From an uncultured Opitutaceae bacterium (GTDB lineage Bacteria; Verrucomicrobiota; Verrucomicrobiia; Opitutales; Opitutaceae): a DNA stretch of 64,000 bases. The notes under the pieces are model-generated. The model saw only the letters and a program-made list of their open reading frames with translations. It made no database searches and was not told the origin of the DNA. This document shows, piece after piece, positions 1 through 64,000 of the stretch. The stretch's first letter is position 1, and every line of letters begins with the position of its first letter. Both the position numbers and the translations under genes were made by a program. The stretch covers positions 1,311,627 to 1,375,626 of the forward strand of contig OX638348.1 of assembly GCA_951813085.1 (NCBI GenBank), written 5' to 3'.

Positions 1-442
1 GGGGAGTGGCTAGGATGCCTATGAAATTGGAAAGAGTGGCATTGAAAAGCGCTGCTGCTGCGTCGCCTTTGCTCGAAGCGGTGAATATGACCGATGATAA
101 TATAGTAGAGGGAAGAACAGAAAGGAAAAGCAAGCCAGGCTTGATGGGGTCCGGAATCCAAGGTCCTAGCACTAGGACGATTAATAGCATCAGGAGCGGA
201 GCCAACGCAAACACCCAGGTCTGGCAAAAAATATGTAATCGATAATTGACTACACTTTCCAAGAGCGACTTTGAGTTTATGGTTGAGCCTTGAAAAAAGA
301 ATATCAAAGCGATCACGATATTTGTAGTGATCTCGGGTTTCAATGCGCCACCGGACGCCCCGAAGGTTGGAAAATAGTAGGCGAGCGCTACGGCGATTAA
401 AAGTCCTGCGGTGAGGGCCTGGCTCTTGAATCGATTTATCAC
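1..442 (-). CDS. SBF-like (bile acid:sodium symporter family) transporter, N-terminal part, cut by window edge
   Basis: About 147 codons are visible before the gene runs off the left edge. It starts at GTG 442-440, and this codon overlaps the stop of the rhodanese-YceI gene (GTGA), so the two are probably translated together. The translation is strongly hydrophobic, with several membrane segments, and contains IVIALIFFFQGSTI and LPSTISSVIFTASSKGD. Both resemble the conserved segments of the SBF-like (YfeH/PF13593) branch of the bile acid:sodium symporter superfamily. The family consists of inner-membrane transporters of organic anions; the substrate cannot be told from sequence. The half containing the second core repeat is outside the window. 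Confidence 0.75.
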   Translation of the reverse strand, partial: MINRFKSQALTAGLLIAVALAYYFPTFGASGGALKPEITTNIVIALIFFFQGSTINSKSLLESVVNYRLHIFCQTWVFALAPLLMLLIVLVLGPWIPDPIKPGLLFLSVLPSTILSSVIFTASSKGDAAAALFNATLSNFIGILATP

Positions 443-1335
443 GACTTTGCGGGAGCGATAAGCTGGAAGCTGATCGAAATGAGATCATTCACGACATGCT
501 TGCCTAGAGCCTCGTATATTCTACCGGAGCCATACTTGGAATTCCAAAGTACTCTATCAATGTCGAATTGCGCTTGAAGGGCGATCGATGCATCATCTGA
601 GCCTAAAGTTCCGATAAACTCGATCGGTTCTGAGTGTCCTCTTAATGTGAATACGCCTTTAATTACACAGTTCGGACTACCAGGATTCGCATTCTCGATT
701 GCTTCGACGCTCGAAAGCGAAAAATGCGAAGTAGGATAAGAATCGACCAGAAAGAAGTCATCTGTTCGAAGGTGTCCGATTAGCATGTTGGCCATTTCGG
801 AGTCCTCGATATCGTCGCAGACGATCGCGTTCATATCCAAGGTCGCTTCTCCACCCACCAGGTTTCCGTTCTCTAGGATTAGGTGAGCGGATTCGAGCCC
901 TATCGTTCCGTTGTGCTGATTGAGCAGATTGCGTCCGACCCATCGAACGACGCTCTTGTCAATGCTCGCTTCAAATCGTCCCGTCCGGAGCGCCGGCGCC
1001 TCGCCATTGCCTTGAGTGGGCAAGTCGTTCGCTATCCATCCTTCGAGTCCCCCAACGAGGACGAAAACCCGTTCCCAACCACTTTGGCTAAGCTTTTCGT
1101 AGGCCATTTGGCTGGCTTCATAAGCGTCGCTCAGACCGTAAACCACGATTTCAGTAGATTTGTCGGGGGACAGGGCAGCCGTCTTTTCCAAGAACTCGAT
1201 TTCGTAGACGCAGGCATTCAAGGCGCTTGGCAACCTGGATCGCTCGAAATGCTCGTCGGGCAGGATGTCGAGAATGATAGGGGCCGTATTTTGGGCGAGC
1301 CGGGCGTTGAGGGTGTCGGAGTCGATTGTCTGCAT
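439..1335 (-). CDS. Rhodanese-like domain fused to YceI-like domain
   Basis: The 298-aa protein has two parts. Residues 1-108 follow the rhodanese fold (ILDILPDEHF...LPSALNA, then VFVLVGGLEGW). Residues 115-296 follow the YceI/lipocalin-like fold (STHF-type strand SYPTSHFSLSS, TLRGHSEPIEF, FDIDRVLWNSKYGSG). YceI proteins bind polyisoprenoid-like lipids in an eight-stranded barrel. The catalytic rhodanese cysteine is absent: the active-site loop reads VVYGLSDAYEAS with Gly67 at the Cys position, so sulfur transfer is not expected. There is no signal peptide, which is unusual because most YceI proteins are periplasmic. The downstream SBF-like gene overlaps by 4 bp. Function unknown; perhaps binding of a hydrophobic ligand in the cytoplasm. 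Confidence 0.8.
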   Translation of the reverse strand: MQTIDSDTLNARLAQNTAPIILDILPDEHFERSRLPSALNACVYEIEFLEKTAALSPDKSTEIVVYGLSDAYEASQMAYEKLSQSGWERVFVLVGGLEGWIANDLPTQGNGEAPALRTGRFEASIDKSVVRWVGRNLLNQHNGTIGLESAHLILENGNLVGGEATLDMNAIVCDDIEDSEMANMLIGHLRTDDFFLVDSYPTSHFSLSSVEAIENANPGSPNCVIKGVFTLRGHSEPIEFIGTLGSDDASIALQAQFDIDRVLWNSKYGSGRIYEALGKHVVNDLISISFQLIAPAKS

Positions 1336-1397
1336 CGGATTGGCGGAGGACTGAGAGGATCAAATCCCTTCCCCTAGACATTCGCAATGATTACCTT

Positions 1398-1817
1398 TCA
1401 GGGAATATTCAGCTCCATCTCCTGGTGATCGATGCCGGCTTCCCGGTAGACAGGGCCTTTCGGATTGAAGCCGAAGCGCTCGTAAAACGGGATCGCCGAA
1501 ACCTGCGACGACAGGATGATACGCTCTATTTTTCGATCTTTGACGGCCGTGAGCAGAGCTCTGAAGATTTGGGTGCCAATTCCCTGTGAGCGAAAGGGCT
1601 TGAGAACGGCCATTCGCCCAATGTGGCCATCTGGCAGTAGCCTGCCTGTGCCGACCGGTTCCTTGTCCTTAAATGCCAGGGCATGTAGACATTGGGAATC
1701 GCGTCCGTCGATCTCCAGGTCCGGATCAACATGCTGTTCCTTTACGAACACATCGAAACGTATCGATAGAATGGCGTTTTCTTGGGAATTGAAATCGGTG
1801 AGTTCCACTCGAATCAT
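1398..1817 (-). CDS. GNAT family N-acetyltransferase
   Basis: The 139-aa protein is a single GNAT domain. The acetyl-CoA binding motif A is visible as GRMAVLKPFRSQGIGTQIF (RSQGIG pyrophosphate loop). The C-terminal motif B, AIPFYERFGF, is typical of the family. The N-terminal IRFDVFVKEQHVDPDLEIDG matches the ElaA/YjcF-like subgroup (usually VR..VFV.EQ). The length is normal for a single-domain GNAT. The acceptor substrate cannot be predicted. It lies 62 bp upstream of the rhodanese-YceI gene on the same strand and diverges from the gene at 1967. Confidence 0.88.
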   Translation of the reverse strand: MIRVELTDFNSQENAILSIRFDVFVKEQHVDPDLEIDGRDSQCLHALAFKDKEPVGTGRLLPDGHIGRMAVLKPFRSQGIGTQIFRALLTAVKDRKIERIILSSQVSAIPFYERFGFNPKGPVYREAGIDHQEMELNIP

Positions 1818-1966
1818 GGTAGAATGACGGTTTGTCGAAGAGTGTCAGAGTTTGCCGTAGGGAAGAATGAGCGAAAGCCTCTATTAACAAATGTTGAATG
1901 TTCCTGTAAAGTAGGGGATTCGTATTGTTTGGGAACCTATTTTCCTTTGTCGCTTTCATATTAACG

Positions 1967-3280
1967 ATGTCCTCCTACTTCCACCTAAGTGTCGCGATCT
2001 CGCTTGCGTGCGCATCCTTGCGCTTGCTCGGCGGTGAAGAACCGGTGGAAGGCCCTCCGCTTCTATTCGCCAGGGAGCTCGTTCCGGAGGAGATGCGCGA
2101 AGGGGAACGATTCGAATTGGCGCCGATAGGGCACGTTGTTAATTTTGGATACGAATTCGAACTTGCCAGCGATTTTGGCAGGTACCGGATTCGAGGCATC
2201 GACATGCTAGAAACTCGTATTCACGAGATCGAGGCCCTTGATAGGCTGGAGGAAATAAGCAAGACCAGAGCCTTCGCTACTTCGTTTTCCGAAGCCCTTA
2301 AAAACCCGGTCGTACGCACGTGGTCGGTGGCCCGCAAGCCGATTACCACGGTTTCGCGCATTCCGGGTGGCGTGCTACGCTACTTGCAGGGAAAGTTTTT
2401 CGAGGTGAAGCGTGGTTCCGAAAAGATCGCAGTCAAGTCGCGGGAGGGACAGTTGCTCAAAGAAAATGGGGAGTTGGATGAGCCAAAAGACAAGGTCACA
2501 GGAACGGCTCGCAAAGTTGGAAGTACTACTAGGAAACTGAGTCGGCGCTATCTAGGGTTTGACAAGGCCAAGCGGGACTGGGCCCGGCGCTTGAAAGTCG
2601 ATCCCTATTCGACGAACGATTACTTGCAATTCGAGCTAGAGCGTATCGCCTGGGCGTCTTCGGTGGGATCGTTCGCTGGAGAATTCGCTATTCCAAGCAG
2701 CTCGGTGCTTTCCTACGCGCTTCAGGCGCAAGAGATGGTTTGGAGCAAGTCCGAGGTGGAATTGGAGCGTATCAATGCCCAGAAACTCAAGAAAATGGGG
2801 GTAGATACGGCGGTTCAGCTTATTTTCGATGAATTGGACCTGTACACGCTGACTGAGAAAACGGAGATGGTCATTACCCTGGATAAGCTAGAGGTAGATG
2901 GACGATTGGAGCTGATGCAGCTTCTGATGGAGGTCGAGTCGAGGGATGAAGCGTTGCTCATGGTAAAAATCCTCTCGGTTTTTGGAAACTACAACCGACA
3001 TGTCTCGCCCTTTGAAAAGATCGAGATCCGCCGCGGCCTAGCCGTGGCTCGAGACGAAGGGGGGACGTTGGTTTTGCCTCTGGCCTTGGACTACCTTCAT
3101 TGGTCTCCCGCAATAACGGACGCGTTGCTTTCTGAAGATCTAGGATCGGATTCACGCTCCCTTTGGATTTGCGGGACAGCCTCCGCCATCGCTAAGCGTC
3201 GTCTGGCCGAGCAAAACTGGCGATTGGAAGAGAATTGCTTCGATCGATTTATGAAGGAAAATACAGAACAAGCATTGTAG
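1967..3280 (+). CDS. Exported protein of unknown function (437 aa)
   Basis: I do not recognise this family. I chose ATG 1967 because the next residues (SSYFHLSVAISLACASLRLLGG) look like a signal peptide; the frame stays open to a TTG at 1925. After the leader, the region around residues 25-85 seems to be a beta-rich domain (FELAPIGHVVNFGYEFELAS), followed by a basic linker (ARKVGSTTRKLSRRYLG). The C-terminal half is mostly alpha-helical (SYALQAQEMVWSKSEVELER; DRLEEISKTRAFATSFSEAL lies further forward). There are no obvious catalytic motifs, hemes or CxxC. It stands alone between the divergent GNAT gene and a Tat-exported oxidoreductase. No strong ribosome binding site is visible, as for several genes here. 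Confidence 0.7.
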   Translation: MSSYFHLSVAISLACASLRLLGGEEPVEGPPLLFARELVPEEMREGERFELAPIGHVVNFGYEFELASDFGRYRIRGIDMLETRIHEIEALDRLEEISKTRAFATSFSEALKNPVVRTWSVARKPITTVSRIPGGVLRYLQGKFFEVKRGSEKIAVKSREGQLLKENGELDEPKDKVTGTARKVGSTTRKLSRRYLGFDKAKRDWARRLKVDPYSTNDYLQFELERIAWASSVGSFAGEFAIPSSSVLSYALQAQEMVWSKSEVELERINAQKLKKMGVDTAVQLIFDELDLYTLTEKTEMVITLDKLEVDGRLELMQLLMEVESRDEALLMVKILSVFGNYNRHVSPFEKIEIRRGLAVARDEGGTLVLPLALDYLHWSPAITDALLSEDLGSDSRSLWICGTASAIAKRRLAEQNWRLEENCFDRFMKENTEQAL

Positions 3281-3359
3281 GGCCGAAGTTCTCGATATTT
3301 CGATTGCCAGCGATCCCCACACGTGTTTGAAACCGTGCAAGCTTAACCCTTAACACCTT

Positions 3360-4802
3360 ATGTTATCTCGTCGTAATTTCATTAAAACCTCAGCAGTTGC
3401 TGCAGGTACATTCGCAATCACCCCCTCTTGGGCCAAGGCCGCCAACGGCGATCTTCGCGTTGCAGTCGTAGGGGTCCGTGGACGCGGAAAGAGTTTAATT
3501 GCGGACGTGTTCCGCACCGAAGGCGCTCGATTGGTTGCCATATGCGATGTCGATGCCGCGGTACTCGCTGAACGGGCCGCCAAGATTGACGAGGAGTACG
3601 GCGTTACGATCACGCAAGAAACGGATTATCGCAAGTTGCTCGAACGCAAGGACGTCGATGCTGTTGTGCTGACTACGCCCAATCACTGGCACGCTTTGCA
3701 AACGATTTGGGGATGCGAAGCGGGCAAGGACGTTTACGTGGAAAAGCCTGTATGCCATTCCGTTTGGGAAGGTCGCCAGATGGTGGCGGCTGCCAAGAAA
3801 TACAACCGAATCGTTCAAGCAGGCTTCCAGAACCGCTCTGACGTTGGCCTACAGGAAGCGTTCCCCTGGATTCATGCGGGCAACATCGGCGAGATTAAGA
3901 TGGTTCGTGGCCTGTGCTACCGAAATCGAGCGAGCATCGGAAAGATTGACTCACCCCTGGTACCGCCAAAATCGGTTGATTACGATACTTGGCTTGGCCC
4001 AGCGGAGCACCAAGACCTTTATCGTCCAGAGCTGCACTATGATTGGCACTGGGATTTCAATACCGGCAATGGCGACTTGGGCAATCAGGGGCCACACGAG
4101 CTCGACTTGATGCGTTGGATATTGGGTGATCCGAATCATCCGGTCAAAATCCAGACATTCGGCGGTCGCTTCGGCTGGGGCGACGCAGGCAATACTCCCA
4201 ACATGGGAGTTACGACGTTCGACTGGGGCGGGATCCCTGCGCTGTTCGAGGTTCGCAATCTGTGGGTAAAGCCGGAGCTCAACAACGCTCCAAATTTCAA
4301 AGGCTCTCGCGTGGGCGTTATCGTTACCTGCGAAGGGGGAGAATTTAGAGGAGGCCGAGGCGGAGGCTTTACCTATGACAACGATGGCAAGCGAATGAAA
4401 GCCTTCAAGGGCGATCGCGGTTCAGGCCATTTCCCTGCCTTCGTTAAAGCGGTCAACAGTCGGAAGGAAAGCGACGTTGCCTCTCACTTGGAGAACGCCT
4501 ACAAATCTAGCTGCTTAGCTCATCTCGGAAACATTTCCTACCTGAAGGGTGGCGATGCGGACGGGAAGTCGGTCAAGAAATTCGCGTCGAAAAATGCAGT
4601 GCTCGCCGAAACCTTGGGTCGCTACAACGAGCAAATGGCGGAGTGGAATATCGACCAGTCCAAAGAATTGTGGAAGCTTGGCCCAGAGCTGGAATTCGAT
4701 TCCCGGTCCGAGAAATTCGTTGGAGGTAAATCGTATAAGCAGGCGAATGGCTTGCTGAAACGCAAATACCGCTCAGCCTACGAAGTGCCATCGATTGCGT
4801 AG
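3360..4802 (+). CDS. Tat-exported Gfo/Idh/MocA family oxidoreductase
   Basis: The 480-aa protein starts with a twin-arginine leader (MLSRRNFIKTSAVAAGTFA, cleavage near SWAKA), so it should be exported folded with its nucleotide bound. A Rossmann domain follows (VAVVGVRGRGKSLIADVF), then the family signature VYVEKPVCHS and the GFO_IDH_MocA C-terminal domain (WDFNTGNGDLGNQGPHELDL). Such enzymes oxidise or reduce sugars or cyclitols with bound NAD(P). Large Tat-dependent paralogue sets are typical of Verrucomicrobiota and Planctomycetota, usually for polysaccharide breakdown. No carbohydrate gene is adjacent, so the substrate is open. The start is the first codon at the Tat leader, and a terminator follows the gene. 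Confidence 0.9.
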   Translation: MLSRRNFIKTSAVAAGTFAITPSWAKAANGDLRVAVVGVRGRGKSLIADVFRTEGARLVAICDVDAAVLAERAAKIDEEYGVTITQETDYRKLLERKDVDAVVLTTPNHWHALQTIWGCEAGKDVYVEKPVCHSVWEGRQMVAAAKKYNRIVQAGFQNRSDVGLQEAFPWIHAGNIGEIKMVRGLCYRNRASIGKIDSPLVPPKSVDYDTWLGPAEHQDLYRPELHYDWHWDFNTGNGDLGNQGPHELDLMRWILGDPNHPVKIQTFGGRFGWGDAGNTPNMGVTTFDWGGIPALFEVRNLWVKPELNNAPNFKGSRVGVIVTCEGGEFRGGRGGGFTYDNDGKRMKAFKGDRGSGHFPAFVKAVNSRKESDVASHLENAYKSSCLAHLGNISYLKGGDADGKSVKKFASKNAVLAETLGRYNEQMAEWNIDQSKELWKLGPELEFDSRSEKFVGGKSYKQANGLLKRKYRSAYEVPSIA

Positions 4803-4831
4803 CCAGCGCCCTAACCGTTAAGTTTTTCAAG

Positions 4832-4866
4832 ACCGAGTCTCGGATGTTCCGTGACTCGGTTTTTTT
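4832..4866 (+). terminator. Rho-independent terminator after the Tat oxidoreductase gene
   Basis: ACCGAGTC (4832-4839) pairs with GACTCGGT (4853-4860), and six T residues follow directly. It lies 30 bp after the stop codon of the oxidoreductase gene and 60 bp before the riboflavin synthase start, so it separates the two transcription units. Confidence 0.85.
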
Positions 4867-4927
4867 ATTGCCCAACAAGGGCTAAAATCCATTGCGCTCG
4901 CCGATCGAATTTGGATAGTCGCTGCCT

Positions 4928-5527
4928 ATGTTCATCGGTTTGGTAGAAGAAAAGGGCGAGGTGCTGAGCTTTCACCAGCAACCGGAGGCGTGGAGATTGA
5001 GGTTACGGGCCAATCGTATCGCGGATGGAATATCGAAAGGGGACAGCATCGCGGTCAATGGTTGCTGTCTCTCAGTTGTTGAAATTGGCCCTGGAGTGCT
5101 TGAGTTCGATGTTCTGGAAGAAACGCGGCGCTTGACCAATCTGAAGGATGTAGGCCTCGGCGATCCAGTAAACCTGGAACGGAGCCTAAGCTTCAACGGT
5201 CGCGTTGGAGGCCATTTCGTGACGGGTCATGTTGATGGAGTCGGCGAAATCCTCTCCATCGTTCGTAAAGGGCAAGACGTGCTTCTTAAAGTTAAGGCTC
5301 CGAAAGGGTTCTTGCAATACATCGTGTATAAGGGGTGCATCGCGATCGATGGAATCTCCCTGACTGTAGCAGATGTGATGGATGACGTCTTCAGTATGTG
5401 GCTGATTCCTCACACATTGGAAGTTACCACATTGGGCGGGCGTGAGAAGGGCGATGCCGTGAATCTCGAATTCGATTTACTTGCCAAGTACGCGGAGAAA
5501 ATACTGGATCCATCGAAATCTAGATGA
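4928..5527 (+). CDS. ribE: Riboflavin synthase alpha chain
   Basis: The 199-aa protein converts two 6,7-dimethyl-8-ribityllumazine molecules to riboflavin. It has the classic N-terminus MFIGLVEEKGEV and two lumazine-binding repeats, about residues 1-97 and 98-195. Repeat one shows DSIAVNGCCLSVVEI and FDVLEETRR; repeat two shows GHFVTGHVDGVG and CIAIDGISLTVADV. The length is normal. No FMN riboswitch fits in the 60 bp between the preceding terminator and the start, and the other rib genes are not here. The stop overlaps the next start by 4 bp (ATGA), which couples it to a DNA repair gene. Confidence 0.95.
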   Translation: MFIGLVEEKGEVLSFHQQPEAWRLRLRANRIADGISKGDSIAVNGCCLSVVEIGPGVLEFDVLEETRRLTNLKDVGLGDPVNLERSLSFNGRVGGHFVTGHVDGVGEILSIVRKGQDVLLKVKAPKGFLQYIVYKGCIAIDGISLTVADVMDDVFSMWLIPHTLEVTTLGGREKGDAVNLEFDLLAKYAEKILDPSKSR

Positions 5528-6453
5528 GAGCGGAACTGGAATCTGTAATCGACGAGCTCAAACGCCTGCGAAAGGAAGGGGTTCAGCATGTCTATGTTTC
5601 AGACGCATCTATTAAGCAATTACAGAATTCGATTGAGGGAGTTCCTTTTCCCAATGAACAGAAATTAGAGTCAAATGCGCCCACGTCTCAAGTCGAAATT
5701 CCTGAGCGGATTCGCTCGGCTACACCGGAAGAGTTCGATCAAATTTTAAAGGAGGTGCCTTCGGATCCTAAAAAGGATACATCGCCAGGACCGAATTCAT
5801 TGGGCGTTCCTCCGGAGTTCAAGCTACCAGAGGGATCCAAGCAGGATAAGTGGGACGCCCTGAAAGAAATCGTTCTTAGTTGCCCTACCTGCGTCGCGAA
5901 TACGCGCGATGGATACAAGACTGTATTTGGCGTCGGAAATCTTGATGCGGACATATTCTTTTGCGGTGAAGCGCCAGGGGCCGAAGAGGAAGAGCAGGGA
6001 GAGCCTTTCGTAGGTAAAGCGGGTCAACTGCTGAACAAAATGATCAAGGCGATGGGGCTAGATCGTTCGGATGTCTATATTGGAAATATCATGAATTGGC
6101 GCCCTCAACTGCCCACGCGCGTTGGTAATCGGCCTCCTACTAAAGAAGAAATTGAGTTCTGCCTGCCTTATTTGAAGGCTCAAGTGAATGTGGTCAGGCC
6201 AAAGCTCATAGTTGCTTTGGGCGCGACTGCTGCCAAGGGGTTGCTTGGCGCGGACACCGTACGTAGCTTGCGAGAGGTTAAGGGCGTTTGGCGCGAATTC
6301 GATGGGACTCCCGTGATTTCGACGTATCATCCTTCGTATTTGCTGCGCAACGACAGCAAGCGTGACAAGCGATCTGCGTGGGAAGATCTGCTAAAAGCAA
6401 TGGAGCGATGCGCGTTGCCGATAAGCGATAAGCAACGCGGTTACTTCCTTTAG
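5524..6453 (+). CDS. Family 4-type uracil-DNA glycosylase with long N-terminal extension
   Basis: The 309-aa protein removes uracil from DNA at the start of base excision repair. The glycosylase core begins near residue 108. It contains motif A GEAPGAEEEEQGEPFVGKAG and the C-terminal motif TYHPSYLLRN. The first ~105 residues are a poorly conserved, charged extension. Of the four Cys that hold the Fe-S cluster in family 4, C120, C123 (SCPTC) and C213 (EFCLPYL) are present. The third is replaced by Trp192 (NWRPQ), a change I recall from some alphaproteobacterial members. The gene overlaps ribE by 4 bp, and its 3' end overlaps the convergent kinase gene by 63 bp. Confidence 0.88.
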   Translation: MRAELESVIDELKRLRKEGVQHVYVSDASIKQLQNSIEGVPFPNEQKLESNAPTSQVEIPERIRSATPEEFDQILKEVPSDPKKDTSPGPNSLGVPPEFKLPEGSKQDKWDALKEIVLSCPTCVANTRDGYKTVFGVGNLDADIFFCGEAPGAEEEEQGEPFVGKAGQLLNKMIKAMGLDRSDVYIGNIMNWRPQLPTRVGNRPPTKEEIEFCLPYLKAQVNVVRPKLIVALGATAAKGLLGADTVRSLREVKGVWREFDGTPVISTYHPSYLLRNDSKRDKRSAWEDLLKAMERCALPISDKQRGYFL

Positions 6454-8802
6454 CTTTTGCGATGTCAGCTCGAGCAGCTTCTCATTCAGGATGTCGAGCG
6501 GTACGGGCTTGGAGAGTACGAGATCCACATTGGAAGGAGCATCCTCGGCGTCCATGATCATCTCGCCAAAGCCGGTCGCCATGATAACAGGAGTATCCGG
6601 ATTGATGGCCTTGATCTCGGATGCGAGCTGGTCACCGCTCATGTTGGGCATTGCCCGATCTGTGATCACCAAGTCGAATGGATTTTTACGGAATGCATCA
6701 AGCGCCCGCTCTCCGGTCTCGAAATTCTCCACTGAATGTCCACCTGTTCCTAGCAATTCCGATAGGACTTCCAGTAGAACTGCCTCGTCGTCCACGAGCA
6801 TGATTCTCAAGGCGCTGGAAGCGGCAGGAGCGCGTTTCTTGCTTGGAGGCTTCAGTTTCTCCTTAGCAGCCGATAGGGTGATCGTAACGGTGGAGCCTAC
6901 TCTTTGCTCGGATTCGATTTCGATTTCGCCGCCGTGTCTCTTTACGACGCCGGATACGATCGATAGTCCAAGTCCGGTTCCGAGCTTCCCTTTTGTGGTG
7001 TAGAAGGGATCGAGGCATTTGGAGCGAATCGATTCTGGCATACTTTTTCCAGTATCGATAATTTGAATTCGAACGTTTTCATTCTGGTCGTCGATTTTCA
7101 AGCATATCGAGCCATTCGAATCGATAGCGTCGGCCGCATTGATAACGAGATTGGAAATTGCTTGCCGAATTTCAGGCTCGTTGCCGTGAATAAGTCGTTT
7201 GGTTCGAATTTTCGGCTGAAAAGAAATGTCAGCGCCTCTGGCTTCCGCTTGGGATTTCCATCTATGTTGGGTAAGGTCTTTGACATGCTCAACTAGCGTA
7301 CTGGGATCGAAGTCCGAAAGCAGTTCAAGATTCGGATCTTGAGCGGTATAGAATTCGCGAAGTCGACTGACCACCGCTGCTCCATCTTGAGCGGCTACCT
7401 TGATTTTTTCGAGGAAGTGGACGAGTTTTTGATCGCCACGTCCCCCTTCGGGCATATTGAGGAGAAGCTCTGAGAATCCGAGGATCGGGGCGAGCAGATT
7501 GTTGAAATCGTGAGCGATACCGCTAGCCATTTGGCCAAGCGATCGGAGGTTCTCCTGTTGCATCGCGATCTTTTGAGCCTCCTTTTCGTCCGTAACGTCT
7601 TCAATCGCCAGAACTACGGTATTTGATCTTCCTTCGTGATCGTGTAGTGGAATTATGGAAACGGATCCCCCAAAATGGTCCCCGTTTTTCTTGTACAAGA
7701 CGACCTCTTCCGAATGAAAACGAAGACTTTCGATCGATGCCTTGATCTTGGATACTCGAGTGCCGTCGCTTCGTTCTCCAAACAGATCCTCTATGTAGAT
7801 TGGATTTGCTTCGGTAGGAGAATAGCCGGTTGCGGATTCGAAAGCTAGATTCGGCGACTCAATCCCAAATTTACCCGAGTTCGCGTTCAATGTAGCGAAT
7901 GCCGTCGCGCTGAGCTGAGTCAAAGCGGATTCGAAATGGGTTTTGTCTAGGGTTAGATCTTTCGCGTTTATTTGGATAGCGTCCCCTGAGCGTTGAATGT
8001 GCAGATAGAGGGAGCGCTGTGAACCATCCTTGCAGATAAAAGTAACGACTTGCTTGTTGTCCTGAATTAAGTTGGAGTCGCTGTTGATTAGGGCCTCGAA
8101 CGAATTTCGAAAATTTGGGTGCGCAAGCTCGAAAAGCGGGATCGCGGCGATTTCGCTTTCCGTGTATCCGAGTAAGGAGTTCCAGCATGGGCTGGACGAT
8201 ACGAATTGTCCTGAGGAGAGGTAATTTGCAGTTAATCCTCTGGACTGTCGTGGCGATTCGATGGAAGCGGTAAGAGAGGAGTTCCTTGCCGCTTTCAGAA
8301 TGATTCGCGACTCGGAGGGATCGATACTGACAAAAAGAGGAATGCGTTTGAGCTGAAGCGAAGGGGTCGCTTCCGAGCCTGAATCCAGCGTTAGAATGAA
8401 CGGCTGCGTGTTTGCTTCTGCTTCCAGGTCGAGGAACCACTCCTTGAATGCCGGTCGTTCAAGGGCCCGCTCAAATACCGTTTTCCCTACGAGTTGGGAT
8501 TGAGCGCAATCCCAAATGGAGTCGGGATCGCCAGCGACTTCTAGGCATACGCCGCGCCCATCGTGCAGTGAGTAGACGACGTTCTCATCGGGGATGCTCA
8601 GGTCCTTGAATAGCTGCCAATTCAGGACGGGAATGCTGCTCTTCCTGAATTCGTCTCCATTTTGTGGCTCGAATGGACGAGATTCGGATTGGCTAGAATC
8701 CGATTCTACCCGCGTACAAGGCGCTGCGACGGGGTCGCGCTCGGGGGAGCGCAATTCTACGGGCTGTGGAATGCCAGTAGTCTCTGGGCGTTTACCATCC
8801 AT
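6391..8802 (-). CDS. Hybrid sensor histidine kinase with PAS domains and C-terminal receiver
   Basis: The 803-aa protein has no membrane segment, so it senses in the cytoplasm. A low-complexity N-terminus is followed by three PAS-like regions (about 65-175, 185-285 and 288-405; the third is clearest, with FESATGYSPTE and a VTDEKEAQ linker). Then come a HisKA domain with H-box GIAHDFNNLLAPILGF (His431), a HATPase domain (FYTTKGKLGTGLGLSIVSGV) and a receiver domain from about 668. In the receiver, LVDDE, VITDRAMPNMSG (phospho-acceptor Asp near 720) and LSKPV are intact. The HDFNN type of kinase usually passes phosphate to its own receiver. The response regulator gene lies 156 bp upstream on the same strand. 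Signal unknown. Confidence 0.9.
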   Translation of the reverse strand: MDGKRPETTGIPQPVELRSPERDPVAAPCTRVESDSSQSESRPFEPQNGDEFRKSSIPVLNWQLFKDLSIPDENVVYSLHDGRGVCLEVAGDPDSIWDCAQSQLVGKTVFERALERPAFKEWFLDLEAEANTQPFILTLDSGSEATPSLQLKRIPLFVSIDPSESRIILKAARNSSLTASIESPRQSRGLTANYLSSGQFVSSSPCWNSLLGYTESEIAAIPLFELAHPNFRNSFEALINSDSNLIQDNKQVVTFICKDGSQRSLYLHIQRSGDAIQINAKDLTLDKTHFESALTQLSATAFATLNANSGKFGIESPNLAFESATGYSPTEANPIYIEDLFGERSDGTRVSKIKASIESLRFHSEEVVLYKKNGDHFGGSVSIIPLHDHEGRSNTVVLAIEDVTDEKEAQKIAMQQENLRSLGQMASGIAHDFNNLLAPILGFSELLLNMPEGGRGDQKLVHFLEKIKVAAQDGAAVVSRLREFYTAQDPNLELLSDFDPSTLVEHVKDLTQHRWKSQAEARGADISFQPKIRTKRLIHGNEPEIRQAISNLVINAADAIDSNGSICLKIDDQNENVRIQIIDTGKSMPESIRSKCLDPFYTTKGKLGTGLGLSIVSGVVKRHGGEIEIESEQRVGSTVTITLSAAKEKLKPPSKKRAPAASSALRIMLVDDEAVLLEVLSELLGTGGHSVENFETGERALDAFRKNPFDLVITDRAMPNMSGDQLASEIKAINPDTPVIMATGFGEMIMDAEDAPSNVDLVLSKPVPLDILNEKLLELTSQKLKEVTALLIAYRQRASLHCF

Positions 8803-8958
8803 GGAAATTGAGTCGTTGTGAGGGGCCGAGTCCTTTCAGCCCAAAGTCGCGTCGAGAGAGATCCCGCGGCACGACTTTTTAGATTGAGCTATCCCCGTTC
8901 CGAAGAGTGGGAGATAGGAAAAAGATTCTGTGTGTTTTGTGGAATAGGTTGTCGCTGG

Positions 8959-9597
8959 TTAAGCGAGCGAGATGAGGTCATTTTTGATGGCGTACCGCGT
9001 TAGGGCAGCGACATCGTGGAGATTGAGCTTTCTCATTATGTTGGTCAGGTGGTTGTCCACTGTGCGAACCGAGATATTGAGACGGGCTGCAATTTCTTTC
9101 GTTGAATAACTTTCGGCCACGAGCTGGAGAATTTGCTTCTCATGATCGGAGAGGGGGATTTCGCTAGAACTGGAGTCAGGATTGAGAATAAGAGAGCGCA
9201 TGACGCTTGCCATCTTCGGGCCAATGAACGTTCCGCCACCAGAGATGATATCGAGCGCTTTCTTGAACTCGTCGAAACCGTCCATCTTGTCGACGTAGCC
9301 TTGAGCTCCAGCGGAAAGCAGTTCACGGATATTTGCAGAGCTCGCTTTTCCTGAGAAAATGAGAACTTTCACACCGGGGACGTGCAACGTAAGGCCGCGA
9401 AGGACCTCCGTACCACTGAGTTCAGGGAGACCGACATCAAGAATGACAGTGTCCGGTTTTAGCTTTATGCATCCCTGCAAACCTTCCTCGCCGTTGCCGA
9501 ACGAACCCACAATTTCGTAGCCTGGCAGCAGAGTGATGAACTCCGATACCATTTCGCGGATTGCGGTTTGATCTTCTATAATTACGACGCTTTTCAT
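8959..9597 (-). CDS. LuxR/NarL-family response regulator
   Basis: The 212-aa protein has a receiver domain (VVIIEDQ acidic pair; phospho-acceptor Asp54 in VILDVGLPELSG; FSGKAS and DKMDG switch residues). A C-terminal LuxR-type helix-turn-helix follows at about 145-208 (LSDHEKQILQLVAES, then TKEIAARLNISVRTVDNHL). Phosphorylation should drive dimerisation and DNA binding. It is 156 bp upstream of the hybrid kinase on the same strand, so the two probably form one pathway. No target operon can be named from this window. Confidence 0.92.
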   Translation of the reverse strand: MKSVVIIEDQTAIREMVSEFITLLPGYEIVGSFGNGEEGLQGCIKLKPDTVILDVGLPELSGTEVLRGLTLHVPGVKVLIFSGKASSANIRELLSAGAQGYVDKMDGFDEFKKALDIISGGGTFIGPKMASVMRSLILNPDSSSSEIPLSDHEKQILQLVAESYSTKEIAARLNISVRTVDNHLTNIMRKLNLHDVAALTRYAIKNDLISLA

Positions 9598-9833
9598 GTA
9601 TTTGAACTTCCTGTTGCTCCCTACAGTTACGGATACCGAGTATATTTCTTAAGTAGCAATTGAACGGGAACTCATCGCTTGGAGGCTTTTGCTGGAATTG
9701 GATTAGAGGCCGTTTCTTCGCTCTTTTTGCTTAAATTTCCCTAAATCGTTGCCTGCCTGCCGTTTTTTTAAGGCGATCAGCGCTGTTCAGAGGAAGACAC
9801 CTGCGGAGGGAAATGCTAGCTGCTATTGGAACG
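9598..9833. other. Intergenic region with no recognisable gene
   Basis: Non-coding DNA lies between the response regulator start and the terminator of the actin-like gene. It is where the promoter of the regulator-kinase pair is expected, but I see no convincing -35/-10 pair. I see no RNA gene and no ORF with coding character. Confidence 0.5.
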
Positions 9834-9866
9834 GAAAAAGACGGGCTCCGGTAAAACCAGAGCCCG
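9834..9866 (-). terminator. Rho-independent terminator of the actin-like operon
   Basis: On the minus strand GGGCTCTGG (9865-9857) pairs with CCGGAGCCC (9851-9843) through a five-base loop. A CTTTTT tract follows (9840-9835). It sits 76 bp after the stop of the actin-like reading frame and ends that minus-strand unit. Confidence 0.85.
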
Positions 9867-9941
9867 CCATCCTATTCCTGCACCACAAAGTGGCTGTTTC
9901 GATTCACCTACCCCTAGGTTCATCTATACCTACAAACTACA

Positions 9942-11175
9942 CTAACGTAAAAGATTCTGCCATTGGCGGTCGTCTGCCTCGAGGGCCCCCGCAGCGACAC
10001 GCGTTTTATACGAGGATCCGATGCGATGGACTTTGCATCCTTCAAAGCCTTCTTCCTCCAGGAGTGATTCGAGCCCGTCGCCGAACCCAGGAATCATGCT
10101 GCCGCCACCCGTGATGATGATGTTTTCAAGCAATCCTAGAATACTGTCCGGATCCGCTTGGACGATGAGCGTTTTCACTGTTTCGAAAATCTTAGAGAGC
10201 AGGGCATTGCATGCGGTTTCCACCGCATCGGCCACTTCCAAGTCGCTTCACCTTGCCTCGTATCATGACGGGAGCCATCGCCGATTCGGTCGCCCCTCTG
10301 ACGAAAGAGTGCTGCTCCTTGATCTCTCGGCACTTGTCGAGCGATACGCCACAGTCGGGGTACTTGGCGACAAGGTCATTCTGGATGAGGGCGTCAAGCG
10401 CGTCTCCAGCGAAATTGAAGCTGAGCTGGTCCTCGCTCAAGGGAAAGTATCCTTGGATAAGGCATAGGTCTGACGATCCCGCCTCTATATCGATGAATAG
10501 GGAATTGGCGATCGGATCGAATCCCGTTGATTCGCTGCGACTTCCAAGAGCGGCGAGGAAGGGCTCCGGTATAAGGATGACTTTGTCGAATATCCCGGTT
10601 GCAGCGAGACGCGCATTTTCCCTCGCTTGGGCAGTCGCGTTTGCGGGCATGCCAATTACGGCGCGATATTCGGTGTTCGGCAGATTGCCGATACGGTCCT
10701 TGACGAATGAAAGGAAGTCACGAACGGCGTCCAGGTCGGTCACGACGGGGCGCTTAAGATCGAGATGCAGCTTGTTGTCCAGGGCATCCTGGCCGAAGAA
10801 AGTGGTTTGATTGCCGGGTAGCACATTTGGCAGGATTCCTGGCCGGGCGTAGCCGACTACAGTGGGAATGGTCTCAGTAGCTTCTGCCGTGTCCGCTCCG
10901 AGCTCCGCGATTTGCACACAGGTAGTGTTCGTTCCAAGATCGAGTCCTACCAGCAGCGTCTCTAGCTGACGGCGAGAAACGGGTTCGGACTGTTCTTTTT
11001 TTGAGGATCGGGTAGACTTGGGAGTTGCTTTTGCCTTGGTCGGGAGCGCGGGCTCCTCGAATTCCGGGTCTGCGGTCGAAATGAGGCCTTGCGAAGGGGG
11101 ATATCCTAGGAACGAGTTGTCCTGGGCGTCAGCGCTGGCACTGTCGAAAGCGGTTGCGGTGGTTTTGCGGGTCAT
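9942..11175 (-). pseudogene. MamK/MreB-like actin-family ATPase, interrupted by one frameshift
   Basis: Two overlapping frames (11175-10192 and 10241-9942) together give one actin-superfamily protein of about 410 aa. An ~88-aa low-complexity leader precedes phosphate-1 motif LVGLDLGTNTTCVQIAE. MreB/MamK-like VIGMPANATAQARENARLA and PEPFLAALG follow, then phosphate-2 SLFIDIEAGSSDL. The adenosine motif ENIIITGGGSMIPGFGDGLE lies after the break. Frame is lost around 10242-10250: GKVKR should continue LEVADAVETACNALL, and one extra base causes the shift. Both halves keep clean coding character, so the break is recent or an assembly error. Family members form filaments that position or shape structures. 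The first gene of the unit overlaps by 4 bp. Confidence 0.8.
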
Positions 11176-11800
11176 TGCTGCGAGTGGTTTAGGAAAGGAA
11201 TGGGTTGGGTTTCGCTTAGGACAGAATCGATTTTCGCGTTGCCCAGAGTGCTAGCGATCTCGTCCAAGGACAGAATTGACTTGGCCATGATCTCGGATTC
11301 GTTGCGCTGAACGGAATCGATCATACCGCTCACGTTTCCTATGGAAATCCGTCGAGAATCTTCTGAACGCGTGCTCTGGTTGGAAGGGTTGGCGGTCTTC
11401 ACCCAAGGACGCTTGCGCGAGGCTTCTAGCTCCTTGGCCTTCGTTGCCTGCTCTTTCAGGTATAGGGCGCGATACTTCGCGGCGACGTGTTCCTCGACCT
11501 GAGGAATAATGCGCTTTACGAGGGTATCCTTGAAAATGTTCTGGAGGCGCAAGCTCTGATCTACGATTGACTGCTCTTTCGTGAACATGTCTCGCAGGTC
11601 GGCTTTCGCGTCCTCCTTTAGGGAAGTGGGTAAGAGCTTGATCCGGGATTTGATAAGCGGTGGAAGCGTTTCCTTTCATAAATGCGTCGAGACTCTTCCT
11701 CGCGTCCCTCCCTGTGGAGCACGCATGCGGATCGAAAGCGTTCGACGATTTCCGTCCAACGGCTTTCCGCTTGTTCTGTAACTTTGCTCGATGCAATCAT
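11172..11800 (-). pseudogene. Partner gene of the actin-like protein, interrupted by one frameshift
   Basis: Frames 11800-11618 and 11588-11172 read as one protein if a single base is added around 11671-11678. The N-terminal part is MIASSKVTEQAESRWTEIV...REGREEESRRIYE. The restored bridge reads RETLPPLIKSRIKLLPTSLK, and the C-terminal part runs on from KEDAKADLRDMFTKEQSIVD. Total length is about 209 aa. It is charged and helical with no membrane segment or signal peptide; I do not recognise the family. The stop overlaps the actin-like start (ATGA), so it is probably a dedicated co-factor or filament regulator. That role is inferred from position only. Confidence 0.6.
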
Positions 11801-12124
11801 AGGATGGTTGCCGGATGCATAGCTTTATGCGTGCCAATTTCGTAAGTAACTGAAAATCAATAATATAAAAATCGAGCCACATTTGAGACCGGTTAAAATC
11901 CAGGGTTTGCAGCGAAAATTGCCTATTGGGACGATCAATATTTGCCCACGTCTTCAGTCGAAGCGGAATGATTTGTGAACAAGGTCGAGCTCGATTGGCG
12001 TTACGAAATTGAAACCGCCTTGTTTAAGGGGTACAAATTTGAAACCTCAGGATTGCATACCGCATTGTAGGCGCGTTAGCGTTTCGAGAGTTTTTCCAAT
12101 AGCCGAATTTAGCCAAATCTAGAG
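11801..12124. other. Divergent intergenic region (324 bp), actin-like unit and T2SS operon
   Basis: This AT-richer spacer lies between the divergent actin-partner gene and gspG. Promoters for both units should be here. The minus-strand side near 11830-11870 is AT-rich (ATATTATTGATTTTC), but I could not settle on a -35/-10 pair. I see no ORF or RNA gene. Confidence 0.5.
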
Positions 12125-12568
12125 ATGAAGATAGAACCTATGAAAAGAAGACGTTCGCTTTCGAGTAGACGTGGATTCACCTTGATCGAAATAATGCTCG
12201 TGATTGGGCTGATGGTCCTGCTGGTTGGGCTCGTAGTGACGAACGTCGACAACTTGTTTGGGAGCAATCAAGCGGAGCTGGTTCGCTTCAAGGTGAAGGA
12301 GTCGTTCAAAACGCCGTTGACGAGCTATCGCATTCACATGGGGAGCTTTCCGACGACGCAGCAAGGATTGAAGGCATTGATACAACGTCCCGAAAACGAT
12401 GGAGGTCGTTGGAGAGGCCCTTACATTGAAGGCCCGGAGAACTTGGTGGATCCCTGGGGTCGTGAGCTGCAGTACCGCTATCCGGGGACGCGCAATGCCA
12501 TGTCCTACGATTTGTTTTCCCTAGGGCCAGATGGAACCGAATCTGGCGACGACATTACGAATTGGTAG
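12125..12568 (+). CDS. gspG: Type II secretion major pseudopilin GspG
   Basis: The 147-aa protein is the main subunit of the T2SS pseudopilus, which pushes substrates through the outer-membrane secretin. It has the prepilin site RRGFTLIEIMLVIGL: GspO would cut after Gly and methylate Phe, and Glu5 is present. The GspG-specific C-terminus follows (YRIHMGSFPTTQQGLKALI, WRGPYIE, DPWGRELQYRYPG, calcium-site region YDLFSLGPDGTESGDDI). An alternative start is ATG 12140. It is the first gene of a unit running to gspF. The prepilin peptidase gspO is not in this window. Confidence 0.95.
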   Translation: MKIEPMKRRRSLSSRRGFTLIEIMLVIGLMVLLVGLVVTNVDNLFGSNQAELVRFKVKESFKTPLTSYRIHMGSFPTTQQGLKALIQRPENDGGRWRGPYIEGPENLVDPWGRELQYRYPGTRNAMSYDLFSLGPDGTESGDDITNW

Positions 12569-12645
12569 TACGCGACTGAGGCCAGGCGCAACCGGGGGAT
12601 GAAGAACGGGCCTGGAGAATTCCGGGATCGTTTGCGACAAGGGGA

Positions 12646-13185
12646 ATGCAGACAATTAAAATAAAGGAGGAATATCGGTCACGCTGCTCTGGGTTCACGC
12701 TGATCGAGCTCATGCTGACGATGGCGCTGATCGCTCTCTTGTCGTCGCTCTTTATTTGGAATATCCAAGCCCTCCTGAAACAGGGTGAGCTTGAAGCCTT
12801 GCAAAATGAGATGTGGGGCGCGGTTGAAAGGGCGAAGCAAAGCGCCGTGTTTACGCGAGAGCCTCACCGAGTCCGGTTTGACCTGGACACGCAAGCCTTC
12901 GTGGTTTCCGCCGGTGGGGAAGAGATTCCATTCAAAGTCGATACCAGCGGATTGGGGGAAGACATCGAAATCGAAGTGATCTTTAAAATGGTGCTTCCGA
13001 AAGATGGATACCGTCTCGTTAGAGGTGAGCTGGTGACGCATCGTGAGATTGAAACGGTTACGTTCTATCCAGACGGGACCTGCACGCCATTCACGGTGGA
13101 TCTCAAGATCGCTGAATACGAAAGTTCGGTCCAGATCGATCCTTGGACAGGATCGCAATTGACGCAGCCTGAGGAAGAATCCTAG
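12646..13185 (+). CDS. gspH: Type II secretion minor pseudopilin GspH-like
   Basis: The 179-aa protein has a short basic leader and the prepilin site CSGFTLIELMLTMALIALLSS, with Glu5. The rest is a beta-rich globular domain with ARVRFDLDTQ-like strands (HRVRFDLDTQAFVVSAGGEE) and a TVTFYPDGTC-like motif (ETVTFYPDGTCTPF) seen in GspH/FimT proteins. It probably joins the pseudopilus body to the minor pseudopilin tip. It starts 77 bp after gspG and its stop codon shares one base with the GTG start of the next gene. Confidence 0.88.
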   Translation: MQTIKIKEEYRSRCSGFTLIELMLTMALIALLSSLFIWNIQALLKQGELEALQNEMWGAVERAKQSAVFTREPHRVRFDLDTQAFVVSAGGEEIPFKVDTSGLGEDIEIEVIFKMVLPKDGYRLVRGELVTHREIETVTFYPDGTCTPFTVDLKIAEYESSVQIDPWTGSQLTQPEEES

Positions 13186-13652
13186 TGCGAATCGAGAAGA
13201 CAGCGAAAACGAATGCCTTCACGATAATCGAAGTGATGCTCTCGCTAGCCCTTTTCGGTTTTGCGGTAACCATATTTACAGCCTCCTACCTGAATATTAT
13301 TTATGCGCTCGATGCGATTCAGGTGGATCAGGCGTACGAACAAGATATGACGATGATTCGCTTGGAGGCTTTTTCGACCGAGCTTATCGAGGAGCTCGAG
13401 GAGGGAGGGGAAGTGTTTACGGGCAGTCACGGCGAAGCGACGTGGAAGGTTGAATACGAAACAGCTTTGGTTGCAGACTTGTTCAAAGCGACGTTAATTG
13501 TCGAAATACTAGATAAGGAAACGGACGAGATGAAGCAGGTCGTGGAGACCCACTATTTGACTCGACCAACCTGGTCGGACCCCATCGAAAGGGACGATTT
13601 GAGAGCGGATACACGGGATCGATTGCTCGCGAAGCAGGCGGGGCTTGAATAG
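13185..13652 (+). CDS. gspI: Type II secretion minor pseudopilin GspI-like
   Basis: The 155-aa protein starts with GTG overlapping the gspH stop by one base. The prepilin motif is NAFTIIEVMLSLALFGFAV, with Ala before Phe instead of the usual Gly. The small globular domain is acidic (ELIEELEEGGEVFTG). By position between gspH and gspJ and by size it is the GspI pseudopilin, which nucleates the I-J-K tip complex. Assignment relies on gene order more than on sequence. Confidence 0.8.
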   Translation: MRIEKTAKTNAFTIIEVMLSLALFGFAVTIFTASYLNIIYALDAIQVDQAYEQDMTMIRLEAFSTELIEELEEGGEVFTGSHGEATWKVEYETALVADLFKATLIVEILDKETDEMKQVVETHYLTRPTWSDPIERDDLRADTRDRLLAKQAGLE

Positions 13653-13653
13653 G

Positions 13654-14337
13654 ATGTTGTCGATGACTCAAAAAACGAGACGATCCTTGAGGTCAAAGAA
13701 GGGGTTTACGCTGATTGAAGTGATGTTCGCCGTCTTTATGGGGTCGGCTCTACTCGTCGCGGCCACTGCATTCGTGTTCGCTCTTGGCGAGCTTTGGGGG
13801 AAGGGAGCGAATGTATGGCTATTCCAAAAACACGTTCGAGGAGTATCCAGATTTTTGGAACAATCATTTCAGACATCCGGTTGGAGATTGGAACAGGGCG
13901 AAGTGGAGACGCCTGTATACTGGTCCAATCGGGGTGGGCGCGCCTACCAAAACAAGGAGCTGCTCACTTTCGAGATGGCGGAGAGCCCGGGTGTATTGGT
14001 TTGGCCTGAAACTCGATTGCCCTACGTGGTTTGCTCATTGGAGATAGAACCCGAGGAGGGATTGTATCTGCTATGGCGATCGCGCTTGGAGGATGACTTT
14101 GGCGAAGAGGAACCGCGTAAAACGCTAATCTCTCCGTTCGTCACGCAGATGAAGTACTTCTATATAGATTTGGAAGCGGAAGATCCTGAGTGGGAAATAT
14201 CTGAAGATCCGGAGACGGAAACAGGCGGCGAGAACATCCTGCCGCAACGCATCGAGCTGATATTCGAGTATGAAGGGCGTGAGGAAAAACGCCAAATCGT
14301 GCTCCCTACCTTATTCGAAGGGATGCCTTTGTTCTAG
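13654..14337 (+). CDS. gspJ: Type II secretion minor pseudopilin GspJ-like
   Basis: The 227-aa protein has the prepilin site KKGFTLIEVMFAVFMGSALL after a basic leader. I use ATG 13654, which follows the gspI stop directly; TTG 13645 and ATG 13663 are alternatives. The larger globular domain (RFLEQSFQTSGWRLEQGEVE, QMKYFYIDLEAEDPEWEI) fits GspJ. It should form the pseudopilus tip with GspI and GspK. The gene is followed after two bases by gspK. Confidence 0.82.
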   Translation: MLSMTQKTRRSLRSKKGFTLIEVMFAVFMGSALLVAATAFVFALGELWGKGANVWLFQKHVRGVSRFLEQSFQTSGWRLEQGEVETPVYWSNRGGRAYQNKELLTFEMAESPGVLVWPETRLPYVVCSLEIEPEEGLYLLWRSRLEDDFGEEEPRKTLISPFVTQMKYFYIDLEAEDPEWEISEDPETETGGENILPQRIELIFEYEGREEKRQIVLPTLFEGMPLF

Positions 14338-14339
14338 TT

Positions 14340-15401
14340 ATGATAGGTAGGAAGCAAAGCTCCGGACAGAAGAGGCGTCGTGGTTCCATTCTGCTAATGG
14401 TACTCGTCCTGATAATCGTGGTAAGTTACGTACTTACGAAATTCGTGGAACGGGCTCAGGTAGAGATTCAGGGCGAAGGGTACTATGTCGAGAGAGCCCG
14501 GTTGAGATTGCAGGCCTGGTCGATGCTGGAAGTGGTGGTTGCCGTTTTGGCGGACGTCAAGGCGATCGACAACGCCTTGTATGCTCCTGCGCAGAGGTGG
14601 GGAGACCCCTTGGAATATGCGCAAATTAAGTTACCCGAGGGCATGAATGTGACGATCGAGTTCATAGATGAATCCTCGAAGCTGGGAATAAACGAACTAG
14701 ATGAGGGATCTTTATTCCTTTTGTTCGATGAAATGGATTTTGATTTAGACGTAAGCCAAACGCTGACGAACTCTCTGCTCGACTGGATTGACGAGGACGA
14801 CGAGGCGCGAATCGATGGAGGGGAGTCCCGGGAGTACAGTACCTCCGAAGTGGAGATGCATGCGTCCAATAGTCCTCTCAAGTCGCTGGACGAACTCTCT
14901 TCCGTTATTGGATTCCGAGATCACTTCTTCGATGAGAATGGGGTCCCAAATGACAATTTTAAACGACTGTCGAACGTGGTGACGTATCATCCGGTAATCC
15001 AAATGAATGTGAATTCGGCATCTCCGCTTGCCCTGCAAGCCCTTGCGGGCCTCGATGAAATTCAAATCGAGACGATAAACGACTACTTGTTGGGCCTTGA
15101 TCGCGAAACGGGGACAGACGACGACAACTACTTCGCTACCATTGGCGAAGTGAGCGATGTAATCGGAGAAATCGAGCGAGGCGTTCCAATTACGCAACAA
15201 ATCAGTGTCTTAACGGTAAAAGTCACGGTACAGGAAAGTGGAAGCTCGTACAGCTTGATTGGCACGTTAAGTACCGATACCGAAACCTCTGAAAACGGTG
15301 AAGCCGGAGCCTTGGAATATCCGTTCCTTTTCCTTGAGCTTAAGGAAGAGCCCGGTATGAATAACGCCCGCCCATCTTCAGGGACCCAGACTTCAACCTA
15401 G
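14340..15401 (+). CDS. gspK: Type II secretion pseudopilin GspK-like
   Basis: The 353-aa protein is much larger than the other pseudopilins, as GspK is. The N-terminal membrane helix follows KRRRGSILLMVLVLIIVVSY. As in other GspK proteins, the residue at +5 is not Glu. The alpha-domain includes DESSKLGINELDEG (a GspK hallmark), LLDWIDEDDEARIDGGESRE and PLKSLDELSSVIGF, then NVNSASPLALQALAGLDE, which resembles the helix-hairpin-helix-like part of GspK. It caps the pseudopilus. The stop lies 4 bp before the GTG start of gspL. Confidence 0.88.
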   Translation: MIGRKQSSGQKRRRGSILLMVLVLIIVVSYVLTKFVERAQVEIQGEGYYVERARLRLQAWSMLEVVVAVLADVKAIDNALYAPAQRWGDPLEYAQIKLPEGMNVTIEFIDESSKLGINELDEGSLFLLFDEMDFDLDVSQTLTNSLLDWIDEDDEARIDGGESREYSTSEVEMHASNSPLKSLDELSSVIGFRDHFFDENGVPNDNFKRLSNVVTYHPVIQMNVNSASPLALQALAGLDEIQIETINDYLLGLDRETGTDDDNYFATIGEVSDVIGEIERGVPITQQISVLTVKVTVQESGSSYSLIGTLSTDTETSENGEAGALEYPFLFLELKEEPGMNNARPSSGTQTST

Positions 15402-15405
15402 AATT

Positions 15406-16602
15406 GTGACAAAAACAACGGAACAGACAGAAAAGAAAAGGCAACTGACGATGCGGGTCTCCGCGGTTCACGGTCAGTCGTTCTTTTGTCGCCGCGTTGA
15501 GATTCCAAGCGATGTCACCGAAGACGAGCAGGAAAGCTACCTCCAATTGCAGTTGGAAGGCTTGTCGCCGTTCCCGCTGGAGCATTTGCAATTCGGCTTT
15601 GTAGTCGACGCCGCCCGTCGCTTTGCGTTTCTATATTCTGGATACCGGCGATCGTTCGATAACGCGGCTATAGCTCAATGGGAAAAGCAGGAGGCGGTCA
15701 TTCCCGAATTCAGTATTGGGGCGCTTGCAGGAAAAGGCGAATCGGGCAGTCCGTTGTTGTTGGTTTCTGAAGCATCCATATCTTACTTCGAGTTCGATGA
15801 TCAATCGGAGTTGCCCTGCTATTTCGAGTCGTTCTCGCGAACGTGTGACGAAGAGGGTCAGTATGCGAGCGCTTCCGATGATATCGAGATTGCTAAGGCT
15901 AGTCTTGGCGAGAAGGGTAATCAAAATGGTATACGTATCTGGAATACAACTACTTCAATATCGATTGAGAAAAATACACTTCTGCTTAGAGCGAGCGAAG
16001 CAGGGCAGGATATATTGACGGAAGTAGATCGCGATACGCTCTGGCTAATGGATCTACGCGAGCCCGATAGTATTGATCGCGCGAAACAGGAAGAGCAACG
16101 CAACGGCCTCGTCTGGAAAGTCGTGCTCGGAATGGCTGCCCTATTCGCGCTGCTGTTCATGGGCGAGTTGATTTGGGTCGCGGAGAAGTCTTACTTGTCC
16201 TTGCGCACAGGTTGGAATACGGAACAAGCGCCGATGGTCGATCGAGTTATTTCCCAGCAAACTACGATCAATGAATTGCTGAGTTTCGAGGACTCGGACC
16301 TGATTCCGTTCGATATGCTAGTCGCCGTGCAACCCTTCCTGACCGATGCTGTCTGGTTCACTAAAGTGGAAACGAACGGCCCGAATAGCTTGAAGGTGTA
16401 CGCTAATGCGACCAGCAATGGGCAAGCGAATCAGTTCAAGGCCCGTTTAGAGCGGTTCGTTAAGATCGAGAATGTGGAGTTGCGTGACATCCAAGGCCGC
16501 ACCGGAGGAACGACGTTTACAGCTATTCTTGATTTCAAGCCTGGAGCGTTTTCTGAAAACCTCGCTAACAAGGAGGCGTCGAAAAATGGCCAAGGCGCAT
16601 AG
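15406..16602 (+). CDS. gspL: Type II secretion inner-membrane protein GspL-like
   Basis: The 398-aa protein starts at GTG 15406. The first ~235 residues form a cytoplasmic domain that fits a degenerate actin-like GspL/PilM fold (LQLQLEGLSPFPLEHLQFGF). One membrane helix follows (LGMAALFALLFMGELIWVA) and then a small periplasmic ferredoxin-like domain (VWFTKVETNGPNSLKVYANA). In the T2SS, GspL recruits the ATPase GspE to the inner membrane. Sequence similarity to classical GspL is low; the call rests on layout and position. The 3' end overlaps the start of gspM. Confidence 0.72.
   Translation: MTKTTEQTEKKRQLTMRVSAVHGQSFFCRRVEIPSDVTEDEQESYLQLQLEGLSPFPLEHLQFGFVVDAARRFAFLYSGYRRSFDNAAIAQWEKQEAVIPEFSIGALAGKGESGSPLLLVSEASISYFEFDDQSELPCYFESFSRTCDEEGQYASASDDIEIAKASLGEKGNQNGIRIWNTTTSISIEKNTLLLRASEAGQDILTEVDRDTLWLMDLREPDSIDRAKQEEQRNGLVWKVVLGMAALFALLFMGELIWVAEKSYLSLRTGWNTEQAPMVDRVISQQTTINELLSFEDSDLIPFDMLVAVQPFLTDAVWFTKVETNGPNSLKVYANATSNGQANQFKARLERFVKIENVELRDIQGRTGGTTFTAILDFKPGAFSENLANKEASKNGQGA
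16570..16576 (+). promoter_or_regulatory. Strong ribosome binding site fixing the gspM start
   Basis: AAGGAGG lies 9 bp before ATG 16586, inside the end of gspL. It supports this start over the upstream in-frame codon at 16472 and is one of the few perfect Shine-Dalgarno sites in the window. Confidence 0.8.
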
Positions 16603-17161
16603 CATCTCGAACGATTTCCAATACTGGATCGCCCGAGTGCGTATTCAGTTCTTTAGGTTGTCATTTAGGGAGAAACTCCTGATCGCTCTGTTTGTAGGAG
16701 CGTTGCTGAGTGTTTGGTTTTCGACGCAAATGAAACGGCATGGCACTGCCCAGTTCGACATTAAGTTGGCTAATAGCGCAGCGCGTGATCAAGGCACCTA
16801 TCTTTCTCAACTGGAAACGACCGAGCAAGACTACAACCTGCTCATTCAAGATATCAATCTCGGAGAGCTTCCTACGGTAAATGAGGTGAATGCCCGTATT
16901 GACGACTTGATTCGTAGGTATGGATTTGGAGATTTCAAAATCAATACGCCGAAGTCCAATCAAGGCCGCCCGCTCACTTTCCATACTTTCACTATAGATT
17001 TAGGGAAAGCGAATTACAATAAGCTAATAGAATTCACGAACGAAATTAAGACGAATTTACCTTATGTCAGTTTGCGTCAGATTACGATCCAGGCGCAGCG
17101 GCGAACGCCGCAATTTCTCGATGTGAAGCTTGAGTTGAAGTCCATCGAATATACGCCATGA
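16586..17161 (+). CDS. Type II secretion inner-membrane protein GspM-like
   Basis: The 191-aa protein begins at ATG 16586, set by a perfect ribosome binding site. A short cytoplasmic tail with FRLSFREKLLIALFVGALL leads into one membrane helix, then a periplasmic coiled coil and a small ferredoxin-like domain (FHTFTIDLGKANYNKLIEFT). The R..REK..L pattern before the helix is typical of GspM/PilO proteins. It should pair with the GspL-like protein in the assembly platform. The stop overlaps gspD by 4 bp (ATGA). Confidence 0.72.
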   Translation: MAKAHSISNDFQYWIARVRIQFFRLSFREKLLIALFVGALLSVWFSTQMKRHGTAQFDIKLANSAARDQGTYLSQLETTEQDYNLLIQDINLGELPTVNEVNARIDDLIRRYGFGDFKINTPKSNQGRPLTFHTFTIDLGKANYNKLIEFTNEIKTNLPYVSLRQITIQAQRRTPQFLDVKLELKSIEYTP

Positions 17162-19416
17162 ATAACTGGATACGAAAAGCGATTGCGATCGCATCAATTT
17201 TAACGCTGTCCGTGGGGTCTATTTTGCCCCTAGCCAATGGGCAGGAAGAAATAGATGAGGACGTTCCCATAGAAATATTGTGGAGAGGCGAGCCATTAGT
17301 GAGCGTGCTTCACTCTCTTGAGACACTGACAGGGCGATCAGTGATACGCCCCATGGCGTTGCCGACGCCTGAAATCACATTCGATAGCCGGGGTGATATG
17401 ACCTTGGACGAGGCAGTATTGGCGATAGAGAGCTTGCTTAGTATCAATGGTATTGGGGTTACCCCTCTCGGAGACAAATTCCTGAAGGTTGTCGCGATCG
17501 CGAATGTCCGAACGGAAGCGCCCGAGCTTGAAGTCGATTCACTCAAAGACAGGGCGCCCAGCGGCAAGGTAGTGAGCAAGCTGTTTCGTCTCGAGTATCT
17601 GGACTCGCAGACCTTCCAGAACCAAATCCAGCAGTTCTTGAGCCCTGGGTTCAGCATCATTGTTCCCTTTCAGAATTCCAATGCGGTTCTGGTGACGGAT
17701 ACGATTACCAATTTGCAACGTTTGGAATACGTAGTTTCGGAAGTGGACAAGCCAAGCAAGCTGAATGTGCAAACACAATTCTACACGCTTCAATACGCTC
17801 AGGCGAGCGAAGTGGCGGATCAGATACAAGGCCTTATCGACGCGGCCCGAGCGAATTTCGGCGAGCAGAGCGCCGGTAACTCAACCGTTAATGCGCGTGG
17901 AAATGCAGGCTCTCAACGCGGCCAAGCCAATCAACCGGCAAGGGCTACCCCAGTGCCGGCCTCTGCGGGTGGCGAGGGTTCGATCCCCAACCAGATCCTT
18001 TTCGGATCCAATACGGCCATCGCGTCTGATGATCGTACTAACCAGATAATCATTATGTCTGAGCCGTCCAGCATGGTGTTCTTTGACGAGATCATCGAGA
18101 AGCTCGATATTAAATCGGATCCGGCCACGCGCATTGAGGTGATCATACTCAATCATGCGCAAGCGACTGAGGTTGCGGGCTTGCTGAGCAGCTTCGTGAG
18201 CGGCTCGAACGACGCGGAAACGGGTGATCGCTCGCAGGCGAATTCAAATCTCACCCAGCAGCAGAACCAGAGGGGAACGCAAAGCGTCAATCAAAACGCC
18301 AATCGGCAAAATTTTCAGAATCAGGCGTTGCAAAATCAAATCAGCAACGCAGCTCGAACGACGCTTGAAGAGCGGGATAGCCAGTTTAGCGAGTTCATGA
18401 CGATCGAAGCGGACGAGCGCAGTAATTCACTTATAATTTCCGGTACGCGAAGCGACTTGGAATTGATGACCGAGTTGATCGGAAAAATTGATGTATTGCT
18501 TCCGCAAGTACGTATCGAAGTTATCATCGCGGAGGTAAACTTGGACGATGGAACGGATCGGGGCAACAGCACACTAGGTGGGGCTTACGTTCAGAATGAA
18601 GCTGCGGGCGAGCCCAATATCACTATAGGAGCAGGTGACGCGGCAGGCTTGAACCTGCTTGGAATTGGGATTGAAGATATATCCTTCAACTACGATCGAA
18701 GCGCAGGCGTACTCTCGAATTTGTCTTTCGACGCAATTTTGAACGCCGCGCGTACCAATACGAATGTTGAGATCCTATCTACTCCGTACTTGATGACGAC
18801 CCATAACCAAGAAGCAACCGTTACAGTGGGTCAGCAACGACCAATCGTTACCGGAACGACTACGGACAATACACTGAGTACATCGGTCCGTGAAACGGTC
18901 CAATATCAGGACATCGCAATCGAGCTGAAGGTAAAGCCGCTCATCGGTCCCAATGACGTTATTCAGCTGGAGATCGATCAATCGGTGAATGACATCGATG
19001 GCTCCGTAGAAATCAATGGGAATCCTCAGCCGATCATTGGCCGTCGCCAAATGGTTTCATTCGTGAGCGTTAAGAACAATGGGTTGGTCGTTTTGGGGGG
19101 TATGCAACGAAGCAAGGAAACGAAGGCGAAGGGGAGCGCTGCCATAATCGGTGAAATTCCGCTTCTGGGCGGATTGTTCAGAAGCCGTAAAGTCGACTAT
19201 GAGAAACGGGAGCTCCTCGTTTTTATTCGGCCAAAGGTGATTCGCGATGCGGATGAGGCGGATACGGATGCCCAAGAGGCCATCGAGTCGCATACCATGG
19301 ACGAAAAATTGGACAACTCATTGGAAAATGGAGAATTCGATATACGAAAGAGCAAGAAGAGATCGAATTCCAGTGGAGAAAAGGAATCTGTTGTCAGAAA
19401 ACCGTTCAAGCGGTAG
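17158..19416 (+). CDS. gspD: Type II secretion outer-membrane secretin GspD
   Basis: The 752-aa protein forms the outer-membrane gate of the T2SS. A signal peptide (to about ANG, residue 28) is followed by N0 (IEILWRGEPLVSVLHSLETL) and repeated N domains (FRLEYLDSQTFQNQIQQFL; FYTLQYAQASEVADQIQGL). The secretin barrel domain comes last, with VEILSTPYLMTTHNQEATVT, VGQQRPIVTGT and VVLGGMQRS. Between N domains lies a long Gln/Asn-rich linker (about 350-400). The C-terminus is basic (SENRSS-like tail RKPFKR) and no lipoprotein pilotin is next to it. It overlaps gspM by 4 bp and is followed after 12 bp by a 194-aa gene. Confidence 0.95.
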   Translation: MNNWIRKAIAIASILTLSVGSILPLANGQEEIDEDVPIEILWRGEPLVSVLHSLETLTGRSVIRPMALPTPEITFDSRGDMTLDEAVLAIESLLSINGIGVTPLGDKFLKVVAIANVRTEAPELEVDSLKDRAPSGKVVSKLFRLEYLDSQTFQNQIQQFLSPGFSIIVPFQNSNAVLVTDTITNLQRLEYVVSEVDKPSKLNVQTQFYTLQYAQASEVADQIQGLIDAARANFGEQSAGNSTVNARGNAGSQRGQANQPARATPVPASAGGEGSIPNQILFGSNTAIASDDRTNQIIIMSEPSSMVFFDEIIEKLDIKSDPATRIEVIILNHAQATEVAGLLSSFVSGSNDAETGDRSQANSNLTQQQNQRGTQSVNQNANRQNFQNQALQNQISNAARTTLEERDSQFSEFMTIEADERSNSLIISGTRSDLELMTELIGKIDVLLPQVRIEVIIAEVNLDDGTDRGNSTLGGAYVQNEAAGEPNITIGAGDAAGLNLLGIGIEDISFNYDRSAGVLSNLSFDAILNAARTNTNVEILSTPYLMTTHNQEATVTVGQQRPIVTGTTTDNTLSTSVRETVQYQDIAIELKVKPLIGPNDVIQLEIDQSVNDIDGSVEINGNPQPIIGRRQMVSFVSVKNNGLVVLGGMQRSKETKAKGSAAIIGEIPLLGGLFRSRKVDYEKRELLVFIRPKVIRDADEADTDAQEAIESHTMDEKLDNSLENGEFDIRKSKKRSNSSGEKESVVRKPFKR

Positions 19417-19428
19417 GATGCTCAAATC

Positions 19429-20013
19429 ATGAAAATGGCGAGTAGGATAGCGTTGATCATTGGTTCCCTATTAGGGGGATCGCTTGCGCTGGGTCAGGAT
19501 GCGGAGCCGGCATCGCCGTTCATGCGGAAGCCGCTGAATGAACCTGCGCCGGCTCCGAAAACCACTCCCGCGTCCCCGCTGGATGCGATAGAATTTCGAG
19601 GAGTAATTGAAATTGGGGATATTGCCTGGATAAGTCTCTACGACCCAAAGACGAAGAAAAGCTACCGACTCAGTAAAAATGAGGATGGCGAAGATGGATT
19701 CAGCTTGGTTAAATACGACCCTGGTTCGAAGCGCGGTGAGGAAACGATTGTTGTCCGACAGGGTGGTTTGACGAAGCAATTGAGTCTGAAAGACGCGGAT
19801 ATTATCACTTTGAAGGGCGACCCTCGCCCAACGCCCGTTCGCCCTACCCAGCCTGAGCCGCAGGAGCCGGGACCCACTCGCCCTCAACCCGCGAATCCGA
19901 ATATAGAAGCTGCGAGCGACGAGGAAGTTCGGGAGCGCATGCAGCGCGTTGCCGAAGAAATTCGTCGTCGCCGTTCCTTGAGACGTGACGTAATCGAGGA
20001 CGGTTCGAACTAG
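19429..20013 (+). CDS. Exported T2SS-linked protein, possible GspC/PilP analogue
   Basis: The 194-aa protein has a signal peptide (residues 1-23, ending SLALGQ). A small beta domain follows (LDAIEFRGVIEIGDIAWISL; YRLSKNEDGEDGFSLVKYD). A proline-rich stretch (about 128-155) and a charged helical C-terminus (EEVRERMQRVAEEIRRRRSL) complete it. No GspC is recognisable in this operon. The beta domain resembles the homology region by which GspC or PilP touches the secretin N0 domain, and the gene sits between gspD and gspE. It has no clear membrane anchor, unlike GspC. Role as a GspC/PilP substitute is inferred. Confidence 0.6.
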   Translation: MKMASRIALIIGSLLGGSLALGQDAEPASPFMRKPLNEPAPAPKTTPASPLDAIEFRGVIEIGDIAWISLYDPKTKKSYRLSKNEDGEDGFSLVKYDPGSKRGEETIVVRQGGLTKQLSLKDADIITLKGDPRPTPVRPTQPEPQEPGPTRPQPANPNIEAASDEEVRERMQRVAEEIRRRRSLRRDVIEDGSN

Positions 20014-20025
20014 GGCGTTACAAGT

Positions 20026-21714
20026 ATGGAACTAGTGGAGCTGGATTTTTTGGATACGCTTGATCTAAGCGAGGATCAACGTGCAGAGCTCGTCGAGCTC
20101 AGACGTTCTGAACGACTCGAGCGGATAGCGGAATGGTTGGATAAAGACCTGAGCGAGATGGTCGACACTCTTGCTGCGCATTCCAACATGCAGGTCGTTT
20201 CGCCAGAGGAATTCGATTTGGAACGATTGAATTCTATACCGCTTCGAATATTGCACGAGTTTCATTGCGTTCCTCTAAAGCCCAGCGACGCGTCTGCGGA
20301 TGTCGTACCGCTCGTCCTCGCGACGGGTTGGCCGATCGATGATGTGATGAATGACTGGGTATACGCTACCTGCGGGAAAAAACCGCAATGGCGATTGGCC
20401 AATCCAGATCGTATTTCGAAATTCATTACGCAAAATCTAGGGGTAGGCGCGGAGAGTTTGGATGAGTCCTTCGATATCGATGACGATCTTGTCGTAATCG
20501 AGGCGGATGATGAAGAAGACGAGGATGCCGCCATCATTCGTTTTGTGAATGAAGTATTCAGTCAGGCGGTCGATGACGGAGCAACGGATATCCACTTCGA
20601 GCCGATGGAAGAGGAGCTGCGAATCCGGTATCGAATCGATGGACTCCTAGTGTCAGTGCCGGTCCCGGATAATCTGCGGAAGTTTCAGGATGCCATCGTG
20701 TCCCGCCTGAAGATAATGGCGAAGTTGAATATTTCGGAGCGCCGCCTACCGCAGGACGGACGCATTAACCTGAAGACGGGTGACGCGACACTGGATATTC
20801 GCCTGTCCACCATGCCCGTCATGTACGGCGAGAGCATTAGCTTGAGGTTACTCAATAAGAAGAGCTCGCCCTTGAGCCTTCAGCAACTCGGGATGTCCGA
20901 TGCGGATCAGCAGAAGGTGGACCGTGTGCTTGGGTTGCCGCATGGAATTATTTTGGTTACGGGACCGACTGGTTCAGGTAAGTCGACGTCGCTGAACGCG
21001 TTTATCCGAAAGATCAATTCAGAGGACCGTCGCATTATCACGGTTGAGGATCCGATCGAATACGAAGTCCCCGGCGTAAATCAAATACAGGTAAAGCAGG
21101 AGATCGGCTTTGGCTTTGCGGAAGCCTTAAGGCATGTGCTACGTCAGGATCCAAATGTAATAATGGTCGGGGAGATCCGTGACAAGGAAACAGCGGATAT
21201 CGCGATTCGCGCCTCGCTCACGGGTCACTTGGTCTTCAGTACGTTGCACACGAATGACGCTCCTGGGGCTATCACGCGACTCACCGACATGGGCATCGAG
21301 CCCTTCTTGATCGCATCGGGGGTCGAGCTCGTTATCGCGCAGCGTTTGCTTCGGCGTCTTTGTCCAGACTGCTTCGAGATGAAGCCGATCGATCGAATGG
21401 TCGTTCTCGATTCCTTAAGCGTCCTAGATATGCCTGAGTCGGCGATGGAAGGATTGAGTGCCTTGCCTGTCGCCGTGGGCTGCGAGCGTTGTCGCAATCT
21501 TGGATACAAGGGGCGTATTGGAATATATGAAATCCTTCGTGTGACCGAATCCTTGCACGATCCGATAGTGAATCGGGAAGCAGCCCCGCTCATGCGCGAG
21601 ATTGGCCGAGAGGGCGGCATGGTCACTCTGGGGGAATCTGGCTGGAACCTTGCGCTCAAGAACTTGACGACCTTGGAAGAGGTCGTGCGTACGATTTCAA
21701 TTAAGGAAGGCTGA
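20026..21714 (+). CDS. gspE: Type II secretion ATPase GspE
   Basis: The 562-aa protein is the cytoplasmic hexameric ATPase of the T2SS. It has an N-terminal N1E-like domain (to about 160) and Walker A GPTGSGKSTSLNAF. The Asp box (TVEDPIEYEVPGVNQIQV), Walker B (DPNVIMVGEIRDKETADIA) and His box (TGHLVFSTLHTNDAPGAITR) are present. The zinc-binding C-terminal motif has two Cys pairs (CPDC and CERC). All catalytic elements are intact. It is followed after 26 bp by gspF. Confidence 0.96.
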   Translation: MELVELDFLDTLDLSEDQRAELVELRRSERLERIAEWLDKDLSEMVDTLAAHSNMQVVSPEEFDLERLNSIPLRILHEFHCVPLKPSDASADVVPLVLATGWPIDDVMNDWVYATCGKKPQWRLANPDRISKFITQNLGVGAESLDESFDIDDDLVVIEADDEEDEDAAIIRFVNEVFSQAVDDGATDIHFEPMEEELRIRYRIDGLLVSVPVPDNLRKFQDAIVSRLKIMAKLNISERRLPQDGRINLKTGDATLDIRLSTMPVMYGESISLRLLNKKSSPLSLQQLGMSDADQQKVDRVLGLPHGIILVTGPTGSGKSTSLNAFIRKINSEDRRIITVEDPIEYEVPGVNQIQVKQEIGFGFAEALRHVLRQDPNVIMVGEIRDKETADIAIRASLTGHLVFSTLHTNDAPGAITRLTDMGIEPFLIASGVELVIAQRLLRRLCPDCFEMKPIDRMVVLDSLSVLDMPESAMEGLSALPVAVGCERCRNLGYKGRIGIYEILRVTESLHDPIVNREAAPLMREIGREGGMVTLGESGWNLALKNLTTLEEVVRTISIKEG

Positions 21715-21740
21715 GGGCGTTCAAGCCCGACGTTTAGCGA

Positions 21741-22997
21741 ATGCCGAGTTTTACCTACAGCGCAAAGGACTTGAAGGGAGAGTCAGTGAAGGGATCGATT
21801 GAAGCGGCGAGCCGCAAGTCGGCGCTTCAAAAGCTTACTGCCCGGAAGCTAAAACCGTTGTCGGTGAGCGAAATCGGCTCCTTGACTCAGAAATCGAAAT
21901 CAGGCTCCAGCTTGGCTTCCTTGTTTCAAGGATTGGGTGGGCAAAAGAAGGAAAAAGCGCCCAGTCGCAGTATCGCTCTACCCTTCCTGTCAGGGATTCG
22001 TGAATTGCTCAATTGCGGTATCCAGTCAGCGGATGCACTGAGAATGATGAGCACGCGATTGAGCGATCCGGCTCAAAAGAGTCTTGCTACGAAATTGTGG
22101 GATGAGCTGAGGCAAGGCCGTACCTTGTCCGAAACCTTTCGAAAGGAGCCAAAAGTATTTCATGAAAGCGTGGTGAGTCTGGTCGAGGCGGGGGAGGCCA
22201 CCGGCAATCTGAACAACGTGCTAACGCGGATCGTTGAAAGCATGGAGGAGCAGAAGGCGATCAGAAGCAAGCTGGTCGCGGCTCTGTCCTACCCGTGTCT
22301 CCTGATCGCAATCGCTATCGGATTGGTCTTTCTTTTTCTTTTTAGCCTGCTGCCTCGTATCGAAGGCTTGCTCGATTCGCTTGGTGGGAATCTTCCTGCA
22401 TCGACGAAACTGCTTATTGGCACTGCCGACGCGCTCCTGAATTATGGTTGGATTGCTGCGATTGGAATCGCCCTCGGTATCGCGGGGATCGTTTCGTGGA
22501 GAAAGAGTCCGAATGGCCGCTTTAAATTCGATTCCATGATCCTGAAGCTCCCCGGTATTGGTCGCATCATCCGCGATACTCAAGTGCTCCAGTTCACGCA
22601 GACCCTTTCCCTGCTGATTGAAAACGGGATTATCATGGTTCAAGCCTTGGCGATGTCGGAGCGCTCCTTGTCGAACATGGCAATGAGGGAGTCGTTTGGA
22701 GACGCTCGGGTCAAAGTCACGGAAGGGGTGGCATTATCTACCGCCTTCAAGTCTACGGGCTATTTTGACGACATGGCCCTGGATGTCTTCACTGTGGGAG
22801 AAAATACCGGCGATGTAGTTCCTGGATTGCGACAGATGTCTCGACAGTACACGGAACTGATCGACAGGTTCGTTCGCGCCATGCTTGGCTTTGTTTCGAC
22901 CGGGGTGTTGCTAGGGGTATTCGCGCTCGTAGGCATGATTGCGTTTGGGATTATTTCAGCCGTTTTTCAGCTCAGTAGTTCGCTGTCCGCAGGCTAA
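21741..22997 (+). CDS. gspF: Type II secretion inner-membrane platform protein GspF
   Basis: The 418-aa protein has two GspF repeats with three membrane helices overall (around 180-200, 225-245 and 380-405). It shows the family features PSFTYSAKDLKGESVKGSIE at the start, LVEAGEATGNLNNVLTRIVE in repeat one and FTVGENTGDVVPGLRQMSRQ in repeat two. A serine/lysine-rich insertion lies at about 50-75. It couples GspE to pseudopilus growth. It is the last T2SS gene of the unit. Confidence 0.95.
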   Translation: MPSFTYSAKDLKGESVKGSIEAASRKSALQKLTARKLKPLSVSEIGSLTQKSKSGSSLASLFQGLGGQKKEKAPSRSIALPFLSGIRELLNCGIQSADALRMMSTRLSDPAQKSLATKLWDELRQGRTLSETFRKEPKVFHESVVSLVEAGEATGNLNNVLTRIVESMEEQKAIRSKLVAALSYPCLLIAIAIGLVFLFLFSLLPRIEGLLDSLGGNLPASTKLLIGTADALLNYGWIAAIGIALGIAGIVSWRKSPNGRFKFDSMILKLPGIGRIIRDTQVLQFTQTLSLLIENGIIMVQALAMSERSLSNMAMRESFGDARVKVTEGVALSTAFKSTGYFDDMALDVFTVGENTGDVVPGLRQMSRQYTELIDRFVRAMLGFVSTGVLLGVFALVGMIAFGIISAVFQLSSSLSAG

Positions 22998-23119
22998 GCA
23001 GGAGCTTCGTTTGGATTTCCACTGCGACTGGATGCGGAATCAATACAGATTTGGCTTGTCGTCATGGGTCTGGCGCCATGGCTTCGTCTCTTCGGATTAA
23101 CCCAACGAATCATCTTTGG

Positions 23120-24373
23120 ATGTCTCCTAATTTACGAATAGCGGTTAGATTTTTGTTCGCCAAGAAACGCTCCATGCTGATGAGCCTTGCCGGGATCATA
23201 TTCGGAGTGGGTTTCTTCATATCGACCCAGGCTCAGCTGAGCGGCTACCAAGAGCTCTTCATTAATACAATCCTAGGTACGGACGGCGCCATACGAATTG
23301 AGGACCGGATACAAGATACGAATGTGTTCGTATCCGCACCGACCTCAGAAGGGGCCAATACGAATTTCTTCGTTTCAGATAGAGAAAATCGGCGTTTCGT
23401 GGAAGGCATCGAGCATCCTGAGTCCGTGATTGAGGCGGCCATGCAATTGCAGAATGTGGAAGCGGCGTCTCCTGTAATAAAGGGTACGATTCAATTGCAG
23501 AGTCCGCTAAGAAAGGACAGTGGCCAGGTATTCGGTATAAACGTGGATCAGCACATTGCAGTTTCTTCGCTCGAGGACCGGATTCAGATCGGTTCGATCG
23601 CGGAGTTTAGAGCGGCCCCGATGGGGATCATCATGGGCCACAAAATGGCATCTCGGCTCGATGTTACAGTGGGCGATTCGGTAATCGTTCGCGCGATCGA
23701 TCAGCAACGACGCGTCACGATTGTGGCGATCTATGAAACGGGTGTGTCTGAAATCGATAAAACGCGGGTCTTCATGCATATGAGCGCGACCCGGTCGTTG
23801 CTGAAGAAACCGCATGGCGTTTCCTTCATTCAGGTAAGCGTTTTCGACCGAGACCACGCGATTGTCGATGCGCTGGCAATCGAGAACATGGCTCTCCATT
23901 TCTCCGCGCCTTGGCAAGAGAGGGAAAAGTCCTGGATGCAACTTTTTACCACGTTGAAGCTCTCAGCGGCCATAACGGTCTCCACGATTATCATTGTATC
24001 CGGGCTGGGTATGTTCAGCACGCTCTTCATGATCGTGATGGATAAGACGCGCGAGATCGCGATCCTGAGATCCATGGGTTATACGCGTAACGACATTTCG
24101 AATATATTTCTTTGGCAGGGATTTATCGTACTCGTCTGCGGCGCGATTCTGGGATGTGGCATGGGCGCTTTAATCACCTTTGGAATTTCGAAGCTACCCA
24201 TGCCCCTATCGGGCATATTCGCTACGGATTACTTCGTTGTGAGGTCGACTGTTTGGCATTATTTGCAAGCGGTGTCCGCTGCGGTGGTGATCGTAATGAT
24301 TGCAAGCCTGGCTCCTGCGCGATGGGCGAGCCGGCTCATTCCAGGCGATGTGATTCGAGGGACGGCGACATGA
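23120..24373 (+). CDS. ABC transporter permease, MacB/LolCE (FtsX-like) type
   Basis: The 417-aa protein has one membrane helix near the N-terminus (MLMSLAGIIFGVGFFIS), a large periplasmic domain (about 50-275) and three C-terminal helices. The FtsX core motif is visible as MDKTREIAILRSMGYTRNDI. I chose ATG 23120 because the upstream extension from TTG 23051 has no family similarity. This type of transporter works by mechanotransmission on periplasmic substrates such as lipoproteins or peptides. It overlaps its ATPase gene by 4 bp. A second, more LolC-like set lies at 57872-59780. Confidence 0.85.
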   Translation: MSPNLRIAVRFLFAKKRSMLMSLAGIIFGVGFFISTQAQLSGYQELFINTILGTDGAIRIEDRIQDTNVFVSAPTSEGANTNFFVSDRENRRFVEGIEHPESVIEAAMQLQNVEAASPVIKGTIQLQSPLRKDSGQVFGINVDQHIAVSSLEDRIQIGSIAEFRAAPMGIIMGHKMASRLDVTVGDSVIVRAIDQQRRVTIVAIYETGVSEIDKTRVFMHMSATRSLLKKPHGVSFIQVSVFDRDHAIVDALAIENMALHFSAPWQEREKSWMQLFTTLKLSAAITVSTIIIVSGLGMFSTLFMIVMDKTREIAILRSMGYTRNDISNIFLWQGFIVLVCGAILGCGMGALITFGISKLPMPLSGIFATDYFVVRSTVWHYLQAVSAAVVIVMIASLAPARWASRLIPGDVIRGTAT

Positions 24374-25065
24374 GCAGTGGCGATGAGAGAGAGATTGCGC
24401 TCGAGTGTCGCGATTTGCACAAGCACCTTGGCGAAGGGGAGACGCGGGTTCACGTGCTCCGTGGCGTCAACTTGAAGCTTTACCGCGGCGAAGTCTCAGC
24501 GATCGTCGGCCCTTCAGGCTGCGGTAAGAGCACTTTGCTATATCTGTTGGGACTTCTCGATCGGCAAGATTCGGGGTCGATCATTGTTCAGGGCGAAGAA
24601 GCGCCGCCGGACAAGGAGGGCGACCATACGCGAATTCGGGGCGATCACATAGGCTTCGTGTTCCAGTTTCATTTCTTGCTTCCTGAGTTCAGCGCGGCGG
24701 AGAACGTTATGCTCCCAATGCGCAAGCTCGGTAGAATGAGCCAAGAAGAGATGGAGAAGCGAGCGAGCTCGCTTCTTTCCGACGTTGGCTTGGGGGAAAA
24801 AACGCACCGGCTTCCGTCTCAACTTTCTGGAGGCGAGCAGCAGCGCGTCGCTATCGCCCGTTCGCTTGCTAACATGCCTAGCGTATTGCTCGCGGACGAG
24901 CCAACAGGCAATTTGGACGTCAAAAACTCGTTGATGGTATTCGAGTCGTTAACGCGGCTTGCAAAAGAGAAAGGGCAAGCTGTTCTGATCGTTACGCATA
25001 ACCCAGATTTGGCAGAGAAGTGCGATCGGATTTTGCGTATGCAAGATGGCCAGTTCATCGATTGA
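24370..25065 (+). CDS. ABC transporter ATPase, LolD/MacB type
   Basis: The 231-aa protein is the ATPase partner of the preceding permease. It has Walker A GPSGCGKST, Q-loop FVFQFHFLLPEF, signature LSGGEQQRVAIARS, Walker B VLLADEPTGNLD and H-loop VTHNPD. The LLPEF segment after the Q-loop is typical of LolD. The ATG at 24370 overlaps the permease stop (ATGA); the frame is open further upstream, but that part lies in the permease gene. A hairpin follows the gene without a T-tract. Confidence 0.9.
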   Translation: MSSGDEREIALECRDLHKHLGEGETRVHVLRGVNLKLYRGEVSAIVGPSGCGKSTLLYLLGLLDRQDSGSIIVQGEEAPPDKEGDHTRIRGDHIGFVFQFHFLLPEFSAAENVMLPMRKLGRMSQEEMEKRASSLLSDVGLGEKTHRLPSQLSGGEQQRVAIARSLANMPSVLLADEPTGNLDVKNSLMVFESLTRLAKEKGQAVLIVTHNPDLAEKCDRILRMQDGQFID

Positions 25066-25073
25066 CGGAGCGG

Positions 25074-25091
25074 TCAACTGATCGCAGTTGA
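25074..25091 (+). other. Hairpin between the ABC transporter and the respiratory operon
   Basis: TCAACTG and CAGTTGA form a 7-bp stem with an ATCG loop 9 bp after the ABC ATPase stop. No T-run follows, so it is at best a weak terminator or mRNA 3'-end stabiliser. Confidence 0.35.
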
Positions 25092-25257
25092 GCCTGTTGA
25101 TCGATTGAAATCCAACTCTTGCTATAAGATTTCCGATTCCGTTTTGAGCGCCCTGCTTATAACCGTTTAAAAGGAGCGGAAAACTCGCTAAATTTTATTT
25201 GCTATTTGGGAGCGCATTCCTTCACTCCCGAACGTTGTAACCGACCATCCTCCCACA

Positions 25258-25446
25258 GTGAGTTCCGAAAATTCCCGCAAGACATTTATTCTAAAAACGC
25301 TGGCCGCGATCTCCGGACTGGCGGCGTTGCCAAAACTCTTCGGCCGGCGGCGAACTTCGGTCTCCGATCCAACCAAAGCATCCTCCGCGATTCCGTTACG
25401 CAAGGATCCCAACGCAATATCGAGAAGCGATTCAGGCCTTGCCTAG
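25258..25446 (+). CDS. Small protein with Tat-like leader ahead of alternative complex III
   Basis: A 62-aa frame starts at GTG 25258 and ends 40 bp before actA. The N-terminus SSENSRKTFILKTLAAISGL resembles a twin-arginine leader with Lys in place of the second Arg, followed by a hydrophobic stretch and a basic cluster (KLFGRRR). The C-terminal part is polar (RKDPNAISRSDSGLA). No heme or Fe-S motif is present. Its place at the head of the respiratory operon suggests a small accessory subunit or assembly factor, but it could be spurious, as the start is GTG and no ribosome binding site is evident. Confidence 0.45.
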   Translation: MSSENSRKTFILKTLAAISGLAALPKLFGRRRTSVSDPTKASSAIPLRKDPNAISRSDSGLA

Positions 25447-25486
25447 CTCGATTCTACATTACTAGAGCGATAACGAAAAACGCGTC

Positions 25487-26143
25487 ATGTCTAATGTATT
25501 CCCAAAGTGGTCAAACGCGCTGCCGTTAAAGATAATCGTATTTATTTTTATACTCGCTGCAGCGATTGTCTCCGGAGTCACTTATTACGCGACTCCCAGT
25601 TATACGCGGGTCGGTTACCAACCCGCGCAACCCGTCCTATACGACCATAGCTTTCATGTAGGAGAGCTAGGATTGGATTGCCGCTATTGCCACAGCGCCG
25701 TCGAGGAGTCTGGGCATGCGAACATACCTGCTGCGAGTACCTGCATGTCTTGCCACAGCACGATCAAGACGGATAGCCCCTTGCTCGAGCCAGTGCGGGC
25801 GAGCTTCGCTTCCGGAGAACCTGTACCTTGGGTACGGGTACATGAAACGCCTGACTACGTTTACTTCAATCACTCGGTTCACGTAAATCGCGGCGTTTCT
25901 TGCGTAGAGTGCCACGGAAAAGTGAACGAGATGGAGATCGTCACCCATGACCAGTCGCTTAGCATGGGCTGGTGCCTGGACTGCCATCGAAATCCGGAAG
26001 AACACATTCGCCCAGTAGACCAGGTTACCAACTTGGATTGGGTCCACCCAGGGGGCAAGAAAGGCCAGATCGAAGACGGGCTCAAGTTCGTCGAAGAGTG
26101 GAAAATCAATCCTCCTCAAAGTTGCTCAGGCTGCCACCGATGA
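25487..26143 (+). CDS. actA: Alternative complex III pentaheme cytochrome c ActA
   Basis: The 218-aa protein has an N-terminal membrane anchor (IIVFIFILAAAIVSGV) and a periplasmic part with five heme c sites: CRYCH, CMSCH, CVECH, CLDCH and CSGCH. This matches the pentaheme ActA subunit of alternative complex III, which replaces cytochrome bc1 as quinol:electron acceptor oxidoreductase. ActA passes electrons from the Fe-S subunit ActB to the monoheme ActE. HSFHVG and NHSVHVNRG supply distal His ligands as in ActA. The stop overlaps the actB start (ATGA). Confidence 0.95.
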   Translation: MSNVFPKWSNALPLKIIVFIFILAAAIVSGVTYYATPSYTRVGYQPAQPVLYDHSFHVGELGLDCRYCHSAVEESGHANIPAASTCMSCHSTIKTDSPLLEPVRASFASGEPVPWVRVHETPDYVYFNHSVHVNRGVSCVECHGKVNEMEIVTHDQSLSMGWCLDCHRNPEEHIRPVDQVTNLDWVHPGGKKGQIEDGLKFVEEWKINPPQSCSGCHR

Positions 26144-29100
26144 AACCGATTAACTCAACTCCCTCCACCAAGGCAGAGCAGACGGGACCGCGTTATTGGC
26201 GCAGTCTCGATGAACTGTCCCAGTCGCCTGAATTCATAGATCAAGTACAGCGCGAGTTCGGACCGGAAGCGTCCGAGATGAATGAGGTCGACCGCCGGCA
26301 CTTCTTCAAAATCATGGCAGCTTCCTTCGCTCTCGGCGGTGTAGGCTTTACGGGCTGTCGTCGTCCCGAGTCGCACATTCTCCCGCATTCTAAAGCGCCT
26401 GAATACCAAGTGCCGGGACAGCCCCTTTACTATGCGACCCAGTTTTCTCTCCGCGGAGAAAGCATTCCGCTTTTAGTAGAAACGCACGCGGGGCGCCCTA
26501 CTAAGATAGAGGGGAATGGAGATTTCAAAGGCTTGAATGGAGGAACCAGCCTCAAAGCCCAAGGCTCCTTGCTCGAGCTTTACGATCCGGACCGATCGAC
26601 CCGCTATACCAAGAACGGAGCAAATCTTTCCAAAGAGGAGGCTCAAGATATTCTGGATGATTGGAAGGCATCATTTTCAAGTTCGAAAGGGGCAGGGGTC
26701 GCCGTTCTCACGGAGAAATCTTCGTCACCTACGCGGTTGCGGTTGAAGAAGGAATTTCTGAAGCAATGCCCGAATGCTATCTGGGCCGAGTATGAACCCG
26801 TTGAAACCGGCCATGGAAAAGCCGCCGCCGCCATCGTGGCAGGGGCGAACCTCGAACCGAAGTACGACCTTTCCAAGGCAGAGCGGATTTTGAGCGTGGA
26901 TGGCGATTTTCTAGGGGACGTTCGAGGCAGCCTTGCCCTGAGCAAGCAATTTGCCGATGGCAGGCGCGTTCGCTCGACGAGCGACTCAATGAATCGACTC
27001 TATGTAGTAGAGAGTGGGTTTAGCCTCACGGGCGCCATGGCGGATCATCGCAAGCGTTTGTCTAACAGCCGCATGGCAGCGCTGCTCGCTGCGGCCGCAT
27101 TGGAAATTGACCTAGGCGTGGAAGGGGAAGCTTTGATTCCCATTTTCGAAAAACTCGCCAATGGACTCGATGCCGACGCAAAGGATTGGATTTCCAAAGC
27201 CATGGCGGATTTGGATCACCATAAAGGCAAAAGCCTCGTTTATGCAGGCCCTCAACTGAGCAAGGAAGCCCACGGGATTGCGTTGCTCATAAACGAGAAG
27301 CTTGGAAATCTTGGTAAAGCCCTCACGTTCGCGGAGGTCGAATCCGATGAGTCGAGCTCTATTCAAGACCTGGCGAAGGCGATCGAAGCCGATGATATCC
27401 AAACCTTGATTCTTTCGGGAGGAAATCCCGCATACAATGCGCCAGCGGAATTGGATTTCGCTTCGAAAATAGAAAAAGTGGATACGACGTTGCGGCTCGG
27501 GTACTACGATGACGAGACGTCGACGAAATCCACTTACCACTTTGTTCAAGCCCACTATCTCGAGTCCTGGGGCGATGCGCGATCTTACAATGGAGACTTG
27601 CTTGCGCAGCAACCCATGATTCTCCCACTATTCGATGGCATCTCCGAAATAGAGGCGCTGGGTCGACTAGTAGGTGCTGAGAACACGGATGGACATAGCC
27701 TAGTTTACGAGACCTTCCAAAAAGTGGGATCGAAAGGGAAGAGCGCGTTCGATAAATTCGTGCACGATGGATTCGCCGCGGATTCCGGATACAAGGTGAA
27801 TCGCTCGCTTATTTCTGGCATGCGCTTGGCCGAAGCCCTGAAGGATGAGGACGTTTCAGCAGCGCCCACGGGCAAGGACAATCTAGAAATCGTCTTCGCC
27901 CCGGACGCGTGCGTCGACGATGGTCGCTACGTCAATAACGGCTGGCTTCAGGAATGTCCTGATCCCATGACGAAGATGACCTGGGACAATGCGATCTATG
28001 TTAGCCCGCGCCTCGCGGACGAGCTGAATATCATCGCTCCTGATTCCCTATTGCAGATTACACGCAAGAATCCGAATGTGGTTAAGGATGGCCGCTCATA
28101 TTCCCCTGTTGCGAAAGTAACCGTGGATGGCCGCGAAGTGACCGGAGGCGTGCAGATACTCCCGGGACTAGACAATTACTCCATTATAATGCCTCTCGGC
28201 TATGGCCGAACGCGGACGGGCCGTATTGGAACGAACTCAGGATACAGCGCTTACGCGGTACGTACGTCAGACACGGCAACTTTCGCCTCCGGGGCCCAGC
28301 TTGAGTTGACTGGAGACGTTATCCAGTTGGCGAATACGCAAGAGCACTGGTCAATGGAAGGCCGGGCCATTATCCGTGAATCGAATTTGGATGACTATGC
28401 ATCTGATCCCCATTGGGTGGATCAAATGGGGATGGAAAGCCATTCGCCTTCTGTTCTGGGCGAGGACAAGGGCATGTCCGTGCAGGAGCGCTCCATGTCG
28501 ACTCCCCGTGGAGGCTCCGCGTATGAGCATCCTGACCATGCAGGTGTACACCAATGGGGGATGTCTATCGATTTGAATGTGTGCTCGGGTTGCAACGCCT
28601 GCGTCGTGGCCTGTCAGAGCGAGAACAATATTCCGATTGTAGGTCGTGAGCAGGTTCGTCGGGGACGCGAAATGCACTGGATACGCCTCGATCGCTATTT
28701 CTCTTCGAATGTGATCAAGCGCGACGACGTTGGCAATCCACTCCTTGATGAGCATGGCGAAGAGCAGCTCGACTTGGCGGCGATTCCTGAGGATCCGCAA
28801 GTATCCATCCAGCCAATTGGATGTATGCACTGCGAGACAGCTCCATGCGAAACGGTTTGCCCGGTCAATGCGACGGTGCACGACGAGGACGGCCTTAACA
28901 CGATGGCTTACAATCGTTGTATTGGTACCCGCTACTGCGCGAACAACTGCCCTTACAAAGTACGTCGCTTCAATTTCCTCGATTATCAACAGCGCCCTCT
29001 AGATCGCTTGTACGAAGGTCCGCTCGCGCCGAAAGGAATGCCTGAGCTAACTCAGATGGCGCAGAATCCGGACGTTTCGGTAAGAATGCGCGGCGTAATG

Positions 29101-29534
29101 GAAAAGTGCACCTATTGCGTGCAACGTATCCAGCAAGCCAAGATTGCCCAGAAGGTAAAGGCGCGTGACAGCAACGACGTCACGATCCCGGATGGTACCA
29201 TAAAAACCGCTTGTCAGCAAGTTTGCCCAATGGATGCCATCGAGTTTGGGGACGTGAGCGATCCTGAAAGCAAGGTATCTGTGTTACAGGCAAATGAACG
29301 CAATTACGCAGTTCTTGGATATACGAATGCGAGACCGCGCACGACTTACTTGGCGAAGCTTCGAAATCCAAATCCGGAAATGCCAGATTATCACGATCAA
29401 CCGCTCTCCAAGGGAGAGTACGATGCGGCTACTCCGCATCATGGCGATGATCATGGCGGGCATGATTCACATGATGACCATGGTCATGAAGCAGCTCACT
29501 CTGACTCCCACTCTGAAAATGGAGGAACGCACTA

Positions 29535-29535
<1 letters not shown>
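26140..29535 (+). CDS. actB: Alternative complex III molybdopterin-like/Fe-S subunit ActB
   Basis: The 1131-aa protein starts at ATG 26140; the open frame upstream lies in actA. A Tat motif ([12 protein letters not shown]) followed by a lipobox-like FTGC suggests folded export and lipid anchoring. Residues ~70-800 resemble molybdopterin oxidoreductases, but this domain holds no cofactor in known ActB. The C-terminal quarter binds Fe-S clusters through [42 protein letters not shown] and CQQVCP. The last 35 residues are rich in His, Asp and Gly, with ten His. The fused arrangement is standard for ActB. Its stop shares one base with the actC start. Confidence 0.95.
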
Positions 29536-30947
<1,412 letters not shown>

Positions 30948-30969
30948 TCCTAAGCGACACTATCCGAAC

Positions 30970-31524
30970 ATGGCTAAACAACACGGACTAATCGCTAAAT
31001 TCGATACCCCTGCCGACATAATGCATGCGGCAGAGAAGGTGAGAGATGCAGGCTTTAAGAACTGGGATGTGATAACCCCTTTTCCGATTCATGGCATGGA
31101 TCCCGCAATGGGTATCAAGCGCTCGCTAGTAGGTCGATTTACGATTTGCGGCGGTACGATCGGTATTACCACAGGTATGCTGATGATCTGGTTCACAGGG
31201 GGCTCCGATCTCAGCGTGCCCTTAATGGAAGGATACAAGCTGATCGTTGGGGGCAAGCCTTACTTCAGTCCGCAATTCGCGTTTCCAGTATCCTACGAGC
31301 TGACCATTCTATTTTCGGCGTTCGCTTCCATTGGTGGGATGTTCATTCTGAACAAACTGCCTCAGCACTATCATCCGCTTCTTAAATACAAGGACGTTGC
31401 CGCCAGCTCGGATGACAAGTTCTTCTTGTATATCGAAAATGAAGATCCGCAATTCGACGAGGAAAAGACACGCGCGTTCCTTGGCGAGCTTGGAGCTGTT
31501 GAAATAGGGGAGTTGGAGGAGTAA
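30970..31524 (+). CDS. actD: Alternative complex III membrane subunit ActD (DUF3341)
   Basis: The 184-aa protein has an N-terminal soluble part (GLIAKFDTPADIMHAAEKVR; WDVITPFPIHGMDPAMG) and two membrane helices (about 58-78 and 103-123). These match DUF3341, the ActD subunit that braces ActC and ActF. The PFPIHGMD motif is diagnostic. It has no cofactors. It lies between actC and actE. Confidence 0.94.
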   Translation: MAKQHGLIAKFDTPADIMHAAEKVRDAGFKNWDVITPFPIHGMDPAMGIKRSLVGRFTICGGTIGITTGMLMIWFTGGSDLSVPLMEGYKLIVGGKPYFSPQFAFPVSYELTILFSAFASIGGMFILNKLPQHYHPLLKYKDVAASSDDKFFLYIENEDPQFDEEKTRAFLGELGAVEIGELEE

Positions 31525-31529
31525 TTTAG

Positions 31530-32138
31530 ATGCGATACGTATATCTAGTTTCAATAGTCGGCGTTATAGGGTTAATCGCCTTGCTCGGGCCGCGCGGCTC
31601 GGTTACGACACGGCCGCCGATCGAAGTATTTCCCGATATGGACCGCATGCCGAAATACCATCCTCAGGCGAAGAGCGCTTTTTTCGCGGATGGCCGCACA
31701 GATCGATTGCCGGTGGAAGGTACGATCGCCAGGGGCACGTACTACGAAGATGAATACTTCGCTACAGGAAAGAATGGCGAAGCCTTCGGTAAGGGTTTTC
31801 CAATCGATGTTGACAACGATGCCATGGCTCGCGGGGAAGACCGCTATAACATTTATTGTTCCGTTTGCCACGGCGCTGCCGGAGATGGCGATAGCATGAC
31901 CAAGAAATATGGTATGCTCACGGTAGCCAATCTGGTGGATCAGAGACTGGTCGACTACACGGATGGACAGTTGTACGATGTTGTGAAAAACGGCAAAGGC
32001 CTGATGCTTGGCTATGCAGACCGTCTTTCCGTCGAAGACCGGTGGAACGTCGTACTTTATGTGAGAGCGCTTCAACGCGCAGCCAATGGAACTAAAGACG
32101 ATTTAACGCCTGCTAAACGAGAGGAGCTCGGACTATGA
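31530..32138 (+). CDS. actE: Alternative complex III monoheme cytochrome c ActE
   Basis: The 202-aa protein has an N-terminal membrane/leader segment (VYLVSIVGVIGLIALLG) and one heme c site, CSVCHGAAGDGDS, with a likely Met ligand in GLMLGYADRLS. The motif FPDMDRMPKYHPQAKSAFF is typical of ActE in ACIII operons. It is the likely electron exit site of the complex. The stop overlaps the actF start by 4 bp (ATGA). Confidence 0.93.
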   Translation: MRYVYLVSIVGVIGLIALLGPRGSVTTRPPIEVFPDMDRMPKYHPQAKSAFFADGRTDRLPVEGTIARGTYYEDEYFATGKNGEAFGKGFPIDVDNDAMARGEDRYNIYCSVCHGAAGDGDSMTKKYGMLTVANLVDQRLVDYTDGQLYDVVKNGKGLMLGYADRLSVEDRWNVVLYVRALQRAANGTKDDLTPAKREELGL

Positions 32139-33358
32139 GCGCTGACTTTACGCCTAATCCTAAAAAATGGCTAACGCTCGGGATCGCTGGACTGGCGGTA
32201 TCCGTCATCGGCTTTTTCGTCGAACCCCAAATCGCAGCCTGGTCCTACTTGATCGGCTTGATTTTCATCACTTCCATCGCGATCGGGATGCTGTTCCTGG
32301 TAATGATTCATCACATTTTCGACGCTCAATGGTCGGTGATCGTGCGGCGTCAAGCGGAACATTACATGGCCGCCTTGCCATACATGGGAATATTGTTCAT
32401 CCCGCTGTTTCTCTTAACCTATTTGGGAGGCAATGAAGGCATTCTGTGGCTTTGGATGGACCAAGGAGCGTCGCTGCATGGCCATGGAACGGTTGGTACA
32501 GATGTTCTATACCAGAAGAAAACGTGGTGGCTTACCGAATGGTTCTTTTGGACGCGCGCGGTCCTTTGCTTTTCTATCTGGATCTACTTCGGCAGCAAAT
32601 TTCGCAAGAACTCGTTCTCGCAAGACGAAGATGGTTCGCCAAAGCACACATTCTCTAGCCGGAAGCATGCAGCGATCGGGTTGATTGCGGTAGCTCTCAG
32701 CTGGACGGCGGCGGCATTCGATTGGATAATGGGATTGGAGTACCACTGGTTCTCCACGATGTTTGGAGTTTGGATGTTCGCTAGCGCGATGCGAGCGGCA
32801 TTAGCGGTAATGCTGTTAACGATTGCGTTCCTAGTCGCGAAGGGACCGCTTAAGGGGATTCTCAATACGAAGCACTTGCACGACGTGGCGACTCTGGCGT
32901 TCGCCTTCACGGTTTTTTGGGCCTACATTACGTTCTCCCAGTACTTCTTGATTTGGAACGCGAATATTCCTGAAGAGACCTTTTGGTTCAATGATCGCGA
33001 ACAAGGGATTTGGTGGCCTATATCCATGATCCTCATTTTTGGATATTTTCTGTTCCCATTCCTCTACATGCTTCAGTTTCCCCTGAAGACGAATTTCAAA
33101 TCGATGACATTCATGGCGATCTGGCTTTTGAGCATGAATCTGCTCGACGTGTTCTTCAACGTACTGCCGTCGCTAAAGGATCATCATGGTGAACCTTTCC
33201 AGATGTTTTCGAGCGTCACCAATATTATTTGGTACCTATCTGCCGTAGTCGGAGCAGGAGGGATATTGCTTTGGGCATACTGGTCGAGCTACCAGAAAAC
33301 GAAGATTATCCCTATCCGTGATCCCCGCATTCAAGAATGCTTGAACCACAACCACTAG
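32135..33358 (+). CDS. actF: Alternative complex III membrane subunit ActF
   Basis: The 407-aa polytopic protein is a second, shorter NrfD-like subunit. Conserved ActF segments include MLFLVMIHHIFDAQWSVIVR, RQAEHYMAALPYMGILFIPL and DWIMGLEYHWFSTMFGVWMF, with WNANIPEETFWF towards the C-terminus. In known structures ActF pairs with ActC in the membrane and may provide a proton channel. The 92-aa gene follows after 10 bp. Confidence 0.94.
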   Translation: MSADFTPNPKKWLTLGIAGLAVSVIGFFVEPQIAAWSYLIGLIFITSIAIGMLFLVMIHHIFDAQWSVIVRRQAEHYMAALPYMGILFIPLFLLTYLGGNEGILWLWMDQGASLHGHGTVGTDVLYQKKTWWLTEWFFWTRAVLCFSIWIYFGSKFRKNSFSQDEDGSPKHTFSSRKHAAIGLIAVALSWTAAAFDWIMGLEYHWFSTMFGVWMFASAMRAALAVMLLTIAFLVAKGPLKGILNTKHLHDVATLAFAFTVFWAYITFSQYFLIWNANIPEETFWFNDREQGIWWPISMILIFGYFLFPFLYMLQFPLKTNFKSMTFMAIWLLSMNLLDVFFNVLPSLKDHHGEPFQMFSSVTNIIWYLSAVVGAGGILLWAYWSSYQKTKIIPIRDPRIQECLNHNH

Positions 33359-33368
33359 GAAACGAACG

Positions 33369-33647
33369 ATGAGCGAGACTGCGCAAACACCTAATCGAAG
33401 CGCCTTCCCAATGGTAGTCGCTATTTTGGGGGCCTTTCTAATTTTTTATTTCATAGTCAGCGCGACATTCGATAATTCGGATGCAACGCTTGGAGAGCCC
33501 GCGCTCGAGCGACCATCGCTTGCGGAGCATAGCGCTGCTCAAGCAGATAAGCTTTCTGGATACGTTGTCACCGATCCCGCTGCTGGAAAAGTTCGGTTGC
33601 CGATCGAGCGCGCTAAAGAACTCGTCATATCGGAAAATGCTAAGTAG
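33369..33647 (+). CDS. Small single-helix membrane protein of the respiratory operon
   Basis: The 92-aa protein has one membrane helix (VVAILGAFLIFYFIVSA) and a periplasmic tail that ends in GKVRLPIERAKELVISE. I recall a similar GxVRxPIxxAMxLV tail in small proteins of ACIII or oxidase operons of Verrucomicrobiota and Planctomycetota. It carries no heme or metal motif. Its place directly after actF fits an extra ACIII subunit (the site where other operons carry actG) or a link to the following CcoN-like protein. Role inferred from position. Confidence 0.7.
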   Translation: MSETAQTPNRSAFPMVVAILGAFLIFYFIVSATFDNSDATLGEPALERPSLAEHSAAQADKLSGYVVTDPAAGKVRLPIERAKELVISENAK

Positions 33648-33688
33648 CCGAGATTGGCCTATTCGATTTTGCGGAACTAATTTCTAGT

Positions 33689-35173
33689 ATGAGTTTGATT
33701 GGCAATATTTGTTCTTCGCTTTGTCCCGAGCTTAACGGTGAAACGAAGAATCGCGAATCCGTAAGGGCGATTGATGCCTCTATTCGGTTTCCGCTCCTGT
33801 CGCTCATCAAGTCGGCGATCGTCTGGTTGATTATCGCTACGATTTTTGGATTGATTGCGTCGATAAAGCTCCATTCTCCCAGTTTCTTTGGAGACAGTTC
33901 GATCCTAACCTACGGAAAAGTTGAGCCCGTTTTCTGGAATGCGCTCATTTACGGTTGGCTGTTCAATGCGGGGATTACTTGCGCGGTCTTCCTCTTGGCG
34001 CGTTTGGGTGGTACGACTGCAGGACTTGGAATTTTTCTGACAATAGCGATTACGTTGTGGAATGTGGCGGTTGGATTCGGGATTATCGGGATTTTGGCTG
34101 GAGAGCAACTGCCCTACCAATGGCTCGAGTTTCCTGCGTTCGTCGGACCGGTTCTGTTCACTGCGTTCGTTGGTATCGGACTCTGGTGCATGCTTACCTT
34201 TCGGGCGCGAATTCATCGAACGAGCTTCGCTTCTCAATGGTGGATCATCGCGGCGCTTTTCTCATTCGCCTGGATCTACACCACTGCCCAGATGATGTTG
34301 GTTTGTTTCCCTGCTCAAGGAGCGATCCAAACTTTGGTCAATAGCTGGTACGTTGAGAATGTGTTTGGGCTATTCATCGCTCCTTTCACGTTCGCTACAA
34401 TCCTTTACTTGCTTCCAAAAACCTTGGGCGCACCAGTTGTGGGGCATAAATACAACACGTTTTTGGCGTTTTGGAGCTGGCTGCTTTTTGCGAGCTTTTC
34501 CGGTGTAGCCTCGATGGCCCATGGCCCTATTCCAGTATGGGTATCGTCAGTAGGCGTGATAGCGAGTTTTGGACTGCTACTTCCCGCGACAACGCTTTCA
34601 ATTCAATTTCTGTCTAGCCTGTTTCAGCGTTTCAGCGTTATCTGGGATTCCGCTACTGCGCGATTCCTGTTGGCAGGCTGTATCGCGTTTGTCGTTCTGA
34701 TGTATCTCAAGGTGTTTGGCGCCTTGCGCAGCTCGCAAGGAGTGACTCAATTCTCAGTGTACGATTCCGGTCTTTGGTATCTGGCGTTTTTCGGATTCGC
34801 CGGGATGGTATTCACAGGAGCGTCACTCTTCATTTTGCCACGACTGCTGAATAAGGAACTTCCTTCCTCGACTTTGGTTGATCTTCAGTTCTGGGCTCAA
34901 TCAATGGGCGTGATTATTGTATCCATCGGTCTGATTTCAGGCGGTGAGCAGCAAGGGGCTTTGTTGAATCAGAGTACTGCCGATACATTGGTAATCGTGA
35001 AAACGATGCGAAGCAGCTTTTTCATGATCACCACGGGATTGACCTTTATATTGGTTGGCGCTGTTGCCAATGCGATCACCTACTTTTGGCTTCTGATTTC
35101 AGACCGCTCTGAAAGCGAGCAATCAGTTAGCTTGATCAAGGAGGCTCCGGAATTGGAGTACAACGCCTCATGA
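33689..35173 (+). CDS. CcoN-family membrane protein lacking all heme and CuB ligands
   Basis: The 494-aa, ~12-helix protein aligns with the cbb3 oxidase catalytic subunit CcoN along its length: VEPVFWNALIYG, SWYVENVFGLF, the PIPVW segment, and its next to last loop region QQGALL. Yet every ligand is changed. The low-spin heme pair is Phe82 and Tyr364 instead of His. The heme b3 His is Leu362. CuB ligands are Glu223, Ala274 and Ser275. The cross-linked Tyr is also gone. Only four His remain (62, 176, 253, 278), none at a ligand position. It therefore cannot reduce O2. It follows ActABCDEF and precedes intact CcoO and a cytochrome c, so a structural or proton-related role in that assembly is the best inference. 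Confidence 0.85.
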   Translation: MSLIGNICSSLCPELNGETKNRESVRAIDASIRFPLLSLIKSAIVWLIIATIFGLIASIKLHSPSFFGDSSILTYGKVEPVFWNALIYGWLFNAGITCAVFLLARLGGTTAGLGIFLTIAITLWNVAVGFGIIGILAGEQLPYQWLEFPAFVGPVLFTAFVGIGLWCMLTFRARIHRTSFASQWWIIAALFSFAWIYTTAQMMLVCFPAQGAIQTLVNSWYVENVFGLFIAPFTFATILYLLPKTLGAPVVGHKYNTFLAFWSWLLFASFSGVASMAHGPIPVWVSSVGVIASFGLLLPATTLSIQFLSSLFQRFSVIWDSATARFLLAGCIAFVVLMYLKVFGALRSSQGVTQFSVYDSGLWYLAFFGFAGMVFTGASLFILPRLLNKELPSSTLVDLQFWAQSMGVIIVSIGLISGGEQQGALLNQSTADTLVIVKTMRSSFFMITTGLTFILVGAVANAITYFWLLISDRSESEQSVSLIKEAPELEYNAS

Positions 35174-35835
35174 ATCGCGGCCCCTTCATATTTCTTGGTG
35201 TATTCATCATCGTGGTAGCTTCATGGACCTATGTCGTCTACAAGCCGAACCAGAACGTGGGGCGCTTAACGGCTATCATTGATGAGGAACAAGGCGGAAT
35301 CTTGCCCAGAGGCATTCAAGGAGCGGCTTCGCATGGACGGGAAGTGTATCAAGAATTGGGATGCATTGCCTGCCACACGCAACAAGTCCGCGTTGCCACC
35401 GGGACCGATATTGAGCGTGGCTGGGGTGTCCGTCAGTCAGTCGCTCGCGACTATATAGGCGAGACGAGAGCCTTGATCGGAAATTCACGAATAGGTCCGG
35501 ATCTCGCTAATATTGGCGATCGCCGACCTAATGCGAATTGGCACTTGCTGCATTTCTACAATCCACAAATTACGTCGGAGGGCTCAAACATGCCTGCCTA
35601 CGCATTTCTTTTCGAAACGCGGGAGATTGTCGGGGAACCCAGCGTCGATGCTTTGGATATCCCCGAACCCTTCGCTCCAGAGAACGGATACGAGGTCATT
35701 CCGAGCCGGGAGGCTCATTCGTTAGCGTCCTATATGGCTAGCTTGAAAATCGACTACGACTTGATTGAAGCGCCGAAGTCGAATGAAATCATGGCGGAAG
35801 AATTAGCCTTCGCGTTGGAGAATGCGGCCCAATGA
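35170..35835 (+). CDS. ccoO: CcoO-like monoheme cytochrome c
   Basis: The 221-aa protein is anchored by an N-terminal helix (FIFLGVFIIVVASWTYVVY). It has one heme c site, CIACH, in GREVYQELGCIACHTQQVR, and the CcoO motifs NSRIGPDLANIGDRRPNANW and HFYNPQ. The Met ligand lies in SNMPAYAFL. So the heme centre is intact, unlike the CcoN-like partner next to it. In cbb3 oxidases CcoO brings electrons to CcoN; here it probably serves as a membrane-bound electron carrier for ACIII. It overlaps both neighbours by 4 bp. Confidence 0.9.
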   Translation: MNRGPFIFLGVFIIVVASWTYVVYKPNQNVGRLTAIIDEEQGGILPRGIQGAASHGREVYQELGCIACHTQQVRVATGTDIERGWGVRQSVARDYIGETRALIGNSRIGPDLANIGDRRPNANWHLLHFYNPQITSEGSNMPAYAFLFETREIVGEPSVDALDIPEPFAPENGYEVIPSREAHSLASYMASLKIDYDLIEAPKSNEIMAEELAFALENAAQ

Positions 35836-36500
35836 GTGACGAGTCTCAGAATCAGAAATTGCCGGGTATCGATGAAGGCCTAGCGAGCGATGAGAGCATT
35901 CTCAAAGCGCATGCGCGAATCTGTCGCGAACCGATCCATGCATCGCCGGTATTCTTTTTCACCTGCATGGCATTAATAACGATTCTTGTCTTTGGCTGGT
36001 TCTACCACCGGCGCTACATGGGCGAGAACGATCCTCAAATCTACATGCACGAGCGTACGGACATCGCGCTCTATCGGGATTGGGTCGATCGTCCTCGAGG
36101 TCCGATCGAATATGACTATTTCGCAATCGGTCAGGAGCTCTATACGAAGATGGCCTGCGTGGGATGCCATATGGCGGAAGGGGAAGGAAAAGCGGGCGAG
36201 TTTCCTCCATTGGCCAGTTCTCAGTGGGTTACAAACGAAGATCACACGCTTCCTACAAAAATTCTTTTGGCGGGACTAGTTGGTCCTGTGACGGTGAAAG
36301 GCGCTGAATACAATGGCAATATGGCTCCTTATGGCCCGGCGCTCAAGGACCATGAAATCGCCGGCTTGGTGACTTATATTCGTCAGAGTTGGGGGAATGA
36401 AGCGAGCGAGGTGACGTTGGAACAAGTAGCCGAGGTAAGGGCCGAAATTGGGACGCGCGCTCAATGGACTGCGGACGAGCTCACGAGCTACTTCGAGTAG
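35832..36500 (+). CDS. Membrane-anchored monoheme cytochrome c (CcoP position)
   Basis: The 222-aa protein has one membrane helix (ASPVFFFTCMALITILVFGW) and one heme c site, CVGCH, in ELYTKMACVGCHMAEGEGKA, with a likely Met ligand in NMAPYGPAL. The layout resembles half of a CcoP, which normally has two hemes. The preceding loop (DRPRGPIEYDYFAIGQELY) is family-like for cytochromes next to oxidases. It ends the operon and overlaps CcoO by 4 bp. It may pass electrons from ACIII/CcoO to a terminal oxidase encoded elsewhere. Confidence 0.85.
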   Translation: MSDESQNQKLPGIDEGLASDESILKAHARICREPIHASPVFFFTCMALITILVFGWFYHRRYMGENDPQIYMHERTDIALYRDWVDRPRGPIEYDYFAIGQELYTKMACVGCHMAEGEGKAGEFPPLASSQWVTNEDHTLPTKILLAGLVGPVTVKGAEYNGNMAPYGPALKDHEIAGLVTYIRQSWGNEASEVTLEQVAEVRAEIGTRAQWTADELTSYFE

Positions 36501-36531
36501 ACGAATCGAGCTCTTTGCTGATCGTCTGGTC

Positions 36532-37335
36532 TTATTGAGGTTTGGACAATTCGATCGATCGCTTAACCGCGGATTCGATTGCCGTATCCAGTATGCCTGA
36601 CCAGTTGTCTCGTTCGAGCTGAGTGAGTAATGCGTGAGTGACTCCGTTTGGCGAAACGACCTCGTCGACGAGCTGCGATGGAAGTTGATCGCTTTGCTTC
36701 ATCAACTCGAGCGATCCAATGCCTGTTTCGATAGCGAGCTTTGAGGCAAGCTGAGGTTCGAGCCCCCGACGCTCAGCCGCCTTGGCGATGAAATCGATAA
36801 ACTGAAAGAATACGGCAGGCCCGCACCCACTAACGGCAGTAACGATATGCATTTGCGATTCCTCGACTTCATAACAGGTTCCGAGAGCTCCTAGCAAAGT
36901 CTCGACTTGGTCTCGATCTGTGTCGCTCGGCGCATCGCGAAAGCAGTAGGCGCTGACGCCTTTGCCAATGCGAGAGGGGGTATTGGGCATTACTCGGACA
37001 ACGTTTCTGGCTGACGGAAAGGCCTCGCTGAGCGATTGAAGCGTCCTCCCAGCGAGAACGGAAATGACCAGGCTTCCGGATGCAGCTTCTCCTTCGCTAC
37101 GGGATATGGTATCCAAATGCTGGGGTTTGAAGGCGAGTACAAGGGTTTGCGCCTCTGAGATAAGGTCCGGTCGGGAAGAGGAATGGCCGATACCGGTTTC
37201 GGCGGACAAGGATGAGGCAGTCGTTCCTGATCCGGAAACGCATTTCATGTCAGAGGCGGCTACTACCTCTTTGTCCAGGAGCCCGAGTACGATTGCTCGG
37301 GCGAGGTTTCCAGCTCCTATAAATCCTATGCTCAT
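36532..37335 (-). CDS. proC: Pyrroline-5-carboxylate reductase
   Basis: The 267-aa protein makes the last step of proline synthesis: NAD(P)H-dependent reduction of pyrroline-5-carboxylate. It shows the Rossmann motif GFIGAGNLARAIVLGLL at the N-terminus, VRVMPNTPSRIGKG in the middle and VSGCGPAVFFQFIDFIA in the C-terminal dimer domain, all normal for ProC. The length matches the family. It overlaps the upstream kinase gene by 4 bp, an unexpected pairing, and converges with the respiratory operon (31 bp gap). Confidence 0.95.
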   Translation of the reverse strand: MSIGFIGAGNLARAIVLGLLDKEVVAASDMKCVSGSGTTASSLSAETGIGHSSSRPDLISEAQTLVLAFKPQHLDTISRSEGEAASGSLVISVLAGRTLQSLSEAFPSARNVVRVMPNTPSRIGKGVSAYCFRDAPSDTDRDQVETLLGALGTCYEVEESQMHIVTAVSGCGPAVFFQFIDFIAKAAERRGLEPQLASKLAIETGIGSLELMKQSDQLPSQLVDEVVSPNGVTHALLTQLERDNWSGILDTAIESAVKRSIELSKPQ

Positions 37336-38456
37336 TCCGTTTCGTCGTTGTCTATTGGATGGGTGAAGCGGGCGATCACGCCTCCATCCGGATTTTCAGA
37401 GATTGTGATTTCGCCCCCTAGCGTACGGATGGCATGTCGCGCGATCGTGAGCCCCATTCCTACACCGACTGTATTCTTGGTGCTTACAAAGGGTTCGAAC
37501 ATATTGTCTTCAACTTCAGGATCGATGCCATTTCCCTGATCGACTACCTCGAACTCGATCGAGGTTTCGTCTTCGCTCATCTTTACCGAGAGTGTAATGG
37601 GACGTTCGGCGACATCTAGGGTGTGGTAGCTTTCCCAAGCATTGATGATGAGCTTGGAAAGCGCCTCTTCAAAGGCCTCAATATTGGTGCGAATCGCGGT
37701 ACCTTCGAGTGTGTTATTAACGGATACAGCAATTTCGGTTTCCTTCGCTTCCTTGGCTCGATCAACGCTGTTTTCGATCAGCTTCTCAATTGGCATGACA
37801 TGCAATGACAATCGGGTGGTGAAAGCGACTGTGCTCAACTGCTTGATTATGCTTACGATGCGATTGCCGACGGATTCGACGCGAGTGATATTGCGCATCA
37901 CCTTCTCGGGATCGCTATGATTCGCTTTGGCGAGTTCCAAGTAGCCCATGACGACTCCGAGGAGATTGTTTAGACTGTGCGCAATTCCCTGAGTCAGCGC
38001 TCCGATGGACGCGGCTCGCCTGGATTCGCCCAGCCGTTTCGTCAGTTCGACATTCTCCTCGTTGATCGCTAGGTAGTTCAGCTGGGCTCGTACGCGAGCA
38101 GCGGTTTCATCGAGATCAATCGGTTTGGTAATGTAGTCGACTGCTCCTGCTTGAAGTCCCTCCAGTTTTCCTTCCTTGGAGTTCTGGGCCGTTACGAAAA
38201 TTACAGGGATTGATTTAGTTCGATCATTGTCGCGAAGGATTTGGCAGACCTCGAATCCATCCATCCCCGGCATCATTATATCTAAGAGGATAAGATCGGG
38301 CAGGTCCGACTTCGCTATTTCCAATCCCTCTGGACCGCTGCTTGCAGACAGTACCTTGTGACCTTCCCATTCGAGCTTTCGTCGAAGCAGCTGGATGTTT
38401 ACCGGTTCGTCATCGACAACTAAAATAGTGCGATCGGACGTATTTTGCTTGGCCAT
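37332..38456 (-). CDS. Receiver-histidine kinase hybrid protein
   Basis: The 374-aa soluble protein starts with a receiver domain (LVVDDEP, phospho-acceptor Asp59 in LILLDIMMPGMDGF, VTAQNS and ITKPID). A histidine kinase core follows, with an H-box variant GALTQGIAHSLNNLLGVVMG (His160) and an ATPase domain (VDQGNGIDPEVEDNMFEPFV, GMGLTIARHAI). The receiver-first order suggests that phosphorylation of the receiver controls the kinase. No DNA-binding partner lies nearby. The stop overlaps proC by 4 bp. Confidence 0.9.
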   Translation of the reverse strand: MAKQNTSDRTILVVDDEPVNIQLLRRKLEWEGHKVLSASSGPEGLEIAKSDLPDLILLDIMMPGMDGFEVCQILRDNDRTKSIPVIFVTAQNSKEGKLEGLQAGAVDYITKPIDLDETAARVRAQLNYLAINEENVELTKRLGESRRAASIGALTQGIAHSLNNLLGVVMGYLELAKANHSDPEKVMRNITRVESVGNRIVSIIKQLSTVAFTTRLSLHVMPIEKLIENSVDRAKEAKETEIAVSVNNTLEGTAIRTNIEAFEEALSKLIINAWESYHTLDVAERPITLSVKMSEDETSIEFEVVDQGNGIDPEVEDNMFEPFVSTKNTVGVGMGLTIARHAIRTLGGEITISENPDGGVIARFTHPIDNDETE

Positions 38457-38491
38457 GGAGTCAGTTGATTAAAGCGGTTGGGCAAACGAAA

Positions 38492-39367
38492 TTAGGCATT
38501 TTGGAGAGCGTACGCCTTTACTGTGTTTTTCATGAGTATGGCGACGGTCATGGGACCTACGCCTCCGGGCACTGGCGTGATCTTCGATGCGATCAGGGCC
38601 GCTTCGTCGAAATTGACATCCCCTACGAGTTTATAGCCACGCTTTCTGCTGGCGTCTTCCACGCGATTGATCCCGACGTCGATGACGACCGCGCCCTCCT
38701 TGATCATATCTCCAGTAACCATTTCTGGCCTACCGATGGCCGCGACCAATACGTCGGCCTGGCGCGTAATCTCCTTGAGATTTCGAGTTCTGGAATGGCA
38801 CACAGTCACCGTGGCGTTGGCATGCGCTCCCTTTTGCATGGCCAGCAGTGAAAACGTCTTTCCAACAATGAGACTGCGTCCGAGCACAACCACGTGTTTG
38901 CCTTCTAGCTTTATACCTTCTCGTTTACAGATTTCGATTATTCCCGCTGGCGTGCAGGATACGAATCCATCCGGATCTTCTTGTACGACTCGGCCTGCGT
39001 TGACTACGTGGAATCCATCTACGTCCTTGTTGGGGTCAATTCGATTGAACGCGTCTTGCTCATTCAAGTGAGAGGGGAGAGGCGACTGTATCAGAATGCC
39101 ATTTACCGAAGGATCTTCGTTCAAGGCATCGACTTTCGCAAACAGCTCCTCTTGGCTGATGGTATTGTCGAAAGTGAATAGAAGGGGGGTGATCCCAATC
39201 TTTTCCGCGGTCCGGTTCTTGCTTTTGACGTAAGATACGGAAGCGGGATCCTCGCCGACTCGAATGAAAGCGATACAAGGCTTGTTGCCGTCGATCGCCG
39301 AAACTTTCTGTGTGAGCTCGTCAACGATGTCGCTCGCGATTTTTTTGCCGTCGATCAGATTCATCAA
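38492..39367 (-). CDS. folD: Bifunctional methylenetetrahydrofolate dehydrogenase/cyclohydrolase FolD
   Basis: The 291-aa enzyme interconverts methylene-, methenyl- and formyl-tetrahydrofolate. Visible motifs are the substrate-site [14 protein letters not shown] (catalytic Lys), the [20 protein letters not shown] segment, the NADP loop [17 protein letters not shown] and the C-terminal [18 protein letters not shown]. All key residues and the length are normal. It stands on the minus strand between an unknown secreted protein and the receiver-kinase. Confidence 0.97.
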
Positions 39368-39406
39368 GGACGTGGCTTTCTGGGAAGGACTCTTGTTCGG
39401 GTGCGT

Positions 39407-40159
39407 TTAAATTTTCTTTTTCAGCCTCACGAGGTTCATGACAACGAACGAGGATTCTTCCGGTTTCTCGATTGAGCCCGTCGCGACGAGGCGTGAGTTG
39501 ATATACTCCTGAATCGGGCCAATTGAAAATAGATTGGTGTCGTCGATGTAGGCCATCGTCTCATTGTCAGTATTGATCAGCTTAAACTCATACCCGGTAT
39601 TCTGGGATTCGAAGTAATTGGTCGAGACGATGATACCCTCTAAATTCTGGTATTGGGTCTTGGCTATTGCGGGTTTCGTTTCGACATTTTCCAAGGGTGG
39701 CGCCGCCGAGGTTTCTTGTGGGGATGGGGTGATGAACGTGTCGTCTTCAATGTAGCCGCGCACGATCGTCTCCAAGTTCACATGACAATAGCGGGGATCG
39801 ATCGAAATTATCTCTGCTTTGTCGTCTTCTGTGGCGATCGCCAAGATTTGCGCCTCTCTTGAAGGGCTCAGTAGGTATTTCGAACCGGGCAAAGGAAGGA
39901 AATTCTTTCCAACGTCCTGGCTATCCACATAGACGAGAAATTCTCCGCGATAGTAGATCGGTCGCCAGCCTGGGATCGGTTCGGCGCCATCTGGCCAGCT
40001 CGCATCGACTGCGAGAGACGGAGATTCGAGCTGCCCGATAATGGCGGAATCGCTATTGGGGCTGATTCGTACCAGGGCAGTGTCCTGAGCGAGAACGTTA
40101 GCAGTGTATCCAGTGATCGCTAACATTGCTAGAGTCGATAGAACGCGTAGGTGTTTCAT
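39407..40159 (-). CDS. Secreted protein of unknown function
   Basis: The 250-aa protein begins with a signal peptide (about residues 1-25, ending NVLAQ). Residues 30-90 look like an SH3-like beta domain (WRPIYYRGEFLVYVDSQDVG). A Pro/Thr-rich linker (about 145-165) precedes a second beta-rich domain with OB-fold-like strands (LEGIIVSTNYFESQNTGYEF, RLVATGSIEKPEE). I do not recognise a named family. It overlaps the upstream pseudouridine synthase gene by 4 bp, so they are co-transcribed. Confidence 0.7.
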   Translation of the reverse strand: MKHLRVLSTLAMLAITGYTANVLAQDTALVRISPNSDSAIIGQLESPSLAVDASWPDGAEPIPGWRPIYYRGEFLVYVDSQDVGKNFLPLPGSKYLLSPSREAQILAIATEDDKAEIISIDPRYCHVNLETIVRGYIEDDTFITPSPQETSAAPPLENVETKPAIAKTQYQNLEGIIVSTNYFESQNTGYEFKLINTDNETMAYIDDTNLFSIGPIQEYINSRLVATGSIEKPEESSFVVMNLVRLKKKI

Positions 40160-40908
40160 AGAGCTTCGTCGTGTTTGAACAATTTGCGAATTTCGTTTTC
40201 CTGAAGAATCATTCCCGCTCCTTTTGGCATGCCCTTAATGCTGAACGCGCCAATTTGGTATCGCTTCAGGCGCTTCACATCGTAGCCGAGCGTAGTGAAT
40301 AAATTGCGGATCTCGCGCTTTTTGCCGTGATGCATCGCTACGTCGATCTCCTTCGATGCCTCCTTGCTCTGACTGCCAAGCAAGGTAGCTTTTTCAACTT
40401 TCATTCGTTCACCCTCGAATTGAATTCCTTTGGTCAATTTTCCGGTGTGCTTCTTGGGAAAGGGCTGCTTGAGCGAAACGTGGTACTTCTTAACCACAAG
40501 GCTCGATGGGTGCATGAGCTGGTTGGCGAGATCGCCATCGTTGGTGAGGATTACAAGTCCCTCGCTGTCCTTGTCTAGTCGGCCCGCGCAGAACAGCCGG
40601 ATGCTTTGGTAGTCTTTGGGAAGCAGATCGAAAACGGTTCGATCATTGTGCGGGTCGTCGTTGCTGCAAATGAAGCCTTTGGGCTTGTTGACAACGAATA
40701 CGATTTGGCTCTGCTTGCGGTGGCGTATTTTCTGTCCTTCGAAAACGACCTCGTCGATTCCCGGTTCGATCTTGTCTCCGATTTGAGCGATCTTCCCATT
40801 GACGGAAATCGCCCCGTCGCGGATATGCTCCTCTGCGGCGCGGCGCGAGCAAACACCCATGTCTGCTAGGTATTTTTGGATGCGCAATCGGTTTTCTGTG
40901 GAAGGCAT
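40156..40908 (-). CDS. rRNA pseudouridine synthase, RsuA/RluB family
   Basis: The 250-aa enzyme isomerises uridine in ribosomal RNA. An N-terminal S4 RNA-binding domain (RIQKYLADMGVCSRRAAEEH) precedes the catalytic domain. The signature GRLDKDSEGLVILTNDG holds the catalytic Asp, followed by YHVSLKQPF and the KREIRNLFTTLGYDVKRLKR segment typical of the family. Whether it acts on 23S (RluB/E/F) or 16S (RsuA) rRNA cannot be told; the S4 domain and size fit RluB. It overlaps the following gene by 4 bp. Confidence 0.92.
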   Translation of the reverse strand: MPSTENRLRIQKYLADMGVCSRRAAEEHIRDGAISVNGKIAQIGDKIEPGIDEVVFEGQKIRHRKQSQIVFVVNKPKGFICSNDDPHNDRTVFDLLPKDYQSIRLFCAGRLDKDSEGLVILTNDGDLANQLMHPSSLVVKKYHVSLKQPFPKKHTGKLTKGIQFEGERMKVEKATLLGSQSKEASKEIDVAMHHGKKREIRNLFTTLGYDVKRLKRYQIGAFSIKGMPKGAGMILQENEIRKLFKHDEAL

Positions 40909-41155
40909 TGTAGGATCTGAGCGATCGACTTTTCGCGAGATCGATGGTTGCTAATGCCAGGGATCGTCGCGTTCCAAATCGAGCGCTACAGGAAGATAAA
41001 GGTCGACCCTTCAGGCGAGGGCAAGCGCAAGCTGGATTTGGCAAATTTTTCGCTGAAAACTAACATTGCTAAAGCGGTTTTTAGCCATAGGACTGTTTGA
41101 TCGGGCCCCTTTTTCGGGAATCGCGCATCAATTTAGGAATTTGATCCAAGCAGCT

Positions 41156-41902
41156 ATGAGTCTTACATTTGAAAACAAAGTCGCCGTAGTAACGGGCGCG
41201 GGCCGTGGAATCGGCCGCGCAATCGCAGAAACGCTGGGGAAGGCCGGCGTTACAGTCATTTGCGTATCCTATTCGGAATCATCTTGCGGGGAGGCGGCCC
41301 AAGCGATCAATGACGCAGGCGGCAAGGCGGTCGCTAAAGCGGTCGACGTTTCGGATTCCGCCGCCGTTTCTGAGGCCTGCGAGTCTCTCCTAAGCGAATA
41401 CGAGAATATCGACATCCTGGTGAACAATGCGGGTATCACGAAGGACAACCTGCTGTTTCGAATGTCGGAGGACGATTGGACGAGCGTGATCAATACCAAT
41501 CTCAATAGCTGCTTCTACTGGGTGAAGGGCCTGGCGCGGCCTATGACGCGAAAGCGATGGGGTAGAATTGTAAATATTTCCTCCGTTTCGGGCATTATGG
41601 GGAATGCGGGCCAGACGAATTACGCAGCCGCCAAGGCAGGAATGATCGGCTTCACTAAGAGCCTGGCCAAGGAGCTTGCCTCGCGGAGCATTACCGTGAA
41701 TTGCGTCGCTCCTGGCTTCATTAAGACTGATATGACCTCGAAAATGGCGGATGCGGCCCTCGATATAGTGCTTCCAACGATACCGCTCAAGCGGATGGGC
41801 GAATCTAGCGACATCGCCAATATGGTCGCCTATCTAGCGTCTGAAGAGGCAAATTATGTTACAGGCCAAGTTTTTACCGTTGACGGCGGCATGGCTATGT
41901 GA
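41156..41902 (+). CDS. fabG: 3-oxoacyl-ACP reductase FabG
   Basis: The 248-aa short-chain dehydrogenase reduces 3-oxoacyl-ACP with NADPH in fatty acid elongation. ATG 41156 gives the standard N-terminus (MSLTFENKVAVVTGAGRGIG); the frame is open upstream but without family similarity. The NNAG motif (ILVNNAGITKDNL) and catalytic Ser-Tyr-Lys (NISSVSGIMGNAGQTNYAAAK) are intact, and the C-terminus YVTGQVFTVDGGMAM is typical of FabG. It heads a fab unit with acpP and fabF. Confidence 0.96.
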   Translation: MSLTFENKVAVVTGAGRGIGRAIAETLGKAGVTVICVSYSESSCGEAAQAINDAGGKAVAKAVDVSDSAAVSEACESLLSEYENIDILVNNAGITKDNLLFRMSEDDWTSVINTNLNSCFYWVKGLARPMTRKRWGRIVNISSVSGIMGNAGQTNYAAAKAGMIGFTKSLAKELASRSITVNCVAPGFIKTDMTSKMADAALDIVLPTIPLKRMGESSDIANMVAYLASEEANYVTGQVFTVDGGMAM

Positions 41903-41942
41903 TGCCTCCTGAGTTCAATTTACTATTAATCTGTCACACAAA

Positions 41943-42203
41943 ATGGCCGACGAAAAAAGCATCAAACAAAGAGTCTCAGAAATCATCGTAAACCAGCTCA
42001 ATGTAAATGAAGAGCAGATCACGCCGGAGGCATCCTTCCTGGATGATCTAGGCGCTGACTCGCTAGACACCGTTGAATTGATCATGGCCTTTGAAGAAGA
42101 GTTCAAAGACGAGATCCAAGGCGAAATCCCTGAGTCGGACGCAGAGAAACTGCAGACCGTCGGAGACGTCACATCATACATTGAAGGCAAGGCTGGAGCG
42201 TAG
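41943..42203 (+). CDS. acpP: Acyl carrier protein
   Basis: The 86-aa acidic protein carries acyl chains on a phosphopantetheine arm. The attachment serine is Ser40 in [19 protein letters not shown]. The four-helix length and the acidic helix II are standard. It lies 40 bp after fabG and 73 bp before fabF, the usual verrucomicrobial and proteobacterial order. Confidence 0.97.
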
Positions 42204-42276
42204 CTCTCTCCTTGTCGTGCAACGAGCCGCTTGAGCGTTCCTTGCTTAAGCGCTTAACCCATCGCGAGACGAATTT

Positions 42277-43527
42277 ATGACTGAGCTGGCGGATAGCCAA
42301 CGTGTAGTTGTAACCGGTCTTGGGGCTATCACCCCTCTGGGACTGGATGTTGATTCCTTTTTTCAAGGACTTCTCGATGGGAAGAATGGAATCAGCAAGG
42401 TCGAATCCTTCGATACGGAGAAGTTCACTTGCAAGATAGGAGGTGAAATCAAGGATTTCGACGCTACCCAGTACATGGATCCCAAGGAAGCGCGTCGGAA
42501 TGATCGGTTTGTCCATTTCGCTTCCGCAGCGTGCAAGGAAGCGGTAGCGGATGCGGGCTTGGATATGGACAGCGAGGATCCGGATCGTGTGGGCGTATTC
42601 ATCGGGTCTGGAATCGGAGGAATGGATACGATCGAGAAGAACTGCCGCAAGCTGGTAGAAAGCGGACCGCGAAAGGTGTCTCCCTTCATGATCCCCGCGC
42701 TGATCTCGAATATGGCATCCGGAGTAATCGGTATCGAACTGGGTGCGATGGGGCCGAATTTTTCCATCGTGAGCGCCTGCGCGACCGGCGCTCACGCTAT
42801 CGGTGAATCTCTGAAGACCTTGCGACTCGGCGAGGCGGATGTAATGATCGCCGGCGGTAGCGAAGCCACCATTACGGGCCTGAGCTACGCGGGCTTTTGC
42901 TCGATGAAGGCAATGTCCACCAACAACGACAACCCTGAGGGCGCGAGCCGTCCTTTTGATGCCGGCCGAGATGGATTTGTCATGGGAGAGGGCGCTGGAA
43001 TTATCGTATTGGAAACTCTCGAGCACGCGAAGAAACGCGGCGCGTCCATCCACTGCGAATTGGTGGGTTATGGCGCCTCCTGCGACGCAAACCATATTAC
43101 GGCTCCCCACCCGGAAGGGAAGGGCCTGATTGGGGCGATGAAGCGAGCGTTGCATTCCGCTCGCCTGAATGCTGAGGACGTAGGCTATATCAACGCTCAC
43201 GGAACGTCGACGCCCTACAACGACAAATTTGAGACGATGGCGGTGAAGTCTCTTTTTGGCGATCATGCCAATACGCTTCCGATGAGCTCTACGAAGTCTA
43301 TGACGGGTCACTTATTGGGGGCTGCAGGAGGAGTGGAAAGCGTTGCGTGCGTTCGAATGATCGAGACCGGAAAGCTGGCCCCAACAATTAACTACGATAC
43401 GCCGGACCCCGATTGCGATTTGGATTACGTGCCCAACGAAGCGCGCGAGATGAAATTATCGGTTGCGATGAGCAACAGCCTAGGATTCGGAGGGCAGAAC
43501 GCGTCGTTGATTTTCAAGGCCGTTTAG
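42277..43527 (+). CDS. fabF: 3-oxoacyl-ACP synthase II FabF
   Basis: The 416-aa enzyme condenses malonyl-ACP with growing acyl-ACP. The Cys-His-His catalytic triad is present: Cys168 in SIVSACATGAHAIGES, His in YINAHGTSTPYND, and His in STKSMTGHLLGAAGG. The N-terminus VVVTGLGAITPLGLD and the C-terminus NSLGFGGQNASLIFK are typical. It follows acpP and precedes ndk by 55 bp. Confidence 0.97.
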   Translation: MTELADSQRVVVTGLGAITPLGLDVDSFFQGLLDGKNGISKVESFDTEKFTCKIGGEIKDFDATQYMDPKEARRNDRFVHFASAACKEAVADAGLDMDSEDPDRVGVFIGSGIGGMDTIEKNCRKLVESGPRKVSPFMIPALISNMASGVIGIELGAMGPNFSIVSACATGAHAIGESLKTLRLGEADVMIAGGSEATITGLSYAGFCSMKAMSTNNDNPEGASRPFDAGRDGFVMGEGAGIIVLETLEHAKKRGASIHCELVGYGASCDANHITAPHPEGKGLIGAMKRALHSARLNAEDVGYINAHGTSTPYNDKFETMAVKSLFGDHANTLPMSSTKSMTGHLLGAAGGVESVACVRMIETGKLAPTINYDTPDPDCDLDYVPNEAREMKLSVAMSNSLGFGGQNASLIFKAV

Positions 43528-43582
43528 CCCTAGCGGATCAAGGAACGGCGCAAGAGGCATTTCAAATTACGAATACCAATAG

Positions 43583-43999
43583 ATGGAAAAGACATTTATC
43601 ATTCTAAAGCCGGATTGCATGGAGAAAGGCTTGGCGGGCCAAGTATTGCAGCGATTTGAAAGCGAAGGATTTTCGATCGTAGCCGCTAAGATGGCTCAGC
43701 TGGAGTCTCCCATACTTCGAGAGCACTACGCTCACGTAGCTGACCTTCCATTTTTTCCGGATATCGAAGCATTCATGAGTTCGCGTCCTGTGGTTTTCGT
43801 AGCCCTCGAGGGTGAAAACGTGATTCAGCGTGTTCGGGATCTCTTGGGACCTACGGATTCGACAAAAGCCCCCGCAGGTACCATTCGAGGCGATTTCGGT
43901 ACGGACATGATGCGGAATGTCGTTCACGCGTCCGACGGCCCAGAAACGGCTGAGGCGGAGTTGAAACGCTTCTTCGAAGACAGCGAGATTTTTTCTTAG
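43583..43999 (+). CDS. ndk: Nucleoside diphosphate kinase
   Basis: The 138-aa enzyme transfers the gamma-phosphate between nucleoside triphosphates and diphosphates. The catalytic His115 lies in NVVHASDGPETAEAEL. The KPD motif (LKPDCMEKGL) and GTIRGDFG are also present. The length matches the family. It is the last gene of the fab unit, 15 bp from the convergent SUMF1-domain gene. Confidence 0.96.
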   Translation: MEKTFIILKPDCMEKGLAGQVLQRFESEGFSIVAAKMAQLESPILREHYAHVADLPFFPDIEAFMSSRPVVFVALEGENVIQRVRDLLGPTDSTKAPAGTIRGDFGTDMMRNVVHASDGPETAEAELKRFFEDSEIFS

Positions 44000-44014
44000 T
44001 ACTTGCGGCTTGGC

Positions 44015-45214
44015 CTAGATAGTCGAAGTCACGAGTCCGAATTGATCACAACGCGAAAGCTCATAGTTGTCGGTCGCGGGATGAGGGCTGAAGCCATCGC
44101 GACTAGCAGAGCGGCACTTTAGCGCGGTCTCAGCCCAGCTGCCTCCGCGAAATACGCGGATCATACCTGTATCTGCTCCTTTGGGATCAGCTGAACTTGC
44201 CTCGTAGGGCCCGTACCAATCCCAGCACCATTCGCGCACATTGCCATGCATGTCGTACAATCCAAAGAAATTGGGCGCCTTGCTTCCCGTTTCGTGCGTA
44301 TTGCTTTCACTGTTACCTCCATACCAGCCGACCGCGTCTAAATTGGGGTCGATCGGAGACAAGTCGGTGTGGGTAATGGCGCCTGAATGGAAGGCCGTCG
44401 TGGCGCCAGCCCGACAGGCTCCCTCCCATTCCGCTTCCGTTGGCAATCGATAGCCATCGGCATTCCAATTCACGAACGGATCGGAGGACCCTATGCGAAA
44501 TACGTTTCTCGTCTCGAATGTATTCGATAGGTAGTAGGCTGGAATTCTACCTTCCATTTCACTTCTTGCGTTGCACCATTTGATCGCGTTGAACCATGAT
44601 ATTTCAGTTACGGGATGCCGCCCGCTTTCGTAGCCGTTTCGGCCATTTCTTCCAACAGCGAGATCCTCGTATCCATTATTAATGGCCCAATCGCGTACGT
44701 CGTTCCATTCGTTCCAAGTCACTTCTGTCTCAGACATGTGGAATCCTCTCGTCAATGTGACCCCATGGAGGGTTTCATCATTTCCACGACCGGGTTCCTG
44801 AGTGGGCGAGCCCATGAGGAATGTTCCAGCCGGAATCAGAGCGAATCCATTGGGGATAGCTGGTTTTTCCGCAAGCCTCAGACGGATGAATCCGCGCTCG
44901 AATGGAACGAGCTGCTGCACGAGAGTTGACTGATCGGGCTCGCCATTGAATCGATAGCGTTCTGTCCAGTCGAGTAGGTTGTCGCTTACCTCTACGATGT
45001 AAGCATACGAATCGCGGACTCCGCTAAGTGAAAGCGTTGCCGATTGTTCGGTCGCGATTATTTCTTCGCCCGATTGCGGGTCGACTGTCGCCACCGCGTT
45101 GTCCTCGACATTTAGAGAAACCTTGAGCCAATCGACAGGAGTTGCGCCGCTAGCTAGCCGGGTCAATAACCACCCTAGGGCAAATGCCGCGAGGAAGACA
45201 CGTGCGGAGTTCAT
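44015..45214 (-). CDS. SUMF1/FGE-sulfatase-domain protein with probable 3'-end frameshift
   Basis: Starting at ATG 45214, the ~399-aa protein has a signal peptide (RVFLAAFALGWLLTRLASG) and an N-terminal beta domain (VEVSDNLLDWTERY, about 30-125). A SUMF1 domain follows (FALIPAGTFLMGS, MSETEVTWNEW, YRLPTEAEWEGACRAG, YDMHGNVREWCWDWYG, RVFRGGSWAETALKCRSASR). The two copper-binding cysteines of true formylglycine-generating enzymes are not present, so that activity is unlikely. The family normally ends in a GFRVV-like strand. Here that strand (SFRVVINSDS) lies in another frame, and removing one base near 44059-44065 restores it, ending at 44029. Confidence 0.82.
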   Translation of the reverse strand: MNSARVFLAAFALGWLLTRLASGATPVDWLKVSLNVEDNAVATVDPQSGEEIIATEQSATLSLSGVRDSYAYIVEVSDNLLDWTERYRFNGEPDQSTLVQQLVPFERGFIRLRLAEKPAIPNGFALIPAGTFLMGSPTQEPGRGNDETLHGVTLTRGFHMSETEVTWNEWNDVRDWAINNGYEDLAVGRNGRNGYESGRHPVTEISWFNAIKWCNARSEMEGRIPAYYLSNTFETRNVFRIGSSDPFVNWNADGYRLPTEAEWEGACRAGATTAFHSGAITHTDLSPIDPNLDAVGWYGGNSESNTHETGSKAPNFFGLYDMHGNVREWCWDWYGPYEASSADPKGADTGMIRVFRGGSWAETALKCRSASRDGFSPHPATDNYELSRCDQFGLVTSTI

Positions 45215-45370
45215 TCGCTCTAGAGTCACGGAGATTGTAGGCGAGTTAGAGAATTTTGCATCCCAATCTGCCTCTTCTCGATGCAGCGTGTTCTCCATGC
45301 CGGTATCATGGCAGGACTCACGCAGGAATCCCAGTTTAATTCGCAGTGAATTCCGATTGAAGCGCTGTTC

Positions 45371-46906
45371 TTACATGCGCGTTTTTCGGTCCAGGCTACG
45401 GTATTGAATCGCTTCAGTGAGGTGATGCATCTTGATGTCAGAGGACGGCTCCAGGTCGGCAATGGTGCGAGCGACTTTCAAGATGCGATTGTAGGCTCGG
45501 GCAGAAAGCCGTAGCGACTCCATCGCGTTTTGCAAGAGAGCGCCCATTTCCGAAGTGATGGAGCAATTGCGCTCTATGGCGGACTCAGTTAGGTTCGCAT
45601 TTGCAGAGAATGCATCCTTTGCGTATCGCACTTTCTGAATATCTCTCGCTTCGTGGATGCGTTTGCGAATTGTCTGTGAGGATTCTCCCTTTTTAGCCGT
45701 CCTCAATTCTTCAATACTAAGAGCGGGCGCTTCAATGTGGATGTCTATCCGATCGAGAAGAGGCCCGCTAACGCGACTTCGATAGCGCTGTATTTGGGTA
45801 GGGGAGCAGGCGCAGTCGCCCTGCTTCGAGCCTAGGTATCCGCAAGGGCACGGGTTCATCGCGGCCACGAGCATGAAATTGCAGGGCAAGGTTACTTTCC
45901 CCGCCGAGCGTGAAATCGTGACGCAGCCATCTTCCATGGGTTGGCGCATGACTTCTAGGGCAGAACGCTTGAATTCGGGAAGCTCGTCCATGAACAGGAC
46001 TCCGTTGTGGGCGAGCGAGATTTCTCCGGGTCCTGGGATGGTTCCACCACCCAGCAATCCAACATCGCTAATGGTGTGATGAGGGGAACGGAAAGGACGT
46101 CGCCTATCGAGGGAGTCCCATTGGTGGCTCAATCCGGCCGCTGACTGAACCTGAAGTATTTCCAAGTATTCCTCGAGCGTTGGCGTAGTCATTATCGAAG
46201 GGATCCGCTTAGCGATCATCGATTTGCCGGACCCAGGGGGACCTATCGCTAGTAGATTGTGCCCTCCTGCGACTGCTACCTCTATTGCGCGGCGGAACTG
46301 GGCTTGGCCTTTTACGTCTTCGAAATCAAGACCGTACGTATAGGAGTTAGCTTCCTTCGCATGGTACCCTTTCATTGGTTCGAGATCGAAATCTCCTTCC
46401 AGAAAGCGTTTCGCTTCGTCGAGCGACTTGACTCCATATATTTCAATTCCGGATACGAGAGCGGCCTCTTGCGCAGATTTGATTGGCAGTATTGCTCCCT
46501 TGAGGCCGCGGGCTTTAGCATCGAGAGCAAAGGCTAATCCTCCTCTTACGGGACGAGTTGCTCCTGAAAGACTGAGTTCCCCTGCGATTACATATCGATC
46601 GAAACGATCGTGGGGAGTCATCTGGCCGGTTGACTCGAGAATTCCCAGCGCGATGGGAAGGTCGTACATGGGCCCTTCTTTTCTCAAGTCGCCTGGCGCG
46701 AGATTGATAGTGGTGCGTGTTTGGGGCTTGCGAAAACCTGAGTTGGCTAGCGCCGAGAAAACGCGATCGTCCGATTCTTTCACAGCGGCGTCTGGGAGCC
46801 CTACCATGATCAAGCGTGGATCTCCGCTTTCACCTGCATTGACTTCTACGAGTACCGATACGGCATGGATACCTTGCAGCGCAGCGCTTTTTATGGTGGC
46901 GAGCAT
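45371..46906 (-). CDS. comM: ComM/YifB-family Mg chelatase-like AAA ATPase
   Basis: The 511-aa protein is a hexameric helicase-like ATPase that drives branch migration during natural transformation in species where it was studied. The N-terminal Lon-like part ([35 protein letters not shown]) leads into Walker [16 protein letters not shown]. Next come [32 protein letters not shown] (Walker B), a zinc region ([20 protein letters not shown]), and arginine-finger segment [15 protein letters not shown]. Length and domains are complete. No other com gene is present apart from the T2SS pseudopilins. Confidence 0.95.
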
Positions 46907-47107
46907 ACGTTAAGAATGGATTGAGGTTAACAGCGTCTCACAATCGACTCTGCAAAGCTCAAATTGGCAAGCGGAAATCGAAGGGAGAAGAATTTTGCTG
47001 CCCAGAAATGAATGCGATTATAGCGCAGTAGAATCTACAGGCGAATGTTGCATGGCGCGAACCTGATGCTGTGGCGTCGATTCGCATCGAGGTTTAAAGG
47101 ACCCGTT

Positions 47108-47377
47108 TCAATCGCCGTCGCTTGAATGTATCGAATGGTATAGTGGATACAAGCTTGTCGCCCGGATCGATTTGCATCCTATGAATTCGTTTGCCTTCGA
47201 GACCTGCTTATCGAAATCAGAGATTCGAGCTTTGTCTTTGGCCTTAATAAGGAGAGAGTGAGCCCAATATTCCTCTGCTCCATCAAGCACTGCTTTTACG
47301 CTATTTAACTCAGGCACTTTGGGAAGCTTAGCTGATAACAATAGCCCCAATTTGTTAGGGATTGATATACTTGACAC
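47108..47377 (-). CDS. Orphan ORF starting inside the left inverted repeat (89 aa)
   Basis: The frame begins at a GTG inside the left inverted repeat of the IS1595-type element and runs outward, so its first residues (SSISIP) come from the repeat. The remainder (LDGAEEYWAHSLLIKAKDKA, ISDFDKQVSKANEFIGC) has protein-like character but no recognised family. It could be the 3' part of a gene cut by the element, or chance. The matching 5' part is not seen on the other side of the element. Confidence 0.3.
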   Translation of the reverse strand: MSSISIPNKLGLLLSAKLPKVPELNSVKAVLDGAEEYWAHSLLIKAKDKARISDFDKQVSKANEFIGCKSIRATSLYPLYHSIHSSDGD

Positions 47378-47384
47378 CCCTAAA
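47358..47384 (+). repeat. Left terminal inverted repeat of the IS1595-type element
   Basis: The 27-bp repeat begins GGGATTGATATAC and matches the right repeat with one mismatch at position 4. The endonuclease stop codon (47382-47380) lies inside it. Confidence 0.85.
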
Positions 47385-48051
47385 CTATTTTAGTGGATTT
47401 AGCATAGAGCTTCCCAAGGTTTTCTGGCCGTACTCGAAACTTAGTCCCGTGGCCGCGCACCGCCCCTGAATCCTTGATATAGGCATCAAAGTCCACGAGT
47501 ATTAGCCCATCTGCAATCGCCTTCATTAGACGAGGCGTTTTGATGTTCTCAAAAGCAACGGCTGTCTCGTATCCCACTTGTCCCGATTTCACTGTTCCTG
47601 TCACATAAGCCAGCCGGCGCAGTTTTGAGACGATAGCATTCGTCAAATCTTCTTCGGTCCAATATGGAGCGGGTGCCATATCATCCTGATGACGCACCCA
47701 GATAGAGCCAGAATCGTAGGCGATATTGAAGCCCCTATCTGATTCCCCTTCAATCGTATGGCGGAACCCTTTACGACCATTCCTCCCGACCCAGCCATGT
47801 TTGTTGATCGCAAACTTGATGATACCGCGTGGTCGTGGCGTTTTATGGAATAATGTCAAGAGAGAATTGCCACTGCTGAATTTAAGTTCCCATAAGCCAG
47901 CATCAGGGCCGTCATGATTGGTTGCTTTCAGGCCAAGTATGTTTTCCAGTAAGTCCCCTGGCGCCCCCGTACCGGTCTTTGGCAGTTCATACCAGCCACT
48001 GTCGCAAAGGCCTTTTATCTCCTCAAGCAATTGTTTTTTTGTAGTAATCAT
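47380..48051 (-). CDS. MvaI/BcnI-family type II restriction endonuclease
   Basis: The 223-aa protein matches the MvaI/BcnI family of monomeric restriction enzymes (PF15515). It has GTGAPGDLLENILGLKA near the N-terminus and a metal-binding DAGLWELKF (PD-(D/E)XK-type Asp, Glu and Lys). KHGWVGRNGRKGF and the C-terminal GTKFRVRPENLGKLY also match. Known relatives cut CCWGG or CCSGG, so a CCNGG-type site is plausible. The start overlaps the methyltransferase stop (ATGA), and the stop lies within the inverted repeat. It seems intact. Confidence 0.88.
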   Translation of the reverse strand: MITTKKQLLEEIKGLCDSGWYELPKTGTGAPGDLLENILGLKATNHDGPDAGLWELKFSSGNSLLTLFHKTPRPRGIIKFAINKHGWVGRNGRKGFRHTIEGESDRGFNIAYDSGSIWVRHQDDMAPAPYWTEEDLTNAIVSKLRRLAYVTGTVKSGQVGYETAVAFENIKTPRLMKAIADGLILVDFDAYIKDSGAVRGHGTKFRVRPENLGKLYAKSTKIV

Positions 48052-48848
48052 CGCTGCTTCCTGTAGACAGCCATTCGCTCTTTGGCTAGACGGCAGTAGC
48101 CTTTGCTTTCCTCAATACCAATCCATTGTCGTTCTTCGGCCTCAGCCGCGATCGCAGTTGTGCCTGAACCCATGGACGGATCAAGTATTGCCTTCGCATC
48201 CGTCGATCCGATACGCCTTCGAGCAAGCTCCACCGGGAAGGGCGCAGGGTGCGGATTGCTGGATTCTTGGGGGATATCCCAGACGTCGCCGGCCGCGTTA
48301 GCTTTCGGAGCAAGCCTAAAATCCGGCTTTGCGATGGGATAAATGACTTCATAGGTTGGCAGGAAATAACCGGGGTTGAAGTTGATGCCCCCTTTGCGCC
48401 GCCAAATGATGATTTGCCGCACAGGGAACCCATCGAGAATATCCGCCCTGTCTTGCAGCAATCCCCGCTGTACGCGCCACTTGCGGTTGTAGAAAATCGC
48501 TCCTGCAGGTTTTATCAGGCGCATCATGGCTGCCAGGCAATCCCGCTGCCAGGCAACGTAATCGCCATGCGGCATACAATCGTCATGAGCTTCGTAGCCG
48601 TTCATTGAGCTCGCCTTGGGCCACTTGCCGCCATTGCCGCTTTTCATCCCATTCCCCGATGACTGCTTCAAGCTGTAGGGCGGAGAGGTAACGATGAGGT
48701 CAACGGATTGCGCGGGCATTCGTTCCATCAGGTCCAGCGTATCGCCGCAGTGGAAGCGGTTGAACCATGCATCCATAATAGCGGGCGATGGGGTGTCCAG
48801 CCCTGCTTTCAATAACCCGTCGAAGGGTATGGACTTGAAGCTATCCAT
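48048..48848 (-). CDS. Site-specific DNA methyltransferase (beta class, probably N4-cytosine)
   Basis: The 266-aa protein protects DNA against the linked endonuclease. Motif IV (VDLIVTSPPYSLK) precedes motif I (ILDPSMGSGTTAIAA), which gives the beta-class order. The SPPY form fits N4-cytosine enzymes, as in MvaI and BcnI systems. Further family segments are INFNPGYFLPTYEVIYPIAK and the PHPAPFPVELARRRI target region. ATG 48848 overlaps the transposase end by 8 bp; M25 (48776) is an alternative start where family similarity begins. It appears intact. Confidence 0.9.
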   Translation of the reverse strand: MDSFKSIPFDGLLKAGLDTPSPAIMDAWFNRFHCGDTLDLMERMPAQSVDLIVTSPPYSLKQSSGNGMKSGNGGKWPKASSMNGYEAHDDCMPHGDYVAWQRDCLAAMMRLIKPAGAIFYNRKWRVQRGLLQDRADILDGFPVRQIIIWRRKGGINFNPGYFLPTYEVIYPIAKPDFRLAPKANAAGDVWDIPQESSNPHPAPFPVELARRRIGSTDAKAILDPSMGSGTTAIAAEAEERQWIGIEESKGYCRLAKERMAVYRKQR

Positions 48849-49759
48849 CGACTAGCCCTCTGTAAGTGAGCCTGCTATTAAACCCATGGACAAGCAATGC
48901 GTCTAGCCTTTCGCCCCCTTCAAGCCCCAACAGATTCCTTCTGAAGGAGAACTCCGCTAAGTATCGGTCGAGGCGCTTCCATGTGAAGTGGTGGAAAACG
49001 CCATAGTAGCCCCGTTTCAGCATGGCCCAAAAAGACTCAATGCCATTGGTGCGCGCTTTGCCCCTGACGTATTCGCCGACAGAATGTACAGCAACTTCAT
49101 GGCGGCATTCTTTGCCTAGTCCTGTGTAGCCTTTGTGGTCATCCGTGTATAGCGTGGAGCCTTCCGGCGCGTGTCGCCGAAAATTTCCCCAGCGTCTTCT
49201 TCGATGCGCTCACGCCTCGCTGAGCGAGCGCCTTGCCTGATCTGGAGCGAGCGCCAACAACCATATCTTCCCCGACTGCGCCTCGCCCTGCGCTTAATCG
49301 CTTGTTTGCGCGCTTGTTTTCCTCTTTGCCTCCAAGATAGGTTTCATCGGCTTCAGTAGGCCCGTCCAGTGGACCTGAACCTTCCCCCGCCTGCTCTGCG
49401 GCCTTACGGAGCTTCGACAAAATAAACCAGGCTGTTTTCTGTGTTACGCCAAGCTCCCTTGCGAGATGGTGACTGCTAATGCCTTTTCGATGATTAGTCA
49501 TCAACCACGCGGCAATGAGCCATTGCCGCAACGGAATACGGGATTCCTCGTATATCGTGCCTTTGCGAATACTGAAATCTTTCTTACAATCAGCACAACG
49601 ATATACACCTGGCTTTGATTTTCTTTTGTAAATCTTCCGTGTGCTGCCACAGCAGGCGCACACGATACCTGCGCCCCATCGCAGATTTTCCAGGTGGTCA
49701 ATACAAGATTGCTCATCTGGGAATACGGCAAGCATTTGAACAAGAGAATTGTATTTCAT
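48841..49759 (-). pseudogene. IS1595-family transposase, one frameshift
   Basis: Two frames give a ~305-aa IS1595 (ISXO2-like) transposase. The first frame runs from ATG 49759 to a stop at 49139. It holds a zinc ribbon (CACCGSTRKIY, CADCKKDF), a helix-turn-helix region (HHLARELGVTQKTAWFILSK) and the first catalytic Asp (EADETYLGGKE). After a shift at the A4/T3 run (49180-49186), the continuation carries RRHAPEGSTLYTDDHKGY with the second Asp, and NGIESFWAMLKRGYYGVFHH with the catalytic Glu, ending at 48841. All catalytic residues survive. A +1 shift is needed, and the run is not a classic programmed site, so I treat it as broken. Confidence 0.85.
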
Positions 49760-49787
49760 GTGGCGCTACCTTTACTTTGTAACCCCA

Positions 49788-49815
49788 ATCATATCAGGCT
49801 ATTTAGGGGTGTCAA
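49788..49815 (-). promoter_or_regulatory. Promoter of the transposase/R-M unit with -35 box inside the inverted repeat
   Basis: On the minus strand TTGACA (49815-49810) and TATGAT (49793-49788) are spaced by 16 bp and point to the transposase start at 49759. The -35 hexamer lies in the terminal repeat, and the -10 in unique DNA just inside. The match to the sigma-70 consensus is nearly complete. Confidence 0.75.
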
Positions 49816-49828
49816 GTATATCAACCCC
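49802..49828 (+). repeat. Right terminal inverted repeat of the IS1595-type element
   Basis: This is the inverted copy of the left repeat, with one mismatch. It abuts the A-run at 49829-49835, which on the minus strand is the T-tract of the TPR gene terminator. Confidence 0.85.
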
Positions 49829-49856
49829 AAAAAAAGCAGGAGCATCATGCTCCTGC
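49829..49856 (-). terminator. Rho-independent terminator of the TonB-type operon
   Basis: On the minus strand GCAGGAGCA and TGCTCCTGC pair (9 bp, 3-base loop; 49856-49836), and a run of seven T follows (49835-49829). It lies 25 bp after the TPR gene stop. The IS element begins right after the T-tract. Confidence 0.9.
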
Positions 49857-49881
49857 TTGGAAAATTGAAACTCTGGAGAGA

Positions 49882-51270
49882 TTACAATCCGAGATTGGCG
49901 AGGTGTACCCTGCGAACCTGTTCAAGGTAACGTGTGATGAAATCTCTTGGCTCAAGCGTATTCGCTCTTTCGAGTAGGGGGATGGCCTTGCCGTATTGCT
50001 CACGGGCGACATATGAACGCGCCCAGGCAATCAAGCCCTTGACTTCCACAGCGGGAATTTTCGCCACGCGATCGTAGTAGATATCAGCCCGAGCATAGTT
50101 CTCGATGTCGTCTTGAGCGGTGTAGTGATCCGCGAGCATCATGAGCGCATCTCCGTCAAGCGGGTCGTTCAAGATAAGCTTCTCCAGGATCGGAATGAAA
50201 ACATCGGTCTTGCCTTCGCTGATGGCGATGTGGGACTCCATTCTCAAAAGGCGAGTATCTTCATCTTTGCCGACGCGGTCCTTATAGGTTTTGCGTATGT
50301 CGCTGATAAGCACTTTCGCTTCATCGAATGCGCCTCGAGCTACCAAGATATCGGCTGTATCCACGTGCGTGTTTACAGAACGATTGGGATCTTTTTGGAT
50401 GGCCTTTCGGTAGTACTTGAGGGCGAGGTCGTTCAAGTTCTGGGACATGTAGATGTTGCCCATAAACTCGAGAGATTCAGGAGTAGATTTCCCGAGGCGG
50501 TCTACGATTTCTTGAATCGCTACAGCGGTTTCCGCGTCGTCTAGCCCGAGGTAAGCATTGGCTTGGCTGATCCAAATAATTTCGTTTTCTGGCTCCTGGA
50601 TCAGGATTTCCTCAAGAACGGCAATCGCTTCCTCGTACTTCTTCTGGCTGAGGAGCGACTTGGCGAGACCGAGTTGCCAATCCTTTACCGTGGAATCCAA
50701 GAGGATTGCTTCACGGTAAGCGGTTTCAGCGGAAATGAACTGTCCCGCGTTGACGTAGCAAAGACCGAGCAGTCCGAAAGTAGTGGTGTCTCTGGCTCCG
50801 AGATCGATCGCTTTTACGAAGTGAGTCTTAGCGTCTTCGAACTCTCCGCTTTGGACGAGCATGATCGCTAGGTTCTTGCGGGCGCGGAGGAAATTAGGAT
50901 ATTTGTCGACCGCCTTCTTGAAGAAGCTCATCGCGTTGGGGATGTCACCTTTTTCACCGTAGACGCTGCCGACGATGAACTCCAGGGAACCAGAAGAGGC
51001 GCCCGTGATGTTGGCGAGGAGCATCTGCAAGGCAGCATCCTGATCTGTTTTCATCACTTCGACGATCTCGCGGAAAACCTCGGCCTCCGCTTCGGTCAGC
51101 TTAGGCTGTACCTCGGTGTTGAGTTCGTAGTTGCCGATGTAGGCATCGCGGATGTGGGGTTGGCTCCAGAATGTCTCTGGATCGTATTCAAGTTGCGCGG
51201 ACGCTGTTGAAATGCCGGCAGCGCAAAGAAGACCGGATAATGCCAATTTGAATGATTTGCTCTTAGTCAT
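49882..51270 (-). CDS. Exported TPR-repeat protein of the TonB-type operon
   Basis: The 462-aa protein has a signal peptide (LALSGLLCAAGISTASAQ) and many tetratricopeptide repeats from about residue 90 to the end (FFKKAVDKYPNFLRARKNLA, YREAILLDSTVKDWQLGLAK, YYRKAIQKDPNRSVNTHVD). Such exported TPR proteins commonly close TonB2-type operons behind ExbD genes, where they are thought to act in the periplasm as scaffolds. It follows the second exbD by 45 bp and ends at a terminator. Confidence 0.88.
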   Translation of the reverse strand: MTKSKSFKLALSGLLCAAGISTASAQLEYDPETFWSQPHIRDAYIGNYELNTEVQPKLTEAEAEVFREIVEVMKTDQDAALQMLLANITGASSGSLEFIVGSVYGEKGDIPNAMSFFKKAVDKYPNFLRARKNLAIMLVQSGEFEDAKTHFVKAIDLGARDTTTFGLLGLCYVNAGQFISAETAYREAILLDSTVKDWQLGLAKSLLSQKKYEEAIAVLEEILIQEPENEIIWISQANAYLGLDDAETAVAIQEIVDRLGKSTPESLEFMGNIYMSQNLNDLALKYYRKAIQKDPNRSVNTHVDTADILVARGAFDEAKVLISDIRKTYKDRVGKDEDTRLLRMESHIAISEGKTDVFIPILEKLILNDPLDGDALMMLADHYTAQDDIENYARADIYYDRVAKIPAVEVKGLIAWARSYVAREQYGKAIPLLERANTLEPRDFITRYLEQVRRVHLANLGL

Positions 51271-51315
51271 TATATTTAGGTTCGTAAATTATCGTGTTAA
51301 CTTATCAGTCGAGGG

Positions 51316-51747
51316 CTATTCTTGTCCTTGTACGACTTTCATGGTGACTCCCTCAGCTCCTGCGAGGATGCAGGTGTCGTGGACGGTAACGTAGGTGGAT
51401 ACGTGCGATTCTTTTTCAACATTGATAAGAATCGGGTAGACTTCCTGTTGCATTTCCTGCTGGATGATCGCGCGAACGCCTCCCAGGCCGATGTTCTTTT
51501 GCACGGCTCCGAATTTGGAGAAAACTTCGCCATTCGACTTGATAAGAAGCGTTAGCTTTTCTTTTTCGTCATCTGGAGGATCTTCCACGGGAGCTGGGTC
51601 GGGCGTATTGGTCGCCATACCTTCTTCTTCAACGAATACCGTAGTGACGATAAAGAAGATCAGGAGGATGAAAACCATGTCGATCAACGGCGAGATGTTG
51701 ATGTCCGTCATCTCGTCGTTTTCGTTGAAGTGCTTTCTGTTTCTCAT
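51316..51747 (-). CDS. ExbD/TolR-family protein (second copy)
   Basis: The 143-aa protein has a short cytoplasmic start, one membrane helix with the proton-binding Asp ([20 protein letters not shown]) and a periplasmic domain (KLTLLIKSNGEVFSKFGAVQ). ExbD proteins use proton flow through the ExbB/TolQ-type channel to power a periplasmic partner. It follows the first ExbD gene by 29 bp; the helix-coding DNA is almost identical in both copies. Confidence 0.92.
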   Translation of the reverse strand: MRNRKHFNENDEMTDINISPLIDMVFILLIFFIVTTVFVEEEGMATNTPDPAPVEDPPDDEKEKLTLLIKSNGEVFSKFGAVQKNIGLGGVRAIIQQEMQQEVYPILINVEKESHVSTYVTVHDTCILAGAEGVTMKVVQGQE

Positions 51748-51776
51748 AGCGGATAGGGCAAACGTAGCCGTCTAGA

Positions 51777-52199
51777 CTAGTTGGTGAGCTTCTCCAATGA
51801 AAGGTGTATGTTGCCGGCTGGAACTTCAGCCAGCTTGCACTCGTCGATCAAGCGGGCGATGGTACCATTGGTGGCTCCTATGTCCGCTTGGATGATGACT
51901 GGGTAGTCGCTGTTCTCTTTGATCATGCGACGCACTTTTACACGTATTCCACTCAGTCCTACTTCTTCTCCGCCATAGAATACGTTGTCCGATTCGGTGA
52001 CACCGATTAGGATACAGTTCTTGGGGAGGTCCTTGGCGTTGTACGCCATAGGCTTGATCACGTCGACGCCAGGTTCCTGTACGAATACCGTGGTGACGAT
52101 GAAGAAGATCAGGAGGATGAAAACCATGTCGATCAGCGGGGAGATGTTGATATCCTCTACATCATCGCTGGCTGATAGCGCTTTCTTACCTTTACCCAT
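51777..52199 (-). CDS. ExbD/TolR-family protein (first copy)
   Basis: The 140-aa protein has the same layout: cytoplasmic [19 protein letters not shown] with the conserved Asp in the helix, then a periplasmic domain ([40 protein letters not shown]). Two ExbD copies next to one channel protein allow a mixed ExbD dimer. It lies 135 bp after the TtpC-like gene. Confidence 0.92.
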
Positions 52200-52334
52200 G
52201 GAAGTTCAGTTCCTTTCCGTTAAAATGTTCCTGCCGCTCCGCGGGTTCCGCTTCGGGCATTTGATCGATTGCGAGACGTTCGTCGGCTTTCATCGATTCG
52301 ATTCCTATTCCGTTCAAACGCCTCGATTCGTAAG

Positions 52335-53732
52335 TTAGCTCTTCTTGCTGAGTCCGTTGACGAAGGCTACTGAAGCTTGCTCCATCTCACCGAGCTTGCC
52401 CTTAGCCATTCGAGTGAGGAGGGCTTGCGCCAACAACGATGGAATCGCCACGTAGAGTCCGTACTCCGTGGTAATCAACGCTTCCGAAATACCGGATGAG
52501 AGCGACGCTGCATCACCCGTACCGAAGACGGTGATGAGCTTAAAGGTCTTGATCATACCCGTTACGGTACCGAGCAGTCCTAGGAGAGGGGCGGCGCCAG
52601 CCGTGAGGGCGATGAATGCCAAGAAGCGTTCCAGCTTAGGCTGAGCGGCCAGGAGGCGTTCGTAGAGCACTTCTTCCAAGAGCTCCTTTTCTTCGTCGTG
52701 ATGCTCAACACCCGCGACAAGAAGATCGCCGAAAGGACCATCCACGGAATTAGCAATTTCCAAAGCTTCTTGCTTCTTGCCCGCGTTCAGGTTGTCGAGA
52801 ATTTGCTGAAGAGCGCCGATCTTCGGGCGCTTTACAGAAGTGATCTCGAAGAGCTTGAAAATAGCGACGAGAAGCGCGCAGAAGGCGAGGAGGAGAATGA
52901 TGTAAATAGTAGTACCCCCTTTAAGAGCGTGCTCGATTAGGGTTTCCTCCAGCTCTGCAAGCTTGAACGCATCTCCTTCGGTGGAGTCGATCGGCACAAC
53001 GCCTTCACCTGTACTGGTGGTGTTGGTGATAGCTGCCAAGATATCCGGTGAAATGCCATCGCCTTTCACGAGAGGAAAAGCGGCATTGGGACGGCCTTGG
53101 GCAAAACCGACATTTTCGCCTCCGTCGCCGAAGAAAGCGAACGGACCTACGATAACGAAATTACCATCGACCGCGCGATCGCCAACTCCCAGAGCCTTGC
53201 CACCAAACTTGTGGCCGCCGATTATGTTCTCGATGCGCTGGAGCGAGGCTTGCAGCACCTTGATTTGGGCGGAGTACTTTTCGGAATCGCTGGCAGCGGT
53301 GTTCTCGAGCATTTGCTCCGCTTCGTTGATGAGCTCCTCTTGCACTTGGAGCTCCGACTCGTCAATGCGAGTGCTGAACGACTTGATGTACGAAGACATC
53401 AAATTCTTCAGGTAAATATTAGTATCGCGGTGGACGGAGACACGATCTTGCAAGGTGTTCAAGTCGACGGTGCGATTCTCGGCGGCGCCGACAACCTGTT
53501 GGTACTCGGAGCGTTTCTCCTGTACTTCGCTCTCAAGCTCTGTGAGGCGAATTGAGATCGGAACCTTTTCGCCCGCGATCCGATTGCGAAGCTGGGCGAG
53601 TTCGGCCTGAGCGTCCTCGATGTCCTTGGTTGCCCGCTGAGCGACGTCTTCGAATTTTGGTTGCGCGAGGGTTGAAAGACCCGTTGCGAGGGCCAGTCCT
53701 AAAGTGAGTGTTTTAACCGCTTTCATGTGCAT
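52335..53732 (-). CDS. TtpC-like MotA/TolQ/ExbB channel protein with periplasmic coiled-coil domain
   Basis: The 465-aa protein has a signal peptide (VKTLTLGLALATGLSTLAQ) and a coiled-coil region (about 25-175; ATKDIEDAQAELAQLRNRIA, ELQVQEELINEAEQMLENTA). A TolQ/ExbB channel domain follows, with membrane helices at TTIYIILLLAFCALLVAIF, FIALTAGAAPLLGLLGTVTG and LYVAIPSLLAQAL. The LGLLGTVTGMIKTF motif is diagnostic of the family. This layout is that of TtpC from Vibrio TonB2 systems. Those systems add a separate ExbB; none is present here, so this protein may be the only channel. Confidence 0.9.
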   Translation of the reverse strand: MHMKAVKTLTLGLALATGLSTLAQPKFEDVAQRATKDIEDAQAELAQLRNRIAGEKVPISIRLTELESEVQEKRSEYQQVVGAAENRTVDLNTLQDRVSVHRDTNIYLKNLMSSYIKSFSTRIDESELQVQEELINEAEQMLENTAASDSEKYSAQIKVLQASLQRIENIIGGHKFGGKALGVGDRAVDGNFVIVGPFAFFGDGGENVGFAQGRPNAAFPLVKGDGISPDILAAITNTTSTGEGVVPIDSTEGDAFKLAELEETLIEHALKGGTTIYIILLLAFCALLVAIFKLFEITSVKRPKIGALQQILDNLNAGKKQEALEIANSVDGPFGDLLVAGVEHHDEEKELLEEVLYERLLAAQPKLERFLAFIALTAGAAPLLGLLGTVTGMIKTFKLITVFGTGDAASLSSGISEALITTEYGLYVAIPSLLAQALLTRMAKGKLGEMEQASVAFVNGLSKKS

Positions 53733-53768
53733 TTAAAAGTTTAGTTTGCTTCGTGGTTGGCTGTCGAA

Positions 53769-54536
53769 TCAGTTGACGTTGATTGGCAGGCTTACGAACT
53801 GAGCGGTTTCCTCCCGCTCAAAAGTTCCGATTGCGAGCGCGATGTCTTCGGCGAGCTCGTCGCGGCGTTCCTTTTCCCATCCGCCCTTGGCAGGGGTAAG
53901 GATGCCGGCTTGAGTACGGGTTCCATCCACGTAATAGGCCACTGCGAGCCCGATGTAGATCGTCTTAACCGCGACGTCGGATTCTCCGATGCGCTGCATG
54001 GTCTCCTCGACCGAGATCTTATTGTTGAATTTCTCGATTTCCGTAAGCACGCCAATGATGAATTGAATGCGCTTCGATAGTCCGAGCTGATCCGCTGCTC
54101 GGGCGTTCTTGGGGAATTGCTGCGTGATGACCTGTAGCCTGTCTTTGAGTGAGTCGGGTAGGTACTCGACGATCGAGAGCACTTGAGCTTCGAGATCCGT
54201 AGTGACTTCCTTGACTACCGCAGAGGCTTGCTTGAGCTCGGTTTCCTCATTGTTGAGCGATTGGCGCTCGAGCTGGGCGGCGTCCGCCTCTTCCTGCATT
54301 TCCGTGATCTGCTGGTCTAGCTTCTCGATTTCCTTTGTCAGGAGATCGATGGACTCGTTAAGCGTCTGCTTTTCAACGACCCAGGTGCTTTCTTCTTCAG
54401 AGATGGTCTTCTTGAGGCCGACCCATTCTTTAAGTGTCCCGCGGGTTTGCGAGAGTTCTGGAGCTGAGATTAACGCGGAGGTACTAGCGAGAGCGATCCC
54501 TGCTGCGATTAATGGTAACACTTTGATCTTAGTCAT
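53769..54536 (-). CDS. DUF3450 family exported coiled-coil protein
   Basis: The 255-aa protein begins at ATG 54536 with a signal peptide (LPLIAAGIALASTSALISA). A long coiled coil follows (about 30-125; SIDLLTKEIEKLDQQITEMQ), then a globular C-terminal part (LSKRIQFIIGVLTEIEKFNN, YIGLAVAYYVDGTRTQAGIL). The pattern matches DUF3450 (PF11932), which is nearly always found just before TtpC-like genes. The open frame before ATG 54536 carries no signal. It should work in the periplasm with the channel protein. Confidence 0.9.
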   Translation of the reverse strand: MTKIKVLPLIAAGIALASTSALISAPELSQTRGTLKEWVGLKKTISEEESTWVVEKQTLNESIDLLTKEIEKLDQQITEMQEEADAAQLERQSLNNEETELKQASAVVKEVTTDLEAQVLSIVEYLPDSLKDRLQVITQQFPKNARAADQLGLSKRIQFIIGVLTEIEKFNNKISVEETMQRIGESDVAVKTIYIGLAVAYYVDGTRTQAGILTPAKGGWEKERRDELAEDIALAIGTFEREETAQFVSLPINVN

Positions 54537-55276
54537 TGTATATTCTCTTTTATCGTAATTTTTCGATAGCGAATTTGGGAGAGTGCGCGCGTTTCGCATC
54601 GCTACCGATCCCGTTAATTTGTCAGTTGTCTAATTTGCGCCTCCGGGAAGGGGGCCGCTTTAGGAAATAGTGTGGTTAAGGGTTTACTAGGTGACTGGGG
54701 GTTGTCGCCTGAAGCAGTAAGGATTTGTGAGATTCTGTGGGGATGGCAAGAAGCCAATTGCATAGATTGGGGGATGTGACCTAGGCGTGTCAAAATTTTG
54801 CGATCTGTGGAAAAATCAAGAAGGGTTGAAAGAAAAATGGTGCTTTAGGTGGGACTGCAAGAACTTAAAACAGATTTCCGACGATCTCCTCAAAAATATC
54901 CCATGAATTAGTTCATTTAACAGTTTCAGGGTTGGTCAATAGTGGAATCTTATCGATTGGTATAGGCGATTGTACTAGGGTTATTCAGGAATTCAGCTTT
55001 TGAATACGCTCTCAGTAGATTCGTTTCGAAGGGTATGGGATGAACGAAGGTGATATTTCTGGACGTAAGCCCTGCTGTCAACTCTTTTAGATTACATTTG
55101 TAGTAATTAGAGTCATTTCAGTGGATTTGGTTCCAATTTAGTGGGTAGGTAGAATCTTATACTTGAGGATGCAGGAACTGGAGCTTACCGAAATCATTCA
55201 GGATGAATGTCTTCCGATTCCTCTGGTTGGCGAATCAAGCGAAGACGACACCCTATATAATAGAGGCTTCAAATTC
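54537..55276. other. 740-bp intergenic region with no recognised gene
   Basis: This lies between the DUF3450 gene (promoter expected on its left side) and the end of lipA. It is more AT-rich than its surroundings and many stops occur in all frames. I see one weak 38-codon frame at 55169-55285 (plus strand, QELELTEIIQDECLPIPLVG), which overlaps the lipA end by 9 bp. No tRNA, hairpin with T-tract or repeat is evident. An unrecognised small RNA is possible. Confidence 0.5.
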
Positions 55277-56158
55277 TTACGCTGACGATTTTTGCAGCGA
55301 ATCAATGCCTGTGAAGGCGGAAGACTGCTCATCGGCATGGTAAGAAGAGCGAACGAGTGGGCCGGATTCGATGAATTCAAAGCCGATTTCGAGACCAAAG
55401 GCTTTCCAATCAGCAAATTCCTCTGGGGTGACCCAGCGGTCCACGGGCAAATGCTTGGCGGAAGGTTGGAGGTATTGTCCGAGAGTGACGATCTTGATGC
55501 CGACGGATCGCATGTCCTCCAATGTTCGGGCGATCTCGGGCTTGGTCTCGCCGAGGCCGAGCATGATGCCTGACTTTGTGACATGACCCTGATCCGCTGC
55601 ATGGCGAAGCACCTTCAAGGATCGATCGTAGCGGGCTTGAACGCGAACGGGCTTTTGCAGGCGCTCGACGGTTTCAACGTTGTGATTGAAAATATCAGGT
55701 GAGGCATCGAGCACGGTGTCCACTTGTTCCAGAATCCCTTTGAAGTCTGGCGTCAGCACTTCGATCGCTGTGCCGGGATTTTGATTTCGGATCGCCCGAA
55801 TCGTAGCGGCCCAAACAGAGGCCCCTCCATCGGCCAGCTCGTCGCGCGTTACAGAGGTGATGACGCAATGACGCAAATTCATCTTAGCGACGGCATCGGC
55901 AACGCGAGCCGATTCGCCCAGATCGAGTTCAGTAGGGCGACCGGTTTGGATCGCGCAGAAATTGCAAGAACGCGTGCAGACATTGCCCAAGATCATCACC
56001 GTAGCCGTACCGCGTGACCAGCACTCGCCCATGTTTGGGCACTGAGCGCTCTGGCATACGGTATTCAAATCATAGTCGTCCACCATCTTGCGGACTTCGC
56101 CATAGCCCCTGCCGCTGGGAAGTTTAGCTCGAAGCCAATCTGGCTTTCGCGTTTTCAT
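55277..56158 (-). CDS. lipA: Lipoyl synthase
   Basis: The 293-aa radical SAM enzyme inserts two sulfurs into octanoyl groups on lipoyl domains. Both Fe-S sites are present: the auxiliary cluster in CQSAQCPNMGEC and the radical SAM cluster in CTRSCNFCAIQ. The C-terminal SS-type motif (GPLVRSSYHADEQ) supplies the conserved Ser. I prefer ATG 56158 (MKTRKPDWLRAKLP) to TTG 56185 because family similarity starts there. lipB is not in the window. Confidence 0.96.
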   Translation of the reverse strand: MKTRKPDWLRAKLPSGRGYGEVRKMVDDYDLNTVCQSAQCPNMGECWSRGTATVMILGNVCTRSCNFCAIQTGRPTELDLGESARVADAVAKMNLRHCVITSVTRDELADGGASVWAATIRAIRNQNPGTAIEVLTPDFKGILEQVDTVLDASPDIFNHNVETVERLQKPVRVQARYDRSLKVLRHAADQGHVTKSGIMLGLGETKPEIARTLEDMRSVGIKIVTLGQYLQPSAKHLPVDRWVTPEEFADWKAFGLEIGFEFIESGPLVRSSYHADEQSSAFTGIDSLQKSSA

Positions 56159-56366
56159 CCCGTCAACCTTTTTAAAAGGAATCAAAACACAACTCTGAAA
56201 TCACAGGATTTGGAGCTGCTAGGACAGGATCTACAGGGTCCTATGCGGGTCGTTGAGATCGCAATCGATCGAGTCCTGGCAAATCGCGCCTTTAGGCGCT
56301 TCTAGATTGCGAGCGAAAGGCTTTGATTTTTTGATTGCGAGTCTCCTTAACCATTTGGCTTCAAGC

Positions 56367-57833
56367 ATGAGTTCGAATCTATCAGACATATCACATGATC
56401 AATTGGCGGTTCGCCGGCAAAAGCTGGAGGATTTGAGGGTGCAAGGAGTCGATCCCTTCCGATCCGAATTTAATCCTACGCATACAGCTGAAACCGCAGT
56501 TGCCGCCTACGTCGAGGGCGTCGAACCCGAAGAGCAGCCTACGGTGAGCGTAGCCGGGCGACTGAAGTTCATTCGGAAGATGGGCAAGGCTCAATTCGTC
56601 AAGATCCAGGATCAAAGCGGCGTGATTCAAGCCTATGCGCGTATTGATGCGCTCGGTGAAGAGGCCTACGGGAATTTCAAGAAACTGGACACCGGTGACA
56701 TCATCGGCGTGGAAGGACCCCTTTTTCAGACGAAAACGGGCGAGGTTACGGTGCGAGCAGAGCGGTACGCTCTGGTGTCGAAGGCCTTGCGACCGCTCCC
56801 GGAAAAATTTCACGGACTTTCCGACCAGGAGCAACGGATCCGGCAACGGCACTTGGATTTGGTGATGAACCTGGAATCGCGGGAGCGTTTCTTCAATCGA
56901 AGCCGGATCGTGAGCGGCATTCGACGTTTTCTAGAAGAAAGGGACTACCTGGAAGTGGAGACACCGGTCTTCCAAAACGTGGCAGGCGGAGCCTCCGCAA
57001 AGCCATTTGTGACCCATCACAACACGCTGGACCGCGATTTCGTCCTTCGGATTTCTCTCGAGCTCTATTTGAAGCGCTTGCTGGTCGGCGGATTCGATCG
57101 CGTATACGAGATCGGGCGCAATTTTCGCAACGAAGGCATTTCTCGTCGCCACAATCCCGAATTCACGATGCTGGAGCTCTACCAGGCTTATTCGGACTAT
57201 CGTGGGATGATGGAGCTGATACAAAGCATGATTCGTTATCTGGTGAGCGAGGTCCTGAAGAAAGAAGAGATCAAGATGCCTGATGGCGAGGTTATCGACT
57301 TCATGGGAGAATGGCGTGAAGCGCGTTACAAGGACCTGGTTTGCGAGAAAGTCGAGGATCCAAATTGGTTCGACCTGCCGAAAGAAGAAAAGGTGGCTCG
57401 GGCTCGGGCGCTGAACCTAGAAGTCGAGTCCGATTGGGAAGATTACGAAGTGTCGAACGAAGTTTTTGGGAAGCTCGTAGAACCGACTTTGATTCAACCC
57501 ACCTTCGTCACGCACCTGCCCAAGGAGCTGTGTCCGCTCGCCAAGATCACGTTGGACGACCCTTCCACGATCGACGTGTTCGAACTATGCATCGGCGGAA
57601 TGGAGATTGCGCCTGCGTATTCCGAGCAGAACGATCCAGATGTACAACGGGAGATGTTCGAGAAGCAAGCAGGCGAGGAAACGCAAAATATCGACGAGGA
57701 CTTTCTCGAAACGCTTGAATACGGAATGCCCCCGGCTGGAGGCCTTGGCATGGGTATTGACCGTATCACCATACTGCTGACAGAAGCGGAGAATATTCGC
57801 GACGTGATTCTCTATCCGCAACTTAGGTCCTAG
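56367..57833 (+). CDS. lysS: Lysyl-tRNA synthetase, class II
   Basis: The 488-aa enzyme charges tRNA-Lys. ATG 56367 gives a normal N-terminus; the frame upstream is open but unrelated. An OB-fold anticodon domain (VSVAGRLKFIRKMGKAQFVK) precedes the catalytic domain. Motif 2 (VYEIGRNFRNEGISRRHNPE) and motif 3 (GGLGMGIDRITILL) are intact, and motif 1 is around DYLEVETPVFQ. Size and motifs are standard. Confidence 0.96.
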   Translation: MSSNLSDISHDQLAVRRQKLEDLRVQGVDPFRSEFNPTHTAETAVAAYVEGVEPEEQPTVSVAGRLKFIRKMGKAQFVKIQDQSGVIQAYARIDALGEEAYGNFKKLDTGDIIGVEGPLFQTKTGEVTVRAERYALVSKALRPLPEKFHGLSDQEQRIRQRHLDLVMNLESRERFFNRSRIVSGIRRFLEERDYLEVETPVFQNVAGGASAKPFVTHHNTLDRDFVLRISLELYLKRLLVGGFDRVYEIGRNFRNEGISRRHNPEFTMLELYQAYSDYRGMMELIQSMIRYLVSEVLKKEEIKMPDGEVIDFMGEWREARYKDLVCEKVEDPNWFDLPKEEKVARARALNLEVESDWEDYEVSNEVFGKLVEPTLIQPTFVTHLPKELCPLAKITLDDPSTIDVFELCIGGMEIAPAYSEQNDPDVQREMFEKQAGEETQNIDEDFLETLEYGMPPAGGLGMGIDRITILLTEAENIRDVILYPQLRS

Positions 57834-57871
57834 GCCGCGAATACTTTGTTTTCCATGCGACACTTGATCTG

Positions 57872-59110
57872 ATGCCTTGGTACTTGTACATCGCTCTCAG
57901 GCATCTGTTTCCTCAAGGAAAACGTTTCCCCATATTTACCTTGATGTCCCTTACGGGTGTTGTCCTTGGGGTTTCCACATTGATAGTAGTGATCAGCGTA
58001 TTCAATGGATTCGGTTACGAAATACGTAGTCGAATCGCCGATACGTATGGAGACCTAAGAATAGTCACGGGAGGATTGTTGAACAATCCCTATGGGTTGT
58101 CCGACGAGATTAGATCCCTCGAAAGCGTGGAGACGGCGGGGCCTTATGCTCATGGAATGGTCATGCTCCTCTACAAGAACAAGCCGCTCGCCCCATTGAT
58201 TGAAGGAATCGATACGCAATCGGATCAGGAGCTCCAAAAGTACTCGGACTTCCTGATAGCGGGAGATATCGACGACTTGGACGACGACTCGCTCTTGATT
58301 TCTTCTGGCTTCGCTAGCCAGCTATCTCTCTTTCCCGGCGATGAGGTGGAGTTGTATACGCCACTCATGATGTTGAAGCTCCTCGAGAGCGACGGAACAG
58401 ATGTTCTTTTGCCTAGGACCGTGCGGGTGGCTGGGATCTTCGAAACCGGATGGCAACGCGTGGATGAGAATACGGTGATCAGTACACTGAGGCTGATGCA
58501 AGACTTGTACAATCTGGGGGAAAGCGCCCATGGCGTACGCATCGAGCTCAACGATGGATACGAAGCGGAGGCGATTAGCCGCGAGCTTACCGAATCGCTA
58601 GGAAATCCCTACTACGGCCGTACTTGGATGGATGCTCATGGCGATACCCTATCGATCATTCAGCTAGAGAAACGGATGATGTTCTTTCTGTTGTTCATTA
58701 TCGTCATTGTCGCTTCATTCTCGATCATGTCGTCTTTGCTTACCTTCGTAATTCGGAAGACCCGTGAGATCGGATTGTTCGCAGCCATGGGCGCCACGCC
58801 CCGACAGCTAGCTGCGTGCTTCTGCGCTCAAGGATTGATCATAGGCGTTGCAGGAACCCTTGCAGGAATCGGCTTTGGCTACCTACTTTTGTATTATCGC
58901 AACAGCATAACCGCGACGATTTCCAATATGCTCAGCGTGGCGGATTCCATGAACAAGATCTATGGATTCGCCTATCTGCCGGCTCGCGTTGAAATGGCAG
59001 ATCTAGTGGTGATATCAGCGCTATCGATCGTCATAGCCACCTTGGCGGGATTGATACCCGCCTACAAGGCAAGTAAGATGAATCCCGTGGAGGCGTTGAG
59101 AAGTGAGTAG
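57872..59110 (+). CDS. LolC/LolE-type lipoprotein-releasing permease
   Basis: The 412-aa protein has the LolC/E layout: N-terminal YIALRHLFPQGKRFP and a first helix (LMSLTGVVLGVSTLIVVIS). A periplasmic domain (about 50-260) and three C-terminal helices follow, with the FtsX motif IRKTREIGLFAAMGATPRQL. Together with LolD it lifts lipoproteins from the inner membrane to the chaperone LolA. There is only one LolC/E-type gene beside lolD, so it may act as a homodimer (LolF type). It overlaps lolD by 8 bp. Confidence 0.9.
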   Translation: MPWYLYIALRHLFPQGKRFPIFTLMSLTGVVLGVSTLIVVISVFNGFGYEIRSRIADTYGDLRIVTGGLLNNPYGLSDEIRSLESVETAGPYAHGMVMLLYKNKPLAPLIEGIDTQSDQELQKYSDFLIAGDIDDLDDDSLLISSGFASQLSLFPGDEVELYTPLMMLKLLESDGTDVLLPRTVRVAGIFETGWQRVDENTVISTLRLMQDLYNLGESAHGVRIELNDGYEAEAISRELTESLGNPYYGRTWMDAHGDTLSIIQLEKRMMFFLLFIIVIVASFSIMSSLLTFVIRKTREIGLFAAMGATPRQLAACFCAQGLIIGVAGTLAGIGFGYLLLYYRNSITATISNMLSVADSMNKIYGFAYLPARVEMADLVVISALSIVIATLAGLIPAYKASKMNPVEALRSE

Positions 59111-59780
59111 TCCGTTGATCGAAGCGCAAGGTCTCGCTCGGCGCTTTCAGAGCGGCGACGGTTTCCTGGAAGTGCTGAAGAACGTGGATCTTCGTATCGA
59201 AACGGGAGATACAGTTAGCATTCAAGGCGAGTCCGGATGTGGCAAGTCCACATTGCTCAATCTCCTCGCGGGATTGGATCAGCCAGATGCCGGAAAATTG
59301 CTGTGGGAATCAAGCGCTGTGACAGGCTTTCCCAATGACCAATTGGCGATTCGCCGCGCTCGCTTGATTGGCATGGTATTCCAATCCTACTACTTGGTGC
59401 CTGAAATCAGAATTCTTGAGAACGTGATGCTGGGAGGCCGCATTGCCGGCAAGACGGATAATCTCGAGGAACGATCCAACGTTTTGCTCGAACGCGTGGG
59501 CCTTGCAGACCGCCGCAAGAGCTTGCCTGCCACATTGTCCGGAGGAGAGCGCCAACGGGTCGCAATCGCTCGCGCCATGGTCACGATGCCGAAAGCCCTA
59601 TTGGCGGACGAGCCGACTGGCAATCTAGACGAAGCCACGGGCGACTCTATCATGGATATGCTCCAGGAGCTGTGCGATGAGGAGGGGATCGCGCTGGTCC
59701 TTGTCACCCATAATTCTGTTTACGCAGCGCGCATGTCCCATTCTTGGAATTTAAGGCAGGGCATCCTGGAACCTGTATAA
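59103..59780 (+). CDS. lolD: Lipoprotein-releasing ABC ATPase LolD
   Basis: The 225-aa ATPase has Walker A GESGCGKST, Q-loop VFQSYYLVPEI, signature LSGGERQRVAIARA, Walker B ALLADEPTGNLD and H-loop VTHNSV. The YYLVPE segment is LolD-like. It powers release of lipoproteins with the preceding permease, with which it overlaps by 8 bp. Confidence 0.92.
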   Translation: MSSPLIEAQGLARRFQSGDGFLEVLKNVDLRIETGDTVSIQGESGCGKSTLLNLLAGLDQPDAGKLLWESSAVTGFPNDQLAIRRARLIGMVFQSYYLVPEIRILENVMLGGRIAGKTDNLEERSNVLLERVGLADRRKSLPATLSGGERQRVAIARAMVTMPKALLADEPTGNLDEATGDSIMDMLQELCDEEGIALVLVTHNSVYAARMSHSWNLRQGILEPV

Positions 59781-59804
59781 GCGAGAGCGTTAGGAAAGAA
59801 TACA

Positions 59805-60734
59805 ATGAGCGATGAATCACTTAAATGCGGCGTGGTAGGCGTAGGCTACCTGGGTCAGCATCATGCCCGTATCTACAATGAGCTCGAAGGCGTTGCCTTA
59901 GCAGGAATTCTTGAAAGCGATCCTGAACGAGCTCGCGAAATCAGCGAGGCGCAGGGATGCCGAGCATTCTCATCTTTGACGAAATTTGCGGATGCCTGCG
60001 ACGCCATTAGCGTAGTGGTTCCTACAGACAAGCACCACGATGTCGCTATCCCATTGCTCGAAGCGGGCTGCCATTTGCTTATCGAGAAGCCGATTTGCGA
60101 AAGCGTCGATCAAGCAGCTGAGATATTAACCGCTGCCAATCGAGCCAATGCGCTCGTGCAAGTCGGCCACATCGAGCATTTCAATCCCGTAATGAGTTTT
60201 CTTGAGGAAGCGGTCAATCGCCCTAAGTACATAACGGCAGAGCGATTGGCTCCCTACCAGCCTCGAGGCACTGAAGTAGGCGTTGTCCTCGATTTGATGA
60301 TACATGACATTGGTGTCGTGTTGCAGCTTGTAGGTTCCGAACCCGTGGATGTGCGCAGTGTGGGCGTTTCCGTCTTATCAAAAACCGAGGACATCGCCAA
60401 CGCTCGTATCGAATTCGCGAATGGGTGCGTGGCCAATCTCAGCGTAAGCCGGGTTAGCTCAAAAAAGGTGCGAGAAATTCGCGTATTTCAATCTTCAGGC
60501 TACCTTTCCTTAGACTTTATGAATCAGGCTGGACACCACGTATCAATAGGAGCCACAGGCCTGGATAAGAAAGATGTACCAATTGAGAAGGGGGAGCCGC
60601 TGAAGCTCGAACTCGCATCCTTTGTGGAAAGCGTGAAGAATCGTCGCAATCCGAAGGTGGGCGGCGAGCTAGGAAAAACCGCTCTAGATCTTGCTATTCA
60701 GATAACGGAGCAGGTGCGTCAGGCTGAGGATTAG
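59805..60734 (+). CDS. Gfo/Idh/MocA oxidoreductase linked to lpxB
   Basis: The 309-aa cytoplasmic protein has no Tat leader. It shows Rossmann CGVVGVGYLGQHHARIY, LLIEKPICES (EKP motif) and VQVGHIEHFNPVMSFL. The last segment is typical of the Gfo/Idh proteins found in lpx gene clusters. Some relatives (GnnA) oxidise the 3-hydroxyl of UDP-GlcNAc for amide-linked lipid A. It lies 25 bp before lpxB, so a role in lipid A or LPS sugars is likely. A GnnB aminotransferase is not adjacent. Confidence 0.85.
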   Translation: MSDESLKCGVVGVGYLGQHHARIYNELEGVALAGILESDPERAREISEAQGCRAFSSLTKFADACDAISVVVPTDKHHDVAIPLLEAGCHLLIEKPICESVDQAAEILTAANRANALVQVGHIEHFNPVMSFLEEAVNRPKYITAERLAPYQPRGTEVGVVLDLMIHDIGVVLQLVGSEPVDVRSVGVSVLSKTEDIANARIEFANGCVANLSVSRVSSKKVREIRVFQSSGYLSLDFMNQAGHHVSIGATGLDKKDVPIEKGEPLKLELASFVESVKNRRNPKVGGELGKTALDLAIQITEQVRQAED

Positions 60735-60759
60735 GTTTCCATTCTCGTATTCGCAACCC

Positions 60760-61947
60760 ATGAATTCTTCGGCACCATTGCCCAATACGCTTCCTCTGCC
60801 AGCGCCTTCGCGAGATTCCGTTGATGCCCTGGTGATTGCTGGCGAGCTATCGGGTGATGAGCATGCCGCAAAAATGGTGGCTTCGGCAATTTCTCGAAGC
60901 GCAAGCTTGAATATTGTCGCCTTGGGGGGTCCCAACCTCAAGGAAGCGGGAGCGGAGATGATCCTCGATATGATGCCGTATTCAGTAATTGGTTTCGTAG
61001 AAGCGCTGAAGCGATATTCGAAATTCAAGGAATTGCGCGATGCGATTGTCGACTGGATAATGGAACACCGGCCAAAGGTCGTTTGCTTCGTAGACTATCC
61101 CGGATTGAACCTGCGTATTGCTCAGGCCTTGGCGGACAGAGGCGTTACCCGAAAATCTGGGGGCAGTATTCGACTTCTTTTCTACATCAGCCCTCAGGTA
61201 TGGGTGTGGAAGGCAAAGCGTCGCTTCAAGATGGCCAAGCTGCTTGATTCTCTTGGCGTGATCTTTCCGTTCGAAGTGGAATCGTTCGCCGATACGACAT
61301 TGGAAACCCGATTTGTGGGCCATCCCTTTTTGGCTGGAGACCATGAGCTTCCAGCAGTTTACGATGCAGATGGACCTTTGCTGATGCTACCCGGTAGTCG
61401 AGCTGGGGCGATCTCCAGAATCGCTCCGCTTATGTTCCAATCCTTGAAGACGCTGGCGAAAACGCGTTCTGAAATCCGCGCTACCTGTATCTATGCGAAC
61501 GAATCGCTGAAGGAGCTGCTCATGTCATTGGTATCCGGTGACAACGATCTTCGAGATCGGATCGATTTCGTTCCCAACAACTCGATTGTCCAGGCGAGCT
61601 GCGTTCTTACGAGCTCGGGGACAATGTCGCTAAATTGCGCCTTGGCGGGAATTCCGGGAGCTGTGGTCTATCGTGTCCATCCGCTTACTTACGTTTTTGG
61701 AAGAATGCTCGTTAAGATTCCTTATATTGGAATTGCCAATATACTTCTAGATACCCCGATGTATCCAGAGTTTATCCAAGGGTCGGCAAAACCGGAAATA
61801 CTGGCGCGAGAAATCGAGATCTGCCTTCAAGACGAGAAGCGCATCCAAGAGACGCGTGAACTGAGCGGAAAGCTACGCTCGATACTGGACAAGCCCGCGA
61901 AAGGGGGACCTGGCAATTGGTTGCTCGAGTACGTTACGGAGTCCTAA
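60760..61947 (+). CDS. lpxB: Lipid-A-disaccharide synthase
   Basis: The 395-aa glycosyltransferase (GT19) joins UDP-2,3-diacylglucosamine and lipid X. Motifs include AGELSGDEHAAKMV at the N-terminus, FVDYPGLNLRIA, YISPQVWVWKAKR, the sugar-nucleotide loop LLMLPGSRAGAISR and LTSSGTMSLNCALAGIPGAV. The length is normal. It confirms that the organism makes lipid A. The 3' end overlaps the convergent thioredoxin gene by 4 bp. Confidence 0.95.
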   Translation: MNSSAPLPNTLPLPAPSRDSVDALVIAGELSGDEHAAKMVASAISRSASLNIVALGGPNLKEAGAEMILDMMPYSVIGFVEALKRYSKFKELRDAIVDWIMEHRPKVVCFVDYPGLNLRIAQALADRGVTRKSGGSIRLLFYISPQVWVWKAKRRFKMAKLLDSLGVIFPFEVESFADTTLETRFVGHPFLAGDHELPAVYDADGPLLMLPGSRAGAISRIAPLMFQSLKTLAKTRSEIRATCIYANESLKELLMSLVSGDNDLRDRIDFVPNNSIVQASCVLTSSGTMSLNCALAGIPGAVVYRVHPLTYVFGRMLVKIPYIGIANILLDTPMYPEFIQGSAKPEILAREIEICLQDEKRIQETRELSGKLRSILDKPAKGGPGNWLLEYVTES

Positions 61948-62534
61948 GCATTTTGCTCTAGGAGCATTTCGATTTGGCCACGAATGACGTTGTGGCCAAC
62001 GAGTCCGGTATAGCGCTGCTGAACATTCCCCTCTTGATCCAGAACGATGAGAGTAGGGATATAGCGGATTGGCCCAAATGCGCGCTCGAGACTTTCGTTC
62101 TGTCGCGCGATATCGTAGTTGATCTTATTGGACTCAACGAAAGACTCGATGCTCTTGGATGCTTGATCGAGGGAAACGCCAATGATCTCGAGCTCAGTTG
62201 GGCTGAACTCGTTTCGCAGCGCGATTAGCGATGGAATCTCTTCTCTGCAAGGGGAGCACCATGTGGCCCAATAAACTACGATCGAGACTTTGCCTTTGGA
62301 ATTGGATGAACTGATTTCCTTTCCGTCCAATGTCTTGACGCTCCATTCGAGCGAGGCGTCTTCGCCCACAACCTTGGCATAATTCGTAGAGGGGTTGGTT
62401 TCACTTTGAGTTCCAAGCGCCAGGCTGGTCACTACGCACATCGGGCATTTGTCTGTGCCCATGCTGATTCCCAAATAGGCAGCGATCGCTCCAATAAGAA
62501 TTAATGTAGACCAGTTTCGTTTGATAAAATCCAT
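61944..62534 (-). CDS. TlpA-like membrane-anchored thioredoxin
   Basis: The 196-aa protein has one N-terminal membrane helix (TLILIGAIAAYLGISMG) and a periplasmic thioredoxin domain. The active site is WATWCSPCREEIPSL and the cis-Pro is in IRYIPTLIVLD. A second Cys pair, CPMC, follows the membrane helix (GTDKCPMCVVTSLALG), which is unusual. TlpA/ResA-type proteins reduce periplasmic thiols, for example for cytochrome c maturation, which would suit the cytochromes here. Partner unknown. Confidence 0.88.
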   Translation of the reverse strand: MDFIKRNWSTLILIGAIAAYLGISMGTDKCPMCVVTSLALGTQSETNPSTNYAKVVGEDASLEWSVKTLDGKEISSSNSKGKVSIVVYWATWCSPCREEIPSLIALRNEFSPTELEIIGVSLDQASKSIESFVESNKINYDIARQNESLERAFGPIRYIPTLIVLDQEGNVQQRYTGLVGHNVIRGQIEMLLEQNA

Positions 62535-62697
62535 GATGGAAATGGATGCTCAGAGCTCCAGGTTAGTAACGGCTTCAGCATTGGCCTGATTTCATAAGCG
62601 AGGACGTTCGCTTGATTTATTGCAATGATTTTACGGGAATCCGATCCCTAAGTGGAATCGTGCCGACAAGACTAGCGGCTTTCGCTGTGGCGAGCAA

Positions 62698-64000
62698 CTA
62701 AAATTGAGAATCGAGAGATCCGTAAAGTGGAGCGAAGTTTTCCTTGCGAGACCAGCCTTGCTCACCATTGGGAAGCTCCACCTTGATCCATCCAAGAAAA
62801 TCCTTTACCGCGATGCATACTGAGCCTTCAGGGAGAGGCGACTCGATTTGCTCGACTTCGAGATCGGTGGGAACGCTCTTTAGATGATCCTCTTGTATCG
62901 CTACCAGGGCATCGGGTTTCGCAAGAAATCCATATTCCTCCCGCGCCCAGTTAGAACCAAAAACGGAAGCCACCGCTAGAAATCCCAAAGAAGTGAATAC
63001 TAATCGCATCCGTCGTTGGCCAGGGAAGTAGAGGCAGATGACCCAAGCGGAAAATGCGAGACCAGCGAACGCCATCGAGATATAGGCTACGCGTTCCCAT
63101 TGAGACGGCGTAAAGAGCGATACGTAGGCCATCATTCCATCTCCTTTGACGAGACGTCCCAGTACAGGATAATAGCCGCTGCCTTTGCCGAGCGCGACCC
63201 TCAGGTTCCACCGTACCTCGGGTGATTGGGTGTCTAGGAGAAATGCAGAGGTCCAGTAGGCGGTTGCCGCTCCCCAGTTTTCGCTTTGGGCAGCTGTCAG
63301 GCCCAAGTTATGGCGCGCTATCCAATCGCTAGGATTCGTATCGATAGCCGCTTTCCAATTTTCGGATGCCTTGTCGAAATCGCCCTCATTGTAGAAGTCG
63401 ATTCCCGCGTCGGCTCGACTTTCCCATGCCAGAGAGAGAACGACGGCGATAGCGAGCGATGCGAACCAGGCTTTATGAGAAAGGAGCGGGCTTAGGGAGC
63501 GTCCGGGTTGGCTCAAGCGACTGAGCAGGTCCCGGAGCTCGGATTGCCATTCCTTGAACGAGGGCGTTGCCCGTCCGAAAAGGAATTTGTCAGAATTTTG
63601 CCAAAGCGTTTTCCAGCGGGAGGCCTGCTCGGAGTCCAATGTTTTGGATACGGCCTGCTCGATATCTTCCGACGTCGGTTCCTCAACGTTAATTCCCCAG
63701 AAGCGCTTAGCGGCCGACCGCCACGAAATCTGGGCCGCTTTGGCTCCGGATTCGGAATCGTCCAAGGCCATAGCGGCTGCCTTCAGTTCCTGGAAGGCCT
63801 TCCTTCGCGCCTTATTCGGATCGAAGACGATCGATCGAACCAGAGCGATCAGAAGCCATAGGCACGCAGGAGCGGCAAACGACACGGCTAGATAACCAAG
63901 CTTGACGCGACCTGCGGGAATCGGAGCGCTCTCCACGCCCTCGATGGGCGCGCTTATCAATTCGATGGGTTTCGAAAGCAAGTTCACTCCGATTGGCTCC
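62698..64000 (-). CDS. BatD-like protein with TPR and SH3 domains, 5' end outside the window
   Basis: The frame stays open to the right edge (upstream codons read EPIG), so GTG 63987 is probably not the start. The visible part has KPIELISAPIEGVESAPIPA, then a membrane helix (LAVSFAAPACLWLLIALV). Next come a cytoplasmic helical stretch and a second helix (WFASLAIAVVLSLAW), then TPR-like repeats (IDFYNEGDFDKASENWKAAI, IARHNLGLTAAQSENWGAAT). Two more helices and an SH3-like end (CIAVKDFLGWIKVELPNGEQ) follow. This is how BatD C-termini fused to BatE-like TPR and SH3 parts look; Bat proteins support aerotolerance or MoxR-linked folding. Confidence 0.7.
   Translation of the reverse strand, partial: EPIGVNLLSKPIELISAPIEGVESAPIPAGRVKLGYLAVSFAAPACLWLLIALVRSIVFDPNKARRKAFQELKAAAMALDDSESGAKAAQISWRSAAKRFWGINVEEPTSEDIEQAVSKTLDSEQASRWKTLWQNSDKFLFGRATPSFKEWQSELRDLLSRLSQPGRSLSPLLSHKAWFASLAIAVVLSLAWESRADAGIDFYNEGDFDKASENWKAAIDTNPSDWIARHNLGLTAAQSENWGAATAYWTSAFLLDTQSPEVRWNLRVALGKGSGYYPVLGRLVKGDGMMAYVSLFTPSQWERVAYISMAFAGLAFSAWVICLYFPGQRRMRLVFTSLGFLAVASVFGSNWAREEYGFLAKPDALVAIQEDHLKSVPTDLEVEQIESPLPEGSVCIAVKDFLGWIKVELPNGEQGWSRKENFAPLYGSLDSQF

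Follow-up and report, generated by a model that had tools for sequence, protein, structure and literature searches.

The molybdoenzyme-like domain ActB1 of alternative complex III (ACIII) is not known to contain a molybdenum cofactor and is in this respect a module retained as structure after losing its site. The same holds for ActF, a PsrC-like relative of the quinol-binding subunit that has no quinol site; this cofactor-free membrane subunit has been proposed to contain proton half-channels (PMC5928083). In Rhodothermus marinus and Flavobacterium johnsoniae, the ActABCDEF genes are followed by genes for a caa3 and an aa3 oxidase, respectively; ACIII-caa3 and ACIII-aa3 supercomplexes are known, and the R. 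marinus oxidase adjoins ActC and the cytochromes (PMC5928083, PMC8552683). One residue change close to the CuB site of a cbb3 oxidase was regarded as unprecedented in a 2013 genome paper, which described the copper as being held by three histidines in all members (PMC3578206). According to work cited in PMC8267372 (Koch 2000 and Kulajta 2006), the heme b, heme b3, and CuB centers of CcoN depend on CcoS, and CcoNOQP still assembles in its absence, as an inactive complex. In the open literature, nothing on point was found for a ligand-less CcoN or an ACIII-cbb3 operon, and we came across no account of a heme-copper oxidase subunit lacking every metal ligand yet under selection; subscription papers lay mostly outside this search.

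The window, a 64,000-nucleotide stretch of contig OX638348.1 from an uncultured Opitutaceae bacterium, contains an operon with the gene order actA-actB-actC-actD-actE-actF-sml-ccoN-ccoO-ccoP, in which all genes lie on the plus strand and overlap or are separated by a few bases (Table 1). The complete ActA-to-ActF gene set confirms the ACIII setting proposed for ccoN in the initial annotation, which was also right about the coordinates and frame of the gene and its ATGA overlap with ccoO. As in R. marinus and F. johnsoniae, oxidase genes follow those of ACIII; unlike in those systems, the oxidase is a relative of the cbb3 type and, in the clade of the window, appears to be catalytically empty. 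Across the related operons described below, ActA has five CxxCH motifs in complete relatives, ActB is conserved wherever there is enough flanking sequence, the heme motif of ActE is present in 62/62 operons with intact and 38/38 with ligand-less CcoN, and sml occupies the identical place in most. The ActF of the window gave no Pfam match.

Table 1. Features of the ACIII operon and their coordinates in the window
Feature	Coordinates	Strand	Description
ActA	25487..26143	+	Pentaheme c cytochrome of ACIII; Pfam Cytochrome_C7 and QrcA-like
ActB	26140..29535	+	Molybdoenzyme-like and FeS protein of ACIII; frame of 1131 aa
ActC	29535..30947	+	NrfD-type quinol-binding membrane subunit; PF03916, E 4.4e-20
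ActD	30970..31524	+	PF11821, E 1.5e-59; single ActD of the genome
ActE	31530..32138	+	Monoheme cytochrome c, CSVCH at residue 110; PF13442
ActF	32135..33358	+	NrfD-like membrane subunit, from position and conservation in all operons
sml	33369..33647	+	92 aa; hydrophobic N-terminal segment, then conserved C-terminal part
ccoS site of intact relatives	33648..33688	+	About 41 bp in the window, without ccoS
Ligand-less CcoN	33689..35173	+	Pseudo-oxidase subunit, 494 aa
CcoO-like	35170..35835	+	Monoheme cytochrome c, CIACH at residue 65; PF02433, E 4.7e-21
CcoP-like	35832..36500	+	Monoheme cytochrome c, CVGCH at residue 109; PF00034, E 5.4e-13

The ccoN product belongs to the COX1 family (PF00115, E 2.6e-20), and its PDB matches are all cbb3 CcoN. 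It also matches the ccoN model TIGR00780 (E 8.8e-22), with a score of 77.6 bits that is below the equivalog cutoff of 583. An AlphaFold2 model built from 29 family members (pLDDT 87.7, pTM 0.90) matches the fold of Pseudomonas stutzeri CcoN (3mk7), with a Z score of 48.2 and 1.7 Å over 443 residues, and Foldseek gave TM scores of 0.85/0.89; in the model, the whole CcoN fold is kept and the metal sites alone are gone. The likeness to P. stutzeri cbb3 extends to the gene order ccoN-ccoO-ccoP and to structural Gly, Pro, and Trp positions, whereas the window lacks the six ligand histidines, the cross-link tyrosine, Glu323, and ccoS and has a CcoP with one heme motif. A phmmer alignment and MAFFT alignments with the 3mk7 sequence as anchor supplied the ligand columns; residues are numbered as printed for that sequence (the last two histidines being 345 and 347). 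The heme b ligands H60 and H347 are replaced by F82 and Y364, the heme b3 ligand H345 by L362, the CuB ligands H207, H257, and H258 by E223, A274, and S275, and the cross-link Y251 by A268. The protein has four histidines in all (62, 176, 253, and 278), and no alternative register placing a histidine at a ligand site was seen in either kind of alignment. The replacements, the loss of the cross-link tyrosine, and the histidine count are those given in the initial annotation, and they support its claim that no redox center is left. The cbb3 active-site Glu323 corresponds to L340, but this residue is missing from intact ACIII-linked relatives as well.

All six histidines are also absent in 10 of 10 relatives from the genus (one of them a partial gene) and in three other genera of the family, in the same operon wherever flanks are present, which rules out chance or an assembly error. 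The best explanation is that the window CcoN has no heme b, heme b3, or copper, in which case it could not reduce O2. Binding of metal or heme through other residues seems very improbable: E223 and F82 are indeed fixed in the genus, but close relatives vary at positions 275 (S, E, D, or K) and 364 (Y, C, Q, or L), and ccoS has been lost.

Relatives were sought in 57 genomes from genus to order level, 50 of which contained a ccoN relative, and an ACIII operon was present in 47 of the 48 larger loci around these matches. The exception (L052, positions 7692 to 10679) is a second, intact ccoN copy of genome G023 that lies apart from ACIII, next to bc-type genes and those of a caa3-type oxidase, and is followed downstream by a ccoS-like stretch; it had appeared as a 995-aa fusion, which the locus suggests is an over-long open reading frame of a stand-alone ccoN. 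A wider scan of named genomes used the family alignment as the query, the single window sequence having matched no relative, and gave 80 loci, most of them intact, from Opitutales (including Cerasicoccus, Coraliomargarita, and Geminisphaera) and other Verrucomicrobiota; further loci came from metagenome-assembled genomes labeled Planctomycetota (Isosphaeraceae) and Omnitrophota. The ActABCDEF-sml-ccoN-ccoO-ccoP operon is found across the Opitutales, with intact examples in the other Verrucomicrobiota and in those labeled genomes. By its gene order (ActABCDEF-sml-[ccoS]-N-O-P) and the common descent of its CcoN, the window operon belongs to what is defined here as the Opitutales ACIII-linked group.

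Among 102 non-redundant operons, all ligands are kept in 62 and partly or wholly lost in 40, the states ranging from HHYHHHH (all kept) to none. Because intact ligands occupy the same operon position in these 62, the ancestor is taken to be an ACIII-linked cbb3-type oxidase, with the intact enzyme as the likely ancestral state. The reading of the ligand-less subunit as a family apart was not borne out: the ligand loss stands, but homologs at the same position keep the canonical ligands, and the comparison shows a pseudo-enzyme state that is derived and appears to have evolved repeatedly from such an oxidase. Intact ccoN (e.g., L017 to L023 and L032) encodes all metal ligands and has A, Q, L, I, T, or F at the position of Glu323; the intact relatives that were scored reached 225 to 250 bits and are thus also below the TIGR00780 cutoff. 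PMC5492636 mentions an "unknown group" of heme-copper oxidases, to which these proteins may correspond. Intermediate states also occur. L128 (4647 to 6137; HHSARHH) has lost two CuB histidines and the tyrosine but neither of the two heme b ligands nor that of heme b3, and L165 (6001 to 7515; HHYSHHH) has lost one CuB histidine, although a sequencing error is possible there. Since both still have ccoS, their states suggest that copper binding can be lost before heme binding. In L079 (FFSNYHY), ccoS has diverged.

Several comparisons bear on how often the ligands were lost. On a tree of the ACIII core (ActB, ActC, ActD, and ActF of the 102 operons), 15 changes of state are needed, 10 of which well-supported branches make unavoidable, and it follows that ligand loss recurred. 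An earlier ACIII tree of the first 47 operons required 12 changes (9 forced), and a tree of CcoO plus CcoP required 8 (4 forced); all trees are quick searches in which some rows are long-branched. A tree of ccoN itself places all ligand-less sequences in one clade with long branches. Such a clade could also result from a single loss followed by gene exchange, but this was rejected because the ACIII trees, the CcoO/CcoP tree, the differing residual histidines, and L154 favor repeated loss. The similarity of ligand-less to intact ccoN tracks the ACIII relationship (r = -0.53, beyond all 5,000 permutations). The ccoN of L154 is 62% identical to that of its intact ACIII sister L148 and at most 48% identical to any ligand-less ccoN, and the ligand residues that remain differ by lineage (H257, H258, and H345 in L039; H207 and Y251 in L041; H347 in L038). 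The single ccoN clade is read as attraction of fast-evolving rows, and we conclude that the gene sequences point to about ten or more losses within the same operon.

The loss of ligands is accompanied by the loss of ccoS. Genes were called by PF03597/TIGR00847 matches in some operons and by a profile of 13 sequences in the rest. Every intact ACIII operon has a ccoS-like gene between sml and ccoN, where the gap measures 158 to 842 bp compared with about 41 bp in the window, and nearly all ligand-less operons are without one; no ccoS was found in the operon of the window or elsewhere in its genome. With duplicates counted, 74 intact loci have ccoS and 2 do not (L156 and L161, both loci in which ACIII genes were not observed), whereas 48 ligand-losing loci are without it and 4 retain it: L128 and L165, whose ligands are altered in part, and L079/L162, a single locus in which ccoS has diverged. 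In a sign test, 8 of 10 independent comparisons of ccoS with the ligands agree and none is opposite (p about 0.008). A gap of 199 bp remains at the ccoS position of L033 and contains no recognizable remnant of the gene. The R. capsulatus ccoS mutants described in PMC8267372 resemble this condition in that CcoNOQP is assembled and inactive, with a CcoN that has no metal centers, and differ in being laboratory mutants rather than a natural state; since CcoNOQP assembles without CcoS, there is a precedent for CcoO and CcoP being held by a CcoN that is poor in metal.

It is improbable that the ligand-less ccoN is functionless and decaying, persisting because it sits inside an essential operon. The intermediate states of L128, L165, and L079 would fit such a course, as would the branch lengths, by which ccoN evolves faster after ligand loss. 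However, dN/dS for ccoN is 0.05 to 0.10 (0.064 to 0.095 for the three closest pairs in the genus), in the range of ccoO and ccoP, and indicates purifying selection, in support of the claim of the initial annotation that the gene is under selection; the frames are full length and open at nearly all ligand-less loci; and many structural columns are retained at 97 to 100%. In a comparison of 162 columns conserved in intact proteins, those most often lost include H60, W203, Y251, H257, R57, H345, and H347 with their neighbors, and those at 97 to 100% in ligand-less CcoN include D29, R105, P149, Q183, Q214, P280, and W284.

The heme c sites of the two neighboring subunits are kept. CxxCH is present in CcoO of 38/38 ligand-less operons and in CcoP of 36/38, the other two ending at a contig end or containing a stretch of unknown bases. 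The window CcoO has the single heme c motif expected of a cbb3 CcoO; CcoP has one CxxCH in the window and in the other complete CcoP of the operon group and so differs from the diheme type. An acidic EP-x-E motif preceding the CcoP helix, whose last Glu may correspond to the proton-entry Glu of cbb3 CcoP, occurs in 53/57 intact and 9/39 other operons and is absent from the window clade. This absence makes a proton-channel relic, one of the roles initially suggested, less likely, although loss of the motif by itself assigns no function; the scaffold or docking role suggested alongside it remains plausible. A subunit that translocates ions or couples energy without a redox center, as proposed for ActC and ActF, is similarly doubtful and would be a slim prospect: cofactor-free ActF offers a parallel, and polar residues such as K244 and Y240 are still conserved, but besides the acidic CcoP motif, T215, S240, and Y317 (3mk7 numbering) are largely lost in ligand-less proteins.

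The genome of the window contains one other heme-copper oxidase, an aa3 enzyme encoded away from the ACIII operon, and neither CydA nor a PF13631 cytochrome b was found in it. With a single ActD, ACIII plus aa3 thus looks like the aerobic chain of this genome. All genomes with ligand-less ccoN that are at least 86% complete have another heme-copper oxidase; in G008 (85% complete), no second oxidase was seen. In G046 (99% complete), the intact ACIII-linked ccoN is the sole heme-copper oxidase and CydA is absent, an inventory that fits a working ACIII-linked oxidase. In the aa3 enzyme of the genome that contains the window, subunit II shows a COX2 domain but lacks a cytochrome c domain, so an external heme donor is required. 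A metal-free CcoN might serve mainly to dock ACIII to aa3, with CcoO and CcoP passing electrons straight to it, which we regard as unlikely but worth considering given the known supercomplexes. D29, Q183, Q214, and P149, which differ from or are unaligned in P. stutzeri CcoN, are fixed in intact and ligand-less proteins alike; their fixation in intact ACIII-linked oxidases means that service to aa3 is not required to explain them, and the separate location of the aa3 genes also argues against such docking. In the window genome, a 219-aa cytochrome c with two CxxCH motifs precedes the aa3 cluster (L057, 6250 to 10684) and is a candidate carrier between CcoP and aa3.

On balance, we think it probable that the pseudo-oxidase has been retained as a scaffold in the membrane, keeping the hemes of CcoO and CcoP on ACIII as an electron exit toward aa3. 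The ancestor of the subunit would have been an oxidase whose genes lay with those of ACIII and which was probably assembled with it; after O2 reduction had passed to another oxidase, metal binding, CcoS, and part of the CcoP pre-helix segment could be lost, and the CcoN body would be retained because it anchors CcoO and CcoP, keeping its fold and most probably its place between them and ACIII. Electrons would pass from menaquinol through ActC/ActB and the ActA/ActE hemes to the hemes c of CcoO/CcoP and then, by a periplasmic cytochrome c or directly, to the aa3 oxidase. It is the operon order that points to a physical complex of CcoN with ACIII, and we infer from the sequences the exit role and aa3 as the partner; CcoO and CcoP could, as a counterpossibility, reach ACIII without CcoN.

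With ActF already cofactor-free, conversion of an enzyme module into structure would be in character for ACIII; ActF and ActB1 are general to the complex, however, whereas CcoN lost its sites more than once, and intact counterparts still exist today at the same operon position. Loss in the same operon some ten or more times means that a respiratory enzyme was repeatedly converted, most likely into a metal-free scaffold that serves the neighboring cytochromes. Tentatively, and with rather guarded confidence, we extend this to the proposal that a heme-copper oxidase subunit repeatedly and independently became a cofactor-free part of ACIII, its old body carrying the exit hemes or coupling ions; if true, a permanent quinol-to-cytochrome c machine was built on a former oxidase body. 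With intact, intermediate, and empty versions present in the same operon, three questions become testable: which functions the oxidase body has apart from O2 reduction, how ACIII hands on electrons, and in which order the dismantling of an oxidase proceeds. Annotation by COX1 or ccoN similarity would wrongly assign a high-affinity oxidase to these bacteria. In L038 (10360 to 11202), sml and a CcoP-like cytochrome c domain apparently form a single fusion protein (243 aa), a hint that sml is located close to the heme chain.
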